DNA of 64,000 nucleotides from Paracoccus sp. PAMC 22219 (GTDB lineage Bacteria > Pseudomonadota > Alphaproteobacteria > Rhodobacterales > Rhodobacteraceae). The stretch lies in NCBI RefSeq assembly GCF_000787695.1, contig NZ_BBPH01000002.1, positions 1 to 64,000 of the forward strand, in the 5' to 3' direction. Position 1 is the first letter of the stretch; the number at the start of each line of letters is the position of its first letter. Of this stretch, positions 1-64,000 are shown one piece after another. The notes below the pieces were generated by a model. It saw nothing but the letters and a program-made list of their open reading frames with translations. It was not told where the DNA came from and ran no database searches. A program made the translations under genes and the position numbers.

Positions 1-42
1 CTTCGCCTTGAACTCAGGGGCGTGCTGCTTTCGTTTCGACAT
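1..42 (-). CDS. IS3-family transposase OrfA, N-terminal 14 residues only
   Basis: The minus strand reads MSKRKQHAPEFKAK, the standard N-terminus of IS3-family OrfA proteins, which carry the helix-turn-helix DNA-binding part of the transposase. Only the first 14 codons are present because the gene runs off the left edge. OrfB should follow beyond the window. The call rests on this short but characteristic start and on the IS-like terminus just upstream. Confidence 0.7.
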   Translation of the reverse strand, partial: MSKRKQHAPEFKAK

Positions 43-123
43 CGTCGATCTCCCTCGTGATGAAGATCAGCAGACAGCAAAAACAGAGCTTACGTCAGTG
101 TCCAGATTTCGGGGGGCACCTCA
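1..123 (-). mobile_element. IS3-family insertion sequence, orfA-side end (partial)
   Basis: The element enters from the left window edge. Its outer end appears to be the TG dinucleotide read on the minus strand from position 123, in the string TGAGGTGCCCCCCGAAATC, which is typical of IS3-family termini. About 80 bases of untranslated leader separate this end from the orfA start at position 42. The insertion lies inside the AraC-type gene that follows. The rest of the element and any target duplication lie outside the window, so the subgroup cannot be named. Confidence 0.7.
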
Positions 124-835
124 GACCGGTGGTTTCGCGGCAAATCCGAGCCAGGTTTCTAACCGATACTCCCAACTCAGATGAGTATCGCTGGATCGTC
201 CAATGACTGACATGGTGGCGGGCCACCAAGTCGAGGAACGAGGCCAATCTTGGGTCGCGGCGGCCCAGCCCCATTTGCTGCTGCGCCTGCGCCAGAGGCT
301 CAAAAATGGTGCAGAAAATCTGCGCCACTACCGCACGCAGCCGCAGATGCCGCAATAGCTTCCTGCCGTGCCACTCCTCGAAAAGGGTCGGAAACAAGGA
401 CGAAAGTCCGGCCGGAGCTGTCGCGTTGAAGTGCCGGCCGACAAAAGACGCAAGCTCGCCATTGTCGGCAAAAAGCTCAGGGTGAGCATCGATGGGCAGG
501 GTCAGAACCCAGCCTTCGGTCCCTGCATCGAAGGTGAAGCCGTGAACTGTGCCGGGAGGGATGTAGAGGATGCAGGGCGGCTCTGGCCGGTTTGTCCCTC
601 CTTCGATCTCCACTCGGGTCACGCCGCGCTCAAGCAGAAACACCTGTGCAAGGTGCGCATGGCGGTGCGGACCGATGTGCCAGTCAAGACCGGCTGCGCG
701 ATCCACGATCCTCTCGAGGTGCATCACATCCGGGAATGGCGTGTTCTCGCCATAGAGGTGCCACGCGGGAATGGATGTCACAATAAGGCCTCCATGGCTC
801 AAAAGTGCCAGAAGTTTCCCGATTTGTCCATTCAT
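95..835 (-). pseudogene. pobR: AraC-family regulator of pobA, truncated by IS insertion
   Basis: The product has an N-terminal cupin-like sensing domain (about residues 20-150) and the start of an AraC helix-turn-helix domain (about 195-240). It is divergent from pobA, the usual place for the PobR activator that responds to 4-hydroxybenzoate. Native sequence stops after RETTGL near position 124. The last residues (RCPPKSGH) and the stop codon come from the inserted IS end. AraC regulators need two helix-turn-helix motifs over about 100 residues; here the second is incomplete, so DNA binding is probably lost. The name is inferred from position and domain type. Start at 835 is an ATG. Confidence 0.75.
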
Positions 836-879
836 CTGGGTGGAACTGTCGCCTAGCCTTTTTTGAGGGAGAACGGAAC

Positions 880-2046
880 ATGCGCACGCAGGTTATCATC
901 ATCGGCGGCGGCCCATCGGGTCTGCTGCTGTCGCAACTGCTGAACCGTGCCGGTGTCGCCACCGTGGTGCTGGAACGGCAAAGCCGGGATTATGTCCTTC
1001 AGCGCATCCGCGCGGGTGTTCTGGAACGTGGCACCGTCCAGCTGCTGCACGACGCCGGTGCGGGTGCGCGTATGGCCGCCGAGGGGCATCCGCATCACGG
1101 GTGCTACCTTACTCAGGATCAGCACCTGTTCCGCGTGGATTTCACCGAACGCTGCGGCCACGCGGTGATGGTCTATGGCCAGACGGAAGTGACGCGCGAC
1201 CTCTATGATGCTCAGGACGCCATCGGGGCCACGCATATCCACGGCGTCCAGAATGTCACGCTGCACGATCTGAAGACGACCGCGCCCTCTGTCACCTTCG
1301 AAAAGGATGGCATGCAGCATCGGATCAATGCGGATTTCGTCGCAGGCTGCGATGGTTTTCACGGTGTCAGCCGGGCATCGATTCCCGAGGGGGATCGATG
1401 CGAATACGAGAAGGTCTATCCCTTCGGATGGCTGGGGGTCCTGTCGCGCACCCCGCCAGTGATGGACGAACTGGTCTATGCCAACCATCCACGTGGCTTC
1501 GCTTTGGCGTCGATGCGCAACGAAACCCTGTCGCGGTACTATATTCAGGTGCCACTGACCAACCGGGTCGAGGATTGGTCCGACGACGCGTTCTGGGCAG
1601 AGTTGCGCGCACGGCTGCCGCAGGAGGTGGCAGAACGGCTTATCACCGGTCCCTCGATAGAAAAATCAATCGCACCGCTGCGCAGCTTCGTGTCCGAGCC
1701 AATGCGGTGGGGGCAGCTGTTTCTATGCGGCGACGCGGCGCATATCGTGCCGCCGACAGGCGCGAAGGGGCTGAACCTGGCGGCCTCGGATGTCAAATAT
1801 CTTTCTGACGGACTGATCGCGCATTACGCGGGCGATGACAGCGGCATCGACGGCTATTCGGACCGTGCGCTACGGCGGGTCTGGAAAGCGATGCGCTTTT
1901 CCTGGTCGGTGACCACGATGATGCACCGCTTTCCTGACCAGAGCCCTTACGACCAGCGCATGCAGCAAGTGGAACTGGACATGCTGGCCACCTCAACCGC
2001 GGCCCGGCAGGTTTTTGCAGAGAATTACACCGGGCATGATTTCTAG
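880..2046 (+). CDS. pobA: 4-hydroxybenzoate 3-monooxygenase
   Basis: This flavoprotein hydroxylates 4-hydroxybenzoate to protocatechuate with NADPH and O2, feeding the beta-ketoadipate pathway in the cytoplasm. The FAD-binding GGGPSG is at residues 9-14, a CDGFHG motif lies mid-protein, and GDAAHIVPPTGAKGLN is the second FAD motif. At 388 residues it matches the usual length of about 390. I chose the ATG at 880 because GAGGGAGAACGGA lies just upstream; an earlier in-frame start at 805 would overlap the divergent regulator. The regulator is broken by an IS, so control of this gene may be altered. Confidence 0.93.
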   Translation: MRTQVIIIGGGPSGLLLSQLLNRAGVATVVLERQSRDYVLQRIRAGVLERGTVQLLHDAGAGARMAAEGHPHHGCYLTQDQHLFRVDFTERCGHAVMVYGQTEVTRDLYDAQDAIGATHIHGVQNVTLHDLKTTAPSVTFEKDGMQHRINADFVAGCDGFHGVSRASIPEGDRCEYEKVYPFGWLGVLSRTPPVMDELVYANHPRGFALASMRNETLSRYYIQVPLTNRVEDWSDDAFWAELRARLPQEVAERLITGPSIEKSIAPLRSFVSEPMRWGQLFLCGDAAHIVPPTGAKGLNLAASDVKYLSDGLIAHYAGDDSGIDGYSDRALRRVWKAMRFSWSVTTMMHRFPDQSPYDQRMQQVELDMLATSTAARQVFAENYTGHDF

Positions 2047-2087
2047 CACAGACTGCGCGACACACAGGACCATCAAGGGAGGAACCG

Positions 2088-3125
2088 ATGATGATACACT
2101 CGAAAGCCAACATAGCGGCACTGCTGGGGGGCGTGCTTTTGGCACTTCCCGTGACCGCGCAGGAATTCACCCTGACGCTGCACCATTTTCTGGGCGCGCA
2201 GGCACCGGCGCATATCCAGATGCTGGAACCTTGGGCCGAGCGGATTGCAGAGGCCTCGGATGGGCGGGTGCGGATCGAAATCTATCCGTCGATGACGCTT
2301 GGCGGGCGCCCGCCCGAACTGATCAATCAAGTTCGCGACGGCGTCGTCGACATGGTGTGGACGCTGAACGGTTATACGCCCGGCCTGTTCCCGCGTTCTG
2401 AGGTGTTCGAGCTGCCGAATGTCTTCGAGAACGATCCCGTCGCAATCAATCTGGCGATGCGCGCCATGATGGCCGATATCGAAGAGGATTTTGCCGGAAC
2501 CGAGGTGATGTTCCTGCACACCCATGCCGGAAACGCGATCCAGACAGGCAGCACCGATGTGCGCGCACCCGCCGATCTGGTGGGGCTGGATCTGCGGACC
2601 CCGTCGCGCACGGGTGCATGGGCCATCGAGGCGCTTGGCGGCAATGCCATTGCCATGCCGGTCCCGGAATTGCCTCAGGCCTTGCAACGCGGCACCGTCG
2701 CCGGTGCGCTGATCCCGTGGGAAATCATCGCGCCGTTGCAATTGCAGGAGCAGACCGACTTTCAGATCGAGGGCCATGACGGCTACCGGATCGGCACGTC
2801 GGTCTTTCAGGTGTCGATGAATCAGGCACGGTGGGAGGAGCTGCCCGAGGACATCCAGCAAATCTTCCGCGACAATTCGGATGAGGCGTGGCTGGCCGAA
2901 GTCGGCCAGATCTGGCGCGCCGCCGACGACTACGGGATTGGCCTCGCCACGGAGGCCGGTAACACACACGTCACCCTGACAGAGGATGAGACCGCTGCGT
3001 TTCGAGACGCTTTGGAGCCGGTCGTGCAGCGTTGGATCGACGACGTGACGCCTCAGGGCGTGAACGGTGCGGCCCTTGTTGCCAATGCACGCGACACCAT
3101 CGCGGCGCAGGCCAGCGCGCAATGA
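2088..3125 (+). CDS. TRAP transporter solute-binding protein (DctP family)
   Basis: This is a periplasmic receptor for a tripartite ATP-independent transporter. It has an N-terminal signal peptide (about residues 1-25, ending ALPVTAQ) and the DctP fold, with the family's substrate-binding arginine region (DLRTPSR) near residue 165. Length is 345 residues, normal for the family. The start codon is one of two tandem ATGs at 2088/2091 after GGGAGGAACC. The stop overlaps the membrane subunit gene by four bases. Placement 41 bases after pobA suggests an aromatic acid such as 4-hydroxybenzoate as substrate, but this rests on context only. Confidence 0.88.
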   Translation: MMIHSKANIAALLGGVLLALPVTAQEFTLTLHHFLGAQAPAHIQMLEPWAERIAEASDGRVRIEIYPSMTLGGRPPELINQVRDGVVDMVWTLNGYTPGLFPRSEVFELPNVFENDPVAINLAMRAMMADIEEDFAGTEVMFLHTHAGNAIQTGSTDVRAPADLVGLDLRTPSRTGAWAIEALGGNAIAMPVPELPQALQRGTVAGALIPWEIIAPLQLQEQTDFQIEGHDGYRIGTSVFQVSMNQARWEELPEDIQQIFRDNSDEAWLAEVGQIWRAADDYGIGLATEAGNTHVTLTEDETAAFRDALEPVVQRWIDDVTPQGVNGAALVANARDTIAAQASAQ

Positions 3126-3655
3126 GTGAAGGTCGCCGCCAGCACCCCGGCCAATTTCTGGCTGGGGTGCTGCGCCGCGCGATCACGGGCTGGGCCCTGA
3201 TCGGCGGCATTCTTCTGCTTGCACTGGTCGCCGTGAACGTGACGGCCGTAGGGTCGGGCATCGTCGGTTACCGCATCACCGGGGATTTCGAGATCACCGA
3301 GATGCTGGTCGCCATCGCCGTGTTCTGCTTTCTGCCCTACTGCCAGATGACAGACGCCAACGTTACTGCTGACATATTCACCGCGCGGGCATCTGCGCGT
3401 TGGGTCGCAGGCTTTCGACTTGCCGCTTCGCTGGTCGCACTGTGCTTCGCGCTGCTGCTGTTCTGGCGCATGGGGCTGGGCCTAGGTGATCAGCGCCAGT
3501 TCGGTTACCGCACCACGATCCTGCAGATCCCGATCTGGTGGGCTTTCGTGCCGATCCTCGTTTCACTCGCGCTGCTGGTCGCAGCTGCGGCGCTGACGGT
3601 TCTGGATAGCGGTCGCCATGTCATCCGGCCGGAAAAGGCGCCCCATGTTCAGTGA
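3122..3655 (+). CDS. TRAP transporter small permease (DctQ family)
   Basis: A 177-residue inner-membrane protein with four predicted hydrophobic segments (roughly residues 25-50, 60-80, 95-120 and 140-165). This is the standard topology of the small TRAP subunit that bridges the binding protein and the large permease. Its ATG overlaps the preceding stop (ATGA), and its own end overlaps the large permease start by 11 bases, so the three genes are translationally coupled. It carries the family's charged loop between segments two and three. Confidence 0.88.
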   Translation: MSEGRRQHPGQFLAGVLRRAITGWALIGGILLLALVAVNVTAVGSGIVGYRITGDFEITEMLVAIAVFCFLPYCQMTDANVTADIFTARASARWVAGFRLAASLVALCFALLLFWRMGLGLGDQRQFGYRTTILQIPIWWAFVPILVSLALLVAAAALTVLDSGRHVIRPEKAPHVQ

Positions 3656-5006
3656 TCCCATCCTTCTCGGCAGCCTTGGGCTTGTGGCGCTGCTGATCCT
3701 GATCGCACTCCGCATGCCGATCGGCTACGCGATGATTCTGGTCGGCGCAGGCGGGCTGTCGCTGGTCACCGGTCCGACGCTAGTGCTGAACCAGCTCAAG
3801 ACACTCGCCTACGGGCAATTCGCGACTTACGATCTGTCCGTCATTCCCATGTTCATCCTGATGGGTGCGCTGGCGACAAAGGCCGGCTTCTCGCAGGCTC
3901 TGTTCCGCGGCACGAATGCCTGGTTCGGCTGGATGCGCGGGGGCACCGCAATGGCGGGGATCGCGGCCTGCGCCGGGTTCGGCGCGGTTTCCGGCTCGTC
4001 ACTGGCCACGGCCTCGACGATGGGCAAGGTCGCGCTGCCAGAGTTGCGCCGCTATAATTACTCCGGCGCGCTGGCCACGGGCTCTCTGGCCGCCGGGGGC
4101 GTTCTGGGCATCCTGATCCCGCCGTCGGTCGTGCTGATCATCTATGCTATCCTGGTCGAAGCGAACATAGTCACCTTGTTCATGGCGGCACTGATCCCCG
4201 GTCTTCTGGCAGTCGTTTTCTTTCTGGTGACCATCGCGATCTATGTCACGATCGTCCCCGAGGCGGGACCCGCCGGCGGCGCGGCAGACCGCGCCGAGTT
4301 TCGCGCAGCGTCCATCGGTGTCCTGCCGGTGCTGCTGATCTTCGCGCTGGTCCTGGGCGGGATTTATGGCGGCCTCTACAATCCGACGCCTGCGGCGGCG
4401 ATTGGTGTCTTCCTGGTCTGGCTTTTCGGTCTGATCCAGGGCCGGATCACGTGGGCGGGCATCCGTGACTCGCTGATCGAGACCGCCTCGACGACCGGAA
4501 TGATCTTCCTGATCCTGCTTGGCGCCGAGTTGATGAAGATCTTCATGTCGCGGGTTCGGCTCCCGCAATACACCGCAGAATGGATCGGCACCGTGGGAAT
4601 GGAGCCGTTCACGATCCTGCTGCTTCTTCTGCTGGCGCTGGTGCTCCTAGGGTGCATGATGGACAGCCTGTCGATGATCCTTCTGGTGATCCCTTTCTTT
4701 TGGCCGGTCCTGGTCACGTTGAATGGCGGTCCGATGCAGGGTGCCGAAGGCTCAGGCTTCGGGATGTCCACGGACGATCTCAAGATCTGGTTCGGGATCC
4801 TTGCGCTGGTGGTCGTCGAATTGGGTCTGATCACACCGCCCGTGGGCATGAATGTGTTCGTCATCTCGGCGCTCGCGAAGGATGTCCCGATGAGCGAGAC
4901 CTTCAAGGGCGTCATGCCGTTCTTTCTGGCCGAAATCGTTCGCGTGGGGTTGTTGCTGGCGTTCCCGGCGCTGGTCCTGTGGTTGCCCAGAGTGCTGTCG
5001 GGCTAA
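3645..5006 (+). CDS. TRAP transporter large permease (DctM family)
   Basis: A 453-residue polytopic membrane protein that forms the sodium-coupled transport channel with the DctQ and DctP partners. Family hallmarks include the early RMPIGYAM segment, a GFGAVSGSSLATASTMG stretch, and the PPSVVLIIYA region. The ATG at 3645 (MFSDPILLG) fits family N-termini better than the in-frame ATG at 3618, which would overlap DctQ by 38 bases. It ends the pobA-linked transporter operon, and a gap of about 150 bases without a clear gene follows. Confidence 0.9.
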   Translation: MFSDPILLGSLGLVALLILIALRMPIGYAMILVGAGGLSLVTGPTLVLNQLKTLAYGQFATYDLSVIPMFILMGALATKAGFSQALFRGTNAWFGWMRGGTAMAGIAACAGFGAVSGSSLATASTMGKVALPELRRYNYSGALATGSLAAGGVLGILIPPSVVLIIYAILVEANIVTLFMAALIPGLLAVVFFLVTIAIYVTIVPEAGPAGGAADRAEFRAASIGVLPVLLIFALVLGGIYGGLYNPTPAAAIGVFLVWLFGLIQGRITWAGIRDSLIETASTTGMIFLILLGAELMKIFMSRVRLPQYTAEWIGTVGMEPFTILLLLLLALVLLGCMMDSLSMILLVIPFFWPVLVTLNGGPMQGAEGSGFGMSTDDLKIWFGILALVVVELGLITPPVGMNVFVISALAKDVPMSETFKGVMPFFLAEIVRVGLLLAFPALVLWLPRVLSG

Positions 5007-5162
5007 ATCATGCTGAGCATAGCCGACGGGGCACTGGCAGGATCTCGACATGTCACACGCGGGCTGCGCATGTGCTGCTGCTGTCTCGAACGACCCATTC
5101 CAAGGTTGTCAGTTCAGCAAATGACAAGAGTAACGAACGACGTACACGGGCAGATGTCGCTG

Positions 5163-5441
5163 TCAGCGATGCCCCAGATATTCTGCGGAGACATAGCCCG
5201 ATATGCCAGGCCTGTCGGTGAGAGCGACGCGGCACCAGACCTTACCGTTGTTCGTCACGCAATTCTGGCGGGTCAGGCGCGTTCCGTCTGGCAGGCCGAT
5301 GATGATGGCGTAATCGAGACCGGGGCCTTTGCGAAGCTTCAGGAGATCGTCTGGCCCAGCGCCCTCGACTACAGCACCAGAACCAACTGCGCATCCCGCG
5401 GCAATCAGGAGAGCGAGAAGCGCAGCAAAATAAGTTCGCAT
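5163..5441 (-). CDS. Small SH3b-domain lipoprotein
   Basis: A 92-residue envelope protein. A signal peptide ends in a lipobox (LIAAGC, modified Cys at residue 17). An SH3b-like domain follows with the typical LKLRKGPGLDYAIIIGLPDGT opening and a GYVSAEYL ending. Such domains bind peptidoglycan stem peptides or act as small periplasmic interaction modules. It is a single gene transcribed opposite to the TRAP operon. Exact function is unknown. Confidence 0.8.
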   Translation of the reverse strand: MRTYFAALLALLIAAGCAVGSGAVVEGAGPDDLLKLRKGPGLDYAIIIGLPDGTRLTRQNCVTNNGKVWCRVALTDRPGISGYVSAEYLGHR

Positions 5442-5555
5442 TATATGACCTGCATCGTTTTGCTGTTCCTACGGCACATTTACGATGGATAACAGCAGGT
5501 CTGCAGGCGCTTGGTCAACCGGGGTATCGCAACCGCAACGCCCCGGTAGATCGGA

Positions 5556-6449
5556 TCATACGTCCACGTAGTTCCGCCACGGGTGTGCCTCTTGAAACCC
5601 TAGCACCTCGCGGATCTTGCGATTGGACAGCGGGGCCTCGTCCTTGCCCATCGGTCGGGTGATCGGCGTATTGGGCGCATATTTGGCTAGAAACTCTGCC
5701 GTGGGCATGGTGGCGGTGATGGTGTCGTTCACCGCATTGAACACCTGATAGCCAAGCCCGTCCTTCTGCAGGCAAAGATGCACGATCTCGCCCAGATCAC
5801 GGGCATCGATATAGCTCCAGGCGTTGCGCTTGCGGCTCATCGGGTCGGCCAGGTAGGCGGGAAAGTTGTCGTATTCATGCGGCTCGATGACGTTGCCGAT
5901 CCGCAGGGCATAGACATCGGCGCCATAGCGCATGGCAAAGGCGCGGCCGGTCTTTTCGTTGACCACCTTTGACAGGCCATAGCTGTCCATCGGGTCGCTG
6001 TCGTAATCTTCTTCCAGCGGAAATGAATGATAATCCTTGTCGCCCTCGGCAAAGCAGACGCCATAGGTGGTTTCCGAGCTGGCGAAGATCACCTTGCGCA
6101 CCCCCAGCTTCATCGCCGCTTCCAGCACGTTGTAAGTGCCGACGGTGTTCTGCGCGAAGGTGGTGTTGTCGGGATTGATCATCACCCGCGGCACGGCCGC
6201 GAAATGCACGATGGCGTCGGGGGCCTTCGGGGGTGCGCCTTCCTCAAAACCATCAAAGCCGAAATGGGTGGTAAGGGCGTTGAAGACCTGGCCGCTGTCG
6301 GTGATGTCGGCGATCAGCGTGTTCACCCCCGGAAGGTCGAGCGGCTTGAGATCGACGTTCAGTATCTTGTAGCCCCTTGCCAGCAGATGGGGCACGGCAT
6401 GGCGACCGGCCTTGCCTGTGCCGCCTGTAAAAACGATGCGTTTGGTCAT
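5556..6449 (-). CDS. NAD(P)-dependent epimerase/dehydratase family oxidoreductase
   Basis: An extended short-chain dehydrogenase of 297 residues. The Rossmann motif TGGTGKAG is at residues 8-15, and a YGLSK stretch provides the catalytic Tyr-xxx-Lys. The HFAAVPR and ASSETTYG segments match sugar-nucleotide or sugar-acid dehydrogenase relatives. The ATG at 6449 has GGAGAGAC just upstream; a possible start six codons earlier lacks a better ribosome site. The neighbours give no pathway link, so the substrate is unknown. A uronate-dehydrogenase or UDP-sugar-epimerase-like role is possible. Confidence 0.8.
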   Translation of the reverse strand: MTKRIVFTGGTGKAGRHAVPHLLARGYKILNVDLKPLDLPGVNTLIADITDSGQVFNALTTHFGFDGFEEGAPPKAPDAIVHFAAVPRVMINPDNTTFAQNTVGTYNVLEAAMKLGVRKVIFASSETTYGVCFAEGDKDYHSFPLEEDYDSDPMDSYGLSKVVNEKTGRAFAMRYGADVYALRIGNVIEPHEYDNFPAYLADPMSRKRNAWSYIDARDLGEIVHLCLQKDGLGYQVFNAVNDTITATMPTAEFLAKYAPNTPITRPMGKDEAPLSNRKIREVLGFQEAHPWRNYVDV

Positions 6450-6604
6450 GTGTCTCTCCGCGTCCATGCGTCCATCTGATAGCCCTGCTTGGCACGTGCA
6501 GGCCAGCATTACCCATTCCTTCGTAGCATCGGCGCGAAAAAGCACTCCGCTGATGCGGCCGTTCTTCAGCATGAACGCTGCGCCATTGACTGTGGAGACA
6601 TTCC

Positions 6605-6937
6605 TCAGAGGGACCGGAGGACACCCGTCACTACAGTTTTCTGGAAACTCTCGATTTCGCAGGAGCGTTGTTCAAAAAGGGCGATTTCGCTGTTCGGGCC
6701 CAACTGCCAGGCGATGTCCACAGGCGTCGGCACGGCATCTCGGTCGTGCAGCTGCACTGCCATGGGGTCAACCTCACCCGGATTGCGCGCCAGGCCCTGG
6801 TCAATAACATCATTCGCCTGATGGGCTGTCGAGGCAACGTTTTCACACAAGGACAACTCGGGGTGATACGGGACGCCCTAGAAGGTGCCGTTCGCGTGGC
6901 GGTTCTCGACGGCCTCGATCAGTATGTCGGGGCTTGC
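6605..6937 (-). pseudogene. Decayed conserved gene fragment with in-frame TAG (family unknown)
   Basis: On the minus strand a protein-like frame reads from ASPDILIEAVENRH through a TAG at 6878-6880, continues with GVPYHPELSLCENV, and ends near VVTGVLRSL. Composition is like a real protein, and segments such as AVPTPVDIAW look conserved. The stop and the lack of a proper start mark it as a relic. I could not assign a family; a distant resemblance to ketopantoate-reductase C-termini is too weak to use. The rest of 6450-7476 holds overlapping frames but no gene I can support. Confidence 0.25.
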
Positions 6938-7476
6938 GGCCAGACTGCACCCGCCCGGGGGGCAGGCGGATCACAATGCTGGAATGCCTTGGCAGGCGTC
7001 GCCGTCCAAGTGGTGGGCCTGCCGTCAGGCATTGGATACCTTGCGTCCGCTTCGGGCCTGGTGCAATCGCGGGCAACGGTGATCTCGGCGCCCGGGGGCG
7101 GCGCGGACCGGTTCAGTGCCCCGCAATGTACGAGGCCGTGTCCAACGCGATCCTTGGCCGCCGGCGGCGCAAGGCCGCACGATAGCTTTCCTGCGAAACC
7201 TGCCTGGCATAACTGCGGCGCTGGTTCCAAAGCGCCGGCGTCTAACCGCATACGACAAGTGTGATACGGCACAATGGCGGGCCAGTACTGACGAACACGT
7301 TAGAAAAAACCCGTTGCAGGGCCTCGCGCCCGCCGCTGTGTCCATCGGCCACTCACGGCGCGATGCTGGTGCCGGCGAATGGGGCATTTGCGGCGATCAA
7401 GCGTTCTCCTAAGCCGCCGAAGCATTCCATGCTGACGGCAATTTCGCGCATGAACGTCACTGGAGCGATCCCGGCT

Positions 7477-8682
7477 TCAGGGACGCAGCAATCGCGCAGC
7501 GGGTCGATCAAAGCTTTGGCGGCCAGCCTTGAAGCCCATGATGGGAGAGGCAATTGTGGCAAGGCCCTCGTCGGCGCTCGCGACGTCTAGCACGATCAGG
7601 TCGGCGTGATGCCCGACCGAAAGCCCATAGTCCGCCAGCCGCAAAATGCGGGCCGGGCCTTCGGTGATCATCCGCAGACAGGCCGGGAAATCACCCGCCC
7701 CCAGATGCATGAGATTGGCATAAAGGTTCGCCATCCGCAGCAGAGAGCAATCGCCATAGGGGGTGAACGGATTCATCACGTTGTTTGTCGCGACCGCAAC
7801 CGTGACGTCGTCCAATAGATGCAGGGGCGCCACGCCCCGGGGGGCGCGGTGGCCCTGATCCATGCCGTTCAGATAAAGATCGGTCGCGGGCAAGGCGGTC
7901 ACGGCCACATTGGCCTTTGCCAGCATCCCGGCATGCGTGGCCAGAGAATGGTCTTCCATCACCGCCAGCTTGGTCACATGCCCCAGATTCACGCGCCCTT
8001 GCCAGCCCTGCCGGATCGTCCGGTCGCAGATCGCCCGGATATGAGAGCCTTCGGGATCCAGATCGAAATCCAGATGAAAATCCAGATCGACATCGTGCCG
8101 CGCGGCCATGTCGAACAGGATATCGATCTGTGCCATGGGATCGATGTCCGTGTAGGGGCAGCCCCCCAGCAGGTCGGCGCCCAGGTCCAGCGCCTGTTCT
8201 AACAGGGCCCCGGTTCCTGGATCGTTGGTCAGACCCTCCTGCGCAAAGGCGCAGACCTGCAGATCCAGCGCAAAGGCATATTCGGCACGCAGCGCCAGCA
8301 CCGCCTGCAGGCTTCGCAGCCCGGCACGGGGATCGACCTCGACATGGCTGCGCATATGCATGGTGCCCTGGCTGATCGCGGCCTCGATGACCCGTGCCCC
8401 GCGGGCATGGACGTCGGCCACGGTGAAGTCGCGCTTGAGGGTACTGACAGCGGCAACGGCCTGTTGCACGCTGTCGACCTGTCCGCAGCGACACAGCAAC
8501 CCGGCCTTGTCCAGATGGATATGCGCTTCGACCAGACCCGGCAGGACAGTGCGACCGCCGAGGTCACGAACCTCTCGTGCCTTACCGAGGTTGTGGCCAA
8601 GGGCTGCGATGCGCCCGTCGACAATACCGATATCTGACGCACCTTGCGGCAAACGGGCGTTGGTCAGGATGAGGTCGAGCAT
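7477..8682 (-). CDS. Amidohydrolase, cytosine-deaminase-like
   Basis: A 401-residue metal-dependent hydrolase of the CodA/AtzC branch. The metal-binding HIHLDK is near residue 57, an HVEVDP motif near 115, and HLDFD near 200. The segment ATNNVMNPFTPYGDCSLL aligns with the GTDNVRDPF-type motif, where an Asp normally binds metal or catalyses; here it reads Asn. This may mark a separate subfamily or an altered activity. It is divergent from an NTF2-like gene with a shared GntR-type operator candidate between them. The substrate is a cyclic amide or aminohydrolase substrate that I cannot name. Confidence 0.8.
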   Translation of the reverse strand: MLDLILTNARLPQGASDIGIVDGRIAALGHNLGKAREVRDLGGRTVLPGLVEAHIHLDKAGLLCRCGQVDSVQQAVAAVSTLKRDFTVADVHARGARVIEAAISQGTMHMRSHVEVDPRAGLRSLQAVLALRAEYAFALDLQVCAFAQEGLTNDPGTGALLEQALDLGADLLGGCPYTDIDPMAQIDILFDMAARHDVDLDFHLDFDLDPEGSHIRAICDRTIRQGWQGRVNLGHVTKLAVMEDHSLATHAGMLAKANVAVTALPATDLYLNGMDQGHRAPRGVAPLHLLDDVTVAVATNNVMNPFTPYGDCSLLRMANLYANLMHLGAGDFPACLRMITEGPARILRLADYGLSVGHHADLIVLDVASADEGLATIASPIMGFKAGRQSFDRPAARLLRP

Positions 8683-8716
8683 GGTTCTTGAATCCGGGGG
8701 GAGCTTCTGTATTCTT

Positions 8717-8733
8717 CTACTGTATGCACTTAC
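8717..8733. promoter_or_regulatory. Candidate GntR-family operator in divergent promoter region
   Basis: The intergenic space between the amidohydrolase and the NTF2-like gene contains TGTATGCACTT at 8721-8731. The same 11 bases occur before the ABC transporter at 10001-10011. The motif has a TGTAT/GCA pseudo-palindrome of the type bound by FCD-class GntR proteins, and such a regulator is encoded at 9168-9869. It sits about 38 bases from one start codon and 35 from the other, suited to control of both. Confidence 0.5.
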
Positions 8734-8765
8734 ACGACAGGCTTACAACAAGAGAGCGGCCCGGA

Positions 8766-9167
8766 ATGGATCAGAACAGTGAACGCGACCTGCAGGCGGT
8801 CAAGGATTACCTGGCGGCCTCGATGGCTCCGGACCCAGTGCGGGCGGCACAATTCGTGGCGCCGGGGTTTGTCTGCCGCTTCACCGGTGGGCGCCGGTTC
8901 GACACGCCCTCGGGTCCGACCGGTTTCAATGCCACACGCTATGCCTGGGTCAAAAAGCGGATCGAGCGCTATGACGTCGTGCCGGCGGGAGACAAGACGA
9001 TCGTTTACAGTCTGGGCTATCTGTATGGAGAGTGGCCGGACGGGACGGGTTTTGACGGCAATCGCTATATAGACCGCTTCACGGTGCAGGACGGGCTGAT
9101 CCTAGATACCGATGTCTGGAACGACAGTGCGGAATGGATTCTGGACCCCTCTATCGCCAAATCCTGA
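8766..9167 (+). CDS. NTF2-like (SnoaL-type) protein
   Basis: A 133-residue cone-shaped NTF2-like fold protein, judged by its length and by blocks such as FVAPGFVCRFTGGRRFDT, GFNATRYAWVKKRI and YIDRFTVQDGLI. Members act as small isomerases, dehydratases or hydrolases, or as binding proteins. I chose the ATG at 8766 (MDQNSERD) over the upstream in-frame ATG at 8688 because an AAGAGAG-containing leader precedes it and the extra residues look non-native. It converges with the GntR gene with no space between their stop codons. Function is unknown; probably part of the same catabolic unit. Confidence 0.65.
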   Translation: MDQNSERDLQAVKDYLAASMAPDPVRAAQFVAPGFVCRFTGGRRFDTPSGPTGFNATRYAWVKKRIERYDVVPAGDKTIVYSLGYLYGEWPDGTGFDGNRYIDRFTVQDGLILDTDVWNDSAEWILDPSIAKS

Positions 9168-9869
9168 TCAGCCCTTTGCATAGGGCTGCAGGATATTGAC
9201 CAGATCGCGGCTGCGGCTGCGATCGCCTGACAGCAGGGCACGCGTGGCCACCGCCTCCAGATGCTCGGCCATCATGTCGGCGGCCTTGTCCGCAGGGCCA
9301 CGCGCAATAAGGTCGATCAGGGCCAGGTGCTCGCTGATGGCGCATTCCGACGAATGGGGCCGGGCCAGCGCTGCAAGGGAAAGCCCGGCCCGATAGCAGA
9401 TTTCCGTCACATAGCGCACAAGGATCGGCTTGCTGGTCATCTCGGCCAGACGGATGTGAAACTCGGTCGCCAGACGGATAGAGGCGCCATCCGGCCCGTG
9501 CCGCGCATCGTGTTCCTGCTGCACGATGTCCTTCAGCACGGCGACCTGATCTGCGGACAGATGCCCCGCCAGATGCTGCACCACCTGCCGTTCCAACGCC
9601 ACGCGGATGTCAAATATGTCGCGCGCATCGGCAGGCGTGGGTGCGGTCACGGTCGCGATGCGATTGCGGCGCAGATCGACCAGCCCCTCGGCCGCCAGCT
9701 GTCCCAGGGCGTGTCGGGCGATGGTGCGGCTGACGCCAAAGCTTTCTCCCAGGGCATCCTCGGGCAGGCGGTCGCCGGGCAGCAGCGCCCCCTCGATGAT
9801 GGCGCGGCGGATACCTTGGCAAATGGCCGCCATTCGGTCACCGCCGACAGTGCGGGCGCCAGTCGTCAT
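9168..9869 (-). CDS. GntR-family transcriptional regulator (FCD domain)
   Basis: A 233-residue regulator. It has an N-terminal winged helix (about residues 15-80, with LPEDALGESFGVSRTIARHAL as the recognition region) and a C-terminal all-helical FCD domain that senses a small carboxylate, often with metal-binding Asp/His residues (FHIRLAE and later His residues). The ATG at 9869 has GGAGGG seven bases upstream. It is divergent from the ABC transporter and probably binds the repeated TGTATGCACTT sites, repressing the amidohydrolase and transporter genes until the inducer is present. Confidence 0.85.
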   Translation of the reverse strand: MTTGARTVGGDRMAAICQGIRRAIIEGALLPGDRLPEDALGESFGVSRTIARHALGQLAAEGLVDLRRNRIATVTAPTPADARDIFDIRVALERQVVQHLAGHLSADQVAVLKDIVQQEHDARHGPDGASIRLATEFHIRLAEMTSKPILVRYVTEICYRAGLSLAALARPHSSECAISEHLALIDLIARGPADKAADMMAEHLEAVATRALLSGDRSRSRDLVNILQPYAKG

Positions 9870-9996
9870 AAGATCGCCCTCCATTCCGGCAAGCTCTCCA
9901 AAACTGCGGAAAGTTTCAGCATCGGCGCTCTGACCATCATGAAGCGGCATTCCCGGATTTGCGGGATTGCCGATTCGCCAGCTAAGTCTGCGCTAT

Positions 9997-10012
9997 AAAG
10001 TGTATGCACTTT
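9997..10012. promoter_or_regulatory. Candidate GntR operator before the ABC transporter
   Basis: AAAGTGTATGCACTTT has six-base inverted arms (AAAGTG/CACTTT) around TATG. It lies 29 bases before the ATPase start and about 130 before the gntR start. Its core TGTATGCACTT is identical to the site at 8721-8731. A further half-like CATGCACCTTT follows at once. This is the best-formed copy of the motif and supports one regulon. Confidence 0.55.
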
Positions 10013-10040
10013 TGCCATGCACCTTTGACAAGGGAACCTT

Positions 10041-10889
10041 ATGAACCCGGATTCTGCACAGATCGCTCCGGAACGAAAGCGAGCAGCGGTCGAACTGTCG
10101 CGCGCCTCGGTCGACTTCGGACAGGGCGCGGATCGCGTTCAGGCGTTGCAGCCGACGGATCTGCATTTGGACGAAGGCGAGTTCCTGGCGCTGGTTGGTC
10201 CGTCCGGATGCGGCAAATCAACGATTTTGAAACTGGTCGGCGGCCTGACCCGCCCATCCGGAGGAGAGATCATCGTGGGCGGACGCGAGGTCGCGGCCCG
10301 GGCGCTACGGGTCGGCATGGCGTTCCAGAACCCCACATTGCTGCCATGGCTGACGATCGAAGAGAACGTCATGCTGCCACTGAAGATCGTGCGCCCGTTC
10401 CGTCAGGACTACGCCCGCAAGAAGCGTGGCGAATACCGCGACCGCGTCCACGCGTTGCTGGCCGATGTCGGTCTGGAGAAGTTCGCAGGTCACTACCCGT
10501 GGCAGCTGTCGGGCGGCATGCTGCAGCGCGCAAACCTGTGCCGGGCGCTGATCCACGAACCCAGCCTGCTGCTGCTGGATGAACCTTTCGGTGCGTTGGA
10601 CCAGTTCACCCGCGAGGAGCTGTGGGGCACCATGCAGGATCTGTGGATCAAGCGGCGCCCCACTGTGATGTTGGTCACGCACGACCTCAAGGAGGCCGGG
10701 TTCCTTGGCACCAGAATCTGCGTGATGAGCGCGCGCCCCGGCCGCATCATCGACGACAGCCCTGTCACATTCCCTCGTCCGCGCACGGTCGAGATGACCT
10801 TTCAACCCGAATTCGTTGCCCTGAACCAGCGCCTGCGCGAACGCATCATCGATGCCCGCGGCGAATCCGCCCAGAAGGTCGCATTATGA
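10041..10889 (+). CDS. ABC transporter ATP-binding protein (taurine/sulfonate/thiamine-precursor type)
   Basis: A 282-residue ATPase of the NitT/TauT family. Walker A is GPSGCGKST (about residue 52), the signature is LSGGMLQR (the usual Arg at the fifth position is Leu), and Walker B is LLLLDEPF, followed by the H-loop VTHD. It powers uptake through the permease encoded next, whose ATG overlaps its stop (ATGA). The start at 10041 follows AAGGGAACCTT. Confidence 0.9.
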   Translation: MNPDSAQIAPERKRAAVELSRASVDFGQGADRVQALQPTDLHLDEGEFLALVGPSGCGKSTILKLVGGLTRPSGGEIIVGGREVAARALRVGMAFQNPTLLPWLTIEENVMLPLKIVRPFRQDYARKKRGEYRDRVHALLADVGLEKFAGHYPWQLSGGMLQRANLCRALIHEPSLLLLDEPFGALDQFTREELWGTMQDLWIKRRPTVMLVTHDLKEAGFLGTRICVMSARPGRIIDDSPVTFPRPRTVEMTFQPEFVALNQRLRERIIDARGESAQKVAL

Positions 10890-11659
10890 AATACGCCATT
10901 CGTCGTCGCATGTGGTCCGCCGCCCTGATCGTAGCCTTTTTCGTGGGGTGGGAGGTGCTGTGCTTGGCCCTTGGCGTTTCCGACCTGGTGGTGCCTCGCC
11001 CTTCACAGGTGATGGCGACGCTGATCGCGCGCTTCCCGGTGCTTTGGCCGCATATCCTGCAGACGCTGTGGACGACCATGATCGGGTTTGGCCTGGGGGT
11101 GGTCGTTGGGGTGGTGATCGGCGCACTGATCGGCACATCGCGTGTGGCCTATGACACTGCCTATCCGCTGTTGATCGGGTTTTCGTCGATCCCAAAGGTC
11201 GCGGTGGTTCCGATCTTCGTGCTGTGGTTCGGCGCGGGGCCGGTCCCCGCGGTCCTGACCGCGTTGGCCATGTGCTTCTTTCCGATCGTTGTAAACATCG
11301 CCACCGGCCTTGCCACCACCGAGCCCGAGATGGAGGACGTGTTGAAATCTCTGGGCGCCAGCAAGATGGACCTGCTGCTGAACGTGGGGCTGCCGCGCAC
11401 CATGCCTTTCTTCTTCGCCTCGCTGAAGATTGCGGCCACCTATGCCTTTGTCGGCACCGTGCTTGCCGAGACCGTCGCCTCGAACAAGGGCATCGGCAAC
11501 GTGATGATGAGCGCGTCCTCGAACTTCGACGTGCCGCTGGTCTTTGCCGGATTGTTCATCCTCGCCTTCCTTGGGGTCGCCCTCTACGTCCTGTTCTCGC
11601 TGATCGAGGGCCGGGTTGTGGGCTGGGCGAACCGCCGCACCGACCTGTCCCCCTCCTGA
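10886..11659 (+). CDS. ABC transporter permease (NitT/TauT family)
   Basis: A 257-residue inner-membrane permease with about six hydrophobic segments. The BPD coupling motif is around residues 155-185 (SLGASKMDLLLNVGLPRTMPF). The LPRTMPFFFASLK stretch matches the EAA loop that docks on the ATPase. It is translationally coupled to the ATPase gene and is followed after 16 bases by the binding protein gene. The substrate is unknown; members import sulfonates, pyrimidine precursors or aromatic acids. Confidence 0.88.
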   Translation: MKYAIRRRMWSAALIVAFFVGWEVLCLALGVSDLVVPRPSQVMATLIARFPVLWPHILQTLWTTMIGFGLGVVVGVVIGALIGTSRVAYDTAYPLLIGFSSIPKVAVVPIFVLWFGAGPVPAVLTALAMCFFPIVVNIATGLATTEPEMEDVLKSLGASKMDLLLNVGLPRTMPFFFASLKIAATYAFVGTVLAETVASNKGIGNVMMSASSNFDVPLVFAGLFILAFLGVALYVLFSLIEGRVVGWANRRTDLSPS

Positions 11660-11675
11660 TCCGAAAGGTTTTCCG

Positions 11676-12691
11676 ATGCTGAAATCCCTGCTTGCCGCCG
11701 CATCCCTGATCGCGCTGGCCTCCCCCGCGCTGGCCCAGACCGACATCCGCTTCACCCTGGGATGGAAGACCCAAGGGTCGGACGCGCCCATCCTGCTGGC
11801 CCAGCAAAAGGGCTATTTCGAGGAGGAGGGCCTGAACGTCACCATCGACCAGGGAGAGGGTTCCGCCGCTACCGTCACCCGCATCATGTCGGGCACCTAT
11901 GATGCGGGCTTTGGTGATATCAACGCCATCATCCAGAACGCGGCCGAACGTCCCGACCAGACCCCGGTCATGGTCTATCAACTATGGAACGATCCGCCCT
12001 TCACGATCGTAACCCGCAAGGAAAGCGGCATCGAAAGCCCCGCGGACCTGGAGGGAAAAACCCTTGGCGGTGCTCCCGGCACGCCCACGACCAAGCTGCT
12101 GCCAGTCTTCGCGCGCATGAATGACGTCGATCTGGACAGCATCATCATCGAAAGCCTGGCTCCGAACCTGACCGAACCCATGCTGATCCGCGGCGATATC
12201 GACGGCGCGATGGTGTTCAACATCACCGCCTGGTTCAACCTGATCAACAACCGCCAGGATCCTGCCGCCGATTTCAATTGGCTGAATTTCGGCGATCACG
12301 GCCTCGACCTCTATGCCAACGGGGTCATGGTCTCTCAGGCGATGATCGCCGACAATCCGGACGCGTGACCGGCCTGGTCCGCGCGATCAACCGCGCAGCG
12401 GTCGAGATCGCGCAGGACCACGAGGCTGGGGCTGATGCCGTCCTGGCGTTCGACAACCTCGCGAACCGCGATCTGGAAATGGCGCGGATGATGTTCTCTT
12501 ACGAAAACCTGATCGCGTCGGACGAGGTAACCCGGATCGGCTTGGGTGACCTGGACGACGACCGCCTGTCACGCGCGATCGACATCGTCGCCGAGGGCTA
12601 TCAGCTGGAAACGAAGCCCGATGTCGCCCAGGTTTTCGACCGCAGTTTCCTGCCCCCGCAGGACGACCGTCAACTGGTTCTGGCCGACTGA
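11676..12691 (+). pseudogene. ABC transporter substrate-binding protein (NMT1/SsuA-like), frameshifted
   Basis: The gene begins with a signal peptide (ending SPALAQ) and the NMT1-type fold (FTLGWKTQGSDAPILLAQQKGYF). The frame stops at a TGA at 12366-12368 just after DNPDA. Coding continues in the next frame as TGLVRAINRAAVEIAQ and runs to 12691 with the normal family C-terminus. One missing base near 12361-12367 (GCGTGA where GCGGTGA is expected) explains it. This is either a real inactivating mutation or an assembly error. If real, the transporter lacks a full receptor: only about 230 of 338 residues would be made. Confidence 0.8.
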
Positions 12692-12693
12692 TC

Positions 12694-14229
12694 ATGGTCG
12701 CCGCATTGCAGCCAATGGTGACCAGCCCGCACCCCCTTGCGACCAAGGCCGGGGCGGATGTCCTGCAGCGCGGCGGCACCGCGGCCGAGGCTGCGGTGGC
12801 GATGGGCGCCGTTCTGACGGTGGTCATGCCACATTTCTGCGGCTTGGGCGGCGATGCGGTTTGGCTGCTGGCCGACCGCGACGGCTGGTCGACCACCCTG
12901 ATGGGCATCGGCCAAGCGCCCGCCGTTTTGCCGGATCTGCCGGACGCGCTTCCCTTGCGGGGGCCGGGCGCGATGCTGACGACCGCCTGCGCGGTCGACA
13001 GTTGGGACCACGCGCTGCGGCTGTCGGCCGCGCGATGGGGCGGAACCATGACTCCGGACGCGTTGCTGGCAGCCGCACTGACCCTCGCTCGCGATGGATA
13101 CAGACCCGGTGCCAGCCAGAGGTTCTGGCTTGATTTCCGAGCCGCGGACTGGCCGGACTGGCCGGGCTTTGCGGAGCAGTTCGCCACCGGCGGGGACGAT
13201 CTGCTGCGGCAACCGCAGCTGGCCGAGATCCTGTCCCTGCTGATCCGCGATGGGCTACGCAGCATCTATGACGGGCCGGCCGCGCAGCGCATCGCCCAAG
13301 GCTTGGGACACGCTGGTGCGGCGCTGACCGCTGCCGACCTTGCTGCCACGCGATGCCGCGAGGCGCAGCCTCTGGCCCAACCCTATCGAGACCTGACGCT
13401 GCTGGCGCCGCCGCCACCCACGCAAGGTGTGACGACACTGGCGATCATGGGCATCCTCGACCGGCTGCCGATGCCATCCGACCCTGCCGCCCGCACGCAT
13501 CTGCTGGTCGAGGCCGTCAAGCAGGCCTTTCTGGATCGCGACCAGATCGCCGATCCCGATCATGCCGACGTTGATCCGCTGGCCATGCTGGCAGCGCCGA
13601 GACTAGACGCCAAGGCCGCCGCAATTTCCACCGGTAGGGCGCTGGCATGGCCGCAGACCTTCAAGCACGGCGACACCGTTTTCTTCGCCGCAACCGATGC
13701 AAAGGGATGCTGTGCAAGCGTTCTGCAAAGCACCTACTTTGATTGGGGCAGCGGCTGCGTGATCGGTGATACGGGGATCATCTGGCACAATCGCGGTGCC
13801 AGCTTCTCGACCAGTTCGGGCCATCCAAACGCCATCGTACCGGGAAAGCGGCCATTCTACACCCTTAACCCCGGTATCGCGCTGAGACATGGAATGCCGC
13901 ATCTGCTTTACGGAACACAGGGCGCGGACGGTCAGCCCCAGACGCTGGCCGTCCTGTTGACGGCTCTGATTGATCTCGGGCTCAAGCCGGCCGAAGCACT
14001 GGCACAACCGCGATTCCTTCTTGGCCGTACCTTTTCCGACAGTCGCGATAGTCTCAAGATCGAGGAATCCTTGGGCTCGGCAGTCATTTCAACCCTGACC
14101 GTTCTTGGCCATGAGACCGCCGCATTGCCCGCTCTGTCCCCGATTTTCGGCTGTGCGGGCGCGATTCACATCGATGTGACGGGTAGCTCAGGGGCGCATG
14201 ACCCGCGTGGAGAAGGGACTGCGCTCTGA
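12694..14229 (+). CDS. Gamma-glutamyltransferase family protein
   Basis: A 511-residue Ntn-hydrolase of the YwrD/GGT family. The proenzyme would cleave itself before the Thr in GDTVFFAATD (about residue 330), giving large and small subunits. Other conserved parts are the early HPLATKAG and GLGGDAVW motifs and NPGIALRHG near the end. There is no clear signal peptide, so it is probably cytoplasmic. It begins two bases after the binding-protein stop and so ends the transporter operon, which suggests that the imported compound is an amide or gamma-glutamyl-like substrate. It forms the left border of the defence island. Confidence 0.85.
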   Translation: MVAALQPMVTSPHPLATKAGADVLQRGGTAAEAAVAMGAVLTVVMPHFCGLGGDAVWLLADRDGWSTTLMGIGQAPAVLPDLPDALPLRGPGAMLTTACAVDSWDHALRLSAARWGGTMTPDALLAAALTLARDGYRPGASQRFWLDFRAADWPDWPGFAEQFATGGDDLLRQPQLAEILSLLIRDGLRSIYDGPAAQRIAQGLGHAGAALTAADLAATRCREAQPLAQPYRDLTLLAPPPPTQGVTTLAIMGILDRLPMPSDPAARTHLLVEAVKQAFLDRDQIADPDHADVDPLAMLAAPRLDAKAAAISTGRALAWPQTFKHGDTVFFAATDAKGCCASVLQSTYFDWGSGCVIGDTGIIWHNRGASFSTSSGHPNAIVPGKRPFYTLNPGIALRHGMPHLLYGTQGADGQPQTLAVLLTALIDLGLKPAEALAQPRFLLGRTFSDSRDSLKIEESLGSAVISTLTVLGHETAALPALSPIFGCAGAIHIDVTGSSGAHDPRGEGTAL

Positions 14230-14911
14230 CAAGTCATCGTTCAAAAACGACGCCAGAGATTAACTTCGCTGCGCCAATACCTCTGTCCGAGCGGGGCGCT
14301 ATCCTAACTGGAAATGCATCCGCAAGCCCGCCGAAGTCCCCTTCGCCGGCCACCCCAGCTTTAGCGCCAAGACCCGCAATGCACTACGACTGAAACCGGA
14401 CCACCCGATAGGGGCAGGCCATCAATATGGACCGATATGCTCAAAGTAAGGGCCCCCGAATCTTGTCGCTCGCATCCGGCACCCTCGATACAAACCAAAG
14501 GTCCTCCGATCACGGATGCTGCTAATACGTCAAAGACAGAGCCATCCTCACCATCAACGGTCAGACCCTTGATGCTGGCACGCCGGTTGATGACTATTTT
14601 CTCCGGTTCGCCCTCCATTTCTTGCTTCACAATGCTCCAACGGGTGTTTTGATAGAGAGCGTCATCCATATTCCCAAAGGGTTGTATTGGTTCGGCAACC
14701 GCGTCGCGTCGGACCCAAGAATTCCGCACAGGTGATGCTGCATCCCTCGGGTATGCGGAACTGGCTGGTCAGGACCTGCTCCGGACGCAGGGCCGGCGAG
14801 GGTCAGGGTGGGCAGGCTTGACAGACATGATTTGTACTTGAAGCAGATTCGACCCAAGAATTGCTTGACGCAGCGGGCCGAGATGAGGAACGTCGGGTAT
14901 CGCTCATACAA
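14230..14911. other. Intergenic region left of the defence island
   Basis: About 680 bases with no gene I can firmly support. GACCCAAGAATT occurs twice (about 14713 and 14853), once near each end of the second half, and could be a relic of an insertion or chance. One weak minus-strand frame is listed separately. No tRNA-like sequence or clear terminator was seen. Confidence 0.4.
14361..14669 (-). CDS. Possible hypothetical protein
   Basis: A 102-residue frame beginning MDDALYQNTRW with a balanced amino-acid composition and a GGGA stretch about nine bases before the ATG. No family is recognised. It could be a small native gene or a decayed fragment. The frame remains open upstream to 14729, but those residues look less protein-like. 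Confidence 0.3.
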   Translation of the reverse strand: MDDALYQNTRWSIVKQEMEGEPEKIVINRRASIKGLTVDGEDGSVFDVLAASVIGGPLVCIEGAGCERQDSGALTLSISVHIDGLPLSGGPVSVVVHCGSWR

Positions 14912-16399
14912 ATGATTCATGACATGAATTTAAAGAGTCTGGCGGACGCTACTCCGCATGCCGCCTCCCTGATAGAGGGGATGCGAGATTTCGGCTATAC
15001 ACTTGAGACGGCGATGGCAGATGTCATCGATAACTCGATCACCGCGGGAGCGACGGCGGTCCATATCGTCGCTGACACGATATCCGACGCCCCATGGATC
15101 GCGATTGTCGATGACGGGTCGGGAATGACGCGGGAGGAACTGATCGAGGCGATGCGGCCTGGATCGCGCAACCCTCTCGAACAGCGCTCGACACACGACT
15201 TGGGCCGCTTCGGTCTCGGGCTTAAGAGCGCGAGCTTTTCGCAATGCCGGATGCTGACAGTCGCAAGCCGACGGAATGGCACCACCACCGCCGCGACATG
15301 GGACCTTGACGAGGTGTCCAGGAGCAACCGTTGGGAGGTGCAGGTAGAGGGGGACCCCGTCTCCTTGCCAGCGATCGAGCAACTGACCGAAAGCGGCACC
15401 ATCGTTCTCTGGCGCAAGCTGGACCGCCTGTCGACCAACGTCCGTCACGAAGCCAAGAGGCGCGCGTCGGAGATCAATGCCGCCCTGTCCGGCGCGGAAC
15501 ACCATCTGCGCCTGTGCTTCCACCGATACATGGAGGGGTCGAAGCCGCAGCTGAAGCTGTTCCTGAACGGTCGAAGGCTGGTGCCGCTGGATCCGTTCGC
15601 ATCGAAGCACCCCGCAACGCAGGCCGGTGAGATCGACCCGATCCCCTATGCGAACCAAACGATCTTCGCCCAATGCTTCACGCTGCCGCATCATGGTCGG
15701 ATGACGAAAGCCGAGTGGGGTCAGATCGGCGGACCGGAAGGTCATCTGCGGTCTCAGGGATTCTACATATATCGCGAGCGCCGGCTGATCATCGCCGGGG
15801 GGTGGCTCGGGCTTGCCCGCGCGAGCGAGCTGACCAAGCTGAGCCGCGTCCGGGTCGACATCCCGAACACGATGGATGCCGACTGGAAGATCGACGTGCG
15901 TAAGGCATCGGCGCAGATGCCACCCGTTGTCCGCGATCGGTTGAGACGTATCGTCGAACGAATGCAGGGCACGTCCAAGCGGACCTATCAGAAGCGCGGT
16001 CGCAAATTGGTGGACGAGGCGAACATGCCGCTATGGAACCGGTTCCAGAAGGACGGAAGCATCATCTATCGTCCCAATGCCGATCATCCGGCCATCGAGG
16101 GGTTCGCGCAGGCCCTGCCCGAGGAGTTTCGCAACGGCTTCCGCACCTGCATCAGGCTGCTCGGTGCCGGATTGCCAGTTCCCGCGCTCCACGCCGACAT
16201 GCTGGGTGGCGCCGAAAGCGTCGAGGCGGATCAGACGGAGTTCGAGGATGTCGCGGAGTCGGTGGAACAGGCCGTCAGGACACTTCTGGCGACCGGCATG
16301 ACCGGAAACGACGTGCTGCAGGTGCTATGTTCGACCGAGCCGCTCATTCGTCACAAGGACCAGATTCGCGCGATGCTCGACGGGATGCAGGAGAACTGA
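14912..16399 (+). CDS. MORC/MutL-type GHKL ATPase of a defence system
   Basis: A protein of about 495 residues with a histidine-kinase-like ATPase fold. Motifs numbered from the ATG at 14912 are DVIDNS (37-42, Mg/ATP box), DDGSGM (67-72) and GRFGLGLKSAS (98-108). An S5-like transducer region and a basic linker follow (TSKRTYQKRGRK, near 355). Members of this branch are MutL/MORC-like ATPases linked to restriction systems; they are thought to clamp on DNA and control partner nucleases. It is the first gene of a four-gene set, with a five-base gap to the next. No strong ribosome site decides the start; 14924 is an alternative ATG. Confidence 0.85.
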   Translation: MIHDMNLKSLADATPHAASLIEGMRDFGYTLETAMADVIDNSITAGATAVHIVADTISDAPWIAIVDDGSGMTREELIEAMRPGSRNPLEQRSTHDLGRFGLGLKSASFSQCRMLTVASRRNGTTTAATWDLDEVSRSNRWEVQVEGDPVSLPAIEQLTESGTIVLWRKLDRLSTNVRHEAKRRASEINAALSGAEHHLRLCFHRYMEGSKPQLKLFLNGRRLVPLDPFASKHPATQAGEIDPIPYANQTIFAQCFTLPHHGRMTKAEWGQIGGPEGHLRSQGFYIYRERRLIIAGGWLGLARASELTKLSRVRVDIPNTMDADWKIDVRKASAQMPPVVRDRLRRIVERMQGTSKRTYQKRGRKLVDEANMPLWNRFQKDGSIIYRPNADHPAIEGFAQALPEEFRNGFRTCIRLLGAGLPVPALHADMLGGAESVEADQTEFEDVAESVEQAVRTLLATGMTGNDVLQVLCSTEPLIRHKDQIRAMLDGMQEN

Positions 16400-16403
16400 G
16401 GAC

Positions 16404-19145
16404 ATGACCAACCAGATCGCTCACCTCGACTCGGTGATCTCTCAATCGCTGGCGCATCACCGCAAGACGGGCGATGAATTGCGGGGCATGATTGCCAACT
16501 TCAACGTCCTTCTGGGCATCGGCGCGGACGAAGCGGCCCTTGAGCAGCTGGCCCGGGACATCGAAAGCCGGTTCAGCGTCACCATGGGCCTCGGGGCGAT
16601 GGTCGCCGACGCGGACTTTCAGCCGTGGCTCGACGACGCGAAGGCCTCGATCGCGCCATTTTACTGGGACCGCTACAAGAAGCTGCTGCTGAAGAACGGC
16701 CTTCCTCAGGACGTGGTGACATCCACCGACGCCATCACGGAACGGATCCTCGGCCGGCTGGGCAATCCGCGGCTGGAGGAGCAATGGGACCGACGCGGAA
16801 TGGTCGTCGGGCATGTCCAGAGCGGGAAGACCGCGAACTACACCGGCCTGATATGCAAGGCAGCCGATGCAGGCTATCGGTTGATCATCGTCATCGCGGG
16901 CATTCACAACAACCTCCGCAACCAGACCCAAGAGCGTATCGACGAAGGCTTCATCGGCCGCGATACCGGCCGCACGGGGCAGAAGGGAAACCATGCGATA
17001 GGGGTCGGCCTCTTCGACGACCGTCACGTCCCGGTCAGCCTGACCAACACCAAGCGGGACTTCCACAAGGAGACCGCGTCGACGAACACCAGCCAGATCG
17101 ATTCCTACAAGGTCCCGGTCGTCCTGGTGATCAAGAAGAACCCGAGCACGCTGAAGAACCTTCTCGACTGGCTCAAGGACAACAGCGCGAGGGGCGACGA
17201 ACAGATGATCGATCAGCCGATGCTGCTGATCGACGACGAGGCCGACAACGCCTCGATCAACACGAAATACGCCAAGGAGGAGGTGACGAAGATCAATGGG
17301 CAGATCCGCGATCTTCTCAAGACCTTCCGCCGCAGCTGTTATGTCGGATACACGGCGACGCCCTTCGCGAACATCTTCGTCGACCCCGACCAGTATGACG
17401 ACGCGCTGAAGGAGGATCTGTTTCCCAAGCACTTCATCATCGGCCTCGATGCCCCTACGAACTACTTCGGCGCAAGCAAGGTCTTCATCGACGGACTGCC
17501 CGAGGACGGTCCTCCGGTCTGGCTGCGGCACATCACGGACAACGCGGATGTCCTGCCCGTCAAGCACAAGATCGACCAAGACATCGCCGATCTTCCGCCT
17601 TCGCTCATCGAGGCGCTGCGCGCATTCCTCATCGCGCGCACGATCCGCAACCTCAGGGGCCAGGCGTCGAAGCACTGCTCGATGCTGGTCAATGCGAGCC
17701 GTTTCACCGCCGTCCAAGGCAGGATCCGCAACCGCATCCACGAACGTCTATCCGACATCCAGAACGCGGTCCGGATCAACGGATCCTTGAGCACCCGAGG
17801 GCTGGCCGATCCCGAGATCGCAGCCCTGCATGATGTCTGGCGTAGGGAATACGCAGACACCGGGTTCGCGTGGGACGACGTCCAGGCGACGCTGCTGGAT
17901 GCCATCGCCGCGGCCAAGGTCGTGGAGGTCAACAGCCGGGGCAACGGGCTGGACTATGCGCCAACCGGCGAGATCGGTCAGACAGTGATCGCCGTAGGCG
18001 GCTATTCCCTGTCGCGCGGCCTGACGCTCGAGGGGCTGACCGTCACGTGGTTCCTGCGGAATACCATGATGTATGACACGCTGATGCAGATGGGGCGTTG
18101 GTTCGGATATCGAGGCGGCTACGAGGACCTCTGCCGGATCTGGATGCCGACAGACGCGATCGACTGGTATGCCCATATCGCCGAGGCTTCGGAGGAACTG
18201 CATCTCGAGCTCAAGAGCATGGAAGACGCCAAGCTTACACCTGCCGATTTTGGGCTGGCCGTCCGTAGCCACCCGTCCGCTCTTCTCGTGACTGCGCGCA
18301 ACAAGATGGGGTCAGGGCAGAAGGTCGTTCATATCGGCCTCTCGAATGCTTGGGTCGAAACTGCCAAGCTGGGCGTCGGGGATGTTGATGCCAACCTAGA
18401 CCTTGCGAAAAAATTCCTTGATCAGCTGTCCGCAGCCGGGTTCGGACCCGATAAGGCGGAGGATCCGAGTGGTGGGCGTTTGCTACGGGAAGTGCCTGTC
18501 GATCTGATCGAGCGGTTCCTCCTAGGATGGCGCAATCATGAGGCTGCGTTCCTGACACAGACCGCGCCGATCCGACGCTACATCGATGCCCGCAAGGACA
18601 ACGAGCTGAAGCATTGGGACGTATTGATCGCAAGCGTCAAGGGGGAAGAACTGCCGTTTATTCACTCGAACTGGAGCATTGGGCCCCAAGTTCGGAAGAT
18701 CGATCTTGGCGATCTTGAGAAAGGCCTGCTGTCGATCAGTGGCAAGAAGGCCAGAATCGCGTCAAGAGGTGTGGAGAAGATCGGCGTTTCAGCTGACGCC
18801 ACTACCGCGGCCGAGGCAGCTTATCGCAAGACTTTTAACAAAAAAGAGAGGGACGAGAGCAGCAGCATCAACTATCCGGATAAGATCTATCGCAAAGTGC
18901 GCGAGCAGCCGCTGTTTGTGCTCCAGATCGTTAAACTGCGCGATAAATACTACGGCAAAGATGACAAGCTCCTGCTGTCTCTTCCAAGCAACTTTCCCAA
19001 ATCCGTCGTGGTGGGCTGGGGGATGAGCCTGCCGATCTCCAGCATTCCGGGAGAGCGCGTCGAATATATTGTCAACGCGCAGAAGTTCCGCGAGCTCTAT
19101 GGAGATGACGACGATACCGACGACGAGGGCCTCATCGATGGCTGA
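16404..19145 (+). CDS. Z1-domain superfamily II ATPase (putative endonuclease subunit)
   Basis: A 913-residue protein. Walker A GHVQSGKT is near residue 136, the DEAD-type Walker B DDEAD near 277, motif III YTATP near 316, and the C-terminal helicase half carries GRWFGYRGGY near 563. This is the Z1 family (PF10593), found with AIPR, DUF4420 and GHKL ATPases in restriction-like loci, where it is expected to translocate or remodel DNA. The ATG follows the previous stop by five bases (GAGGACATG), and the end overlaps the next gene by eight. The last third, roughly 18.3-19.0 kb, looks less GC-rich than the rest. Confidence 0.92.
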   Translation: MTNQIAHLDSVISQSLAHHRKTGDELRGMIANFNVLLGIGADEAALEQLARDIESRFSVTMGLGAMVADADFQPWLDDAKASIAPFYWDRYKKLLLKNGLPQDVVTSTDAITERILGRLGNPRLEEQWDRRGMVVGHVQSGKTANYTGLICKAADAGYRLIIVIAGIHNNLRNQTQERIDEGFIGRDTGRTGQKGNHAIGVGLFDDRHVPVSLTNTKRDFHKETASTNTSQIDSYKVPVVLVIKKNPSTLKNLLDWLKDNSARGDEQMIDQPMLLIDDEADNASINTKYAKEEVTKINGQIRDLLKTFRRSCYVGYTATPFANIFVDPDQYDDALKEDLFPKHFIIGLDAPTNYFGASKVFIDGLPEDGPPVWLRHITDNADVLPVKHKIDQDIADLPPSLIEALRAFLIARTIRNLRGQASKHCSMLVNASRFTAVQGRIRNRIHERLSDIQNAVRINGSLSTRGLADPEIAALHDVWRREYADTGFAWDDVQATLLDAIAAAKVVEVNSRGNGLDYAPTGEIGQTVIAVGGYSLSRGLTLEGLTVTWFLRNTMMYDTLMQMGRWFGYRGGYEDLCRIWMPTDAIDWYAHIAEASEELHLELKSMEDAKLTPADFGLAVRSHPSALLVTARNKMGSGQKVVHIGLSNAWVETAKLGVGDVDANLDLAKKFLDQLSAAGFGPDKAEDPSGGRLLREVPVDLIERFLLGWRNHEAAFLTQTAPIRRYIDARKDNELKHWDVLIASVKGEELPFIHSNWSIGPQVRKIDLGDLEKGLLSISGKKARIASRGVEKIGVSADATTAAEAAYRKTFNKKERDESSSINYPDKIYRKVREQPLFVLQIVKLRDKYYGKDDKLLLSLPSNFPKSVVVGWGMSLPISSIPGERVEYIVNAQKFRELYGDDDDTDDEGLIDG

Positions 19146-20085
19146 GACCCCTTGGGACGACCTGGCCCCCGACGCCGGTCGCCGGTTGGACGGCCGTGGC
19201 CGTCACGACATCTTCTGGGCGAGAATGCCGGACGGTGCGCCTGGACTCGTGCTGAGGCTTGGCGAGGGAGTGGACGAAGTCCACCCGCTTCCGCAGATGC
19301 GGAACCTGACGCTTTCCTACCGGACGCTCGAAGGGCGCGGCAATCTCTGCATCTCTCTTTCGGATCGGGGTCAGGTCGACATCTTCGAGACACTCTGCCG
19401 CGACGTCGCCGCCGCGGCCGAAGCGACTGACAGCCCCACCGCCGCAGTGTCGCGCGCCGTCCAGCGCACCCTGCGTTGGCACCATCTGCTGCGCAGTGGC
19501 AGCGCGGGCGGCCTGACCTTGGAGGAGCAGCGGGGCCTCGTCGCCGAGCTTGCGGTGCTGCGCTACCTGGCCCGGTCATGCGGTCCCTTGGCAGCGGCCG
19601 AAGCCTGGAAAGGCCCCGAGGGGAGCGCCAAGGATTTCGAGCTCGCCTCGATGCACGTCGAGGTCAAGGCAAGACGCGGGGCAGCCCATCCGAAGATTGC
19701 CATATCCTCGGAGGTGCAGCTTGAGGCGGTCGAAGGATTCGCACTGTATCTGCATGTGATCGACGTGGACACGGCAATGGCGACGGACGGGCTGTCATTG
19801 GCCGACCATGTCGAGATGACGGGAGCCCTTTTAGCGTCGGATCCGGCAGCCGTCGACATGTGGGAGCGGCGCATCGCTGCGACAGGTTTCCGCCCGGAGG
19901 ACGTCGATGAAAGACGCGTGTGGAAGACCGGCACATCTCGGACATACGAGGTCCGTGACGGCTTTCCCCGTATGACCCCTCCGCTGCCGCTCGGCGTGGA
20001 GAACCTGAAATATTTCATCAATCTGCACGCCTGCGCGCCTTTCGAAGTCACCCAAGACGTGCTGTCGCCCGCGAGGATCGCCTGA
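19138..20085 (+). CDS. PD-(D/E)XK motif protein (DUF4420), putative restriction nuclease
   Basis: A 315-residue protein matching DUF4420 (PF14390). Nuclease-like residues in order are Glu137 (in VAELAVL), Asp166 (in AKDFEL) and Glu175-x-Lys177 (in VEVKAR), which together form a full PD-(D/E)XK site. It is the best candidate for the DNA-cutting subunit. The start at 19138 lies within the Z1 gene (eight-base overlap), and its stop shares a base with the next ATG, so subunits are probably made in fixed ratio. No signal peptide or membrane segment. Confidence 0.88.
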   Translation: MAETPWDDLAPDAGRRLDGRGRHDIFWARMPDGAPGLVLRLGEGVDEVHPLPQMRNLTLSYRTLEGRGNLCISLSDRGQVDIFETLCRDVAAAAEATDSPTAAVSRAVQRTLRWHHLLRSGSAGGLTLEEQRGLVAELAVLRYLARSCGPLAAAEAWKGPEGSAKDFELASMHVEVKARRGAAHPKIAISSEVQLEAVEGFALYLHVIDVDTAMATDGLSLADHVEMTGALLASDPAAVDMWERRIAATGFRPEDVDERRVWKTGTSRTYEVRDGFPRMTPPLPLGVENLKYFINLHACAPFEVTQDVLSPARIA

Positions 20086-22169
20086 TGTCGGATCTTGACG
20101 AATTCCACCGGAGCTTCATCGCCGACATCCAAGGCGATGCGGATGCGTCCGGGACCTATACGCAGGAAGCCTTCTTCGAACGGATCGGCGAGTTCCTGAC
20201 CGAGGCCGGCGAGATCGATCAGGCGGACTACGCCCATTATGAGTGGACCGATAGCTTGGATGACGAAATTCAGGTTACGGGTTCGGGCGGAGATCCAACT
20301 GAATCCGAGGGTGTTCTTGCACTTATATTGTGTGATTTTCAGATCACCCCGGAGGTGAGAACGACGCGTGCCGTCGACCTGAAAGGACAGTTCAAAAAAC
20401 TTGTATCTTTTTTGCGTAATGCCCGGTCCGATCAGTTCCGGGACCAGATGGAGGAGACGAGCCAAGGAGCCGGTCTTGCCGATCTCATCGCGACGCGGTG
20501 GGGTCGGATAGTCAAGATCAAGCTGATCTACGTCACGAATTCGGATAATCGTGCGCGCGTCGACGCGACGCCTGCGGGCGAGATCGACGGCAAGCCCGTG
20601 ACCTACAACGTCTGGGACCTCAAGCGACTGCAGGGATACGCCGAGCAGGGCAAGGCACGTGCCGACATGACCATCCGGTTCAGCGAGGATTTCGGTGCCG
20701 GCGTGCCGGTCCTGAAGGCGTCGGGATCGGACGCCGCGCTGGAGAGCTACATCGCCGTGATTCCCGGGCGTCAGCTTGCGGAGATCTACGATGTCTGGGG
20801 CGCGCGCCTGCTGGAATCGAACGTCCGCAGCTTTCTTCAGGCAAAGGGCGGGGTGAACCGGGGCATCCGCAGGACGATCCTCGAGGAGCCGCACATGTTC
20901 CTGAGCTACAACAACGGTCTTGCCGCCACGGCCGAGGAGGTCGAGGTTGAGCAGACCGACGATGGTCTGCTGCTCAGGTCGGCATCCAACCTGCAGATCG
21001 TCAACGGAGGACAGACCACGGCATCACTGCATGCAGCAGCCAAGGCCGCTGGTGCCGGGATGGATGACATCTTCGTCCAGATGAAGCTGAGCATCGTTCC
21101 CCCGATTCTCTCGGAGAACGTCGTCCCGCGCATCTCGGAATACGCGAACAGCCAGAACAAGGTGAACGCGGCCGACTTCTTCGCGAACCATCCCTTTCAT
21201 GTTCGTATCGAGGAGCTGTCGCGGAAGCTGCTCGCGCCCTCCGGGGATCGTGGATATCGCGAGACGAAATGGTTCTATGAGCGCGCGCGGGGACAGTATG
21301 CCGATGCGCGCGGCAAGATGACCGAGGCCGGGAGGAAGCGGTGGGACGCCGAGTTCCCCCGGTCGCAGTTCTTCAGCAAGACCGATCTCGCCAAGTTCGA
21401 GAACACGTGGAATGGCCAGCCGTTCATCGTCAGCCAAGGGGCGCAGAAGAACTTCGCGGCCTTCGCACGCTCGATCGAGAAGGTGTGGGGCAAGAGCGGT
21501 GACAGGGTCGATGATGGCTGGTTCAGGCACCTGATCGCAAAGGCGATCATTTTCCGGAAACTGGAAAAGCTCGTCTCGGCCCAAGCCTGGTATGAGGGCG
21601 GTTACCGGGCGAACATTGTGACCTATGCGATCGCAAAGGTCGCCGCCGACATGGCTGCGCGGGACAAGGTGGTGGATCTTGCGCGGGTCTGGCGCACGCA
21701 GGACGTGCCGCCTGCGCTGGAGGAAGCGTTGCTGACGGCGGCTGCCGAGGCTCAGGAGGTGATCACAAGCCCACCCGCCGGAGTGCGCAACATGAGTGAA
21801 TGGGCCAAGAAGCAGGCGTGCTGGGAACAGTTCCGCAAGCGGAAGCTGTCCTATCCCGAAGGCCTCGAGGACATGATCGTCGATCCGGAGGAGGTCAAGG
21901 AGACGGCCCGGGACGAGAAGACCGACCGCAAGCTCTCGGAGGACCTCGTCGATCAGGTTCGCGTGCTGGAGCTGGGCGGGGAGTTCTGGGCCAAGGCGCA
22001 GGCTTGGGGGCGGGAGCGGCGACTGCTCAGCCCTGCAGAGTTCGGCGTGCTGGGAATCTGCGCCAAGATGCCCTCGCGCCTTCCGACCGAGCGGCAAACG
22101 AGCATGGCGGTCTCCGTCCTCGCGCGCCTCGAGGACAACGGCTTCATCCGCGACGCTGCGGACGCCTGA
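20085..22169 (+). CDS. AIPR family protein (abortive phage infection type)
   Basis: A 694-residue protein of the AIPR family (PF10592). It has the signature FLSYNNGLAATAEEVE followed by LQIVNGGQTTASLH (NGGQTT at about 307-312). Relatives include abortive infection proteins, and AIPR regularly occurs with Z1 and DUF4420 genes. Its biochemical role is not settled; a nuclease-related or effector role is assumed. It starts at TGATG with the upstream stop and ends the operon, six bases before the convergent methyltransferase stop. Confidence 0.9.
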   Translation: MSDLDEFHRSFIADIQGDADASGTYTQEAFFERIGEFLTEAGEIDQADYAHYEWTDSLDDEIQVTGSGGDPTESEGVLALILCDFQITPEVRTTRAVDLKGQFKKLVSFLRNARSDQFRDQMEETSQGAGLADLIATRWGRIVKIKLIYVTNSDNRARVDATPAGEIDGKPVTYNVWDLKRLQGYAEQGKARADMTIRFSEDFGAGVPVLKASGSDAALESYIAVIPGRQLAEIYDVWGARLLESNVRSFLQAKGGVNRGIRRTILEEPHMFLSYNNGLAATAEEVEVEQTDDGLLLRSASNLQIVNGGQTTASLHAAAKAAGAGMDDIFVQMKLSIVPPILSENVVPRISEYANSQNKVNAADFFANHPFHVRIEELSRKLLAPSGDRGYRETKWFYERARGQYADARGKMTEAGRKRWDAEFPRSQFFSKTDLAKFENTWNGQPFIVSQGAQKNFAAFARSIEKVWGKSGDRVDDGWFRHLIAKAIIFRKLEKLVSAQAWYEGGYRANIVTYAIAKVAADMAARDKVVDLARVWRTQDVPPALEEALLTAAAEAQEVITSPPAGVRNMSEWAKKQACWEQFRKRKLSYPEGLEDMIVDPEEVKETARDEKTDRKLSEDLVDQVRVLELGGEFWAKAQAWGRERRLLSPAEFGVLGICAKMPSRLPTERQTSMAVSVLARLEDNGFIRDAADA

Positions 22170-22175
22170 CACGGT

Positions 22176-23666
22176 TCAGGGCAGCAATGCCCTGACCGCC
22201 TTGGCGATCTGCCACGCCAGGTATGGGGGGACGGCGTTGCCGACCTGATGATATTGCATCGTCCGCGGCCCGCAAAAGAAGTAGTTGTCGGGAAAGGTCT
22301 GAAGCCGCGCCGCCTCGCGGACCGTCAGCGACCGGCACTGGGTCGGGTCGGGGTGGATGAAGTAGTGTCCATCCTTGGAGATGTGGCTGGTGACGGTGGT
22401 GGATGGCCTGATCCCGGCTTGGGTCCTGAAGCGGTCGGCGAAATCTCCGCTCTCACGGTTCCTGTGCTCGGGCTGCAGCCAGTCCGGGAACTCCGACAGC
22501 TTGGGCGCGCGCCCGGTGACCTTCGTAAATGTCGAGGAGAAGAGGTAGCGCCCTAGATCTGCGGGTATATGCCCCCGCGTGTCGTGATGCAGGACAACGT
22601 TCAGGTGCGGGTCGCAGAGCCATCCGTCCAAGGGCGCAGGCGGCCTCTCGTCGCCGGGCCGAATGGCAACGCGATGATCCGGCAGCGAGTTGGACCGTGC
22701 GACCTGGCGCAGCAGTCGCGCAAGATCCGGGGACAGGGTGTCGAGTGCGGCGATCCGTTCGGCATGATCGCGGACGGCCCTCTGCCAAGCAGCGCAGCTG
22801 TCCTCCTTTGAGAGACCGCTGCGCAGCGCGGGCATCCCGCGAAGGGCCTCATCGACCGTCACCGCGCCGGAATGAGCCAGAAGCGTCGCTCCTGAGAAAA
22901 CCCGCGTAAGGACATCCCTGCGGACGCCCAGGATGATGACCCTGTGGCGCGCCTGCGGAACACCATGCTCTTCGGCACGCACGAGAAAGTCACGTGCCGG
23001 AGCGCGGGAGCCGTCCGCCGGAGAAGGCACCGTCAGCGGCAGCAGGCGGTAACCGTCCGCAGCCCCCTCTAGATCGTCAAGGACGCGCGTAAATATCCCG
23101 CCGCCGTCCACCTTGCTGGAGAGCATACCCTTGACGTTCTCCATGACGAAGGCGGCAGGTCGTAGACGTTCGAGAATGCGGACGTATTCGCGATAGAGAT
23201 AGTGCCGTTGATCGTCCTCGGCGACATAGCCCTGCTTGCCCTTGTTCCGCGATCGACCAGCCAGCGAATAGGCTTGGCACGGCGGACCACCGATGAGGAT
23301 CGTGTTCCCGCCGAACTCCTCCCGCGTTTTGTCCAATGTATGGGCGATGCTCTCGAACACGCCCGGTTTGCCCAGCACGAGCTGTCTGACCTCGCTGCAG
23401 GCGGCCTGCCAACGATCGGGATGGCGCTGCAGCATGGGCCCAAAACCTCCCCCGCCTTCGAGTGCCCGGTAATATTCATCTGGCAACCCGTCCTCGAAGC
23501 ATCGCAGGAACGATCGGAGACGCAGCGTGGCAACCGCATGCTGGTCCATCTCGACCGACATGCGGATCTCCATCGGCATCCCCGGCTCTCGGCCAGCCCG
23601 GGAGAACCCTTCCCCTAGGCCACCGGGACCGGCGAACAGATCAATGATCCCGTAATTGATGGTCAT
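22176..23666 (-). CDS. DNA (cytosine-5) methyltransferase
   Basis: A 496-residue C5 methylase. Motif I is DLFAGPGGLG (9-18), motif IV GGPPCQAYS with the catalytic Cys near residue 130, motif VI is ENVKG, motif VIII QARHR, and motif X GNAVPPYLA near the end. The stretch between motifs I and IV is about 50 residues longer than usual. It converges on the AIPR gene and is divergent from vsr, so the self-marking enzyme is on its own transcript. The methylated sequence cannot be read from the protein. A GGGGGA precedes the ATG. Confidence 0.93.
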   Translation of the reverse strand: MTINYGIIDLFAGPGGLGEGFSRAGREPGMPMEIRMSVEMDQHAVATLRLRSFLRCFEDGLPDEYYRALEGGGGFGPMLQRHPDRWQAACSEVRQLVLGKPGVFESIAHTLDKTREEFGGNTILIGGPPCQAYSLAGRSRNKGKQGYVAEDDQRHYLYREYVRILERLRPAAFVMENVKGMLSSKVDGGGIFTRVLDDLEGAADGYRLLPLTVPSPADGSRAPARDFLVRAEEHGVPQARHRVIILGVRRDVLTRVFSGATLLAHSGAVTVDEALRGMPALRSGLSKEDSCAAWQRAVRDHAERIAALDTLSPDLARLLRQVARSNSLPDHRVAIRPGDERPPAPLDGWLCDPHLNVVLHHDTRGHIPADLGRYLFSSTFTKVTGRAPKLSEFPDWLQPEHRNRESGDFADRFRTQAGIRPSTTVTSHISKDGHYFIHPDPTQCRSLTVREAARLQTFPDNYFFCGPRTMQYHQVGNAVPPYLAWQIAKAVRALLP

Positions 23667-23756
23667 GGCATCCCCCGCTTTTCGATGCCGTCATAGCGGA
23701 AAAGTTCATGCCCGCGCCAGGTGGAAACGACGGACCGGAAGCCCCATGTCGGACAT

Positions 23757-24221
23757 ATGACCGACGTGATGGACAGACAGACCCGCTCCAAAGTTATGGC
23801 AAGGATCCGTGGACGTGACACCAGGCCCGAGTTGCTCGTTCGCAGGTCTCTTCATGCCATGGGGTTCCGCTTCCGGCTCAATCAGCGCAGGCTCCCGGGC
23901 TCACCAGATATCGTGCTAACGAAGTGGCGCACCGCGATCTTCGTCCACGGATGTTTCTGGCACCGACATCACGGCTGCCGCAAAGCGACGACTCCGTCGA
24001 CGAATGTGGACTTCTGGGTTGCCAAGTTCGAGGCGAACATGGCCCGGGACCAGCGGGCCCTCGATGCATTGGCGGCCTTGGGCTGGAGGACTGCGGTGGT
24101 CTGGGAATGCGCCGTGCAGAGGTCCAGTGCGCCATCCACGCTAAGCAGTCTTGTCGATTTCATAAGAGATGGCACGGCCGACAGGATCGACATCGGTGGT
24201 GCCGGCGCACCCGTTTCCTGA
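23757..24221 (+). CDS. vsr: Very short patch repair endonuclease
   Basis: A 154-residue Vsr nuclease, close to the usual length of about 155. It has the family start MDRQTRSKVMARIRGRDT, the catalytic Asp in GSPDIV, and the zinc/active-site segment FVHGCFWHRHHGC. Vsr nicks T:G mismatches that arise when 5-methylcytosine deaminates, so it protects the sites methylated by the neighbouring enzyme. I chose the ATG at 23757 (MTDVMDRQ); the open frame begins 12 codons earlier. About 90 bases of divergent promoter space separate it from the methylase gene. Confidence 0.92.
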   Translation: MTDVMDRQTRSKVMARIRGRDTRPELLVRRSLHAMGFRFRLNQRRLPGSPDIVLTKWRTAIFVHGCFWHRHHGCRKATTPSTNVDFWVAKFEANMARDQRALDALAALGWRTAVVWECAVQRSSAPSTLSSLVDFIRDGTADRIDIGGAGAPVS

Positions 24222-24558
24222 ACCGGCGGCTAGAGAACTTGCGCAGCGAGGTGGCTGCTGCAGGTGCTGACCTAAAACATCAAGCGGATGGTGGCGCTGA
24301 TCGGCATCCGATTGCCGCTTCGTATCCTCTTGCTGTGCCGCCGGGACGCTCACTCCCGACTTCCGGCTCGAACCACAGGGCCAGTAGCCAAAACAGACAG
24401 CAATACTATAACTCCCCGGAAGCGCACCGCTGCGTTGGTCGGTTTTGAAAAAGCCCCAGCCGTTAGCTTCGCTTGTTGGCCGGCATGCGGCTGCACTACA
24501 TGCTGTTGTCTCCAACCCACGTGAGCAGTCGGCGGCAGAACTGTGAAAGGCACCCTAT

Positions 24559-24744
24559 TCAGTCTCCGAAGGCCATGAGCGTGACCAGCATCCAGATCGC
24601 CATGGCGATCACAATCAGGTTCTCAATCAGTGAGACGAAGCCCAAGGGCACGTTGCTGTCGCCGCCGACGCAGGGGCATCTGATCTCGCGCCTGTCGACA
24701 TAGACCACCTTGCATACCGACACCGCGCCGACGGTGCCGCTGGA
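24559..24744 (-). pseudogene. C-terminal fragment of a MauE-like membrane protein
   Basis: The last 61 codons of the frame read CPCVGGDSNVPLGFVSL followed by a hydrophobic helix (IVIAMAIWMLVTLM). This matches the Cys-x-Cys-x-Gly and membrane segment of MauE/DoxX-like proteins that are common near metal-resistance or methylamine genes on mobile elements. The upstream part of the frame does not look like that family, and nearby frames carry other pieces, so this is a remnant. Confidence 0.45.
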
Positions 24745-25094
24745 ATAGCGCGACCGGGATCCACAAGATCCTGACACCCCGGAGCTTCGACAGGCGTGAG
24801 GCATAGGGCATTTCTCCGACGAAGGACGGAGCATCCCGATCGACATCGACGGCGCTGTTGGGCTGGCCCCTAATGATGACCGGCCGTTCGGGCCGCATAG
24901 CCGGGGCAGAACCAATGAAAGCGAGGTAAGCAAGCCGCGCGTTTCCCTTACTCGACGCAGGGACCGACCTGACAAGCGGTCGTTCCCTGCCCTTTCCGGA
25001 CCACCGGGATCACGGACAACGGGCCACAACATGGATTTTGGCTGCACCCGGCCGAAAGGGGCTGCCGCCGAAAAGTAGCCGAGGCCACTTGTGC

Positions 25095-25316
25095 TTAGTC
25101 TGAAGAGAACGCCGTGACAAAGCAGGCGTTCATTTTGCTCTCATGCTCTATCAGGTCTCAAAGCCGCCAACGTGTTAAATTTGGCCCGACGACAACAGCG
25201 GCCAGGAACCGGCCTTCGTGCTTCCATCGTCAGATACTGTCTTTCGAGACGCCATATCGTGCTGCGACCTGTTCGACAGTCAGGAAGAGGTTGTCGGGCG
25301 AGACCTGCATGTTCAT
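25095..25316 (-). pseudogene. AlpA/excisionase-like DNA-binding gene with two in-frame TGA codons
   Basis: From the ATG at 25316 the minus strand reads FLTVEQVAARYGVSKDSI, then TGA at 25230-25232 where relatives have Trp (SIWRWK), then RWKHEGRF and VGPNLTRWRL, then a second TGA at 25158-25160 before DLIEHE. It ends at a TAA at 25095. The whole 74-codon frame fits a small AlpA-type winged-helix regulator of integrases. Two stops in an otherwise well-kept frame show recent inactivation and point to a lost integrated element. Confidence 0.65.
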
Positions 25317-25873
25317 CGTGTGATTGCTCCTTGCGATTTCCAAGGCATGACCTTCCTACCTAGGGGTCATAGGCCGCAATCCAGAAACCCTCGTTTGGAA
25401 CCCTCAACTTATTCCCACCAGCCTCGGAACGGGGGGCGAACCGGAAGCATCACCAAACGATGTTGGTAAGGACGTTGATATCCGAAACTCCCTACGTAGG
25501 AAACCTGGCAGTAACAAGTATTTATAGAGTTCTTGGCGGAGGGATTGGTACGGATATCAAACTCTCTTTAAGGGCAGGGTTGGCTGCGGACTTGTCCGTC
25601 TTCTAGTTGGTCGAACCAACGGATTGAGGCGCGGTTCATTCTCAAAAGGGGAATGATGTACTCGTTGTACGAGTCATCGAAAATGCGCCACGAGATGCAC
25701 GCCGTTATGGAACGACACGCCATAATCGTCCATCGGTGGAGGAAACGGCTCTTGGTCGATTTCTTGACTACTGCCCCCTCGGCGATCCCTTCCGATGATA
25801 TGAATTAGCGCGTAGTGCTGGCTGATGTGACATGTTTCCAGCTTCGCAATCTGCATGGAACGGATAGTGCCAA

Positions 25874-27448
25874 TCATCTTACATGCTCGTGGACGGCATC
25901 GCCCCATGGGCTCATGATTTCAGTTGCGCCGCAGTTGCGTCCCGCCTGGCGCATCACACCTGCGGGCACGGCAAAGGCATAGGGATGGACCGTCCGCTTG
26001 GCGGTCGTCACCGGACCAAAGGCGGCCAGTGCCTGCGCCACTTCCGGTGGCAGATCCTCGTCTAGGACCGTGCCTGTCGCGGCAGAGGCATCGATGCGGG
26101 GGGTGTGGAACGCCTCCTCCAGGTCCATGCCGAAATCCACCATGAAGCTTACCAGGTTGGCTACCGCGGGCAGGATCTTGCGGCCGCCCGATGCGCCGAT
26201 CGCAAACATCCGGTCGCCCACCTGCCCAACGGTCGGACAGACATTCATCAGGCATCGCTTTCCCGGCGCCAACGAGTTCGGTTTACCCGGTTCGGGATCG
26301 AACCACATAATACCGTTGTTCAGCAGCATCCCGGTCTGTCCAGACACGACATGACTGCCAAACATCGACAGCAGCGTCTGCGTCACATTCACCATGTTGC
26401 CGTGCCGGTCCACCACACTGAAGCTGGTGGTACATGCCGGGGCGCGCGGGCTTTCGCCCGTATCGCCCGCATGGGCAAGACGATCGCGATAGGCATTGCC
26501 CAACCCCGACGCCAGCGCCGCATAGCTTGCCGCAGATGGCGCATCGCCTGGATCGAACGCGGCCTGCATCTGCTGCAGCGCCTTGACCAGTTCGGCCCCG
26601 GCGGACAGGCCCGACGGGGCATGGATCACCGCATCCCTATAACGAACCGTCCGCGGCGCAGCTGCCTGTGCCTGATAGGTGCTCAGATCCTCCATCGACA
26701 GGCTGCCGCCCTTGGCCCGCACATCCTCGACCAGCATACGGGCAATGTCGCCGTGATAGAAATCCTGAGCGCCGTGATCGGCCATCCGCCGCAGCGTGGC
26801 AGCGTGGGCACGCTGGTCCAGCCGCGCCTCGGATGCCGTGGTCCAGCCTGAGATGTCAGGCCATTGCCCATCCGCTAGAAACATTGCTGCCGCATCAGGG
26901 TCCTGCGCCAGCTGACGAGCGGTGGATGCGATCAGCAGGGAGGAATACCAATCGAGCAACATCCCCTCCTCTGCCAGCGCCACGGCGGGGGCGAGCAGAT
27001 CGGCCCAGTCGCTTTTGCCGTAACGCTGATGGGCCAGCGCCATCCCCGCGACTGTCCCAGGCACAGCGACGGAGGTCGCGCCATAGATGTTGCGGTCGTC
27101 CTTGACGCGCGTCCAAGGGAACAGGTCAGCGGCCTGTCGCCCGGGCTCCAGCGGATAATCGGCGACCTCCAGACCGACGGGCGCACGCATCCCGAATTCG
27201 ATTGTCTCAGCCCGCTGCTCGTCCGCGCGCCACAGTGTCATCATGCCGCCGCCCATCGGCCCCGACATCCACGGCTCGACCACGCCCACGGCAAAGGAAG
27301 TCGCGACCGCCGCGTCCATCGCGTCGCCCCCGGCGGCCAGGACGGCGGCACCCACTTCAGCTGCCTTGCGGTGCTGGGAGGCGATGACGCCGCCATCGGT
27401 CCAAACGACCTCCTTGCGGATGCGCTGCGTTCTGGAAAAATTCGTCAT
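25874..27448 (-). CDS. Gamma-glutamyltransferase family protein (second copy)
   Basis: A 524-residue GGT-family Ntn hydrolase. The likely self-cleaving Thr is in CTTSFSVVDRHGN (about residue 345). Other motifs are GGDAMDAAVAT, GPMGGGMMTLW and the C-terminal GASGGRKI. There is no obvious signal peptide. The start at 27448 (ATG, MTNFSRT) was preferred over a TTG seven codons upstream. It differs clearly in sequence from the GGT gene at 12694-14229. The two genes flank the defence island in opposite orientation. A role in glutathione- or gamma-glutamyl-amide breakdown is likely. Confidence 0.87.
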   Translation of the reverse strand: MTNFSRTQRIRKEVVWTDGGVIASQHRKAAEVGAAVLAAGGDAMDAAVATSFAVGVVEPWMSGPMGGGMMTLWRADEQRAETIEFGMRAPVGLEVADYPLEPGRQAADLFPWTRVKDDRNIYGATSVAVPGTVAGMALAHQRYGKSDWADLLAPAVALAEEGMLLDWYSSLLIASTARQLAQDPDAAAMFLADGQWPDISGWTTASEARLDQRAHAATLRRMADHGAQDFYHGDIARMLVEDVRAKGGSLSMEDLSTYQAQAAAPRTVRYRDAVIHAPSGLSAGAELVKALQQMQAAFDPGDAPSAASYAALASGLGNAYRDRLAHAGDTGESPRAPACTTSFSVVDRHGNMVNVTQTLLSMFGSHVVSGQTGMLLNNGIMWFDPEPGKPNSLAPGKRCLMNVCPTVGQVGDRMFAIGASGGRKILPAVANLVSFMVDFGMDLEEAFHTPRIDASAATGTVLDEDLPPEVAQALAAFGPVTTAKRTVHPYAFAVPAGVMRQAGRNCGATEIMSPWGDAVHEHVR

Positions 27449-27786
27449 GCTATAGCCTTGTGTTGTCAACGACGCGGCGGACGTGGGACGCCCCCCTGCA
27501 CCACCTGACCGCGTCAGACCGCGTCATGCAAGGTCGAGCGTGGCAGGACCGGCGTGTTGGACATGCGCGGCAAGGTCTATGGCGGCAGAGGTAAGGGCAC
27601 GTACGCGCCGTCCCTCGCTGAACTTGACACTCGCGGACGCACGGTTGATTGAGCACCCGCCGTTCACGAAGGAATGGTAGCACAATAACCTCCCCCGTCC
27701 GGGCCCGCGCAAGGGTTGCATCATTGGCGCCGGTCAAGACCGCACGGGGCGAATGTTCCTGAAATCCTCCGCCTTATGGACCCGTC
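27449..27786. other. Divergent intergenic region
   Basis: About 340 bases between the GGT gene and the MHS transporter, which are transcribed away from each other. It must hold both promoters. I see no clear operator, hairpin or small gene. Confidence 0.4.
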
Positions 27787-29100
27787 ATGAAATCCGACCC
27801 AAGACAAGCCTCGCAGCCGGGAGCGTCAACCCGCCCGGCTCCCATCAACACGCCAGCCCAAGTCCTGACTGCCAGCGTCATTGGCACGACGATCGAGTTC
27901 TTCGACTTTTATATCTATGCCGTAGCTGCGGTTCTGATCTTTCCGTCTCTGTTCTTTCCGGGGTCCGATCCCACAACGGCATTGCTGGCCTCCTTTGCCA
28001 CCTTCTCGATCGCGTTCTTCGCCCGACCCCTGGGAGCAATCGTCTTCGGCCACTACGGCGACCGCATTGGCCGCAAGGCGACGTTGGTAGCCGCGCTGCT
28101 GACGATGGGCGTGTCAACGGTCACCATAGGCCTGCTGCCAACGTACGAGCAGATCGGCGTCTGGGCACCCTTGCTGCTGGCGCTGTGCCGCTTTGGCCAG
28201 GGTTTCGGGCTGGGCGGCGAATGGGGCGGTGCGGTTCTTCTGGCGACGGAAAACGCACCCGAAGGCAAACGCAGCTGGTACGGGATGTTCCCGCAGCTGG
28301 GTGCGCCCGCGGGCCTCCTGCTGTCATCTGGCTTCTTCTGGGTCCTGCTGCACTTCATCACGCCTGAAGAGCTGCTGGCCTGGGGCTGGCGGTTGCCGTT
28401 CCTGTCGTCGATCCTATTGGTCGGGATCGGCCTGTGGATCCGCCTGTCGATTACTGAAACGCCCGAATTCGCCGAAGCCGTGAAGAAGGAAAAGCGCGTT
28501 GCGGTCCCCATTGCCGAGCTATTCCGCAATCACAAGCTGAGCCTGTTCCTGGGGACATTTGCAGCATTGGCAACCTTCGTCCTGTTCTACTTGGCGACTG
28601 CCTGGCTCTTGTCGTACAACGTGAAGGTCTTGCAGATCCCGTTCAAGGATGCGCTGCTGATCCAGATCTACGGATCGATCGTCTTTGGTCTGACGATCCC
28701 CTTCGCCGGAAAGATCGCCGACCGCACGGGACGCTATGGCTTCCTGATCGTCGTCACGATCCTGATCGGTGCATTTGCCCTTTCGTTTGGCCAGCTGATG
28801 CAGGGCAGCGCCGAGAACGAAGCGAGCATCTATCTGTTCGTCACGATCAGCCTGGTGCTGATGGGCCTGACCTATGGGGTGATCGGGGCGGCGCTGGCGG
28901 CACCGTTCCCGGCACAGGTACGCTATACCGGATCGTCGCTGACGTTCAACTTTGCCGGCATCTTCGGCGCGTCGCTGGCCCCTTACGCGGCAACGTGGCT
29001 GCAGATGAACTATGGCATGGCCGAGGTGGGCTATTACCTGCTCGCGGCGGCGGTGATCTCGCTGGTCTGCATCGTGGCAACGGGTCGCGACAAGATTTGA
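27787..29100 (+). CDS. MFS transporter, metabolite:H+ symporter (MHS) family
   Basis: A 437-residue, 12-helix inner-membrane symporter. The MHS signature region GTTIEFFDFYIY is near residue 35, and the MFS loop GHYGDRIGRKATL follows near 90. GGEWGGAVLLATENAP is typical of the ProP/ShiA/KgtP group. It probably imports a small organic acid, betaine or amino acid. It stands alone on the plus strand and ends in a strong hairpin. The neighbouring GGT suggests a glutamate-like or betaine substrate, but this is only context. Confidence 0.88.
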   Translation: MKSDPRQASQPGASTRPAPINTPAQVLTASVIGTTIEFFDFYIYAVAAVLIFPSLFFPGSDPTTALLASFATFSIAFFARPLGAIVFGHYGDRIGRKATLVAALLTMGVSTVTIGLLPTYEQIGVWAPLLLALCRFGQGFGLGGEWGGAVLLATENAPEGKRSWYGMFPQLGAPAGLLLSSGFFWVLLHFITPEELLAWGWRLPFLSSILLVGIGLWIRLSITETPEFAEAVKKEKRVAVPIAELFRNHKLSLFLGTFAALATFVLFYLATAWLLSYNVKVLQIPFKDALLIQIYGSIVFGLTIPFAGKIADRTGRYGFLIVVTILIGAFALSFGQLMQGSAENEASIYLFVTISLVLMGLTYGVIGAALAAPFPAQVRYTGSSLTFNFAGIFGASLAPYAATWLQMNYGMAEVGYYLLAAAVISLVCIVATGRDKI

Positions 29101-29117
29101 TTCCCACGGGATGATAC

Positions 29118-29145
29118 TGCACCTCGCGCGGAGGCGCGGGGTGCA
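29118..29145 (+). terminator. Hairpin after the MHS transporter
   Basis: TGCACCTCGCGC and GCGCGGGGTGCA pair into a 12-base stem with one G-U pair and a GGAG loop, 17 bases after the stop. No T-run follows, so it may act as a weak or bidirectional end shared with the convergent gene. Confidence 0.55.
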
Positions 29146-29225
29146 AACGAGGCGCGGTCCATCCTGCGGGTACCTGCTGTCAGCAGTGCGGGCGTCCGCA
29201 ATCTGCACATTCATATTGATCGTCG

Positions 29226-30005
29226 TCAGCGCGCCGTGCGAAGGGCGTCGGCCTCGCAACGCTGCAAGATCGCGGTCGCGTCGTCTACGGCTGCCCATGC
29301 GCGCTTTGCGAGGCTGCCGCCGACACTACATCGCCGGACCCCAAGCGCTGCCAAGTTGCGGATGCCATCATCGTAATCGTGCACGACAACGTTAACTGGC
29401 TTCGGCGCAATGGCGGCAACCAGTTCCGAGACCGCCCCCGCATCTCGGATGAACGGTACGAACAGGCAATCCGCACCCGCATCGGCATAAGCCACCGCCC
29501 GGGAGATGCTGTCTGCGACCGACATGCCGGGCACCCGAAAGTTCTCGTTGCGGCCAATCAGCATGACCGTGGGATCCAAGGCGTCAATGGCCGCACGCGC
29601 GGCACGAATACGTTCGACCGCCACGGGGGTGTCGTACATCGAGGTGCCGGACCAGTCCTCGATCGACAGGCCCGCGATGCCCGTCGCGACGGCGCGGGCG
29701 ACGTTACGCGCGACGTCCTCGGGGTGATCCGCGAAACCGTTCTCGAAGTCGGCGTTCACCGGCAGCGGCGTGGCGGATACAAGGACACGCAGATGTTCCA
29801 GCGTCTCTTCCAGGCCAAGCGCACCATCGTCCATGCCCGCGGCCCAAGCCGCACCGGCGCTGGTCGAGGCGATGGCGCGAAACCCGGCCCTTGTCAGGCG
29901 GACGGCGCTGCCGGGATCCCAGGCATTGGGCAACAGGAAGAAACCACCGTCGTGCAGGCGCCGGAACGTGGCGCGTCTTTCGGTGATCGTCGGAGCGATG
30001 GTCAT
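29226..30005 (-). CDS. Isocitrate lyase/PEP mutase family enzyme
   Basis: A 259-residue TIM-barrel enzyme. It has LPNAWDPGSAVRL (residues 25-37), ASTSAGAAWAAG, NADFENGFAD (metal-binding Asp/Glu) and IEDWSG, all typical of the ICL/PEPM group. Members split or rearrange C-C or C-P bonds in 2-hydroxy or 2-oxo acids; many act as oxaloacetate hydrolases or methylisocitrate-lyase-like enzymes. The usual catalytic KKCGH loop of true isocitrate lyases is absent. The start overlaps the upstream GNAT gene by four bases, so the two form an operon. Confidence 0.85.
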   Translation of the reverse strand: MTIAPTITERRATFRRLHDGGFFLLPNAWDPGSAVRLTRAGFRAIASTSAGAAWAAGMDDGALGLEETLEHLRVLVSATPLPVNADFENGFADHPEDVARNVARAVATGIAGLSIEDWSGTSMYDTPVAVERIRAARAAIDALDPTVMLIGRNENFRVPGMSVADSISRAVAYADAGADCLFVPFIRDAGAVSELVAAIAPKPVNVVVHDYDDGIRNLAALGVRRCSVGGSLAKRAWAAVDDATAILQRCEADALRTAR

Positions 30006-30664
30006 CGCAGGAACTCCTCCAGCTTGCGCAACTGATGGCCTTGGGCGTCGAAATTGCCCGGGGCCAGCCACGCCAGGTAACCGGGGCGCAGATACTGCCA
30101 ATCCCGATCGGTTATCGCGAACCATGCGGTGTCGCGACTGGCGCCCTTGACGACCATGTGCTGGCGGAACACGCCCTCGGGGCGAAACCCAAAGCGCAGG
30201 GCGGCACGCTTGGATGGCACATTCTGATCGTTGCATTTCCATTCGAAGCGACGATAGCCCAAGGTGAAGACGTGGTCCGCGAACAGGAACAGCGCCTCGG
30301 TCGCCATGCGCGACCGCTGCAGCGCGGGGCCCCACATGATGCTTCCGATCTCCATCACGCCGTGGGTCTGGTCGATCCGCATCAACGCCTGCCGGCCTTC
30401 GGTGCGGCCAGTGGATGCGTCGGTGACTGCGAAGAACATTGGATCGATGGACGCCGAGGCCGTCCCGATCCAATCCGTGAATTCTGCGCGGCTTTTCGGA
30501 GGGGCCTCGAACAGCCAGCGAAATCGGTCCTCCGCGCCCTCGGCCGAAGCAGCCTCGTAAAGCGTATCCGCATGGCGCGGCTGCAGCGGCTCCAGCCGCA
30601 CGTATCGCCCGGCAAGGGGCGCGTGTTCGGGACGCGGGGGTGATGACCAGTCCGTCAGTTTCAT
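30002..30664 (-). CDS. GNAT family N-acetyltransferase
   Basis: A 220-residue acetyltransferase of the RimJ/RimL-like type. It opens with LAGRYVRLEPLQPRHAD, and later has GSIMWGPALQRSRMATEAL, where the acetyl-CoA binding region lies, and YRRFEWKCNDQNVPSKRAALRFGF, typical of this branch. The ATG at 30664 has GGAAAGGG nine bases upstream. It is the first gene of a two-gene unit with the ICL/PEPM enzyme. It may acetylate a small amine or a protein N-terminus. Confidence 0.82.
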   Translation of the reverse strand: MKLTDWSSPPRPEHAPLAGRYVRLEPLQPRHADTLYEAASAEGAEDRFRWLFEAPPKSRAEFTDWIGTASASIDPMFFAVTDASTGRTEGRQALMRIDQTHGVMEIGSIMWGPALQRSRMATEALFLFADHVFTLGYRRFEWKCNDQNVPSKRAALRFGFRPEGVFRQHMVVKGASRDTAWFAITDRDWQYLRPGYLAWLAPGNFDAQGHQLRKLEEFLR

Positions 30665-30775
30665 GTCCCTTACCCTTTCCGTGCAGTGCCGCATCGTGAC
30701 CCATGCCGGACTATTGTTCCACCCTGCGCGGATGCCAAGCCGTGGCCCACGCACGTGCATGGCTGACGGAACCGT

Positions 30776-31723
30776 TCAGGACGCGCGACCGGGATCGCCG
30801 GGGCGGCGATGACGAGCCCGGCCGATCGGATGGCCATAGGCCCGGCGGAAAGCCTTGCTTAGCGCCGCGGCATCGCAATACCCGCAGCGCAGGGCGATGT
30901 CGTTCAGGCTCAGCGTCGTGCCACTTGCCAGATCCTGGGCGCGGGCCAGCCTGAGCATCCTGAAGAACGCCCCTGGAGGCATGCCCGCATCGGCACGGAA
31001 CAGGCGGTCCAACTTGCTTACCGACATGCCCCCCCTCTCTGCCAGAGTGGACAGCGAGGCAGGGTCGTCCACGGTTTCGACCATCAGGTCGATGACCTTG
31101 CGCAGGCGCACCGATCCGGCGCGCGCCACGCGCAACAGGTCGTCGGGCACATCGCCCCGCGGGTTCCGGTGATCGTGCAGGAACATCGACGATGCGGCGA
31201 ACGCGTCGGTCTTACCGAACCGCTGTGCGATCAGCGACAGCATCAACGCAAAGGCATCGGACGCGCCCCCGCAGGTCCACACCCGACCGGTCGTTACGTG
31301 GCCGACGGACATGACCTGCACTTGGGGAAACGCCTCGGCAAACTCGGGAAGCAACGACCAGTGAAGGGTCGCCGCTTGACCGTCAAGCAGCCCCGCCGAC
31401 GCCAGGACCCACGGCCCGGTATCCGCACCGATGATCTGCAGGCTGCGGCGCGTGAGATCGCCAACCTGTCGCCGCGTCGAACCTTCGGCGTGGGCGCGGT
31501 GGCCATAGCCCGCCACGACGATCAGCACGTCAATGGTACCCGGATACGGCGGATCCGGCGTGACCAGCAATCCGCTGGAGGATCGCGCCGGCGCGTCGCC
31601 TGCCGTCAGGATCTGCCAGCCGAGATCCGCCTGTCCCCGATCGCGGACAGCGCGCAGAGGTTCCAGCAAGCACGAAAGCACCATGTTGGAGAAACCGTCA
31701 AACAGAAGAAAGGTGACACGCAT
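30776..31723 (-). CDS. GlxA-family (DJ-1/PfpI plus AraC HTH) transcriptional regulator
   Basis: A 315-residue regulator. A DJ-1/PfpI-like N-domain (MRVTFLLFDGFSNMVLSCLLEPL, then IIGADTGPWVLASAGLL) is followed by two helix-turn-helix motifs (LSTLAERGGMSVSKLDRLF and LNDIALRCGYCDAAALSKAF). GlxA relatives such as CdhR and GbdR control carnitine and betaine catabolism. It is divergent from the BKACE gene, so it is a good candidate activator of the carnitine unit. The open frame runs far upstream of 31723, but the ATG there matches the family start. Confidence 0.83.
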   Translation of the reverse strand: MRVTFLLFDGFSNMVLSCLLEPLRAVRDRGQADLGWQILTAGDAPARSSSGLLVTPDPPYPGTIDVLIVVAGYGHRAHAEGSTRRQVGDLTRRSLQIIGADTGPWVLASAGLLDGQAATLHWSLLPEFAEAFPQVQVMSVGHVTTGRVWTCGGASDAFALMLSLIAQRFGKTDAFAASSMFLHDHRNPRGDVPDDLLRVARAGSVRLRKVIDLMVETVDDPASLSTLAERGGMSVSKLDRLFRADAGMPPGAFFRMLRLARAQDLASGTTLSLNDIALRCGYCDAAALSKAFRRAYGHPIGRARHRRPGDPGRAS

Positions 31724-31822
31724 GGCAAATGATGACGTTCCCGGACAATGCGGTGACAGACTAGGACATGCGGCGTGCGTATGAAAGCCATAGCCTTGGC
31801 GTCGACGGAACAGGAGCCTGCA

Positions 31823-32746
31823 ATGCCGCTTGCCATGACCAAGGACGTTTTCATCACCTGCGCGGTGACCGGATCGGGAGCGACCCAGGATCGCTCGCCC
31901 CATGTGCCACGCAGCCCACGCCAGATCGCGGACAGCGCCATCGCTGCGGCCAGAGCGGGTGCGGCGATCGTCCATTGTCACGTGCGCGACCCGGACACCG
32001 GCGCACCCTCGCGTCGTCTGGATCTCTATCGCGAAGTCACCGACCGCATCCGCGACGCGGACGTTGATGTTGTCCTGAACCTGACGGCGGGCATGGGCGG
32101 GGATATTGTCTTCGGCCCGACTGAGGCCCCGTTTCCCGTCAACGCGCAGGCCACCGACATGATCGGCGCGACCGAGCGGATGGCCCATATCGCCGAATGC
32201 CTGCCCGAGATCTGCACCCTCGATTGCGGCACGATGAACTTTGCCGAGGCCGATTACGTCATGACGAACACGCCCGGCATGCTGCGGGCGATGGGGGCGA
32301 TGATGACCGCCTTGGGCGTCAAGCCCGAGATCGAAGCGTTTGATACAGGTCACCTGTGGTTCGCCAAGCAGCTGGTCGCGGAAGGCACGCTGACCGGCCC
32401 GGCGCTGGTGCAGCTGTGCATGGGCGTGCCGTGGGGCGCGCCCAATGACCTGAACACCTTTCTGGCGATGATAAACGCGGTGCCGTCGGACTGGTGCTGG
32501 TCGGCGTTCAGCCTCGGGCGCGACCAGATGCCATATGTCGCAGCCGCTGTGCTGGCGGGCGGCAACATCCGCGTAGGGCTGGAGGACAACCTGTGGCTTG
32601 GCAAGGGACAACTTGCCACGAACGCCCAACTGGTTGAGCGCGCGGTCACGATCACCGAAAACATGGGCGCCCGGATCATCGGCCCGCAGGCTGTGCGGGA
32701 AAGACTGGGGCTGGTCAAGCGCGCGCCTGCCGGGGTGGCGGCATGA
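31823..32746 (+). CDS. BKACE / 3-keto-5-aminohexanoate cleavage family protein (carnitine pathway)
   Basis: A 307-residue zinc TIM-barrel enzyme. The TCAVTGSGAT opening, the zinc pair HCHVRD, the NLTAGMGG loop and CTLDCGTMNF are all typical. Family members condense a beta-keto acid with acetyl-CoA. In carnitine breakdown the enzyme converts dehydrocarnitine to acetoacetate and betainyl-CoA. The ATG at 31823 has GGAG eight bases upstream; an earlier frame start at 31775 is less likely. It overlaps the next gene by four bases, and that partner (dehydrogenase-thioesterase) makes the carnitine assignment strong. Confidence 0.88.
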   Translation: MPLAMTKDVFITCAVTGSGATQDRSPHVPRSPRQIADSAIAAARAGAAIVHCHVRDPDTGAPSRRLDLYREVTDRIRDADVDVVLNLTAGMGGDIVFGPTEAPFPVNAQATDMIGATERMAHIAECLPEICTLDCGTMNFAEADYVMTNTPGMLRAMGAMMTALGVKPEIEAFDTGHLWFAKQLVAEGTLTGPALVQLCMGVPWGAPNDLNTFLAMINAVPSDWCWSAFSLGRDQMPYVAAAVLAGGNIRVGLEDNLWLGKGQLATNAQLVERAVTITENMGARIIGPQAVRERLGLVKRAPAGVAA

Positions 32747-34161
32747 AGGCCGCGATTGTCGGCGGCGGCGTCATCGGTGGTGGGTGGGCTGCGCGGTTTC
32801 TGCTGAACGGCTGGGACGTCGCAGTTGCGGACCCCGACCCGCAGGCGGAACGCAAGATCACCGCGGTGCTGGACAACGCCCGGCGGGCGCTTCCCGCGCT
32901 TTATGACCGCGCCTTGCCCCCCGAAGGACGTCTGACATTCCATGCCGATCTGGCTACGGCGGTCGCCGGCGCGGACTGGGTGCAGGAAAGCGTTCCCGAG
33001 GTCTTGGAGGTCAAGCACCGCATCCTGCCGATGATCGCGGAGGCGGCTGGCCCGAATGCGATCATCGGGTCCTCCACCTCGGGCTTCAAGCCGTCCGAAC
33101 TGAACGCGGTGGGCACCGGGGCCATCGTCGCCCATCCGTTCAACCCGGTCTATTTGCTGCCGCTGGTCGAATTGGTCGGTGATGCAGACACCTGCGCTCG
33201 GGCAGCGGACATCCTGCGCGGTATCGGCATGTATCCCCTGACCGTCCGCCAAGAGATCGACGCCCATATCGCCGACCGCCTGCTGGAGGCCGTCTGGCGC
33301 GAGGCACTGTGGCTGGTCAAGGACGGCATCGCCACCACCGCTGAGATCGACGAGGCGATCCGTATGGGCTTTGGCATCCGCTGGGCGCAGATGGGCCTGT
33401 TCGAGACTTATCGCATCGCGGGTGGAGAGGCAGGGATGGCGCATTTCATGGCCCAGTTCGGCCCTGCCCTGTCCTGGCCCTGGACCAAGCTGATGGACGT
33501 GCCGGAGTTCAACGATGATCTGGTCGATCTGATCGCCACGCAGTCCGACGCGCAATCGGGCCACCTGTCGATCCGTGAACTGGAACGCCTGCGCGACGAC
33601 AACGTAGTCGCCATGATCCGCGCCCTGCGCCGCACCGGCAGCGGCGCGGGGGGCGTCGTCACGGCGCACGAAGCCGCCTTGCCCGATGCAGGGGAGCGGG
33701 ACGGCCTGCCCGTCACCGTCACGCGGCAGGTTCCCTCCAGCTGGACCGATTACAACGGCCACATGAACGAGACCCATTACCTGGAGACGTCATCTCTGGC
33801 GACCGACCGCTTCATGCAGATGATCGGGGCCGATGCGGATTACATCGCGTCCGGCCGCAGCTATTTCACGGTCGAAAGCCATGTTTGCCACCTGAACGAG
33901 GTGCACGCGGGCGATCGCCTGACGGTCACCACGCAGGTTTTGGCGGGCGCTGGCAAGCGGTTGCACCTGTTCAACCGGATTTGGCGTGACGACGTCCTGG
34001 CCGCCACGGTTGAGACGATGCTGCTGCACACCGATCTGTCCACGCGGCGCACCTCGGACCCGGATCCGGCGGTGGCGGCACGCCTGTCGGACTGGGTCGC
34101 CCGCCATGCCGCGATGCCTGCCCCCAAAGGAGCGGGCAGGTCCGTGGGTCAGCGGCCTTGA
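32743..34161 (+). CDS. L-carnitine dehydrogenase fused to betainyl-CoA thioesterase
   Basis: A 472-residue bifunctional protein. Residues 1-315 are a 3-hydroxyacyl-CoA-dehydrogenase-like enzyme with NAD motif GGGVIGGGW (7-15) and HPFNPVYLLPLVE, which oxidises L-carnitine to 3-dehydrocarnitine. Residues from about 325 form a hotdog thioesterase with DYNGHMNETHY, expected to hydrolyse betainyl-CoA to glycine betaine and CoA. With the BKACE enzyme upstream it gives the full route from carnitine to betaine plus acetoacetate. Coupled by ATGA overlap. The fusion is known in alphaproteobacteria. Confidence 0.92.
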   Translation: MKAAIVGGGVIGGGWAARFLLNGWDVAVADPDPQAERKITAVLDNARRALPALYDRALPPEGRLTFHADLATAVAGADWVQESVPEVLEVKHRILPMIAEAAGPNAIIGSSTSGFKPSELNAVGTGAIVAHPFNPVYLLPLVELVGDADTCARAADILRGIGMYPLTVRQEIDAHIADRLLEAVWREALWLVKDGIATTAEIDEAIRMGFGIRWAQMGLFETYRIAGGEAGMAHFMAQFGPALSWPWTKLMDVPEFNDDLVDLIATQSDAQSGHLSIRELERLRDDNVVAMIRALRRTGSGAGGVVTAHEAALPDAGERDGLPVTVTRQVPSSWTDYNGHMNETHYLETSSLATDRFMQMIGADADYIASGRSYFTVESHVCHLNEVHAGDRLTVTTQVLAGAGKRLHLFNRIWRDDVLAATVETMLLHTDLSTRRTSDPDPAVAARLSDWVARHAAMPAPKGAGRSVGQRP

Positions 34162-34200
34162 GATCGGCACAGGACAGGATGGTCCGGAAGTAGGCCTTGG

Positions 34201-35190
34201 ATGGTGTTCCAGCGAAGCGACCAACCCTTGACGGCGATGATCCTGATCCTGCCAGACGCCTCGCTGATGAGCGTGGCGGCGACGCTTGACCCGATGCGCG
34301 CGGCCAACCGCGTCTTGGGGAAGCAGCCCTATCGCTGGCGGATCGTGTCAGTCGACGGCGCACCTGTCCGCACAAGCTGTGGGCTGACCCTGCAAGTCGA
34401 GGGTCCGCTAGCCACGCAGAGCGATTGCGACCTGCTGATCGTGGTCGCGGCCTTCAACGTTGCGCATCATGCGACGCCCGCCCTGTTGGCGACTCTGCGT
34501 CAGGCTGCACGGCGCGCCCGAATGGTCGGCGGCATAGAGGCCGGCAGCTGGGTCCTGGCAATGGCCGGACTGCTGGATCAGCGCAATGCCACGACCCATT
34601 GGGAGGATCTAGAGGATTTCGCCGCCCGATTTCCGCAGATCCGCGTGATCCCGGACCGATGGGTGGTGGACGGGCCGGTCTTTACCACAGGGGGCGCCGC
34701 CCCGGCGCTGGATTTCATGCTGGCCCTGATCCGGGCGCGGCAAGGGACCAGTTCGGCGCTGAACGTGGCCAGCGTCTATGTCTATGACGAGGTGCACCTG
34801 TCAACCGACGCCCAGCCGCTTGTCTCGCTTGGCCGCAACAGCCACCTTGACCGGCGGCTGGCCCGCGTTGTCGCCATCATGGAACAGCATCTGGACAACC
34901 CGCTGTCGATCCGTGAGATCGCCGGCCGCACTCGATGTTCGACCCGCACGCTGGAAGGGCTGTTCCGTAATCTCGTCCAGACCTCGCCTGCCGCCTATTA
35001 TCTGGCGCTGCGCCTGCAATCGGCGCGCAGGCTGGTCGCGGACACCAACCTGCCCATGGCCGACATCGCCGTGCGTACGGGGTTTTCGTCAATTGCATCG
35101 CTGTCGCGCGCCTTCAGGCGGCGGTTCGGGCAGCCGCCGACGGCTGCCCGGCGCGGATCAAAGATCCAGAGCAGTCGTCACGGCGGCTAG
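34201..35190 (+). CDS. GlxA-family regulator, CdhR-like
   Basis: A 329-residue protein with a DJ-1/PfpI-like sensor (MILILPDASLMSVAATLDPMRAAN, then GGIEAGSWVLAMAGLL) and a C-terminal AraC domain (IREIAGRTRCSTRTLEGLF, then MADIAVRTGFSSIASLSRAF). It lies 39 bases after the carnitine dehydrogenase gene and probably activates the carnitine genes or the neighbouring binding protein. MILILP at 34237 is an alternative start. Its last 33 bases overlap the end of the convergent binding-protein gene. Confidence 0.85.
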   Translation: MVFQRSDQPLTAMILILPDASLMSVAATLDPMRAANRVLGKQPYRWRIVSVDGAPVRTSCGLTLQVEGPLATQSDCDLLIVVAAFNVAHHATPALLATLRQAARRARMVGGIEAGSWVLAMAGLLDQRNATTHWEDLEDFAARFPQIRVIPDRWVVDGPVFTTGGAAPALDFMLALIRARQGTSSALNVASVYVYDEVHLSTDAQPLVSLGRNSHLDRRLARVVAIMEQHLDNPLSIREIAGRTRCSTRTLEGLFRNLVQTSPAAYYLALRLQSARRLVADTNLPMADIAVRTGFSSIASLSRAFRRRFGQPPTAARRGSKIQSSRHGG

Positions 35191-36096
35191 TCCAGGCTGA
35201 CCGTCGACGGTCGTGACACCTTCCAGCCAGCCATCCAGCACGGCGCCGTTTTCTGTCAGCCAGCGCGTGGCCGCGTCGCGCGGCTCCAGTCCCTCGTCGA
35301 GGATATAGGACATCATGATATCCTCGGCCTCGACAGTGAAGGCCAGGTTGGCCAACAGCACGCCCAGGTTGGGACATTCGGCGGACAGACCCTTTCGAGT
35401 GTTGGTCAACACCGTCGCCTCGCCATCGTTGGGTCCGAACATGTCGTCGCCGTCGGTCAGGTATTCCAGGTCATAACGTACGTTCATCGGGTGGGGCCGC
35501 CAGCCAAAGAACAGGATCGCATCCTCGGATCCGATGGCGCGCTGCACCTGCGCCAACATGCCCTGCTCGCTGGATTCGACAAGTTCAAACTCGCCCAGGC
35601 CAAAGCTGTCATCCTCGATCATCTTCAGGATCGTGGTATTGGCGCTGCTGCCCGCCTCGATGCCATAGATCTGACCGCCCAGCTGGTCCTGGAACTCCGC
35701 GATGTCGGCATAAGTCTTCAGCCCCGCATCATAGGTGGCCTTGGGAACGGCAAACCCGATCAGCGCGCCTTCAAGATTGGGTCGGATCACCTCTATGTCG
35801 CCGGCATCGACCAAGGGTTTTTGTTGCGGCTCCTGCAAGGGCATCCAGTTCCCCAGGAAGATATCCGTGTCGCCCTGTTTCAGCGATTCAAACGTCACCG
35901 CGACCGACAGGATCTGAATTTCCGGTGTGTATCCCAACGCTTCCAAGACGATTGCTGCAGCGCTGGTCGTCGCAGTGATGTCCGTCCAGCCGACATCGGA
36001 AAAGCTGGGTGCCAAGCATGCTTCAGGCTCGGCCGCATGGGCAGTCGACAGCGTCGCGACCGAGACGAGCGTTGCAAGAATGACCGTGTTTTTCAT
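35158..36096 (-). CDS. Glycine betaine/carnitine/choline ABC transporter binding protein (ProX/OpuAC type)
   Basis: A 312-residue periplasmic receptor. The signal peptide ends STAHA, and the OpuAC fold begins CLAPSFSDVGWTDITATT, with the aromatic-rich ligand region including FLGNWMPLQ and FFGWRPHPMN (Trp residues that cage quaternary amines). It is ChoX-like in length and motifs. GGAGGAAGC precedes the ATG. No ATPase or permease gene is next to it, so it must serve a transporter encoded elsewhere. Its place beside the carnitine genes supports carnitine or betaine uptake. Confidence 0.88.
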   Translation of the reverse strand: MKNTVILATLVSVATLSTAHAAEPEACLAPSFSDVGWTDITATTSAAAIVLEALGYTPEIQILSVAVTFESLKQGDTDIFLGNWMPLQEPQQKPLVDAGDIEVIRPNLEGALIGFAVPKATYDAGLKTYADIAEFQDQLGGQIYGIEAGSSANTTILKMIEDDSFGLGEFELVESSEQGMLAQVQRAIGSEDAILFFGWRPHPMNVRYDLEYLTDGDDMFGPNDGEATVLTNTRKGLSAECPNLGVLLANLAFTVEAEDIMMSYILDEGLEPRDAATRWLTENGAVLDGWLEGVTTVDGQPGLAAVTTALDL

Positions 36097-36429
36097 GATG
36101 TGCTTCCTCCTGTGGTGGCTGACTTCGTGAGAAGTGCCTGTTGGCTATCGTGAGACAGTAGCGCATTCGGCTTGAACGACTTATCACTGAGCGAACCATA
36201 TTTGCCCAAACGCGAAGAACTAGCTCTGTCGACACTTAACTGGTGAGGAACGAGTGACGATGTTTCGGGGAGTTAGGCTTTGTAGCCGTCAAAGCCGCCC
36301 GAGATTTGCACAAACTGCAAAGAAAATGGCCATCAGTGTGACGTCGACGGGTTGCGGTATGCGCTGGTTCTGGCTTGTCCGACCGGACAGGGCTAGGCCC
36401 ATCGAGATATCTGGACCAGGAGATGCGCC
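36097..36429. other. Divergent intergenic region
   Basis: About 330 bases between the binding protein and the purine permease, which are transcribed away from each other. It should hold both promoters. I see no operator or hairpin that I can support. Confidence 0.4.
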
Positions 36430-37449
36430 ATGACGCCGACCACCCTTACCTGCAGCGCTGCCATCGTGGCGGCGCTGTCTGCGGTCCCCACACTGGCCGC
36501 TGCAGAGGCATTCGCCCCGAAAGTCTTGGTCATGGCCATGTTCGAGGCGGAAGCAGCCCCGTGGTTGAAGACCCTGGATCTGCCCAACACGATCACCGTT
36601 CCCGGCCTGCCCAAGGATCATGATGCGCTGTCCTGCAACGCGGATCTGTGCGTCATGACCACAACGATGGGCTATGCCAACGCAGCCAGCTCAGCCATGG
36701 CGGTCGGGTTCTCGGATCTGCTCGATTTGTCGCAGACCTATGTGTTGATCGCGGGCATTGCCGGCGTGGACCCGGAGAACGGCACGCTTGGCTCAGCGGC
36801 GTGGGCGGATCACGTTGTGGATGCGGGGTTGGTCCATCGCATCGACAGCCGCGATGCACCTTCCGACTGGACTAGCCAGATCGTCGAGCTGGGCGCCAAG
36901 GTGCCTGGCGAGAAGCCGGGCTGGACAGCGGGGAGCGAGGTTTTCACGCTGAATCCGGCTCTGGTTTCTGCTGCAATGGATGCAACGCGCGACGTCGAAC
37001 TGGCGGACAGTGACGATGCGGCGGCCTATCGGGCGAATTACACTCAGAATGCCGCAAAGGGGGCGCCGCAGGTGATGGTTTGCGCCTCGGTCTCGGCCGA
37101 CACCTACTGGCATGGCGATACCATTGCGCAAGAGGTCGCCGACCACACCGCCCTGCTGACCGACGGGGCTGCCGATTACTGCATGAGCCAGATGGAGGAC
37201 AACGCCACCCTGACCGCACTCACGCGTGCAGCTGAAGCGGGCCGGCTGGACATGGACCGCGTGGCGATCCTGCGGACAGCCTCGAACTTTGACCGCGCGC
37301 ATGACGGGCAGGACACCGCCGCATCGTTGTCGGCAACCTCAGGGGGCTTTGGACCCGCCACCGAGAATGCTTTTCGCGTCGGAAACGCGTTCGCATCGCT
37401 GATTATCGAAGATTGGGACCGCTTTGCAGAAGGCGTTACCGCAGATTGA
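36430..37449 (+). CDS. Purine nucleoside permease family protein (NUP)
   Basis: A 339-residue secreted or periplasmic protein of the NUP family (PF06516). The signal peptide ends LAAAEA, and family blocks include PKVLVMAMFEAEAAPWL, TTTMGYANAASS, LIAGIAGVDP and TASNFDRAHDGQ. The fold resembles nucleoside phosphorylases; yeast relatives were named permeases, but bacterial ones are probably periplasmic nucleoside-binding or -processing enzymes. The nearby deaminase suggests purine salvage. Single gene on the plus strand. Confidence 0.85.
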   Translation: MTPTTLTCSAAIVAALSAVPTLAAAEAFAPKVLVMAMFEAEAAPWLKTLDLPNTITVPGLPKDHDALSCNADLCVMTTTMGYANAASSAMAVGFSDLLDLSQTYVLIAGIAGVDPENGTLGSAAWADHVVDAGLVHRIDSRDAPSDWTSQIVELGAKVPGEKPGWTAGSEVFTLNPALVSAAMDATRDVELADSDDAAAYRANYTQNAAKGAPQVMVCASVSADTYWHGDTIAQEVADHTALLTDGAADYCMSQMEDNATLTALTRAAEAGRLDMDRVAILRTASNFDRAHDGQDTAASLSATSGGFGPATENAFRVGNAFASLIIEDWDRFAEGVTAD

Positions 37450-37670
37450 TCATGGCGGTGGCGGACGCACAAAGTTGCGTCCGCTGCGCTTCCGCTATGC
37501 CCCGCATAAGGAGGAACTCATCCAAACTGATCTGGCGATAAAGGCCACACGCAGTCTGGCAGGTCATTTCTTGGCCGCCAATGGTTGAGGAGGGTTTGGT
37601 TGCGCGACCGTCACGGGTCAGTTTGCCCCTACGAAACCAGCGGCGGCGTGATCGGCGCTCCCCTTCAGCT

Positions 37671-38147
37671 TTAGCCGGAATGTGACCGGATATGGAGAGC
37701 GCGGACCTGCATCGCAAACTCCTCGAAAGGGCCTTCCACAATCGTACCACTGATCACCTCGCTGATTGGCAGCGGCCGGACCCGGAACGTAGGAACTCCC
37801 AGTTCGGCAAGCCATTCCGTCATCTGGGCTGCCGAGCTTGCATAAACGATCCGCCCAAGTCCAACCCAGCCATGGGCGGCCGCGCACATGGGGCAGTGTT
37901 CGCCCGAGGTATACACCGTGGCCGTGGCACGATCCTTGGCATCCATGTTGTTCGCAGCCCATCGGGCGATGGCGAACTCCGGGTGCTGCGTGTGGTCGCC
38001 CCCTCCGATGCGGTTATGGTCTTCGAACAGAACATGACCCTTAGAGGACACAAGCACCGAGCCGAATGGCTCATTACCGCTGTCCAGCGCTTCAGACGCA
38101 AGGTCGACAGATCGCTGCAGGTGCTTTCGGTCCGTATCGTGGATCAT
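37671..38147 (-). CDS. Nucleoside/guanine deaminase (CMP/dCMP deaminase fold)
   Basis: A 158-residue zinc deaminase. The zinc-binding sites are HPEF (His and catalytic Glu) and CPMCAAA (two Cys), with EPFGSVLV upstream of the first. Length and spacing match guanine or cytosine/tRNA-adenosine-type deaminases; GuaD-like enzymes have the same HPE plus PxC arrangement. The ATG at 38147 starts MIHDTDRK. Together with the nucleoside-permease-family gene it suggests nucleobase salvage. Confidence 0.82.
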   Translation of the reverse strand: MIHDTDRKHLQRSVDLASEALDSGNEPFGSVLVSSKGHVLFEDHNRIGGGDHTQHPEFAIARWAANNMDAKDRATATVYTSGEHCPMCAAAHGWVGLGRIVYASSAAQMTEWLAELGVPTFRVRPLPISEVISGTIVEGPFEEFAMQVRALHIRSHSG

Positions 38148-38281
38148 GGGTCTTCCTTCTCGTGCGCTGAACTGAATTTCACGGAGACCTTGCTGCTGGT
38201 ACAGCAATGCAAGCCAGGCGATGGCCAATTGACGTTACTGCGTCCCTCGCTCTGTGGATCCACAGACGTCACCCGATAAGA

Positions 38282-38938
38282 TTACACGCCCTTACGGCAT
38301 TGGACCAGATTGCCATCCGCCAACGGCCTCTGCAACGCCTTGGCGTCTTTCCAGTCCGCCGTGAGCCAGACCTCGATTTCCTGCGGCGTCGTCAGGATCA
38401 CCGGCATCGCTTTCGGATGGACCGGCTTCACCACCGCATTCGGCTCGGTCGTCAGGAACCCGAACAGCCGGTGCTCACCCGGCCTCGGGCTGCGGTTCGA
38501 CCCGCGCGTTCCATGCCATGTCGTCCAGATCCCGGCGAAAACGAACAGTGGCTGCGTTTCATCCAATGCGAACCAGCACAGAGGTTTGCGCCTGGTCACA
38601 GGATCAGGGATCTGACCGTATTCGGAGAAGGCGGTGGCCGGGATCACGCATCTGTTCTCGGGGCCAAGCCAGCGGCGCCAATGCGGGCTTGTCGTGTTGC
38701 GAATGTTGGTCACGCCGGTATCGGGCGCGTCCGGTGTCTTCAAAAATTGCGGCGGGGTGGGCATCCCCCAGGTCATCCGCGACAACTCCCGCCCCGCCGC
38801 CGTCTGCCGGACCACCGGTGCCGCGCGATCGGGATAGACATCGAGATCAGGTTCAAGATTGCCGGCGGCATCATAGGTGATCCTCACGAAGTCCCGGATC
38901 GCCTGCTGGTTTGTCGTCAGATTATAGAGATTGCACAC
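38282..38938 (-). CDS. SOS response-associated peptidase (SRAP, YedK/HMCES family)
   Basis: A 218-residue SRAP protein that shields abasic sites in single-stranded DNA by cross-linking through its N-terminal cysteine. The Cys must be residue 2, so the start must be the GTG at 38938 (GTG TGC); the longer frame from 38959 would block the active site. Later motifs are RCVIPATAFSEY (with the catalytic Glu) and HPKAMPVIL (His). It lies back to back with imuAB near a LexA box, which fits an SOS role. Confidence 0.88.
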   Translation of the reverse strand: MCNLYNLTTNQQAIRDFVRITYDAAGNLEPDLDVYPDRAAPVVRQTAAGRELSRMTWGMPTPPQFLKTPDAPDTGVTNIRNTTSPHWRRWLGPENRCVIPATAFSEYGQIPDPVTRRKPLCWFALDETQPLFVFAGIWTTWHGTRGSNRSPRPGEHRLFGFLTTEPNAVVKPVHPKAMPVILTTPQEIEVWLTADWKDAKALQRPLADGNLVQCRKGV

Positions 38939-39041
38939 GATCCTGGTCCCCTTTTCCATCGATCAGCATAGCGGAATTCAATGCGCTCGCACGTCCCCGA
39001 TCACGATGCTCTCCCCGGCGGTTGACACATTGTCGCAATAG

Positions 39042-39056
39042 GAACAAAACAGGAAC
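39042..39056. promoter_or_regulatory. LexA box (alphaproteobacterial SOS operator)
   Basis: GAAC, seven bases (AAAACAG), then GAAC: an exact match to the alphaproteobacterial LexA consensus GAAC-N7-GAAC. It lies 42 bases before the imuA start, with TTGACA at 39022-39027 upstream. It predicts DNA-damage induction of imuAB and perhaps of the divergent SRAP gene, whose start is about 100 bases away. Confidence 0.85.
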
Positions 39057-39098
39057 TATGATTCCGCAACTATGACGTGAAAAGCAGCCTAACTTACT

Positions 39099-39857
39099 AT
39101 GACCGACGCCGTTCCCCGTCCCAACATTGCCGCCCTGCGGGCCCGCATTGCCCATCTGGAGGGTGCGGAAACGCATGCGCGCAAGGTGCTGCCCTTCGGC
39201 GTCGACGCGCTGGACGGCCGCCTGCCGCAGGGTGGACTGGAGATGGGATGCCTGCATGAGGTGGCGGGCGGCGGCAGGGGAGCGCTGGACGGGGCGGCGG
39301 CAGCCTGTTTCGCGGCGGGCATTGCGGCCCGGCAGCCTAGGCCCGTGCTGTGGTGTGTGACGCAGGCGGATCTCTTTGCACCGGGGCTGGAGCAGGTGGG
39401 CCTGTTCCCCGATCGGGTGATCTATGTCGAGGCGGGGGATGAGAACGCCGTGCTTGCCTCCATGGAGGAGGGGCTGCGGCATGGTGGCCTCGGCGCTGTG
39501 GTCGCCGACGTTGCAAGTCTGTCGATGACAGCCTCGCGTCGATTGCATCTTGCAGCCAAGGCCTCGGGAACCATTGGCATCGCGCTCCGCCGCTGGCGGC
39601 GGGAAGCGGATGCCAGCGATTTCGGCCAGCCCACAGCCGCGATGACGCGCTGGCGGGTCTCGGTGCTGCCCTCAGCGCCCTTGCCCGTACCGGGCATCGG
39701 CCGGGCACGCTGGCTGATCGAGCTGATCCGCGCGCGGGCCGGCGAATCCTTTGATCTCGAGCTGGAGGGCTGCGATGGCACGGGTCATCTCGGTCTGCCT
39801 GCCCCTGTGGCCAATCGACCGGCGACGCAGGCAGGCAGACAATACGGCCTCGGCTGA
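39099..39857 (+). CDS. imuA: ImuA, mutasome accessory protein
   Basis: A 252-residue RecA-like protein that works with ImuB and DnaE2 in SOS mutagenesis. The start region ARIAHLEGAETHARKVLPFGV and the later VLWCVTQADLFAPGLEQVGL match the ImuA/SulA-like family. A Walker-A-like GGGRGALDGAAAA is degenerate, as is normal. It follows a LexA box, and its 3' end overlaps imuB by 83 bases. Confidence 0.88.
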   Translation: MTDAVPRPNIAALRARIAHLEGAETHARKVLPFGVDALDGRLPQGGLEMGCLHEVAGGGRGALDGAAAACFAAGIAARQPRPVLWCVTQADLFAPGLEQVGLFPDRVIYVEAGDENAVLASMEEGLRHGGLGAVVADVASLSMTASRRLHLAAKASGTIGIALRRWRREADASDFGQPTAAMTRWRVSVLPSAPLPVPGIGRARWLIELIRARAGESFDLELEGCDGTGHLGLPAPVANRPATQAGRQYGLG

Positions 39858-41295
39858 GGCGCCGCTCATTCTTGCAGGACGTGTTGGCAACCGCCGCGTG
39901 ATCACGGCGGCATGCGAGCTGGCCATTGGTCAGGGGCTCCGCATCGGCATGCCGGTCAGCAAGGCGCAGGCAATGGTTCCAGACCTGCGCATCGAAGCAG
40001 CTGATCCGGCGGCTGATCATCAGTCCCTTGAGCGGCTGGGCCTATGGCTCTTGCAACGCATCGCGCCCATCGTCGCAGTCGATCCTCCGGATGGCGTGGT
40101 TATCGACGTCACCGGCGCAGATCATCTGCATGGCGGCGAGGAGGCGCTGTTGGAGATGCTGCTTGGTCGCCTGACCCTGTCGGGGATCACCGCGCATCTT
40201 GCCATCGCTGATACCTGGGGCGCGGCCCATGCTCTCGCCCGTCACCACCGCAAGACCAAGGCGTGTATCGCCCTGCCCGGCTCCACGGCATCAGTGCTGG
40301 CCCCGCTGCCTCTGGCGGCTTTGCGGTTGCCACCAGCCACCGTGGCGGGGCTGCTGGATCTGGGTTTCGCCACAATCGGGGATCTGATCGATACGCCCCG
40401 GGCGCCGCTGACACTACGCTTCGGGCCAGACCTTTGCCGCAGGCTGGATCAGGCGCTGGGCGCTGTTGGCGAGCCTATCGATCCCCTGCGCCCTGAGGGG
40501 CTAATCGAGGTGCGCCGCAGCTTTGCCGAACCCATCGGGGCTGCCGAGACCATCGCCCGCTCTATCACCAGGCTGGTGACCGACCTCTGCACGGCACTGG
40601 AGGCCCGGGGTGAAGGGGCCCGGCGGCTCGACCTGCTGTGCTGGCGCGTCGACAACCGGATCGAGACGGTCCGAGTTGGATTGGCCGTGGCGCAACGCGA
40701 CCCCAAACGCCTGACCCGGCTCCTCTGCAACAAGATCCCGAGCATCGATCCGGGCTTTGGGATCGAGATCATGACGCTGACGGCCGCCTTGGCCGAGCCA
40801 CTGGTCCCACGGCAGGCCACCACCCTTCTGGAACAGGCCCCGCCCGACATCACCGATTTGGTCGACATGCTGTCCAACCGCGTCGGCCACCGTGCTGTCT
40901 ATCGTCTGGCGCCCGTGGCGAGCGACGTACCGGAACGATCGGTTACACGGATCGGCGCGCTGTCGCCGGATCAGGGCATCGGCTGGCCCGGGCATTGGCC
41001 ACGTCCCTCGCGCCTGCTGCCTCGGCCCGAGCCTATCGATACGATGGCACTGATGCCCGACCATCCCCCAAACTGGATCTCGTGGCGCGGTATTCGCTAC
41101 CGGGTAGTCCGCGCCGACGGGCCGGAGCGGATCTTCGGCGAGTGGTGGAAACGCGATGCCGAGGCCAAAGCCGTGCGCGACTATTTCTGCATCGAGGACG
41201 AAGCTGGCCACCGTTTCTGGATCTTCCGCGCCGGGGACGGAGAGGACGCGACCACAGGTTCTCACTGCTGGTTCATCCATGGAGTGTTCGGATGA
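39775..41295 (+). CDS. imuB: ImuB, Y-family polymerase-like protein
   Basis: A 506-residue protein related to Y-family polymerases but lacking the catalytic acidic triad, as ImuB proteins do; it acts as a hub linking ImuA, DnaE2 and the beta clamp. It starts MARVISVCLPLWPIDR at 39775 inside imuA; the open frame from 39751 is eight codons longer. The C-terminal part ends in the usual RDYFCIEDEAGHRFWIFRAG block. The expected partner gene dnaE2 follows only as a short relic. Confidence 0.88.
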   Translation: MARVISVCLPLWPIDRRRRQADNTASAEAPLILAGRVGNRRVITAACELAIGQGLRIGMPVSKAQAMVPDLRIEAADPAADHQSLERLGLWLLQRIAPIVAVDPPDGVVIDVTGADHLHGGEEALLEMLLGRLTLSGITAHLAIADTWGAAHALARHHRKTKACIALPGSTASVLAPLPLAALRLPPATVAGLLDLGFATIGDLIDTPRAPLTLRFGPDLCRRLDQALGAVGEPIDPLRPEGLIEVRRSFAEPIGAAETIARSITRLVTDLCTALEARGEGARRLDLLCWRVDNRIETVRVGLAVAQRDPKRLTRLLCNKIPSIDPGFGIEIMTLTAALAEPLVPRQATTLLEQAPPDITDLVDMLSNRVGHRAVYRLAPVASDVPERSVTRIGALSPDQGIGWPGHWPRPSRLLPRPEPIDTMALMPDHPPNWISWRGIRYRVVRADGPERIFGEWWKRDAEAKAVRDYFCIEDEAGHRFWIFRAGDGEDATTGSHCWFIHGVFG

Positions 41296-41460
41296 GCAGA
41301 GCACCTTGCGTATGTCGTTCCTACGCCGGGCATCTTCAGCCGAGGAACTGTTCGCTGCTGCAGCGTTCTTGGGCTGCCAAGCGATGGCCTTGGCCAACAG
41401 AAACAGCTTGGCCGATATCGATTGGGCGCATGAGGCGGCCAGGAAGTGCGCCACTTCGCT
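41292..41460 (+). pseudogene. dnaE2: dnaE2 (imuC) N-terminal remnant
   Basis: Just after imuB, where dnaE2 normally starts, the frame from 41312 reads MSFLRRASSAEELFAAAAFLG and then NRNSLADIDWAHEAARK. This is the N-terminal PHP-domain start of the error-prone polymerase DnaE2 (relatives read FSFLRGASSAEELFAAAALLG). The ATG at 41292 overlaps the imuB stop but is out of this frame, so the first codons are also damaged. Similarity stops after about 50 residues near 41450, close to the end of the next gene. More than 1,000 residues are lost. Confidence 0.8.
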
Positions 41461-41487
41461 ATCAGACATCACGCCATGTAAGACCGA

Positions 41488-42447
41488 TCATGCCTCGTCG
41501 TGTTTCGTATCAGCATCGCGAAGGACGCGAGCGAGCCGCCGGATACGGAGCGCGCGGTTGAACTCTCCACCAAAGATCAGGACCAGGGCGGCGAGATACA
41601 TGAAGTAGAGGGCAGCAACGATACCGGCCAAGCCGGCGTAGTAGCTTGCATAGCTGGCGAAGCTGCGCAGGTAGAACGAAAAACCCGCTGCGAGGGCTGA
41701 CCAGATGGCGAGGGTCAGCAGGACACCGGGCCATATGTTCGAGAAGCGGGTGCGGCGCGCTGGGAGGAGCACATGCGCCCCGAAAAGCGCTGCCATCAGG
41801 ATAAGTCCCGCCGCCGGATATCGGATCAGCGTGAAAGTCACCGATGCCGGCTCGAACCCAGGCATGAGTGTGTGCAGGATAGAGCCAACCCGTGGCGCAA
41901 TGACCAAAAGGTAGCCTACCAGAACGAGAACCAGACTGGTCAGGATGACGACCACCACCTGCACTGCGAAGAGCAGGAGTACCGAACGGGTCTCGCGAAT
42001 CCCGTAGGCCCGGTTCAGCCCCACACGCACGCCGTCCACCCCACCAACGGCAAACCAGATCGTCAGCAGGATACCGAGGCTGAGCACGCCTCCTCGCGGC
42101 ACGGTCATGACTTGCTCCACCTCGGATACAATCGGCCCGGCCAGCGAATGCGGGATGATTGCAATCAGAAACTCGATCAGACGGTCGGCCATCGACCGAT
42201 CGCCGATGTAGGCAGTGAGTGAACTGGTAAAGATAAGGAACGGAAAAATCGCAAGAAGCGCACGGAATGCCACGTTACCTGCCAATCCGAATGCGTCGTC
42301 GCTCCAGAGCCTGAGGACCGCCTCGCGTAGGACTGCTCTGACGGCGCGCCAGCCGGTGCCGTGTAACAGATCCTCCGGATGCTCGGTCAGAACGCCGTGT
42401 GTCAGGACTTTGTCGCGCCCAGCCTCATGACCCGACTTTGCGTTCAT
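41488..42447 (-). CDS. YihY/BrkB family inner-membrane protein
   Basis: A 319-residue protein with about six hydrophobic segments. The family region is DDAFGLAGNVAFRALLAIFPFLIF near residue 50, with later blocks GGVDGVRVGLNRAYG and YYAGLAGIVAALYFMYLAALVLIFGGEFN. This group was once called ribonuclease BN, but is now regarded as membrane proteins of unclear function. It stands as a single minus-strand gene whose end abuts the dnaE2 relic. Confidence 0.85.
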   Translation of the reverse strand: MNAKSGHEAGRDKVLTHGVLTEHPEDLLHGTGWRAVRAVLREAVLRLWSDDAFGLAGNVAFRALLAIFPFLIFTSSLTAYIGDRSMADRLIEFLIAIIPHSLAGPIVSEVEQVMTVPRGGVLSLGILLTIWFAVGGVDGVRVGLNRAYGIRETRSVLLLFAVQVVVVILTSLVLVLVGYLLVIAPRVGSILHTLMPGFEPASVTFTLIRYPAAGLILMAALFGAHVLLPARRTRFSNIWPGVLLTLAIWSALAAGFSFYLRSFASYASYYAGLAGIVAALYFMYLAALVLIFGGEFNRALRIRRLARVLRDADTKHDEA

Positions 42448-43235
42448 GCATCGGCTCCCGTCTGCAACCTGCGTGCCTTAAGACTTACCGTGATATCTCT
42501 TAATCCGCCACTGCTTGAAGACGAACCGGACGTGCGCAGCACATTTTACTGCTTTTGATTGGCAGGATCATGGGCGAGTGCTGATGCTGCTTGTTCCGCA
42601 CCGCTCGCCAAAGTGGAACGGCCCCTACTCGCATTGTGCAGGAGTGATCGCCGAGCCCGCCAACCAGATCGCCCTTGAGATCAACATCTCCTCCGGTGAC
42701 CGACCACTAGGGAATGCACATATATAACTGCGGTTCTAGAAGAGGAACGGAACGGTCTGTAGCCAGCGCTTCCCGATCTGGTGCGCGGCAGAAGAACGCG
42801 CACGTTGGGAGGATAAGCAGGCGTGTCTAGTGATGATTGCAAAGCCTTCTCCCTGAAGGATCAGAATGCTGCCCATCTTGGGTCCTTCCGGTGCAGTGTC
42901 ATATGCGGCGGGCTTAGGCGCGTAAGAGCTTCAGTTGCAGAGAAAATAACGGGGTTCGCACCTGAAGTTCGCGGTTCGCGCTTCTCACACGCACACGAAA
43001 CTAGGCGTCGCGCCGTGACTGGAACCGTCCCCACCGTGACCAGCAGGGCCTCTCTTCTTTTCGGCACGCAGGCAGATCTGACGAAGCGATGATGGAGATG
43101 GTGTGGTCAAAAAGGATCGCAAGCGAGATACATCGTTGGCAGCGTTGCAATGAGTGTGCGTCCGTTCTCTTTCACCCAACGCGGCTATGCATGACTGTTC
43201 GACTCGGGCTGAGGACCTCTGGCACCTTTTGGGTC
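42448..43235. other. Intergenic region with a dispersed repeat
   Basis: About 790 bases without a supported gene. It contains one copy of a 47-base repeat (42880-42926) that recurs at 56792. The open frames here have no recognisable family. It may be a relic of the same kind of mobile element as at 54-60 kb. Confidence 0.4.
42880..42926. repeat. Dispersed repeat, copy A
   Basis: This 47-base stretch begins GGGTCCTTCC and ends GGCTTAGGCGCGTAAG. It matches 56792-56838 at 41 of 47 positions, and weaker likeness continues to a shared CGGGGTT about 30 bases on. Read on the minus strand, copy B includes the stop of a frame ending LLELENLRA. Confidence 0.6.
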
Positions 43236-43811
43236 CTATCGTCGGCTTTCGCGCCAGTCCCACGGCATGACGAACTCGCTGCTCCAGATCCCCCGCCGCG
43301 CCGCCCGCGCCACTGCCTCCTCCGGATCATAGATCGCGCCGCCGTATTGCCGGTAAGCCACGGCCCAGCCGTTCTCCACCATCCACGCGTTCAGGTTTTC
43401 TTCCCCGGCCCAGCAGGTCGCGACGCTTCTCCCATAGCGGTCGATATCCTGCTCCTCGCATCTGACCTGCCGACCGGCAATCGTGGACACGAGTGAGTTT
43501 TCGGCAATCGTCCCACAGGCCCAGGTTCGACCGTCGCGCTGACAGGTCTGTGCTGCTTCTGGTGCATCAATGCCGTAGAGCCGCACACGGGAGCCCGCAA
43601 CGTCTATGGTATAGCCATCGATGACCTCGACGTTCCCTGCCTGTCGATTGGCCGGAGGCTTGTCGCTGACGAAGTCCTGCAGCAACGCTTCCAGCACCTG
43701 GCGCAGTTGGGGATGGTCGTCGCCAATCAGGAACACCGCAGCAACAAGGGCAATGACGGCTAGCCAGACCCTTGGCTTGGCATGACGTTTTGTTCTGCGG
43801 CGCGTTGTCAT
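43236..43811 (-). CDS. Thermonuclease (SNase) family protein
   Basis: A 191-residue protein with a basic start and one membrane anchor or signal segment (about residues 14-30), then an SNase OB-fold. RLYGIDAPEAAQTC and DIDRYGRSVATCW carry the conserved Asp/Arg/Glu region of staphylococcal nuclease, and WMVENGWAVAY follows. It probably acts in the periplasm or at the membrane on nucleic acids. Several Cys residues may form disulphides. Confidence 0.85.
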   Translation of the reverse strand: MTTRRRTKRHAKPRVWLAVIALVAAVFLIGDDHPQLRQVLEALLQDFVSDKPPANRQAGNVEVIDGYTIDVAGSRVRLYGIDAPEAAQTCQRDGRTWACGTIAENSLVSTIAGRQVRCEEQDIDRYGRSVATCWAGEENLNAWMVENGWAVAYRQYGGAIYDPEEAVARAARRGIWSSEFVMPWDWRESRR

Positions 43812-43969
43812 GCCGGCGGTGTGGTTCAGAGTAGCAGCATCGGCAATACCAAAGCTGCGTTTCAGACCGCTTGCGGAGACGTTTCTTTATCACAAGTGGG
43901 AGCGTGTAGGTTCCGATCGCCATACACCAAGCAAGCCGTTTCTAATCACGAGCGTCCTGAAGGAAAATC

Positions 43970-44362
43970 CTACGATGACATATCGTTATCGCGACCAGCT
44001 TTTACCACGTCAGAGCTGTGGCGATTGAGATGCGTACGCAGAATGTCGACGTTTCGAAGGTTGGACTTGAACCAGGCATCGAAGACGCTTCCAAAAACAG
44101 GGATGCTGCCGAATGTTGTGTCCACGACGACATTGACCCCCTGCCGAACGATCTTATGCGCGGGAAGTCCCATTCGATAGCTTTCGATAACAATCCATGC
44201 AGCTGGCAGCATTGCAGCGGCGTCGCCAAGGCCTGGCAGCAAGCCTGCGATGGCATCGTATCCGACCCGGAAGCGACTGCCAGGAATCCGAAACACCGAA
44301 TCCAGTTGGCCGGAAAGCCGTTCAAGACGTTCAAAGCGAGCCGTATGCAGATCATCTTCCAT
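43970..44362 (-). CDS. DUF4112 domain-containing protein
   Basis: A 130-residue protein with the DUF4112 core: LDSVFRIPGSRFRVGYDAIAGL, LIPGLGD-like GLLPGLGDAAAMLPAAW, and GSIPVFGSVFDAWFKSN. Two hydrophobic stretches suggest membrane association. The ATG at 44362 (MEDDLHTARFERLERL) fits the family start; the longer frame adds 44 unlikely residues. Function unknown. Confidence 0.8.
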   Translation of the reverse strand: MEDDLHTARFERLERLSGQLDSVFRIPGSRFRVGYDAIAGLLPGLGDAAAMLPAAWIVIESYRMGLPAHKIVRQGVNVVVDTTFGSIPVFGSVFDAWFKSNLRNVDILRTHLNRHSSDVVKAGRDNDMSS

Positions 44363-44602
44363 GATGCTGCAAGCACGATGGCAAGGTCTTGGTTCCCTGG
44401 CTGCGGGTCGGCGTACCGAGTTGCTTGAAGGCCAGCGTAGGTGCTTCGCCCTACCCTTTTGCGGAGTACCAATGTTGCGGTCGAAAGAGCACAATCATCT
44501 AACACCAGCCTTTTTTGGAGCTATACATTTGGTTCCTTCGTTTCAGCATGCTGCCTTACAGCCCGAATAGGATACCAGATCGACCTGTAGATCCTGCGAC
44601 AG

Positions 44603-45067
44603 TCAGACTTTTGCAACGAAGCAAACTGAATCAGCAAGGAAGTGGGAGCTAAACCAGCTCACGTGGCGGCTGCCCTCGTGCTGCTTCTCCGACGGTTCAG
44701 CGGGCGTGGAGACAGAACGAGCCAAGGGCGCAATGCGCGCAACAGTCCGGCCAACGGCAACGCCGATGCCAAGCCCGATCAGGTCCGCAACCCAGTCAGC
44801 GAGGCTACGGTCCCGCCCGACGAAAGGTTGTACGATTTCGATCAAACCACCAAATGTCATGTAGACAGGTACAGTCAGGATAAGCCAGCCCGGTCGGAGA
44901 AACGCGATCGGGAGCGCGAGCACCGCGAACGCGACCACATGGTAAACTTTGTCAGATTGCGCAATCGGCCCCAACGGCGGTGCGGATGCCGGTGTGAGCG
45001 TCAGGACTGCAATTGCAATCGCGATCAGGGATGAAAGCCCGATGGCTAGCTTCGATTGAGTGGGCAT
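44603..45067 (-). CDS. VanZ-like family protein
   Basis: A 154-residue membrane protein with four hydrophobic segments. The VanZ motifs SDKVYHVVAFAVLALP (His in the second helix) and GGLIEIVQPFVGRDRSLADWVADLIGLGIGV are present. Such proteins are widespread and poorly understood, and some affect sensitivity to teicoplanin. The last 35 residues are polar and cytoplasmic. Single gene. Confidence 0.83.
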   Translation of the reverse strand: MPTQSKLAIGLSSLIAIAIAVLTLTPASAPPLGPIAQSDKVYHVVAFAVLALPIAFLRPGWLILTVPVYMTFGGLIEIVQPFVGRDRSLADWVADLIGLGIGVAVGRTVARIAPLARSVSTPAEPSEKQHEGSRHVSWFSSHFLADSVCFVAKV

Positions 45068-45465
45068 GGGCTCTCTTCGTTCAAGATATCTGCTGTGCCG
45101 GATGCACCTGCATTTTGGCCTTACACAATCAAACGGACGAAGACAGGACTGCCTTGGCTGATTTAGTCAAAGCTGAACAAACGCTATATGCGATAGGTGC
45201 TGGATTACCTGATGCTGCTGCAAAACGAATTGAGGAAAAGAAGCGGCTCCCGGATGTGATCCGGGAGCCCGCGCATATCGTTGGCCATGCGCCTTTGTCT
45301 TACTGCCCGTGCCTCCGATCTTTTCTGCCGAAGTGCGCTCAACTACTGAGGTAGTTCTTATTATTAATTTCTGCTTAAGGTTAACTAGACGCTATGTCTA
45401 ACGTTATTTCTGTAACGCGATCATATGCACACTCATACAGGTGCATCATCTCGGAGAGCGACCAA
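45068..45465. other. Intergenic region with a strong hairpin
   Basis: About 400 bases with no supported gene. A perfect 11-base hairpin is listed separately. The last 120 bases before 45465 are AT-rich compared with the window. Confidence 0.4.
45245..45269 (-). terminator. Perfect hairpin terminator
   Basis: GGCTCCCGGAT, GTG loop, ATCCGGGAGCC. On the minus strand a CTTCTTTTCC tract follows at once, so it fits a terminator for the minus-strand gene ending at 45466, about 200 bases upstream of it. Confidence 0.6.
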
Positions 45466-45984
45466 TTACCGGGCATTGCGATAGCGCATGCGGTTTTCCG
45501 GATGGACAACGCGACCCTCTCTCATCGCCTGCAACACGGCCACCCTATGGGCTGCCAAACGGGCGGCGTATCCTGCCCTGGAGAAGTATTCAGGCTGGAA
45601 CAGGATCATGCCATTCTCATCTGCCACGAGGTGAAAGTCGCGACCGATGCCAAGTCCCCGGTGCGCGGGAAACACGATGGGAACGTGGTTGCTGACACCG
45701 CCTGCGAGTGCGCCGTTCTCTGTGCAGACCGCCAGGACGATCGCATTCACACGGAAAAAGAGCACATCTGAGCGTTGGCTGAAGGGCAGCGTAATCGCCG
45801 AGGCCGGGTTCCTGATGAACTCTGTGTGGGCGTCACCGATTTCTTCGGCTGCGACATACAGTTGCAGGCGGTCGGCACTGCTCATATCGGTGTCGTCGAT
45901 GATCCAGGCATCCGATGGAGCGAAGGCCTCCAGAGGCAATGTGGCGAGCCGTGGTGGCTGGTTTTGCATGTGCGATCGGGTCAT
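45466..45984 (-). CDS. Hypothetical protein, possibly GNAT-like
   Basis: A 172-residue cytoplasmic protein of no family that I can name with confidence. HRGLGIGRDF resembles the acetyl-CoA loop of GNAT enzymes, and YFSRAGYAARLAAHRVAVL forms a helix near the end, but the order of elements does not clearly match. A GAGG lies nine bases before the ATG at 45984. A hairpin terminator lies downstream. Confidence 0.55.
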   Translation of the reverse strand: MTRSHMQNQPPRLATLPLEAFAPSDAWIIDDTDMSSADRLQLYVAAEEIGDAHTEFIRNPASAITLPFSQRSDVLFFRVNAIVLAVCTENGALAGGVSNHVPIVFPAHRGLGIGRDFHLVADENGMILFQPEYFSRAGYAARLAAHRVAVLQAMREGRVVHPENRMRYRNAR

Positions 45985-46269
45985 GTGCCGGGCCTCAGCT
46001 CTCTTGGACGATGATCTTCATGAGACCATGAAAGCGCAATACCTTCCCGCACCCCGGTCCGGTTCACCCTCCGCTTCCGGCTCAGCCTTACATCCGAAAA
46101 GTAGGGACATCACCGATACTTTGCCGGCCACTTGGGACTGCCCGTGGATCTGGTCGCCATTGCCTGCACTCAGTTGGGCCCGTGAACCTGCAGTGTCGGT
46201 CATCGACTGATCGGATGATGAAAACGGAGAACGATGAGAGCCGCGCCAGCGCCCGACGCCCCTAATAGC

Positions 46270-47055
46270 CTAACTTCCGGGTGCGGCGGCCGAACCTGCT
46301 AGAATGCCCCCATCGATCGTCAGTTCAGCCCCGGTCATGTAGGCCGCCTCGTCCGATGCCAGCATGACCGCCAGTGCAGCCACCTCCTCGGGCCTTCCAA
46401 AGCGGCGCAGGGGCGTGTCGGCCACCATTGCCGCTTCCCGCTCGCTGCGGTCGGGGCCATTGCCCAGCATCGGTTCCCACATCGGCGTCATGACCGCCGC
46501 AGGATGGATCGAGTTGCACCGGATGTTCAGGCCCTGCCCCGCGCAGTACAGCGCCACGCTCTTGGTGTGATTGCGAACGGCCGCCTTGGAGGACGCATAG
46601 GCTGCCGCCATCGGGATACCGACAAGCCCAGAGCGCGAGGAGATGTTGATGATCGATCCCGTGCCTTTAGGCCTCATGGCGCGGATGGCGTAGCGGCAGC
46701 CAAGAAAGGTTCCGTCCAGGTTGACGGCATGAACGGCGCGCCAATCTGCAAGCTGTGCATTCTCCGGGTCATGAGCCGGCGGAACGGATCCCTCAAACCC
46801 GGTGATCCCGGCGTTGTTGACGACGATATCCATCGTCGGGAACTGGTTGGCTACCGCGCTCCAGTTCGCTTCGGAGGTCACATCGAGATGGGCGAAGGTC
46901 CCGCCGACCGCGTGCGCTGTGGCTTGGCCACCATCGGTATCGACATCAGTGACAATGACATGCGCCCCCTCATCCGCGAAGGCTTTTGCTATTGCCGCGC
47001 CGATGCCGCGCGCCGCGCCCGTCACGAGGGCTGTCTTTCCGGAAAGTCTGGGCAT
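46270..47055 (-). CDS. SDR family oxidoreductase
   Basis: A 261-residue classical short-chain dehydrogenase. The cofactor motif is TGAARGIG (residues 12-19), NNAG is near 80, and the Ser...Tyr-xxx-Lys active site is in SSRSG...YASSK. It ends with the usual [11 protein letters not shown]. The ATG at 47055 follows GGATCTCC; the longer frame to 47106 is less likely. Asp at the end of beta-2 (VTDVDTDGG) suggests NAD preference. Substrate unknown. Confidence 0.85.
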
Positions 47056-47427
47056 GGGAGATCCTTCGAGTGCAGATGATTGGTTGAAGCGACGCGTCGC
47101 CTGCAAGCACGCGGCCTTCCACTGATGTATTTCCGGGCTACCGGAGACGCTTGTTCATCGTCATGTACTCCTCATCGGCAGGTTCATGGCTTGGTTCGCA
47201 AGTTCGGGAGTTCACGTCCCGACGGAATGACAGAGGCACTCGTTGAGTCACCCCTCGACCTGATGAGCTATGTTCAGACCGCTGGAACCATTCACCAGCA
47301 TCACGGTTGGATGCCGGGACACATTGCATCGTGGTAACACCACACGTCGTCCGAACGCGATACACACCTCTCCCTTTCTCTTCCCTCTATCGAACCCTGC
47401 TTTCGGCGCGGTTTCGAAAGGCGACAC
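47056..47427. other. Intergenic region
   Basis: About 370 bases between divergent genes. I see promoter space only, with no clear motif, hairpin or small gene. Confidence 0.4.
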
Positions 47428-48747
47428 ATGTTTGAAACCCTGACCCAGCCGCCTGATCCCTATATCCTCCTGCTGATGGGGTTGGGGCTGCTGATCGCGC
47501 TTGTCGCTTGGTTGCCTTTGGCATTGCGACGTCTTCCTCTGTCCCTGCCGATCGTCTGTATCGGCCTTGGCATGGGGCTGGGTGCCATCCCCGGATTTCG
47601 GTTCGACCCCTCCCCCCTTGAGCACCCCGAGATCGCCGAACGCTTTGCCGAATTCGTGGTGATCATCGCGCTGATGGGCGCGGGCCTCAAGATCGACCGC
47701 GTGCTTGGTCTGCGCTCATGGATGATTACCTGGCGGCTGATCTTTCTGACGCTGCCCCTGGGGATCGCGCTGATCGCTGTCCTGGCGGGGACATGGCTGG
47801 CCCTGCCATGGGCAATGGCGCTGCTGCTCGGTGCGGTTCTGGCACCGACGGATCCGGTCCTGGCATCGGACGTGCAAGTCGGCCCCCCGAAGACGGGGGA
47901 AGAGGACGAGGTCCGTTTTGCGCTGACATCCGAAGCGGGCGTGAACGACGGAGCTGCCTTTCCCTTCGTCCATCTGGCGATCGCCCTGGCGGCTGCGTCC
48001 GTCACGCACGAACCTTGGGTTCTGGACTGGCTGACCTACAATGTGGTTTGGGAGATCGGCGTCGGCATTCTGGGCGGCTATCTGGTCGGGCGGTTGTTCG
48101 GCTGGATCACGTTCCACATCCCGGCGGAAAGCAAGCTGGCCAAGACCGGTGACGGGCTGATCGCGCTGTCGGCGACGTTCGTGTCCTACGGGTTGACCGA
48201 GGTGATCCACGCCTACGGCTTTCTGTCGGTGTTCGTCACGGCGCTGGCGTTCCGACAATCCCATCGCGACCACGACTTCCACAAATCCATGCACGACCTG
48301 ATCGAGCAGATCGAGAGGATCTCGATGATGCTGCTACTGCTTCTGTTCGGGGGTGCGATCGTCAACGGGCTGCTGTCCCCGCTGGTACCCATGGATATCG
48401 CGGCCGCCCTGGTGATCCTGCTGGTCATCCGGCCGGTCACGGCCCTGATGGGGATGACGGGCATTGCGGCGCCATGGCACGAGAGAATGACCATCGCATT
48501 CTTCGGCATCCGGGGCATCGGGTCGTTCTATTACCTAGCCTATGGTCTGAACCAAATTGATGATTTGCAACACGCGGCGCGTCTTTGGGCGATCGTCGGT
48601 CTGGTCGTGTTGATATCCATCATCATGCATGGCCTGTCGGTCACGCCGATCATGCGAACGTTGGACCGGCTGCAGGGCCGTGATCCCGATGCCGATGATG
48701 CCGTGCCGCCACCAGGCTTCCAAGGACCGGGCGGCGATCCGCGCTGA
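47428..48747 (+). CDS. CPA1-family Na+(K+)/H+ antiporter (NhaP type)
   Basis: A 439-residue, roughly 12-helix cation/proton antiporter. The ion-binding region includes LAPTDPVLASDVQVG and the paired Asn-Asp in SEAGVNDGAAFPFV. The tail ends in a soluble stretch (GRDPDADDAVPPPGFQG). It would help with pH and salt balance. Its last 294 bases are duplicated in decayed form at 50940-51228. Confidence 0.88.
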   Translation: MFETLTQPPDPYILLLMGLGLLIALVAWLPLALRRLPLSLPIVCIGLGMGLGAIPGFRFDPSPLEHPEIAERFAEFVVIIALMGAGLKIDRVLGLRSWMITWRLIFLTLPLGIALIAVLAGTWLALPWAMALLLGAVLAPTDPVLASDVQVGPPKTGEEDEVRFALTSEAGVNDGAAFPFVHLAIALAAASVTHEPWVLDWLTYNVVWEIGVGILGGYLVGRLFGWITFHIPAESKLAKTGDGLIALSATFVSYGLTEVIHAYGFLSVFVTALAFRQSHRDHDFHKSMHDLIEQIERISMMLLLLLFGGAIVNGLLSPLVPMDIAAALVILLVIRPVTALMGMTGIAAPWHERMTIAFFGIRGIGSFYYLAYGLNQIDDLQHAARLWAIVGLVVLISIIMHGLSVTPIMRTLDRLQGRDPDADDAVPPPGFQGPGGDPR

Positions 48748-48917
48748 TGGTCCGAGGCGGACATACCATCGGTGCGCAAATCATCCCCGCGGCAATGCTG
48801 CTCACCTTCGTCTGCAATTCCACTTCTGTTTTTCCCAAACCAGGAACGTTGAAAGCATGCAAAGTTGACGTCAGCATCAGTCATGAACGATCAATTACGC
48901 AACGCACAAGGTGAGGA

Positions 48918-49313
48918 ATGAAAGCACAGGTAGTTCGCATCTCGATTCAGGACGCGCGCGGACAGCCCTACCAGCCCGTGGATCCCAAGTGCTTTTCTGC
49001 GCTTCTTGTCGCGACCATCGGTCCTGAAGGAGGCGAGGACGGCGATATCTTCTATGCGACGGTGTGTTCGCCGTCGTGGTTTGCCGACAACGTTCTGAGA
49101 TCGGCACGGGAAGATCCAACTCACGAGGATGTCGACCATGGCCCGACATTCGGCAGGCACTACATGTTCGACAATTCATTCGACGAAGACGCCATCCTGG
49201 CTGCTGTCAAGTCGTGGGTGGCAAGCCAAACGGCCGATACCTGGCAGGCTTTGGCCGTGAGGCTCTCCCGGAACCTGGCATGGGAGTTCGAGGATTACCA
49301 ATCATTGTCATGA
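48918..49313 (+). CDS. Imm8-family immunity protein
   Basis: A 131-residue protein like the Imm8 family (PF15586). The opening MKAQVVRISIQ, the CFSALLVATIGPEGGEDGDIFYATVCSPSWFADN block and the later WEFEDYQS agree with that family. Such proteins neutralise contact-dependent or polymorphic toxins. No toxin gene lies nearby, so this is an orphan immunity gene. AGGTGAGGA precedes the ATG. Confidence 0.65.
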   Translation: MKAQVVRISIQDARGQPYQPVDPKCFSALLVATIGPEGGEDGDIFYATVCSPSWFADNVLRSAREDPTHEDVDHGPTFGRHYMFDNSFDEDAILAAVKSWVASQTADTWQALAVRLSRNLAWEFEDYQSLS

Positions 49314-49368
49314 GCCGTCATCTGATGAGAACGTATGACGGATAACCAAACGAAAGCGGATCAGATGA

Positions 49369-49818
49369 ATGGGAACGAGCTTCATCAGCATACCCTCTGG
49401 CGACAAGCATCTGTCAGCTTCGCAGAGCGTCAGGACGGGAATTTGGGTCAACGATTCCATCCTGCAACTGGTGCTGCGATTGTTGGTGCTGCATGTGCCC
49501 GAGCCGCCGCCCGGTGAAGTGGGAGTGGAGTCCAAGGCGATCCGGGATCAGTGGCTGCTTGCCTCAGGCGTCGCATTCACGGGGTGTGTTCCCCACGAAC
49601 TGGACACAATCTCGACGAGCGCAAACGGTCTGTTGATCATTCGTGGCGCCTTGAAATCACTCTCCGCCGCGATGAACGACATGCCCGCAGAACTGCCCGG
49701 GCCGTTGTTCTCGCTTCTGGGCATGGGGGAGCCGGCGACAGCCAGTATCAGAATACAAGATCTGCAGTCGACGGTAGCCGATATCCTGTCCCTGCTGAAT
49801 GTCGACCGCGAAGACTGA
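49369..49818 (+). CDS. Hypothetical protein next to Imm8
   Basis: A 149-residue soluble protein with no family that I recognise. It contains GIWVNDSILQLVLRLLVLHVPEPP and a helical tail (LQSTVADILSLLN). It follows the Imm8 gene by 55 bases in the same direction. A second immunity-type role is possible by context only. The ATG at 49369 lies four bases after another ATG in a different frame. Confidence 0.5.
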   Translation: MGTSFISIPSGDKHLSASQSVRTGIWVNDSILQLVLRLLVLHVPEPPPGEVGVESKAIRDQWLLASGVAFTGCVPHELDTISTSANGLLIIRGALKSLSAAMNDMPAELPGPLFSLLGMGEPATASIRIQDLQSTVADILSLLNVDRED

Positions 49819-49837
49819 CTCTAAATATACAACAGGT

Positions 49838-50047
49838 TCATGCCGCAGGTCCACGACGGCGCTGCCGTCGGGATCTCAGCCAGAAGTACAAAAGGATCGC
49901 TCCGGTTACAAAGCCAGCACCGATACCGGCAATAATGGCAAAACCGATGAACAGCATTTCACCACCCCGCGCGTCTCCCGTAGCGGCTTCGAGCGCGATC
50001 AGGGCGCCGCTTAGACCCAGGACGGCGCCCGCAATCATCAACGCCAC
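49838..50047 (-). CDS. Small two-helix membrane protein
   Basis: A protein of about 69 residues with two hydrophobic helices (MALMIAGAVLGLSGALIAL and MLFIGFAIIAGIGAGFVTGAILLYFWL) and a basic tail (RSRRQRRR). The frame stays open upstream with PLIAFGSLGIIV, so the start (GTG at 50047) is uncertain and a longer first helix is likely. No family recognised. Confidence 0.5.
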   Translation of the reverse strand: MALMIAGAVLGLSGALIALEAATGDARGGEMLFIGFAIIAGIGAGFVTGAILLYFWLRSRRQRRRGPAA

Positions 50048-50150
50048 AATGATACCGAGGCTGCCAAAGGCAATCAGAGGCGGTCCCTGCAGGCAGTGAT
50101 CGGACCTGCTTCGTCAAGGCGTTCTCCTCCACACTTGCTGCTGTTGAGCT

Positions 50151-50828
50151 TTAGGGCGCATCATCAACGACGATATCGCAATCGGGGTCTACGCCCGTGT
50201 CGCGGACGGTATCATTACACTCATCCAATGCCGACTGACGGGTGGCGTCGCCGCTCCACATGGCCCACGCTGCCGTGTCACGCGATCGGGCGACAAAGAT
50301 CGGGCCATCCATCTCGTCAGCACCTTGCGCGAGCGCATACATGACATCGTGAGAGAGGTTCGGCGTGTCGGCGTCCCACTCCTCCGGTACGATCTGACCG
50401 ATCAGGCGACAAGTGGAGGCGTCGTCCGTGCGCTCTTCCTCGCAATCGCTCATCGCGGCCTGCTCGGCGGCCTCCAGCGAATGAAGCTTTGCGCGGATGC
50501 GGATCGCCAGTTGCTATGAATTCGCAGGCACATGTGCGGCTATCGCTCCGAAGAAGTGGTCTTCGCCAATCGCCTCAATGGTCATGGTGCCAATGTCCTG
50601 CACGGCTTGGGGTGTCAGACCCTCATCAAGGATGACCAGCCGATAACGTTCGGGGTCGGGGAGCAAGGCGAGGGTCTGTTCCGTTGTCAGTGAGGCTTCC
50701 GGTCTCGGCGATTGGGCCGACACTGCGGATGGAACCATGACCACACCCAAACCGACGCTCGCCACCACGCACATGAAAGGCACCATCCGACTGCATTTAA
50801 CAGACAGGGTCATATCATTTCGAGACAT
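50151..50828 (-). pseudogene. Periplasmic DUF4189-like protein interrupted by an amber stop
   Basis: From the ATG at 50828 the frame has a signal peptide (ending AVSAQS), then LTTEQTLALLPDPERY and HFFGAIAAHVPANS. A TAG follows at 50514-50516, and the same frame continues as QLAIRIRAKLHSLEAAEQAAMSDCEEE to 50151. The two halves make one protein of 225 residues. Two similar Cys blocks (AAEQAAMSDCEEE...CRLIG and ATRQSALDECND...CDIVV) resemble DUF4189 repeats. The split is a single nonsense codon, a true mutation or an error. The family call is tentative. Confidence 0.55.
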
Positions 50829-50939
50829 CCGCCAACCTTCCCTTCTCTGACCGTGGTCCAGCCTGCGAACCGCAGTGGTCCCGTTCCTCATAGTTGTTAC
50901 TCGGAGACAGCGGTCAATGCCTGTTCAGAACAGCGCCGA

Positions 50940-51228
50940 ATGACGGGCATCACGTCCGTATGGCACGAATGACTGGCGATCGCGTTCTTTGGTATACGGC
51001 GCATCTGGTCTATCTAATGATCGCCCTATGGCCTGAACCACGTCGATGATCTGCAACACGCGGCACGTCTTTGGGCGATCGTCGGTCTGGCCGTGTTGAT
51101 ATCCATCATCATCCACGGCCTGTCGCTTACGCCGATCATGCGAACGTTGGACCACGTGCAGGGCCGCGATCCCGATGCCGAAGATGCCGTGCCGCCACCA
51201 GGATTCCAGGGACCGGGCGGTGACGCGC
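50940..51228 (+). pseudogene. Decayed duplicate of the antiporter gene 3' end
   Basis: This stretch matches 48454-48747, from TGACGGGCAT to the GGACCGGGCGG end, with many substitutions and small gaps. The stop codon of the original is lost. It is the tail of the NhaP-type antiporter and cannot make a transporter. The copy lies about 2.2 kb downstream of the source in the same direction. Confidence 0.75.
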
Positions 51229-51336
51229 CAAGATGGCACGGCCGTATGTGGCTGCATGACGGCTTTATCTGGGATCGGCATCGGAATTCGGGCATGGCCG
51301 GAGAGCCGTCACAGCCGCGCTCACTGCCGCGCCTGC

Positions 51337-52086
51337 TTAGGAAATCAGACCCACGCGCCGGCGTATGCCTTCGTCCCGCAACGACACTTCGGAACCCAGA
51401 AAAGCGTCGGCATCCGGTCCGCACATCCACAACAGCGCACGCGCCGGCCATTCCGGCGGAATATGCACCGACCAATCCAACTTGCTGATCGGGTTGACCC
51501 CGCTGCCACGGATTGCTGCCTGCATGTCGGTGGCCACGGTGCCGGGCGACAGGCTGATCGCACGAATGCCGTCCGCCCTCGCCTCCAGGTCCACCGCGCG
51601 GGTCAGCATCAACGCGCCTGCCTTGCTGGCGCAATAAGCACTCCACCCCTCCTGCGGGGCATGGGCGGCGCCGGAACCAACTGTCAGGATCGTGCCACCA
51701 CCAGCAGCCCGCATCACCGGCAGCGCGGCCCGGATGCCATGGAACACTCCCTTCAGGTTGACGTCGATCGCCTGTCCCCAGGCATCAGGATCGGCATCCG
51801 CGATGCTGGCAATCGGCCCGATGACTCCGGCGTTATTGATCAGGACATCCAACCGCCCGGTGCGATCGCAGAATGACGTCACCGACCGCTCCAGGTCCGC
51901 GGCACGCGCAACATCACCAACCAGAACCACGCCGCCGATCTCGTCTGCAAGCGTGGAGACCGCCTCCTCGTTCCGGGCCATAAGGCCGACCACCGCCCCC
52001 GCCTCGGCAAGGACCCTGGCCGTCGCCGCGCCGATCCCCCGGCTTGCCCCAGTAATCAGAACCGCTTTGCCTGTCAGATCGACCAT
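51337..52086 (-). CDS. SDR family oxidoreductase
   Basis: A 249-residue short-chain dehydrogenase. The cofactor motif TGASRGIG is at residues 12-19, NNAG near 88, and the Ser...Tyr-xxx-Lys site in VGSGAAHAPQEGWSAYCASK. Arg in MARNEE after beta-2 suggests NADP preference. The C-terminus is short, without the usual TG-xxxxVDGG end. Substrate unknown. Start at 52086 (MVDLTGKA). Confidence 0.83.
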   Translation of the reverse strand: MVDLTGKAVLITGASRGIGAATARVLAEAGAVVGLMARNEEAVSTLADEIGGVVLVGDVARAADLERSVTSFCDRTGRLDVLINNAGVIGPIASIADADPDAWGQAIDVNLKGVFHGIRAALPVMRAAGGGTILTVGSGAAHAPQEGWSAYCASKAGALMLTRAVDLEARADGIRAISLSPGTVATDMQAAIRGSGVNPISKLDWSVHIPPEWPARALLWMCGPDADAFLGSEVSLRDEGIRRRVGLIS

Positions 52087-52312
52087 GGCTCAATTCCTTC
52101 TCTGCATTCCAATGACAGGGCCACACCCAGGACGCCGGCCCCATGAACAGGGAAACCCTATGATATCGCCACGCGCACCCCAAGATGCTGGTGCGGTGCA
52201 ACTTGAAGAATCCTGCACACGCACGCCCACAACCTATGCGAAAAGGCAGGTTCTCACGACGCCCGGTCTCGGCTAGTTAAATTTGTACAGTTTATTGAGT
52301 TGGATTTTTCCC

Positions 52313-52474
52313 ATGCCCCAGAACCAGACCGATCTGCGTCCAATCGTTTCGGCGAAAGACCTGGCGATGATCCTTTCCGCCATCGGTGCCTACTCTCACA
52401 ACACCGAGTTTCGCGACCTTCGGGACAGGCTGCAGCACCAGGCCGTGACATGGGGTGTGTTCAGGGCAACCTGA
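52313..52474 (+). CDS. Possible small hypothetical protein
   Basis: A 53-residue frame, MPQNQTDLRPIVSAKDLAMILSAIGAYSHNTEFRDLRDRLQ and so on. It looks helical and soluble. I see no strong ribosome site. The family is unknown and the call is weak; 52475-52705 holds nothing further. Confidence 0.35.
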   Translation: MPQNQTDLRPIVSAKDLAMILSAIGAYSHNTEFRDLRDRLQHQAVTWGVFRAT

Positions 52475-52705
52475 CCATGACCAGCGAGATGCCAACGGCC
52501 CGGCGCCCCGAATGGTGGCCGATAAGACATGTGTCGTAGTAGGACAGATTCTGCGCTTCGTGCAAACCGTCGGCGCGTTGACCCATGCTGCATGCCGCGA
52601 ACAAGAACAGCCTCTCCGAAGATAAGCGACCGACAGCCGCTTCGCTGACTTCGGATTGGAGTTTGCCCGCATCGATCCCGTCCATCGTAATGTCAGAGGT
52701 TCACC

Positions 52706-53014
52706 ATGTTCGTCAGAAAGTCGTCCCGTCCCCGCACCGTCAAAATCGATGACGGCAACATCCTGAGCGTCGCGGATCTGCCTGATGCAGACACGCGCTG
52801 GGTGGCATCGCGAAAGCAGACGGTGGTTCTCGCCGTCTCGCATGGCCTTATCAGCCGGGAGGATGCACTGAAGCGCTACAGACTTTCGGACGATGAGTTC
52901 AGCTCTTGGTGCCGCGCAAGTGCCGCCCATGGCAAGGTCGCCCTGACAGTGACCGCCCTGCAGAAACATCGGCAGCCGCGGAATGACACTGCGGCAGACA
53001 TTTCTTCAGAGTAG
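52706..53014 (+). CDS. DUF1153/SciP-like protein
   Basis: A 102-residue protein of the DUF1153 family (PF06627), which includes SciP, an alphaproteobacterial cell-cycle regulator that restrains CtrA. The helix-turn-helix part reads DTRWVASRKQTVVLAVSHGLISREDALKRYRLSDDEFSSWCRA, with the family's LADLPDADT-like lead. SciP is normally a single-copy core gene; this copy lies in an accessory stretch and has a changed N-terminus, so it is probably a paralogue. Confidence 0.7.
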   Translation: MFVRKSSRPRTVKIDDGNILSVADLPDADTRWVASRKQTVVLAVSHGLISREDALKRYRLSDDEFSSWCRASAAHGKVALTVTALQKHRQPRNDTAADISSE

Positions 53015-53049
53015 TCACCTTTAGCAGGAATTCGTGGGTATCTGGCTCG

Positions 53050-54049
53050 TTATCCGCTTACGGTTACGAAGATCAGGGCCATACCCAGCACCAATCCTGC
53101 AACCCTGTACATCGGCCTCTGCAGGCCGATGATCGCGTAGGAGATGGCGATGCACCCGCCGCCCACCAGACCGGCGGAAAGCAGTGCGGCGCCCGGGGCC
53201 TCAGCCAGTCGGATCAGGTCCGGGCGCGCGATCATGCCGAGGGGGATCAGATAGAGCCCCACACCGAGTGCCATTGCGGTCATGGCCACACGCAGCCAGT
53301 TCTCCTGCGCCATTCCGGCCGCAATGAAGACAGCGCTGCAGACGGGAGGGGTGATGGTCGAGAGAAGCGCGAACCAGAACACGAAGAGATGCGCCTGCAG
53401 CGGCTCGAGACCAAGCGTGGTCAGCGCCGGCCCTGCGACCGAGACGCAGATCACGTAGGCCGCAGTCGTCGGCACCTCCATGCCCAGAACGAGACAGGCA
53501 AGTGCGGTCAACAGAAGTGACGGCCACAGACCACCGTTCGACGCCGACAGGATCAACGAGGTGATCTTGACCCCAAAACCGGTGATGGCAAGCACACCCA
53601 AGATAATCGAGGCGCATAGGATGATAGCCGCGATGAGCGACACCTGTCGCGCGGCACCGGCCAGCACCACCTCGGCCCGGCCCGCCGCACGGCGCAGCGA
53701 CGGAATGGAAAACAGCGCCCGGATTTCCTCAAACTGCGGTGCGGTCCGGCCTTCAAAGGCGCCGTTTCCGGCTTGCGCATCCGCACCCTGTGACGGAAGC
53801 GCGGTGAAGACATAGTCGGCTCCACGCGCGCGGACTTCCATGACGTTCTGCACCGACCCCTGGCTTTCCTCGACCGTCATTACCAGCTGACCATCTTAAG
53901 CGGCCTTGATGCCCTCGGCCAGTTCGACGCCATCTGGCAATATGACGTTCCGGTTTTGGCCGATTTGTAAGTTTGCCGCGTCTCCGCCTGCGCCGCCCCT
54001 GCCGCCAGCAGCAGCCCCCAACAAGTACAGCCCATGTCCAATGTCGCAT
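53050..54049 (-). pseudogene. TAXI-type TRAP binding protein fused by deletion to a TRAP permease tail
   Basis: The frame at 53880-53050 begins with TAXI receptor sequence (MTVEESQGSVQNVMEV, GADYVFTALPS, RTAPQFEEIRALFSIPSL). After about residue 72 it becomes the C-terminal membrane part of a fused TRAP permease (VLGMEVPTTAAYVICVSVAGPAL, and so on). Upstream to the ATG at 54049 the receptor's signal peptide and first helix can be read only with frame changes, and a TAA stands before DGQLVM. So there are two or more frameshifts, a stop, and a large deletion joining receptor and permease. Confidence 0.75.
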
Positions 54050-54149
54050 TTCATTCCCCTTCGTTGTCAGACGCGCAATGAACGGGGAGGGAGAAACGGG
54101 TGTCATGGTCGGAGTCTTTGCCGCGCCTAGCCTAACCTGCCCAAACAAC

Positions 54150-54202
54150 GGAAAGGCGCCAGACTCACTCGCCGCTTCTCAGGAAGTCAGCCGGCGCCTT
54201 CC
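54150..54202. repeat. Inverted repeat before the 54-60 kb element
   Basis: GGAAAGGCGCC at 54150 faces GGCGCCTTCC ending at 54202, with one extra A in the first arm and a spacer of about 32 bases. GGTTTTTCTT follows at 54210, so it could act as a terminator on the plus strand or mark an element end. Just upstream of the unknown gene at 54338. Confidence 0.45.
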
Positions 54203-54337
54203 GATAGCCGGTTTTTCTTAGTGTGCGGTTTCCGATGCCAAGCTTACTTTCACAACGCCATAGCCGTAGCTCTTATTGCTTGCGCCGCTCTTAAGGCCTT
54301 TGATGTCCTTGACGTCCACCTGCTCAAATCATGCCAA

Positions 54338-55036
54338 ATGTCCACAAGGCCAAAGAAGCAAGGATACCTCGTGACCCTCTTGGAACGAAAAGAAGCTGTT
54401 GAATACGCTATCCAGGAGCTGGCGGAGATCTTGAGCTCCGAAGCTATTCGGGGTGCGCTAACTCCGGAAGAAAGGAAATGTGATGAGCATTGTGAAGCGC
54501 TTTGGAAGCTACGTAAAGACAGCGCGACAGCAAGACACTTCGCAACTCTATCCGGCTTGGATCTGATCCAATCACAGAGCATCATTGCAAGGCCGACCGA
54601 TAAGGCGTCGGATTTTTCCGGGGACGCGGTCGTCCAAGACCCGTACCTAACGTACGTCCTTCATCTTCTGGCCACTTCCAGCAGCGACGTAACTAGTTTT
54701 GATAGCCTGTTTCGCCATGCAGCTGAACTCTACCGCCACGGTGAATGGCCAGTTCCCATACTGCGGGAGTTTAAAGACGATGTCGATTTTCAAGAGAGAT
54801 CCAGACCATACAAAGACGGGAGGCAGAAAGACGTCGTGGAGCGCGAGTACTTCATCAGCATCGTGATTTATGAGGTTCACCGGATTTTTAATGTGCCGCC
54901 AACACGAAATGATGCTTCGGAACATCGTGACAGTGCCTGCGATATCGTTGCGGAGGCAATGACAGTCCTTCGAACAAGACCAAACAGCTTCCCGGGCGTA
55001 AAGCGAATTTGGATGAAACGGGCTCTTGTGGTCTGA
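54338..55036 (+). CDS. Hypothetical protein, unrecognised
   Basis: A protein of about 232 residues from the ATG at 54338 (MSTRPKKQGYLVTLLERKEAVEYAIQELAEIL); the open frame goes back to 54221. It is helical and charged, with no membrane segment, and has a clearly lower GC content than the flanking genes, which suggests transfer. No family is recognised. It sits at the left end of the element with AlpA and recombinase genes, and could be cargo such as a defence or regulatory protein. Confidence 0.55.
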   Translation: MSTRPKKQGYLVTLLERKEAVEYAIQELAEILSSEAIRGALTPEERKCDEHCEALWKLRKDSATARHFATLSGLDLIQSQSIIARPTDKASDFSGDAVVQDPYLTYVLHLLATSSSDVTSFDSLFRHAAELYRHGEWPVPILREFKDDVDFQERSRPYKDGRQKDVVEREYFISIVIYEVHRIFNVPPTRNDASEHRDSACDIVAEAMTVLRTRPNSFPGVKRIWMKRALVV

Positions 55037-55433
55037 GGAAGTGTATCCCGGATGAAAACTAAGAGGCGGGCCTAGCGTTCAGCGGGTCCAAAGCGTCGTG
55101 CGTGTCGCGAAAAGGGAAGAGGCTTAGTAAGGCCCTTCAGAAACTCACGCTGGGCAACTTCGACTGCACTTCGCGACCGTCAATCCCTCGACCGTCATCG
55201 ATTACGCGTCAATCCAGACGAGGTGCCGGGTCACATCTGGCGTGCGTCCCAGCGCCGCCGCACCCACCCCAGGATAAAGGGCATCTGCTGGAACGCCCGG
55301 TGTACTTTCGGAACGGGGCCGCTCTTGAGATCTTTCGTGGGTCAAAAACTACCCCCCAGTTATTGATCCACGCGTCATCGTGGATCGTTCGTTAGCGTCC
55401 TTCAAGATCGCAACAGATACTTGGAGCACCAAG
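55037..55433. other. Intergenic region before alpA
   Basis: About 400 bases with no gene I can support. The open frame here has low-complexity Pro/Arg content and no family. A site for element integration could lie here but none is visible. Confidence 0.35.
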
Positions 55434-55619
55434 ATGGACGAGGAAATCTGGCGGTTGCCGCGCGTCACCGCGACAATCGGAATGGGACGCAGTTGGGTAT
55501 ACAGAGCTGTGCCGCAGGGGCGGTTTCCGGCTCCTGTGCGTCTTGGCGCCAGGGCAATCGGCTGGAAGCGCAGCGACGTTCAGGCCTGGCTCGACAGCCG
55601 TCAGCGGAGGACGCTGTGA
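55434..55619 (+). CDS. AlpA-family prophage/element regulatory protein
   Basis: A 61-residue winged-helix protein: LPRVTATIGMGRSWVYRAV followed by GRFPAPVRLGARAIGWKRSDVQAWLDSRQ. This is the standard AlpA fold that controls integrase or excision genes in mobile elements. The ATG at 55434 was chosen; the frame is open from 55380. Its stop overlaps the next ATG by one base (TGATG). Confidence 0.85.
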   Translation: MDEEIWRLPRVTATIGMGRSWVYRAVPQGRFPAPVRLGARAIGWKRSDVQAWLDSRQRRTL

Positions 55620-56725
55620 TGAAACACCAATTGCACCCCGCAGCCCTTTCTGCAGAGAATATCGCTATAGGTGGCGACGCAACGAGACCTGCCAATTACG
55701 AGAAGCAATCTTCAGACGCGCAGAAGCCGATCATTCAGATGCCGGCGGAAACGCGGAAGCGGCGCACGATACCCGGCAACACTCCCGCGACTGATTGGGC
55801 CCATGCTGTGGCGATGCTGCGCTCCACACAGCGGATGGTCCTGGTTGTCGTTGCGCGTCACTCAGACCGATATGGCGTCAGCTGGTGTAATCAGAAGACG
55901 CTTGCGGTCGAGTCAGGCTGCAGCGACCGTACGGTGCGTCGGCTACTCAAGGAGTTTGAAGTTCGCGGCCTCATTCGCCGCGTAGGCCGCTTGGGCCTGC
56001 ATGGCGCACAGGTTTCGGACCTAGTCATAATCGTCGGTTGGCCGGAACGGACACTCATCCCCGATACTGGCCATCCGAACCCCAGAATCGCATTGAAGGA
56101 GACGCGCGAGACGCGGTTTCTATGGTCCGTCAACCGTGCTCAGGTGCGGACACCCTTTCCGGGGGGTGCGGAAATAGCGCCCGACCAGAACAAAGACACT
56201 ATAAATACTACTACTACGGCACAGCTCGAAGAGATCCTGACAACCTGCTTCGAGGCGCTTGGGGCATTGGCTACTGCAGAGAACAGGCAAAACCTGGCGG
56301 ACGATCTTCCAACTCTACAATCGTGGCTCAACAGAGGCATTGACCTGCATCTCCACATCCTTCCAGTGCTTTCTGAGAAGGCGAAGGGCAGCGGAAAGAT
56401 TCCACTCCTACGCACTTGGCGGTACTTTGAGGTTCCGATCGGTAAAGCTGTGAACAAGATGCCGGTGAAATCGAAGTGCGCGTCGACCAGGACCAGGAGC
56501 GTACAGCTCAAAGCAGAGGTTCCGAAGAAGGCAGGGGCTCCTGAGACGGTAATCGACAAGCCTGATGTGCAGCTCCCGGTGGTCAAGCCTTCCTCAAAGC
56601 GGGTACCAGCTGATCAGCTGCAGATCCCCTACCCTGCTAATGGAAAGGAGCAGACCGAATTAACGATGGCAATCGCTGCGCTCGCCGCAAGCCGCAAATT
56701 ACGCTTTCACAAAGGGGAGGAGTAG
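55619..56725 (+). CDS. Helix-turn-helix protein, possible element replication initiator
   Basis: A 368-residue protein. After a variable start, residues about 65-140 read AHAVAMLRSTQRMVLVVVARHSDRYGVSWCNQKTLAVESGCSDRTVRRLLKEFEVRGLIRRVGR, a winged helix like HTH_36 or plasmid/phage replication proteins. The rest is polar, with a Lys/Pro-rich tail. It is translationally coupled to alpA, as is common in integrative elements, and may start element replication or regulate it. Confidence 0.65.
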   Translation: MKHQLHPAALSAENIAIGGDATRPANYEKQSSDAQKPIIQMPAETRKRRTIPGNTPATDWAHAVAMLRSTQRMVLVVVARHSDRYGVSWCNQKTLAVESGCSDRTVRRLLKEFEVRGLIRRVGRLGLHGAQVSDLVIIVGWPERTLIPDTGHPNPRIALKETRETRFLWSVNRAQVRTPFPGGAEIAPDQNKDTINTTTTAQLEEILTTCFEALGALATAENRQNLADDLPTLQSWLNRGIDLHLHILPVLSEKAKGSGKIPLLRTWRYFEVPIGKAVNKMPVKSKCASTRTRSVQLKAEVPKKAGAPETVIDKPDVQLPVVKPSSKRVPADQLQIPYPANGKEQTELTMAIAALAASRKLRFHKGEE

Positions 56726-57069
56726 CTCGTGCGCATCATAGTTCCGACGTTGGAAACGGTGCGTATTCGACAAGCAACGTGCCCCCTTCTCGGGTCCTTC
56801 CTGCGCAGTTTCGTATGCGGAGGGCTTAGGCGCGCAAGTTTTCCAGTTCCAGCAAATACGTCGGGGTTTCCACTTGGATGGTGGTTTCCACGGTGGAGGT
56901 TTCCACTGGCACAGGCGTTTCCAATCGGCGGGTTTCCATTCCGTTTCGAGTTCCCGCCTCCACACCTCGCCCTTGTACCAGAACTGGCTCTGGCAGCCGC
57001 TGGCTTGTCTCACCCTGAGCGAGGACGTGTGAAATGACCCGTGGCTCTAACCCCCTTCCCGCTGGCCGT
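56726..57069. other. Region with repeat copy B and a periodic minus-strand frame
   Basis: About 340 bases between the HTH gene and the recombinase cassette. On the minus strand, 56826 to about 57010 reads with Glu-Thr pairs spaced 5 and 6 residues (METRRLETPVPVETSTVET and so on), ending YLLELENLRA at the repeat. This looks like a real C-terminus of an otherwise lost gene. No intact gene is supported. Confidence 0.4.
56792..56838. repeat. Dispersed repeat, copy B
   Basis: Matches 42880-42926 at 41 of 47 bases. It overlaps the 3' end of the minus-strand frame ending LENLRA and its stop codon at 56826-56828, so the repeat may be the downstream flank of a gene family found on mobile elements. 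Confidence 0.6.
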
Positions 57070-57216
57070 ATGACCGCGCCCGAGCGCCGGCGCGAACTTT
57101 GCGCTCTCCTCAGTCTTGGGCTTGTGCGGCTCCGCATGCGCAACAGCGACTTTACGGAGACAGTTCGCAACGGCGTCGATCCAGCGACTACACATCCGTT
57201 CCGGACAGAGCGGTAG
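57070..57216 (+). CDS. Small protein of the recombinase cassette
   Basis: A 48-residue frame, MTAPERRRELCALLSLGLVRLRMRN and so on. Short Arg-rich proteins with this start commonly precede DUF2924 genes in alphaproteobacterial recombinase cassettes, as far as I recall. It ends 30 bases before the DUF2924 gene. Function unknown. Confidence 0.5.
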   Translation: MTAPERRRELCALLSLGLVRLRMRNSDFTETVRNGVDPATTHPFRTER

Positions 57217-57246
57217 TGGTGGGCAACAAAAGCAGAGAAGAAGCGA

Positions 57247-57699
57247 ATGACAAAGCTTGATCCCATCCCCGCACGCCTGGCGGCCCTCAAGGACACCCCT
57301 ACGGTCGACCTGAAGAAGCAGTGGCGCGAGCTGTTCGACAGCGCGCCGCCGCCCTACAACCGCCGCTATCTGGAAAGCCGACTGGCCTACCGCATTCAGG
57401 AGCTCGCCTATGGCGGCTTGAAGTCTGAGACGATCAGCCGTCTGGGGCGCCTGGGCGATGAGCTGGACGGCGGTGACCGCAAGACGAGCCGCATCCGCAC
57501 CGACCTCATGCCCATTGCCGGAACGCGGCTGATCCGCGAGTGGCAGGGCACCGAGCAAGTCGTGACTGTCACCTTGAACGGCTTTGAATGGCAGGGTCGC
57601 CCCTACAAGTCGATCTCCGCCCTCGCCCGCGCAATCACCGGCACGCAGTGGAATGGCTGGGTATTCTTCGGCCTAAAGAACCACAGGAGCCGGGCATGA
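57247..57699 (+). CDS. DUF2924 domain-containing protein
   Basis: A 150-residue protein of the DUF2924 family: LKKQWRELFDSAPPPYNRRYLESRLAYRIQELAYGGL, then a basic C-terminal part with GTRLIREWQGTEQVVTVTLNGFEWQGRPYKSISALARAITGTQWNGWVFFGL. That part is a RAMA-like or DNA-binding-like module. It almost always precedes a large serine recombinase and probably aids it. Coupled to the recombinase by ATGA. AGAGAAGAAGCGA precedes the ATG. Confidence 0.88.
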   Translation: MTKLDPIPARLAALKDTPTVDLKKQWRELFDSAPPPYNRRYLESRLAYRIQELAYGGLKSETISRLGRLGDELDGGDRKTSRIRTDLMPIAGTRLIREWQGTEQVVTVTLNGFEWQGRPYKSISALARAITGTQWNGWVFFGLKNHRSRA

Positions 57700-59018
57700 C
57701 CAAGCCAGTTGTCAGGAAGCTCCGCTGCGGTGTCTACACCCGCAAGTCTTCCGAGGAAGGACTAGAGCAGGAGTTCAATTCGCTGCACGCCCAGCGCGAA
57801 GCCTGCGAGGCCTATATCGCCTCGCAGCGATCCGAGGGCTGGGTGCTGGTCCGCGACCAGTATGATGATGGTGGCATCTCCGGCGGCACGCTGGTGCGAC
57901 CTGCCCTGCAACGCCTCCTAGCCGACATCGATGACGGGTTGGTGGACGTGGTGGTGGTCTACAAGATCGACCGGCTTTCGCGCTCGCTAATGGACTTCTC
58001 GAAGCTGGTGGAGGTGTTCGACAGGAACGGCGTGACCTTCGTCAGCGTCACCCAATCCTTCAACACCACCACGTCCATGGGGCGGCTGACTCTGAACATT
58101 CTGCTGTCCTTCGCCCAGTTCGAGCGTGAGGTGACGGCGGAGCGCATCCGAGACAAGTTCCGCGCCTCCCGCATGAAGGGGATGTGGATGGGGGGCAACA
58201 CCCCGCTGGGCTATGAGGTCAGGGACCGCAAGCTGGTCGTCCGCAAGGAGGATGCCGAGCATGTGCGGTGGATCTTCACCCGCTTCCTTGAACTTGGCTC
58301 GGCGACCGAGCTGGCACGTGATGTCGACAGCCGCAATATCAGGACTTCCCGTGGCAACCGGATCGACAAGAAGGCCATCTACCGGATCCTCAACAATCGG
58401 GTCTATCTCGGTGATGCCGTGCACAAGGGTGAAAGCTATCCTGGCGAGCACGTGGCGATCATCGACCAAAGCCTCTGGGACAAGGTCCATACCATCCTCA
58501 CCGAGAGCCCGCGCATCCGTGCTGCCCGCACCCGGGCGCAGACGCCGGCGCTGCTAAAGGGATTGATCTTCGGCCCTGACGGCGCCGCCTTCTCCCCCAG
58601 CCACACCCGCAAGGGCGGCAGGCTCTACCGCTACTACGTCAGTCAGACGGTGCTGAAGCACGGTGCAGGCGCTTGCCCTGTCGGCCGCGTGCCTGCCGGG
58701 GAGATCGAGGCGGCCGTCATCGACCAGCTACGTGCCGTGTTCCGCCAGCCCGAGATCGTCGCCGGCACCTGGAAGGCTGCCCAGGAGCAGACGCCGGCGC
58801 AGGACCGAAGCATCAGCGAGCGTGACGTCCGGGAGGCGCTGTATCAGCTTGATCCGCTTTGGGACGAACTCTTCCCGGCTGAGCAGGCCCGTATCGCGGC
58901 GCTTCTCGTCGAGCGGATCGATATCGGCCTCGCAGGGCTGAACGTCCGACTGCGCATTGATGGGCTGGGCGGCCTCGCAGATGAAATGCGCGCGGGGAAA
59001 TCGGAGCAGGCAGCATGA
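57696..59018 (+). CDS. Serine recombinase (resolvase/recombinase family)
   Basis: A 440-residue site-specific recombinase. The resolvase domain starts CGVYTRKSSEEG with the catalytic Ser near residue 18, and continues DGGISGGTLVRPALQRLL, VYKIDRLSRSL and QFEREVTAERI. A recombinase domain (TPLGYEVRD...) and a zinc ribbon follow (residues about 280-340). The ribbon reads LKGLIFGPDGAAFSPSHTRKG, without the usual Cys pair at its start. It is somewhat shorter than many relatives. It probably moves the surrounding element. The ATGA overlaps on both sides couple it to DUF2924 and the next gene. Confidence 0.88.
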   Translation: MTKPVVRKLRCGVYTRKSSEEGLEQEFNSLHAQREACEAYIASQRSEGWVLVRDQYDDGGISGGTLVRPALQRLLADIDDGLVDVVVVYKIDRLSRSLMDFSKLVEVFDRNGVTFVSVTQSFNTTTSMGRLTLNILLSFAQFEREVTAERIRDKFRASRMKGMWMGGNTPLGYEVRDRKLVVRKEDAEHVRWIFTRFLELGSATELARDVDSRNIRTSRGNRIDKKAIYRILNNRVYLGDAVHKGESYPGEHVAIIDQSLWDKVHTILTESPRIRAARTRAQTPALLKGLIFGPDGAAFSPSHTRKGGRLYRYYVSQTVLKHGAGACPVGRVPAGEIEAAVIDQLRAVFRQPEIVAGTWKAAQEQTPAQDRSISERDVREALYQLDPLWDELFPAEQARIAALLVERIDIGLAGLNVRLRIDGLGGLADEMRAGKSEQAA

Positions 59019-59410
59019 ACCAGATCGCGCCGATCCAGGACGTTGTCGCCCTGCATGTTCCGTTCCGCGTGGTAAAGCGCGGCGGGCGCAAGGAGATCCG
59101 GCCGCCGGAGGGGGTCCCTCAGACGCGCAGAAGCGATAGCACCCTGGTCAAGGCGCTGGGCCGCGCCTTCCGCTGGAAGCGCCTGCTTGAGAGCGGTGAC
59201 TTCGCCACGATAGGCGAGTTGGCCGAGCATGAGCGCATCGCCCATTCGTACATGACCCGGGTGCTGCGGCTCACGCTGCTTGCCCCTGATCTCGTCGAGG
59301 CGATCCTCGATGGCACTCAGGGTCCAGGGATGACCCTGCCCCGGCTGCTGGAGCCGTTTCCATCAGACTGGGCCGCCCAGCGAACACACTGGCCTGCAGC
59401 GCAGCAGTAG
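59015..59410 (+). CDS. Recombinase-cassette accessory protein
   Basis: A 131-residue protein with a basic middle (VVKRGGRKEIRPPEGVP) and a helix-turn-helix-like end (FATIGELAEHERIAHSYMTRVLRLTLLAPDLVEAIL). The recombinase, DUF2924 and a protein of this type occur together in many alphaproteobacteria, and this third member probably binds DNA at the recombination site. Coupled to the recombinase by ATGA. Confidence 0.75.
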   Translation: MNQIAPIQDVVALHVPFRVVKRGGRKEIRPPEGVPQTRRSDSTLVKALGRAFRWKRLLESGDFATIGELAEHERIAHSYMTRVLRLTLLAPDLVEAILDGTQGPGMTLPRLLEPFPSDWAAQRTHWPAAQQ

Positions 59411-59568
59411 CTGCGGCCTCACAGGTTCCCGTCCCCATACCGCCTGACCAGGGATAATCGCCCGCGCAGGTGTCCCCCGATCTTCGAGGATGATCGGCAA
59501 CGCCTTCAGGGCGAACGATGCCGGGCATCCTCCTGGATACCCCGAAACGTCAACAAAGGAGTATGACG

Positions 59569-59877
59569 ATGAACACCTTTCCACCTCTTCCCTGGATGGA
59601 CCCCGAGGCCATGCAGCATATGGTGCAGCAGCAAAATCTGCATCTGTGCGGCTGCCTGACCGTGCTGGCAAGCTACGCCGAACCCGACGGCACGATCGCC
59701 TATCCGAAGGCCGTTAAATGTCTGGAAGCTGCTCCGGAGATGAATGAGCGGAAGGCGAAGACGTCCCTGTCCCGCCTCGTCGAAGCTGGTTGGGTTACCC
59801 AGACAGACGAGGTGGTATCCATCACGGGATATGGGAGCAGCACAGCGCCGGACTACGTCCGCAAGACGCCGGACTGA
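59569..59877 (+). CDS. Small winged-helix-like protein
   Basis: A 102-residue protein starting MNTFPPLPWMDPEAMQHMV. The region AYPKAVKCLEAAPEMNERKAKTSLSRLVEAGWVTQTDEVVSITGYG reads as a winged helix. AAGGAG lies about 10 bases before the ATG at 59569. A strong terminator follows. It may be a regulator of the element or of neighbouring genes. Confidence 0.6.
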   Translation: MNTFPPLPWMDPEAMQHMVQQQNLHLCGCLTVLASYAEPDGTIAYPKAVKCLEAAPEMNERKAKTSLSRLVEAGWVTQTDEVVSITGYGSSTAPDYVRKTPD

Positions 59878-59910
59878 ACGAGGCGCGAAACGTGTCCGCG
59901 TTTAGCCATG

Positions 59911-59934
59911 AAGCCGCGCCTCAGGGCGCGGCTT
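59911..59934 (+). terminator. Rho-independent-type terminator
   Basis: AAGCCGCGCC, TCAG loop, GGCGCGGCTT, then GCTTATTGTG. A perfect ten-base GC-rich stem, 33 bases after the preceding stop. Ends the element's transcript and separates it from the UPF0149 gene. Confidence 0.75.
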
Positions 59935-60017
59935 GCTTATTGTGTCCGTACCCAGTGCTGGATTGTGCCCTGATAACGGGATGGGTATTCAGTGCCTGGA
60001 TATGAGGGAGACCCGCC

Positions 60018-60695
60018 GTGAGCCGTTCAGAAAAGCACCTTGATCATCTCGACGACCTCCTGGCGGCCGTGTCGCAAGAGAACCTTCCGATGACAGTCAG
60101 CGAACTTGATGGCTATGTCACCGGCATCCTTTCCTGCCCCGACCTCATACCGCCCTCGGAATGGCTCCCCCATGTCTGGGGCGAAACCGGCGATGCTGGA
60201 TTCCCTGATCTGGCCACCGCCGAAGCAACGATCTCTGCGGTGATGGCCCACTATAACGCGGTCGCTTCGGATATGGCAAAGACCCCATGGATCGAGCCAA
60301 TCTACGAGGTTGATCCGCACAGTGATGAAACGCTCTGGGAGGTTTGGATCGACGGGTTCACCCGCGCGTTGCGCCTACGCCCCGACACCTGGCAGGCATT
60401 GCTCGAACAGGCTGATGACGAGACCAAGTCGTCCCTGATCTTCCTGATGGCCCTGCAGGACATCAATGAAGAGAAAAGCAAGTTCACCGAAGACGAGATC
60501 GACGCTATTGATCTTGAGGCTCCCGACCTGATCCCGAACTGCATCGCCGCGATATTGCTGGTGTCCCGCCCAGAGATCGTCATGAAGGCCGACAACCTGT
60601 CCCACGCTCCTGTCAGGGGCACCCGTCCGGGCCGCAACGAACTTTGTTCCTGCGGTTCAGGTCGCACTTACCAGCAATGCTGTGGCAAGAGCTGA
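60018..60695 (+). CDS. UPF0149/YecA-family protein with SEC-C metal-binding tail
   Basis: A 225-residue protein with an N-terminal UPF0149 (YgfB/YecA-like) helical domain (LDDLLAAVSQENLPMTVSELDGYVTGIL) and a C-terminal SEC-C zinc motif, GRNELCSCGSGRTYQQCCG. The SEC-C motif links such proteins to SecA or translation-related roles. It starts at GTG (60018) after GGGAGACCC. Single gene. Confidence 0.85.
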   Translation: MSRSEKHLDHLDDLLAAVSQENLPMTVSELDGYVTGILSCPDLIPPSEWLPHVWGETGDAGFPDLATAEATISAVMAHYNAVASDMAKTPWIEPIYEVDPHSDETLWEVWIDGFTRALRLRPDTWQALLEQADDETKSSLIFLMALQDINEEKSKFTEDEIDAIDLEAPDLIPNCIAAILLVSRPEIVMKADNLSHAPVRGTRPGRNELCSCGSGRTYQQCCGKS

Positions 60696-60858
60696 TAATG
60701 AGTACACAGTACCTGCCGTACGTCCTGGGGTCTTCCCGCTGGACCGGATCGTCGCGCCACGCCACCACCTACAGAGCGGCACCATTTTCGGCATAATCGT
60801 CTTGCGGTCTTGATCTGTGCTTATTCTCTCGCGCATCCTGCCGGGGGAGGAGAAGCCG

Positions 60859-61926
60859 ATGAACGCCACAACAGAGTTTATGGATCTGCTTCAAGTCAAG
60901 TACCCGATCCTGCAGGCACCGATGGCAGGGGTGGCGACGCCGGCAATGGCAGCAGCCGTCTCGAATGCCGGCGGGCTGGGTGCTTTGGGTCTCTGTGCCG
61001 CGAGTCCGGAGATGGCCCATAAGGCTATCAAGGAGGTGCAGCAACTGACAGCTGCATCCTTCAACGTAAACTTCTTCTGCCACGAAAAACCAGCGCGCGA
61101 TCCCGTCGTCGAGGCGGCTTGGATTGCAAGGGCGGTGCCGTTGTTCGAACGGTTCGAGGCAGAGCCGCCAACGGAACTTCGCGATATCTACAAGAGCTTC
61201 TGCGACACTGACGCCTATCTACATCTCCTACTTGCGCTGCGCCCGCGGGTGGTGAGTTTCCATCTCGGCCTGCCTCGGCCCGACCAGATAGCAGCGCTGC
61301 GTGCGGCCGGGCTGGTTCTGATAGGCAGTGCAACGTCGCCTGCTGAGGCCCGTGCCGTCCAAGCGGCTGGCCTGAATGCCATCGTTGCGCAAGGATGGGA
61401 GGCCGGCGGCCATCGCGGCGTCTTCGATCCAACTGCGCCGGACGCATGCCTCTCAACACGAGACCTGCTGCGCGCGATCCTGGACGAAGTCTCTCTTCCG
61501 ATCATCGCGGCCGGCGGGATCATGGACGGCCGCGACGTTCGCCGGATGCTGGACCATGGTGCGGCTGCAGTGCAGCTGGGCACCGCCTTTATCGGTTGCC
61601 CGGAGAGCGCGGCGGATGAAGGTTACCGTGAGAGACTTGCGCTTGGCGGTGACACGGTGATGACACGTGCAATATCCGGCCGCCCCGCCCGCTGCCTGGG
61701 CAATGCCCTTACCCAGTGGACAGAAGACGCCGAACCTGCAGACATCCCGGGTTATCCCTGCGCCTACGATCTGGCCAAGACGGTCAACACCGTCGCGAAG
61801 GCCAAGGGCGCCACGGCATACGGCGCGCAGTGGGCAGGTTCCCAAGCATCACGTGCGAGAAGCCTTCCGGCAGCTGAGCTGGTGGAGACCTTGGCCACAG
61901 AGATGACGGACCGGGCACAGGCGTAA
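60859..61926 (+). CDS. Nitronate monooxygenase family / 2-nitropropane dioxygenase-like FMN oxidoreductase
   Basis: A 355-residue FMN TIM-barrel. It opens YPILQAPMAGVATPAMAAAVSNAGGLGALG, binds FMN through IVAQGWEAGGHRG (with the active-site His) and AAGGIMDGRDVRRML, and has LGTAFIGCPESAADE and the HPAM-like family order. It may oxidise alkyl nitronates or reduce enoyl or quinone substrates. The ATG at 60859 has GGGGGAGGAG close upstream; the open frame begins 14 codons earlier. A hairpin follows. Confidence 0.86.
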   Translation: MNATTEFMDLLQVKYPILQAPMAGVATPAMAAAVSNAGGLGALGLCAASPEMAHKAIKEVQQLTAASFNVNFFCHEKPARDPVVEAAWIARAVPLFERFEAEPPTELRDIYKSFCDTDAYLHLLLALRPRVVSFHLGLPRPDQIAALRAAGLVLIGSATSPAEARAVQAAGLNAIVAQGWEAGGHRGVFDPTAPDACLSTRDLLRAILDEVSLPIIAAGGIMDGRDVRRMLDHGAAAVQLGTAFIGCPESAADEGYRERLALGGDTVMTRAISGRPARCLGNALTQWTEDAEPADIPGYPCAYDLAKTVNTVAKAKGATAYGAQWAGSQASRARSLPAAELVETLATEMTDRAQA

Positions 61927-62330
61927 GTGGGTACCCGGCCCTTTCAAGAGATCTTGGGAAAGGGTTCAGGGACTGCTGCTCGCTGCTATTGCGCTGCCTG
62001 TGACGATTGTGACGGGCGCAAGGTTTGCAGTCTATCCGTGTCATGTCATCGGTCGCAGGACGTTCGGCTGGTAACCGCTAGATTATGACTAGGCGACGGT
62101 AACCCCGTTGGACGCACCGAACCCGATACTCTCACCCCCTCCAGAAATTTCTTCAGATTGAGTGATCATACACGACAGGGAAAGCCACACTATCCAATGG
62201 CGCGCTGAACGCCGCTGTGAGCGGCAACCACGAACGCTGATAGCCTAAAGCGCCGTTGCGCTCAAAAGGCTTCCCCGGACCAACGAGACAGATACCATCC
62301 GCCTCGTTGCTCCGGCTGATTACAGACAGC
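61927..62330. other. Convergent intergenic region
   Basis: About 400 bases between the NMO-family gene and the minus-strand GFA-family gene. Apart from the hairpin at its left end I see nothing. Confidence 0.4.
61939..61964 (+). terminator. Hairpin after the NMO-family gene
   Basis: CCCTTTC and GAAAGGG form a seven-base stem around an inner AAG/CTT pair. It lies 13 bases after the stop. No T-run is seen, so the terminator role is tentative. Confidence 0.45.
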
Positions 62331-63068
62331 TTATCGCCTGGCGGTGCCGAAAAGTTTGTCCAGCAACCGGGTAAGGATGGATCCGCTTTCTCGAGCGGCA
62401 GGCGTTGGAGCAGAGTTCTGCTGCGGCGGCGGAGACGTGGTTTTCTTTGGCTCAGCAGGTGCTGCCGTCACGCTTTGATTTGCCTTTGGAGCATGCGTCG
62501 CATGTCGTTTAGCAACGTGTGCCGAAATGGCATCCATAAGCGGCGGTGACAACGTATCATAGGGCTTCAGGCCCAGCTCTCGTAGCCGTCCCCGGATGCC
62601 GTTCATCCGGGAGGGATCAACCCCGGACTCGATGACTGAGCTGACGAAGGCCGCAAACTCAGGCGCTGACCACCCCTCGTCTTTCGAAAGTTCAGTATGG
62701 ACGAAGTCCAGCCCGAAAAATGGATGATCCTTGTTCTCGATCCGGCCATACATATGCACACCACAATCGCGGCAGGCGTGACGCTGGATTGGTGCATCCT
62801 TGTTGACCACGTGCAACTTGTCGCTGTTCTCCAACAGTTCGATTGCGTCACGGGACACCACGGCCACCATACTGAAGATGGCTCCGTCGGGCTTCCAACA
62901 TTTGGTGCATCCGCAGACATGGTTGTGCGCGGTTTGCGCACCCACGCGGACTTTCACGGGATTGCTGGCGCAATGACAAGTTAGGACGCTTCCGGAAAAA
63001 TCGGGTTTGCCTCGCCTTATGCCATTGTCGACGGCAGGATGAATAAGCACACTTTCAGTGTTCGCCAT
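62331..63068 (-). CDS. GFA-family protein, S-(hydroxymethyl)glutathione synthase-like, with extended tail
   Basis: A 245-residue protein. The GFA zinc domain spans residues about 25-135, with CHC, CGCTKC and [18 protein letters not shown] and [23 protein letters not shown] match the Gfa subfamily that binds formaldehyde and glutathione. The core enzyme normally ends near residue 190; here a Pro/Lys-rich linker and a hydrophobic end ([12 protein letters not shown]) of about 55 residues are added. Detoxifies formaldehyde if active. Start at 63068. Confidence 0.85.
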
Positions 63069-63464
63069 GGCCTTCTCCTCCGATGACCTGATCAGTTCAG
63101 TTTCATGCGAGTGGATAGGGTGGACAAGCTGGCAGAAAGTCTAAGGTCCGGACGTTGGCCGAGCCATCCGGTTTACAAATAATCTCCGCCAGTAGCGGAT
63201 CACCATTCGTAAGCCTGCCCATTGGAGCATGCTCTCCGTTCTGGCGCAGTGGCTTTCATCTCTCTGCCGCGTCGGACCGTTTCCTTACGGCGCCCAGATC
63301 ATGGCCCGACGCCGTGAGGGTGGGATGAAGTCAGGTATCAAAATCCAGCTCTTATTTGCAGCACATTTCATTACAGGATCGTATACTGGTACTGGACAGA
63401 ACAATTGCCGCTGCGTTGCGATCGGTGAACCCCGGGATGGCTTCCCTTCCCGATCCACCCGTCA
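63069..63464. other. Intergenic region
   Basis: About 400 bases with no gene or motif that I can support. Confidence 0.4.
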
Positions 63465-64000
63465 TCACCACGGTGTCACGGATTGTCCGCCGAACAGCAC
63501 CTCCCGTGGAAGCTGGAAAATGAAATAGGGGTTCAGCGACGGCAGCGCACTGGCGTCGTCCAGCCGGGCAAGCTGTTCGTCGGACAGCGTCACCTGCAGG
63601 GCGGCGATGTTGGCCGTTACCTGTTCCGCACGGCTGGCGCCCATCAGCAGCGTGGTCGCACCGCCCCGCGACAGGACCCATGCCAGCGCGACTTGCGCCA
63701 TAGGCACATCCAGTTCGGCGGCAACCTCGCGCAGGACGTCGACGATGGAAAAGTTGCGTTCGGTGAACAGCATGCCGCCATAGGGGTTGTCTCCGCTCAG
63801 ACGGTCGCTGCGACCCGCTTCCGCATCCATCGCGCGGTCCGGGACCGCCGCGGCCCGGTCCGATTGGGCCAGCATGTCGCGGCCATACTTGCCGGTCAGC
63901 AACCCGCCGGCCAGCGGGCTCCAGGGCATGATGCCCAGACCGAAATGCTCGGCCATCGGTGCCAGGTCCAGCTCGACCCCGCGATCGATCAGCGACCAGG
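63465..64000 (-). CDS. Aldo/keto reductase (partial)
   Basis: The C-terminal 178 residues of an aldo/keto reductase; the gene runs off the right edge. It has GIMPWSPLAGGLLTGKYG and AQVALAWVLSRGGATTLLMGASRAEQVTANI, which binds the NADPH phosphate, and ends with DDASALPSLNPYFIF, typical of the YajO/AKR11-12 type. The N-terminal catalytic Tyr/Lys/Asp/His half lies outside the window. Confidence 0.88.
   Translation of the reverse strand, partial: WSLIDRGVELDLAPMAEHFGLGIMPWSPLAGGLLTGKYGRDMLAQSDRAAAVPDRAMDAEAGRSDRLSGDNPYGGMLFTERNFSIVDVLREVAAELDVPMAQVALAWVLSRGGATTLLMGASRAEQVTANIAALQVTLSDEQLARLDDASALPSLNPYFIFQLPREVLFGGQSVTPW

Follow-up and report, generated by a model that had tools for sequence, protein, structure and literature searches.

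A chromosomal segment of about 5.8 kb (approximately 54110-59940) in the 64,000-nucleotide stretch of Paracoccus sp. PAMC 22219 analysed here, which we call the window, is quite likely a minimal cos-type phage satellite in which a serine-recombinase module takes the place of the tyrosine integrase. The sequence itself points to this reading through the gene content of the segment, the structural and terminase genes missing from it, its recurrence in related genomes and the identity of its cos site.

Organization and ends of the element

The element runs in the order CARGO (232 aa), alpA, HTHrep, cos, SMALL, DUF2924, serine recombinase, HELP, HTH2 and terminator (Table 1), between flanking TRAP-TAXI and UPF0149 genes (Pfam). 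No structural or terminase gene was matched among its proteins in Pfam, NCBIfam, PADLOC or PHROGs, and Rfam gave no match in 53000-61000 at E up to 1. The genes listed in a first-pass annotation of this DNA are real, each being an open frame where it had been placed, with profile matches for alpA, HTHrep, DUF2924, the recombinase and HELP; the cos site and its solo copy were absent from that list. The HELP counterpart in the record of Acidithiobacillus phage AcaML1 is annotated as 'site specific recombinase small subunit'.

Table 1. Features of the element and the solo cos copy, in window positions
Feature	Position	Strand	Evidence or remark
Left end region	54110..54337	.	homology stops; holds weak inverted repeat 54151-54202
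CARGO, 232-aa protein without known family	54338..55036	+	open frame; alternative upstream start 54221
alpA, excisionase/activator family	55434..55619	+	PF05930 E=8e-14; phrog_66
HTHrep, winged-helix phage-type replication initiation protein	55619..56725	+	HTH_36 (3.6e-8); phrog_1032, phrog_270; PHROG replication initiation 2.6e-10
cos site	56792..56940	+	conserved core 56792-56829; comparison with phage cos
cosN-like TATGCGGAGGGC	56814-56825	+	putative cut after 56819, by analogy
R-site-like repeats GGTTTCCA	starts 56865, 56883, 56898, 56931	+	within cos site
SMALL, 60-aa Arg-rich gene of recombinase module	57034..57216	+	match in 68/80 best related loci
DUF2924 protein of recombinase module	57247..57699	+	PF11149 7.5e-48; 79/80 best related loci
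Large serine recombinase (integrase/excisase)	57696..59018	+	Resolvase 4.6e-37, Recombinase 4.3e-17, zinc ribbon 9.3e-9, PHROG integrase 9.1e-108
HELP, HTH-like recombinase partner	59015..59410	+	phrog_14161 1.9e-39; 80/80 best related loci
HTH2, 104-aa winged-helix-like gene, last of element	59563..59877	+	profile searches
Intrinsic terminator, right end	59911..59934	+	10 pairs; conserved in G004, G081
Solo cos copy, repeat word GGTTCGCAC	42875..42985	+	flanked by BrkB and SNase genes; a probable relic

Several descriptions in the first-pass annotation stand in part. Three genes of the four-gene cassette said to be coupled by overlaps do overlap (DUF2924 with the recombinase and the recombinase with HELP, by four bases each), but SMALL is uncoupled, 30 bases ahead of DUF2924; alpA and HTHrep are also joined, the alpA stop (55617-55619) and the HTHrep ATG having base 55619 in common. 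The inverted repeat is present but weak, with 10-base arms (54151-54160 and 54193-54202) and one mismatch. The terminator called strong has its pairing and its conservation in its favour, but the number of terminator-like matches is near chance (8 observed against a shuffled mean of 6.7). The low-GC gene of unknown family was rightly described: GC is 0.53 in 54001-55000 and rises to 0.63 and 0.59 over the kilobases that follow, and searches of Pfam, NCBIfam, PADLOC and PHROGs gave CARGO no match that passed a curated cut-off or had E<0.01.

The left junction is probably close to 54109, the point at which two other genomes (G080 and G108) cease to match with their TRAP-TAXI upstream flank; in a third (G124) the homology continues to 54152. 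The right junction falls between about 59935 and 59956. Flanking att repeats, which had been suggested as a check, were looked for at both ends and not found: direct-repeat searches gave short words only, the best being a 9-mer, GCCGCGCCT, with an estimated 0.1 expected by chance. The other suggested check, empty sites in relatives, likewise yielded no clean one. In G004 and G081, HTH2 and UPF0149 are separated by a 1.1-kb gene that looks like an oxidoreductase by eye and that adjoins the element in G142 too (L027:12744-13848); we treated it as flank and not as part of the element. UPF0149 (60018-60695) was also rejected as an element gene, being present in many Paracoccus without the element; a relative of it stands in PADLOC as candidate PDC-S12. 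ImuB-like genes at 39.0-41.4 kb are shared genes of one compared neighbourhood.

The cos site and its phage relatives

Judged by its sequence, the site between HTHrep and SMALL is a member of a family of phage cos sites. Five of the seven Rhodobacter capsulatus phage starts examined fall inside matching sequence: the records of RcDormio, RcFrancesLouise, RcHotPocket and RcKemmy start with GGGGGCGGAAGCGCG and that of RcBaka with CGGGGCGGAAGCGCG, each start falling within the motif. On the right, RcDormio, RcKemmy and RcFrancesLouise (three of the three examined among these five) end with ACGCTATGCG, the other half of the motif. The exceptions are RcOceanus, which starts elsewhere, and RcMeacham, with five extra bases; RcOceanus, RcKai and RcMeacham hold the whole motif near the right end, and thus their records were not opened at cos. 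The RcC phage cluster is reported to have defined ends with 11-base 5' overhangs (PMC8601537).

This assignment is further supported by the repeats and by the genes next to the motif. The repeat GTTTCCAC is common to the element and the RcC phages, with three copies in the phages against four of GGTTTCCA in the element, and on both strands of the window GGTTTCCA occurs in those four cos-site copies only. A model from phage copies scores the window cos at E=7.2e-10 and the 42.9-kb copy at 3.4e-9, scores whose core share is not independent, the phage copies having been chosen by the Paracoccus-core pattern; against 30 dinucleotide-shuffled versions of the window it gave no match. Terminase genes lie downstream of the motif on the same strand in phage contigs (Nu1 in 22/22 loci with a match, TerL in 25/25), and of the 35 phage loci that extend 5 kb or more beyond the motif on its right, 28 match Nu1, TerL or both. 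Phage ends in the core and repeats downstream toward the terminase are features of a lambda-type cos; cutting and terminase binding at the Paracoccus copy are predicted. Comparison with RcC phages of reported ends likewise marks it as a helper-type packaging site, whose use is putative.

The motif is also found more widely. A viral pattern scan with spacer N13 gave at least 120 matches and one with N14, one base longer, gave 15; a stricter first pattern gave none. AcaML1 carries a cos of the same family (74.7% over 71 bases, E=3e-3). The G004 cos gave nothing useful as a query (best E 0.5), and the link to cultured phages came via phage-side queries. Their Rc matches were weak (E about 2), and confirmation came from reading the sequences alone. 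A literature search with the core letters returned, among the matches listed, none on phages by title. Because the motif stands after replication genes of different kinds and its repeats resemble iterons, it was first read as an origin of replication; the phage context and the RcC ends turned this reading into cos, and an origin may overlap it. A minus-strand protein-coding reading was examined and dropped.

Recurrence and rival origins

CARGO, alpA, DUF2924, the recombinase and HELP are found together in eight loci of seven Paracoccus genomes. Six of these loci are intact, every matched gene in their main copy being free of stops, two (L047 and L049) are broken, and TerS, TerL and portal had no match (E up to 1e-3) in the eight stretches. 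CARGO is present in 9 of 125 Paracoccus genomes, and there are several insertion neighbourhoods across genomes. This patchy distribution bears out the earlier proposal that the stretch is a small integrated element carrying a recombinase cassette; the same genes are not fixed at this place in all relatives.

That the element is a defective prophage remnant, an AcaML1-kind temperate phage that has lost its late genes and kept integrase, early genes and cos, we consider unlikely, though it has real points in its favour. AcaML1 has the DUF2924-recombinase-HELP module and this cos together, clear relics exist (L212 and L214, which are cos-SMALL-HELP-HTH2 without the recombinase, and L184), and solo cos copies persist without element genes. 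Given two broken copies and these relics, the element family decays often. However, the same compact order recurs in the eight loci, most of them intact, with CARGO 25-65% identical to the window copy in five full-length copies aligned, and separate losses would not lead to the same gene set each time. The best 80 recombinase relatives are accompanied by DUF2924 and HELP in 79 cases but by a CARGO match in one and an alpA match in two; the head end is therefore not left over from such phages, and the recurrent set, its head genes nearly absent from other recombinase loci, is distinct from prophages.

A second alternative, an autonomous serine-recombinase element that moves by other routes (e.g. 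transformation) and whose cos is a fossil without function, seems very improbable. It would accommodate the several insertion neighbourhoods and the survival of solo cos copies, and we found no resident helper, since the PAMC 22219 genome has no match to an RcC-type large terminase (nor have G004, G080 and G093). Yet the repeats of cos remain intact and are built like those of phages whose ends are known, and some 100 bp without a use would be unlikely to stay conserved over such divergence. A further point for the satellite reading is the word GGCTCGCA, which in one genome, G089, is carried both by a TerS/TerL prophage and by two copies of the element and which is missing from 111/111 IMG/VR copies and the 18 other aligned Paracoccus copies; this match amounts to few independent events, the two element copies being related, and the second repeat there differs (GGTGCGCA). 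A primase adjoins cos in one locus (L226) of G081.

CARGO itself is predicted to be all-helical (mean pLDDT 75, pTM 0.49, 8 sequences). The structure prediction that had been suggested for it was thus obtained, but Foldseek found nothing below E 0.5 in viral and PDB libraries. CARGO has no match in phage or plasmid collections. Its best Pfam match, Gam (E=0.017, below cut-off, in one of eight family members), was not used. Single-linkage clusters of frames, and cluster 0 of another clustering (opposite-strand frames), merged unrelated frames and were left aside. In Paracoccus, alpA adjoins CARGO in 9 of 10 places. Among 20 loci of CARGO relatives fetched from other genera, 15 have a tyrosine integrase match nearby; some of these relatives also have alpA or a primase, with the arrangement int - CARGO-like gene - alpA in some and a primase in L503 and L509. 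As the Rhodobacteraceae relatives mostly adjoin a tyrosine integrase, some with alpA or a primase, CARGO seems to be a core gene of such elements, and it may have a regulatory role. The place of these relatives beside the integrase is that of the excision-linked gene in Vibrio PICMI satellites. Least probable of all is an island centred on CARGO as a defence or toxin-like cargo, the first-pass annotation having allowed a defence role. In its favour are the low GC of the gene and its lack of a known family, the anti-phage genes often found in satellites, and a relative (G025, L180) whose island also has a tyrosine integrase and further large unfamiliar genes. Against it, there is no PADLOC match, and the neighbours alpA and tyrosine integrase fit a core function, cargo genes being variable.

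Proposed cycle and comparison with known satellites

The element had been described as possibly self-moving. Genes of the excision and replication types are indeed there, but genes for particles are not, and with its phage cos site this means that transfer most likely needs a helper phage. For the cos satellite that we favour, we infer excision, replication, helper dependence and packaging, and a role for the 232-aa protein, as follows. AlpA, perhaps with CARGO, would trigger excision by the serine recombinase with DUF2924, HELP and SMALL, and the winged-helix replication protein would copy the circle, probably into concatemers. The lambda-type terminase of a helper phage would bind the GGTTTCCAC repeats and cut the cosN-like core, several element lengths would be packaged in the helper's own heads, and the recombinase would integrate the DNA after entry into a new cell. 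Against a satellite stand the size, 5.8 kb being small for one, and the att repeat, clean empty site and resident helper that were not found.

PICMIs, the phage-inducible chromosomal minimalist islands of Vibrionaceae, are similar in being very small, with alpA, an integrase, a replication gene and no capsid genes. According to the main text describing them (PMC10803314), they integrate beside fis, have virulent helpers and often carry an uncharacterised gene between int and alpA, which in PICMI115 is needed for excision; with a size about 1/8 that of its helper, PICMI115 is packaged in concatemers of eight copies, about 49 kb long. That main text does not contain the terms 'cos site' and 'serine'. 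The element differs from PICMIs as there described in its order (CARGO - alpA - HTHrep - cos - serine module rather than int - gene - alpA - primase), with the serine module at the other end, a replication gene that is not a primase and an identified cos, and in its TRAP-TAXI/UPF0149 flanks. The cos-type PICI EcCICFT073, as far as the account in PMC6092414 goes, shares with it alpA, an own replication gene, a helper-like cos and the lack of terminase; PICI cos copies lack the helper's cosB, whereas the element does have the repeat region, in agreement with a known phage group, and it has a serine recombinase module and only about 5.8 kb. A unique, specific attachment site is a trait of Gram-negative PICIs; the element set uses several neighbourhoods across genomes, and no att core was found for it. 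P4-like satellites, on the description in PMC8628076, likewise have an alpA homologue, cos and integrase, but psu, delta, sid, epsilon and alpha are unmatched in the element (Pfam, PHROG). AcaML1 and Wolbachia phage WO have DUF2924-serine recombinase-HELP in the same order, but they are full phages with late genes, and the stretches compared have no CARGO or alpA match.

Among the literature matches listed, none reports a phage satellite of Paracoccus or Rhodobacteraceae, which is weak evidence of absence. If the satellite reading is true, satellites can swap the entire integration machine, serine for tyrosine, and keep the rest, and DUF2924 and HELP would gain a testable job, given their co-occurrence with the recombinase. 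The cos motif as such offers a handle to find more satellites and prophage ends in proteobacteria. Tentatively, we go further and propose a line of minimal cos satellites in Rhodobacteraceae that arose when a PICMI-like head (CARGO, alpA, replication gene) was joined to a serine module and an AcaML1-type cos. The cos repeat word (GGTTTCCAC, GGTTCGCAC, GGTGCGCAC, GGTTACCAC or GGCTCGCA) would then tell which helper is used, through its match to the small terminase of that phage, and the helper could be predicted from DNA; the cos site being complete and matchable, such a prediction is testable with existing Rhodobacter capsulatus phages. For the window element, the same proposal would have RcC-like phages package a concatemer of about seven copies. 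Its length would be 40.9 kb (7 x 5.84), against 41.3-42.1 kb for the RcC records and 37.6 kb for RcOceanus.

Gene content and edges of the element

The window lies inside contig 264 (86.6 kb) of the PAMC 22219 assembly (G000; 4.0 Mb, 265 contigs), and none of the eight element genes has a structural or terminase family match. On the left, the flank upstream of the TRAP-TAXI gene can be aligned to Paracoccus genomes G080 and G108 up to 54108 and to G124 up to 54152. On the right, just past the conserved terminator, locus L027 diverges, as do its relics L212 and L214; in G081 the UPF0149 side starts at 59957. These limits of flank homology place the element at about 54110-59940. A repeat search found no convincing att repeat at its edges. 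No clean empty site came from Paracoccus genomes with the TRAP gene but without CARGO and the motif, because their homology fades near the TRAP gene start codon. We also note that within 53050-54108 a deletion has joined a TRAP-TAXI solute-binding gene (residues 1-62) to the end of a TRAP permease gene; the same two parts lie ~1.7-2.1 kb apart in G036, G017 and G080.

Features of the element and its neighbours in the window
Feature	Position	Strand	Remark
Truncated TRAP-TAXI/permease gene	53050-53880	minus	left neighbour of element
CARGO	54338-55036		232-aa gene; first of eight small same-direction genes
alpA	55434-55619
HTHrep	55619-56725		winged-helix replication gene
SMALL	57034-57216
DUF2924 gene	57247-57699
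Serine recombinase	57696-59018
Helper	59015-59410		HTH-like recombinase partner
HTH2	59563-59877		followed by terminator
UPF0149/SEC-C gene	60018-60695		right neighbour of element

Among the best 80 of at least 573 recombinase relatives in the species genome collection, DUF2924, recombinase and helper are jointly present in 79 and SMALL in 68. Related module proteins stand in identical order in Wolbachia phage WO and in Acidithiobacillus phage AcaML1 (gp4, gp3, gp2, with gp1 a second helper-like match); AcaML1 shows no clear SMALL match. This conserved order, at the level of sequence, marks the DUF2924-recombinase-helper set as a phage integration module. In phage WO (L148, 5962-7506) the frame annotated as recombinase, gp31, includes a helper-like stretch of 33.9% identity, so the two proteins may be fused there.

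A cos site between HTHrep and SMALL

Between HTHrep and SMALL lies a conserved DNA stretch with a second window copy at 42.9 kb. Its 38-base pattern, with up to three mismatches, occurs in 21 copies in 10 of 125 Paracoccus genomes (reversed control, 0). A relaxed exact pattern matched at least 120 viral contigs, and 15 when the spacer was one base longer. Upstream of the motif, the viral contigs listed carry genes for a primase, a RuvC-like protein and a small HTH protein, and downstream of it a ParB/methyltransferase gene (frame clusters of 78, 47, 70 and 110, each named by PHROGs from one representative). Nu1-like and TerL matches are found in 22 and 25 of the 120 listed viral loci, all downstream and on the motif strand, and one or the other in 28 of the 35 listed loci with at least 5 kb of rightward sequence. 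The AcaML1 motif likewise lies upstream of methylases, gpNu1 and gpA.

The nature of the window motif is settled by the ends of the RcC cluster of Rhodobacter capsulatus phages, for which PMC8601537 describes defined ends with 11-base 5' overhangs, deduced from reads ending at one base. Seven record starts and six right ends were compared. The records of RcDormio, RcKemmy, RcFrancesLouise and RcHotPocket start with GGGGGCGGAAGCGCG, that of RcBaka with CGGGGCGGAAGCGCG, that of RcMeacham (absent from that paper's list) with five bases and then the same word, and that of RcOceanus at its first gene. The right ends of RcDormio and RcFrancesLouise (..TACGCTATGCG) and of RcKemmy (..CACGCTATGCG) stop at the left half of the motif, which is whole at those of RcOceanus, RcKai and RcMeacham. 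Joined, the RcC ends give the motif, GGTTCTTCC and then ATGCG|GGGGGC, followed by three GTTTCCAC repeats. The window site reads GGGTCCTTCC, then TATGCGGAGGGC at 56814-56825, with GGTTTCCA repeats at 56865, 56883, 56898 and 56931; neither strand of the window has any further copy of this word. A model built from viral copies matches this site at E=7.2e-10, with 0 matches in 30 shuffles; these copies were selected by the Paracoccus-core pattern, so independent support comes only from the alignment outside the core. The layout is the one outlined for lambda cosN and cosB in PMC6092414, a nicking core and then repeats toward the terminase genes. Taken apart from any reading of the whole element, the window site is almost certainly a phage cos site, judging from these sequence comparisons.

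A recurring gene set and its interpretation

CARGO occurs at 10 places in 9 of 125 Paracoccus genomes, adjoined by alpA at all except that in G115. CARGO, alpA, DUF2924, recombinase and helper come together at eight loci in seven genomes: the window, L027 and L028 (both G004), L047 (G014), L049 (G026), L179 (G080), L181 (G098) and L182 (G142; same locus as L067). The main copy lacks stops in every matched gene at six of these, L047 and L049 being broken, and TerS, TerL and portal have no match in the eight element stretches. L027 and L221 carry a different kind of replication gene (weak PHROG replication match, E=0.0013); L218, L220 and L221 have module and cos with CARGO not detected, and a contig end truncates L227. 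Neighbourhoods vary: upstream of the TRAP-TAXI gene in G000, G080, G124 and probably G108, with a relic in G081; beside an oxidoreductase/UPF0149 pair in G004 (copy 1) and G081, and in G142 beside just the oxidoreductase; next to an SDR gene in G093; and, in G098 and G004 (copy 2), at most a few kb from ImuB-like genes, which in the window lie ~1.6 kb from the solo cos copy.

What the sequence shows is the parts list and the identity of the cos site; on the likely reading, the element is a phage satellite. AlpA and the recombinase module would excise it, HTHrep would replicate it, a cos helper with GGTTTCCAC specificity would package it, probably as concatemers, and it would then reintegrate. 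The main rival, a prophage stripped of its late genes, accounts for the relics but not for the recurring compact gene set.

Straight after the full element of L028, at 13599-14872, lie an N-terminally truncated second recombinase and a helper, with one stop, which by sequence could be either a tandem element or a scar. The solo cos copy (42875-42985), between BrkB and SNase genes, has a different word, GGTTCGCAC, and an ortholog beside SNase in G093; an older satellite probably left it as a scar. G080 holds two 0.4-kb copies of a gene end with cos (L215, 5527-5924; L217, 10400-10797), 88.7% identical.

Repeat words, possible helpers and CARGO

Each Paracoccus cos copy compared has its own repeat word: GGTTTCCA in G000, G004, G098, G142 and G124, GGTTCGCA in G014 and in the G000 and G093 solo copies, and GGTTACCAC in one G004 relic. 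Of the G081 copies, one has GGTTTCCA and the other GGTGCGCAC, which also occurs in G093. In G089, besides two copies of the element, contig 19 carries a cos at 201, after which come ParB, TerS and TerL matches (56, 39 and 60% identity to RcOceanus). GGCTCGCA is common to all three G089 cos copies and occurs in 0 of 111 IMG/VR copies and 0 of 18 other aligned Paracoccus copies. The contig 19 locus (L229, 201-6006), whose private word equals that of both same-genome satellites, is likely a helper-type prophage. Satellites adapted to match their helper would be expected to share a word in this way, but the sample is small and the two elements have a different second repeat. RcC large terminase relatives (E up to 0.001) are present in 86 of 125 Paracoccus genomes, so candidate helpers are widespread in Paracoccus, though none was found in G000 at that threshold.

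An eight-member CARGO profile has matches, some weak, in 25 of 345 Rhodobacteraceae genomes, counting the window's own and a doubtful one in G205 that sits in a 1,893-aa frame. Of 20 fetched CARGO loci from this set, 15 have a tyrosine integrase match nearby, directly beside CARGO in the 13 where pairwise search also recovered CARGO; five have no integrase match, some near contig ends. Within the same stretches alpA occurs in six, primase in three and the element's cos motif in none. The CARGO product is predicted, with moderate confidence, to be all-helical, and no structural match to the prediction was found. Excision of Vibrio PICMI115 requires the gene between int and alpA, according to PMC10803314, and by analogy our best guess is that CARGO would be needed for excision. 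In G025 (L180, 7533-17906), a CARGO relative and alpA share an island with a frame taken as a tyrosine integrase and with several large genes of unknown family, among them one of 993 aa; it is possibly a defence island.
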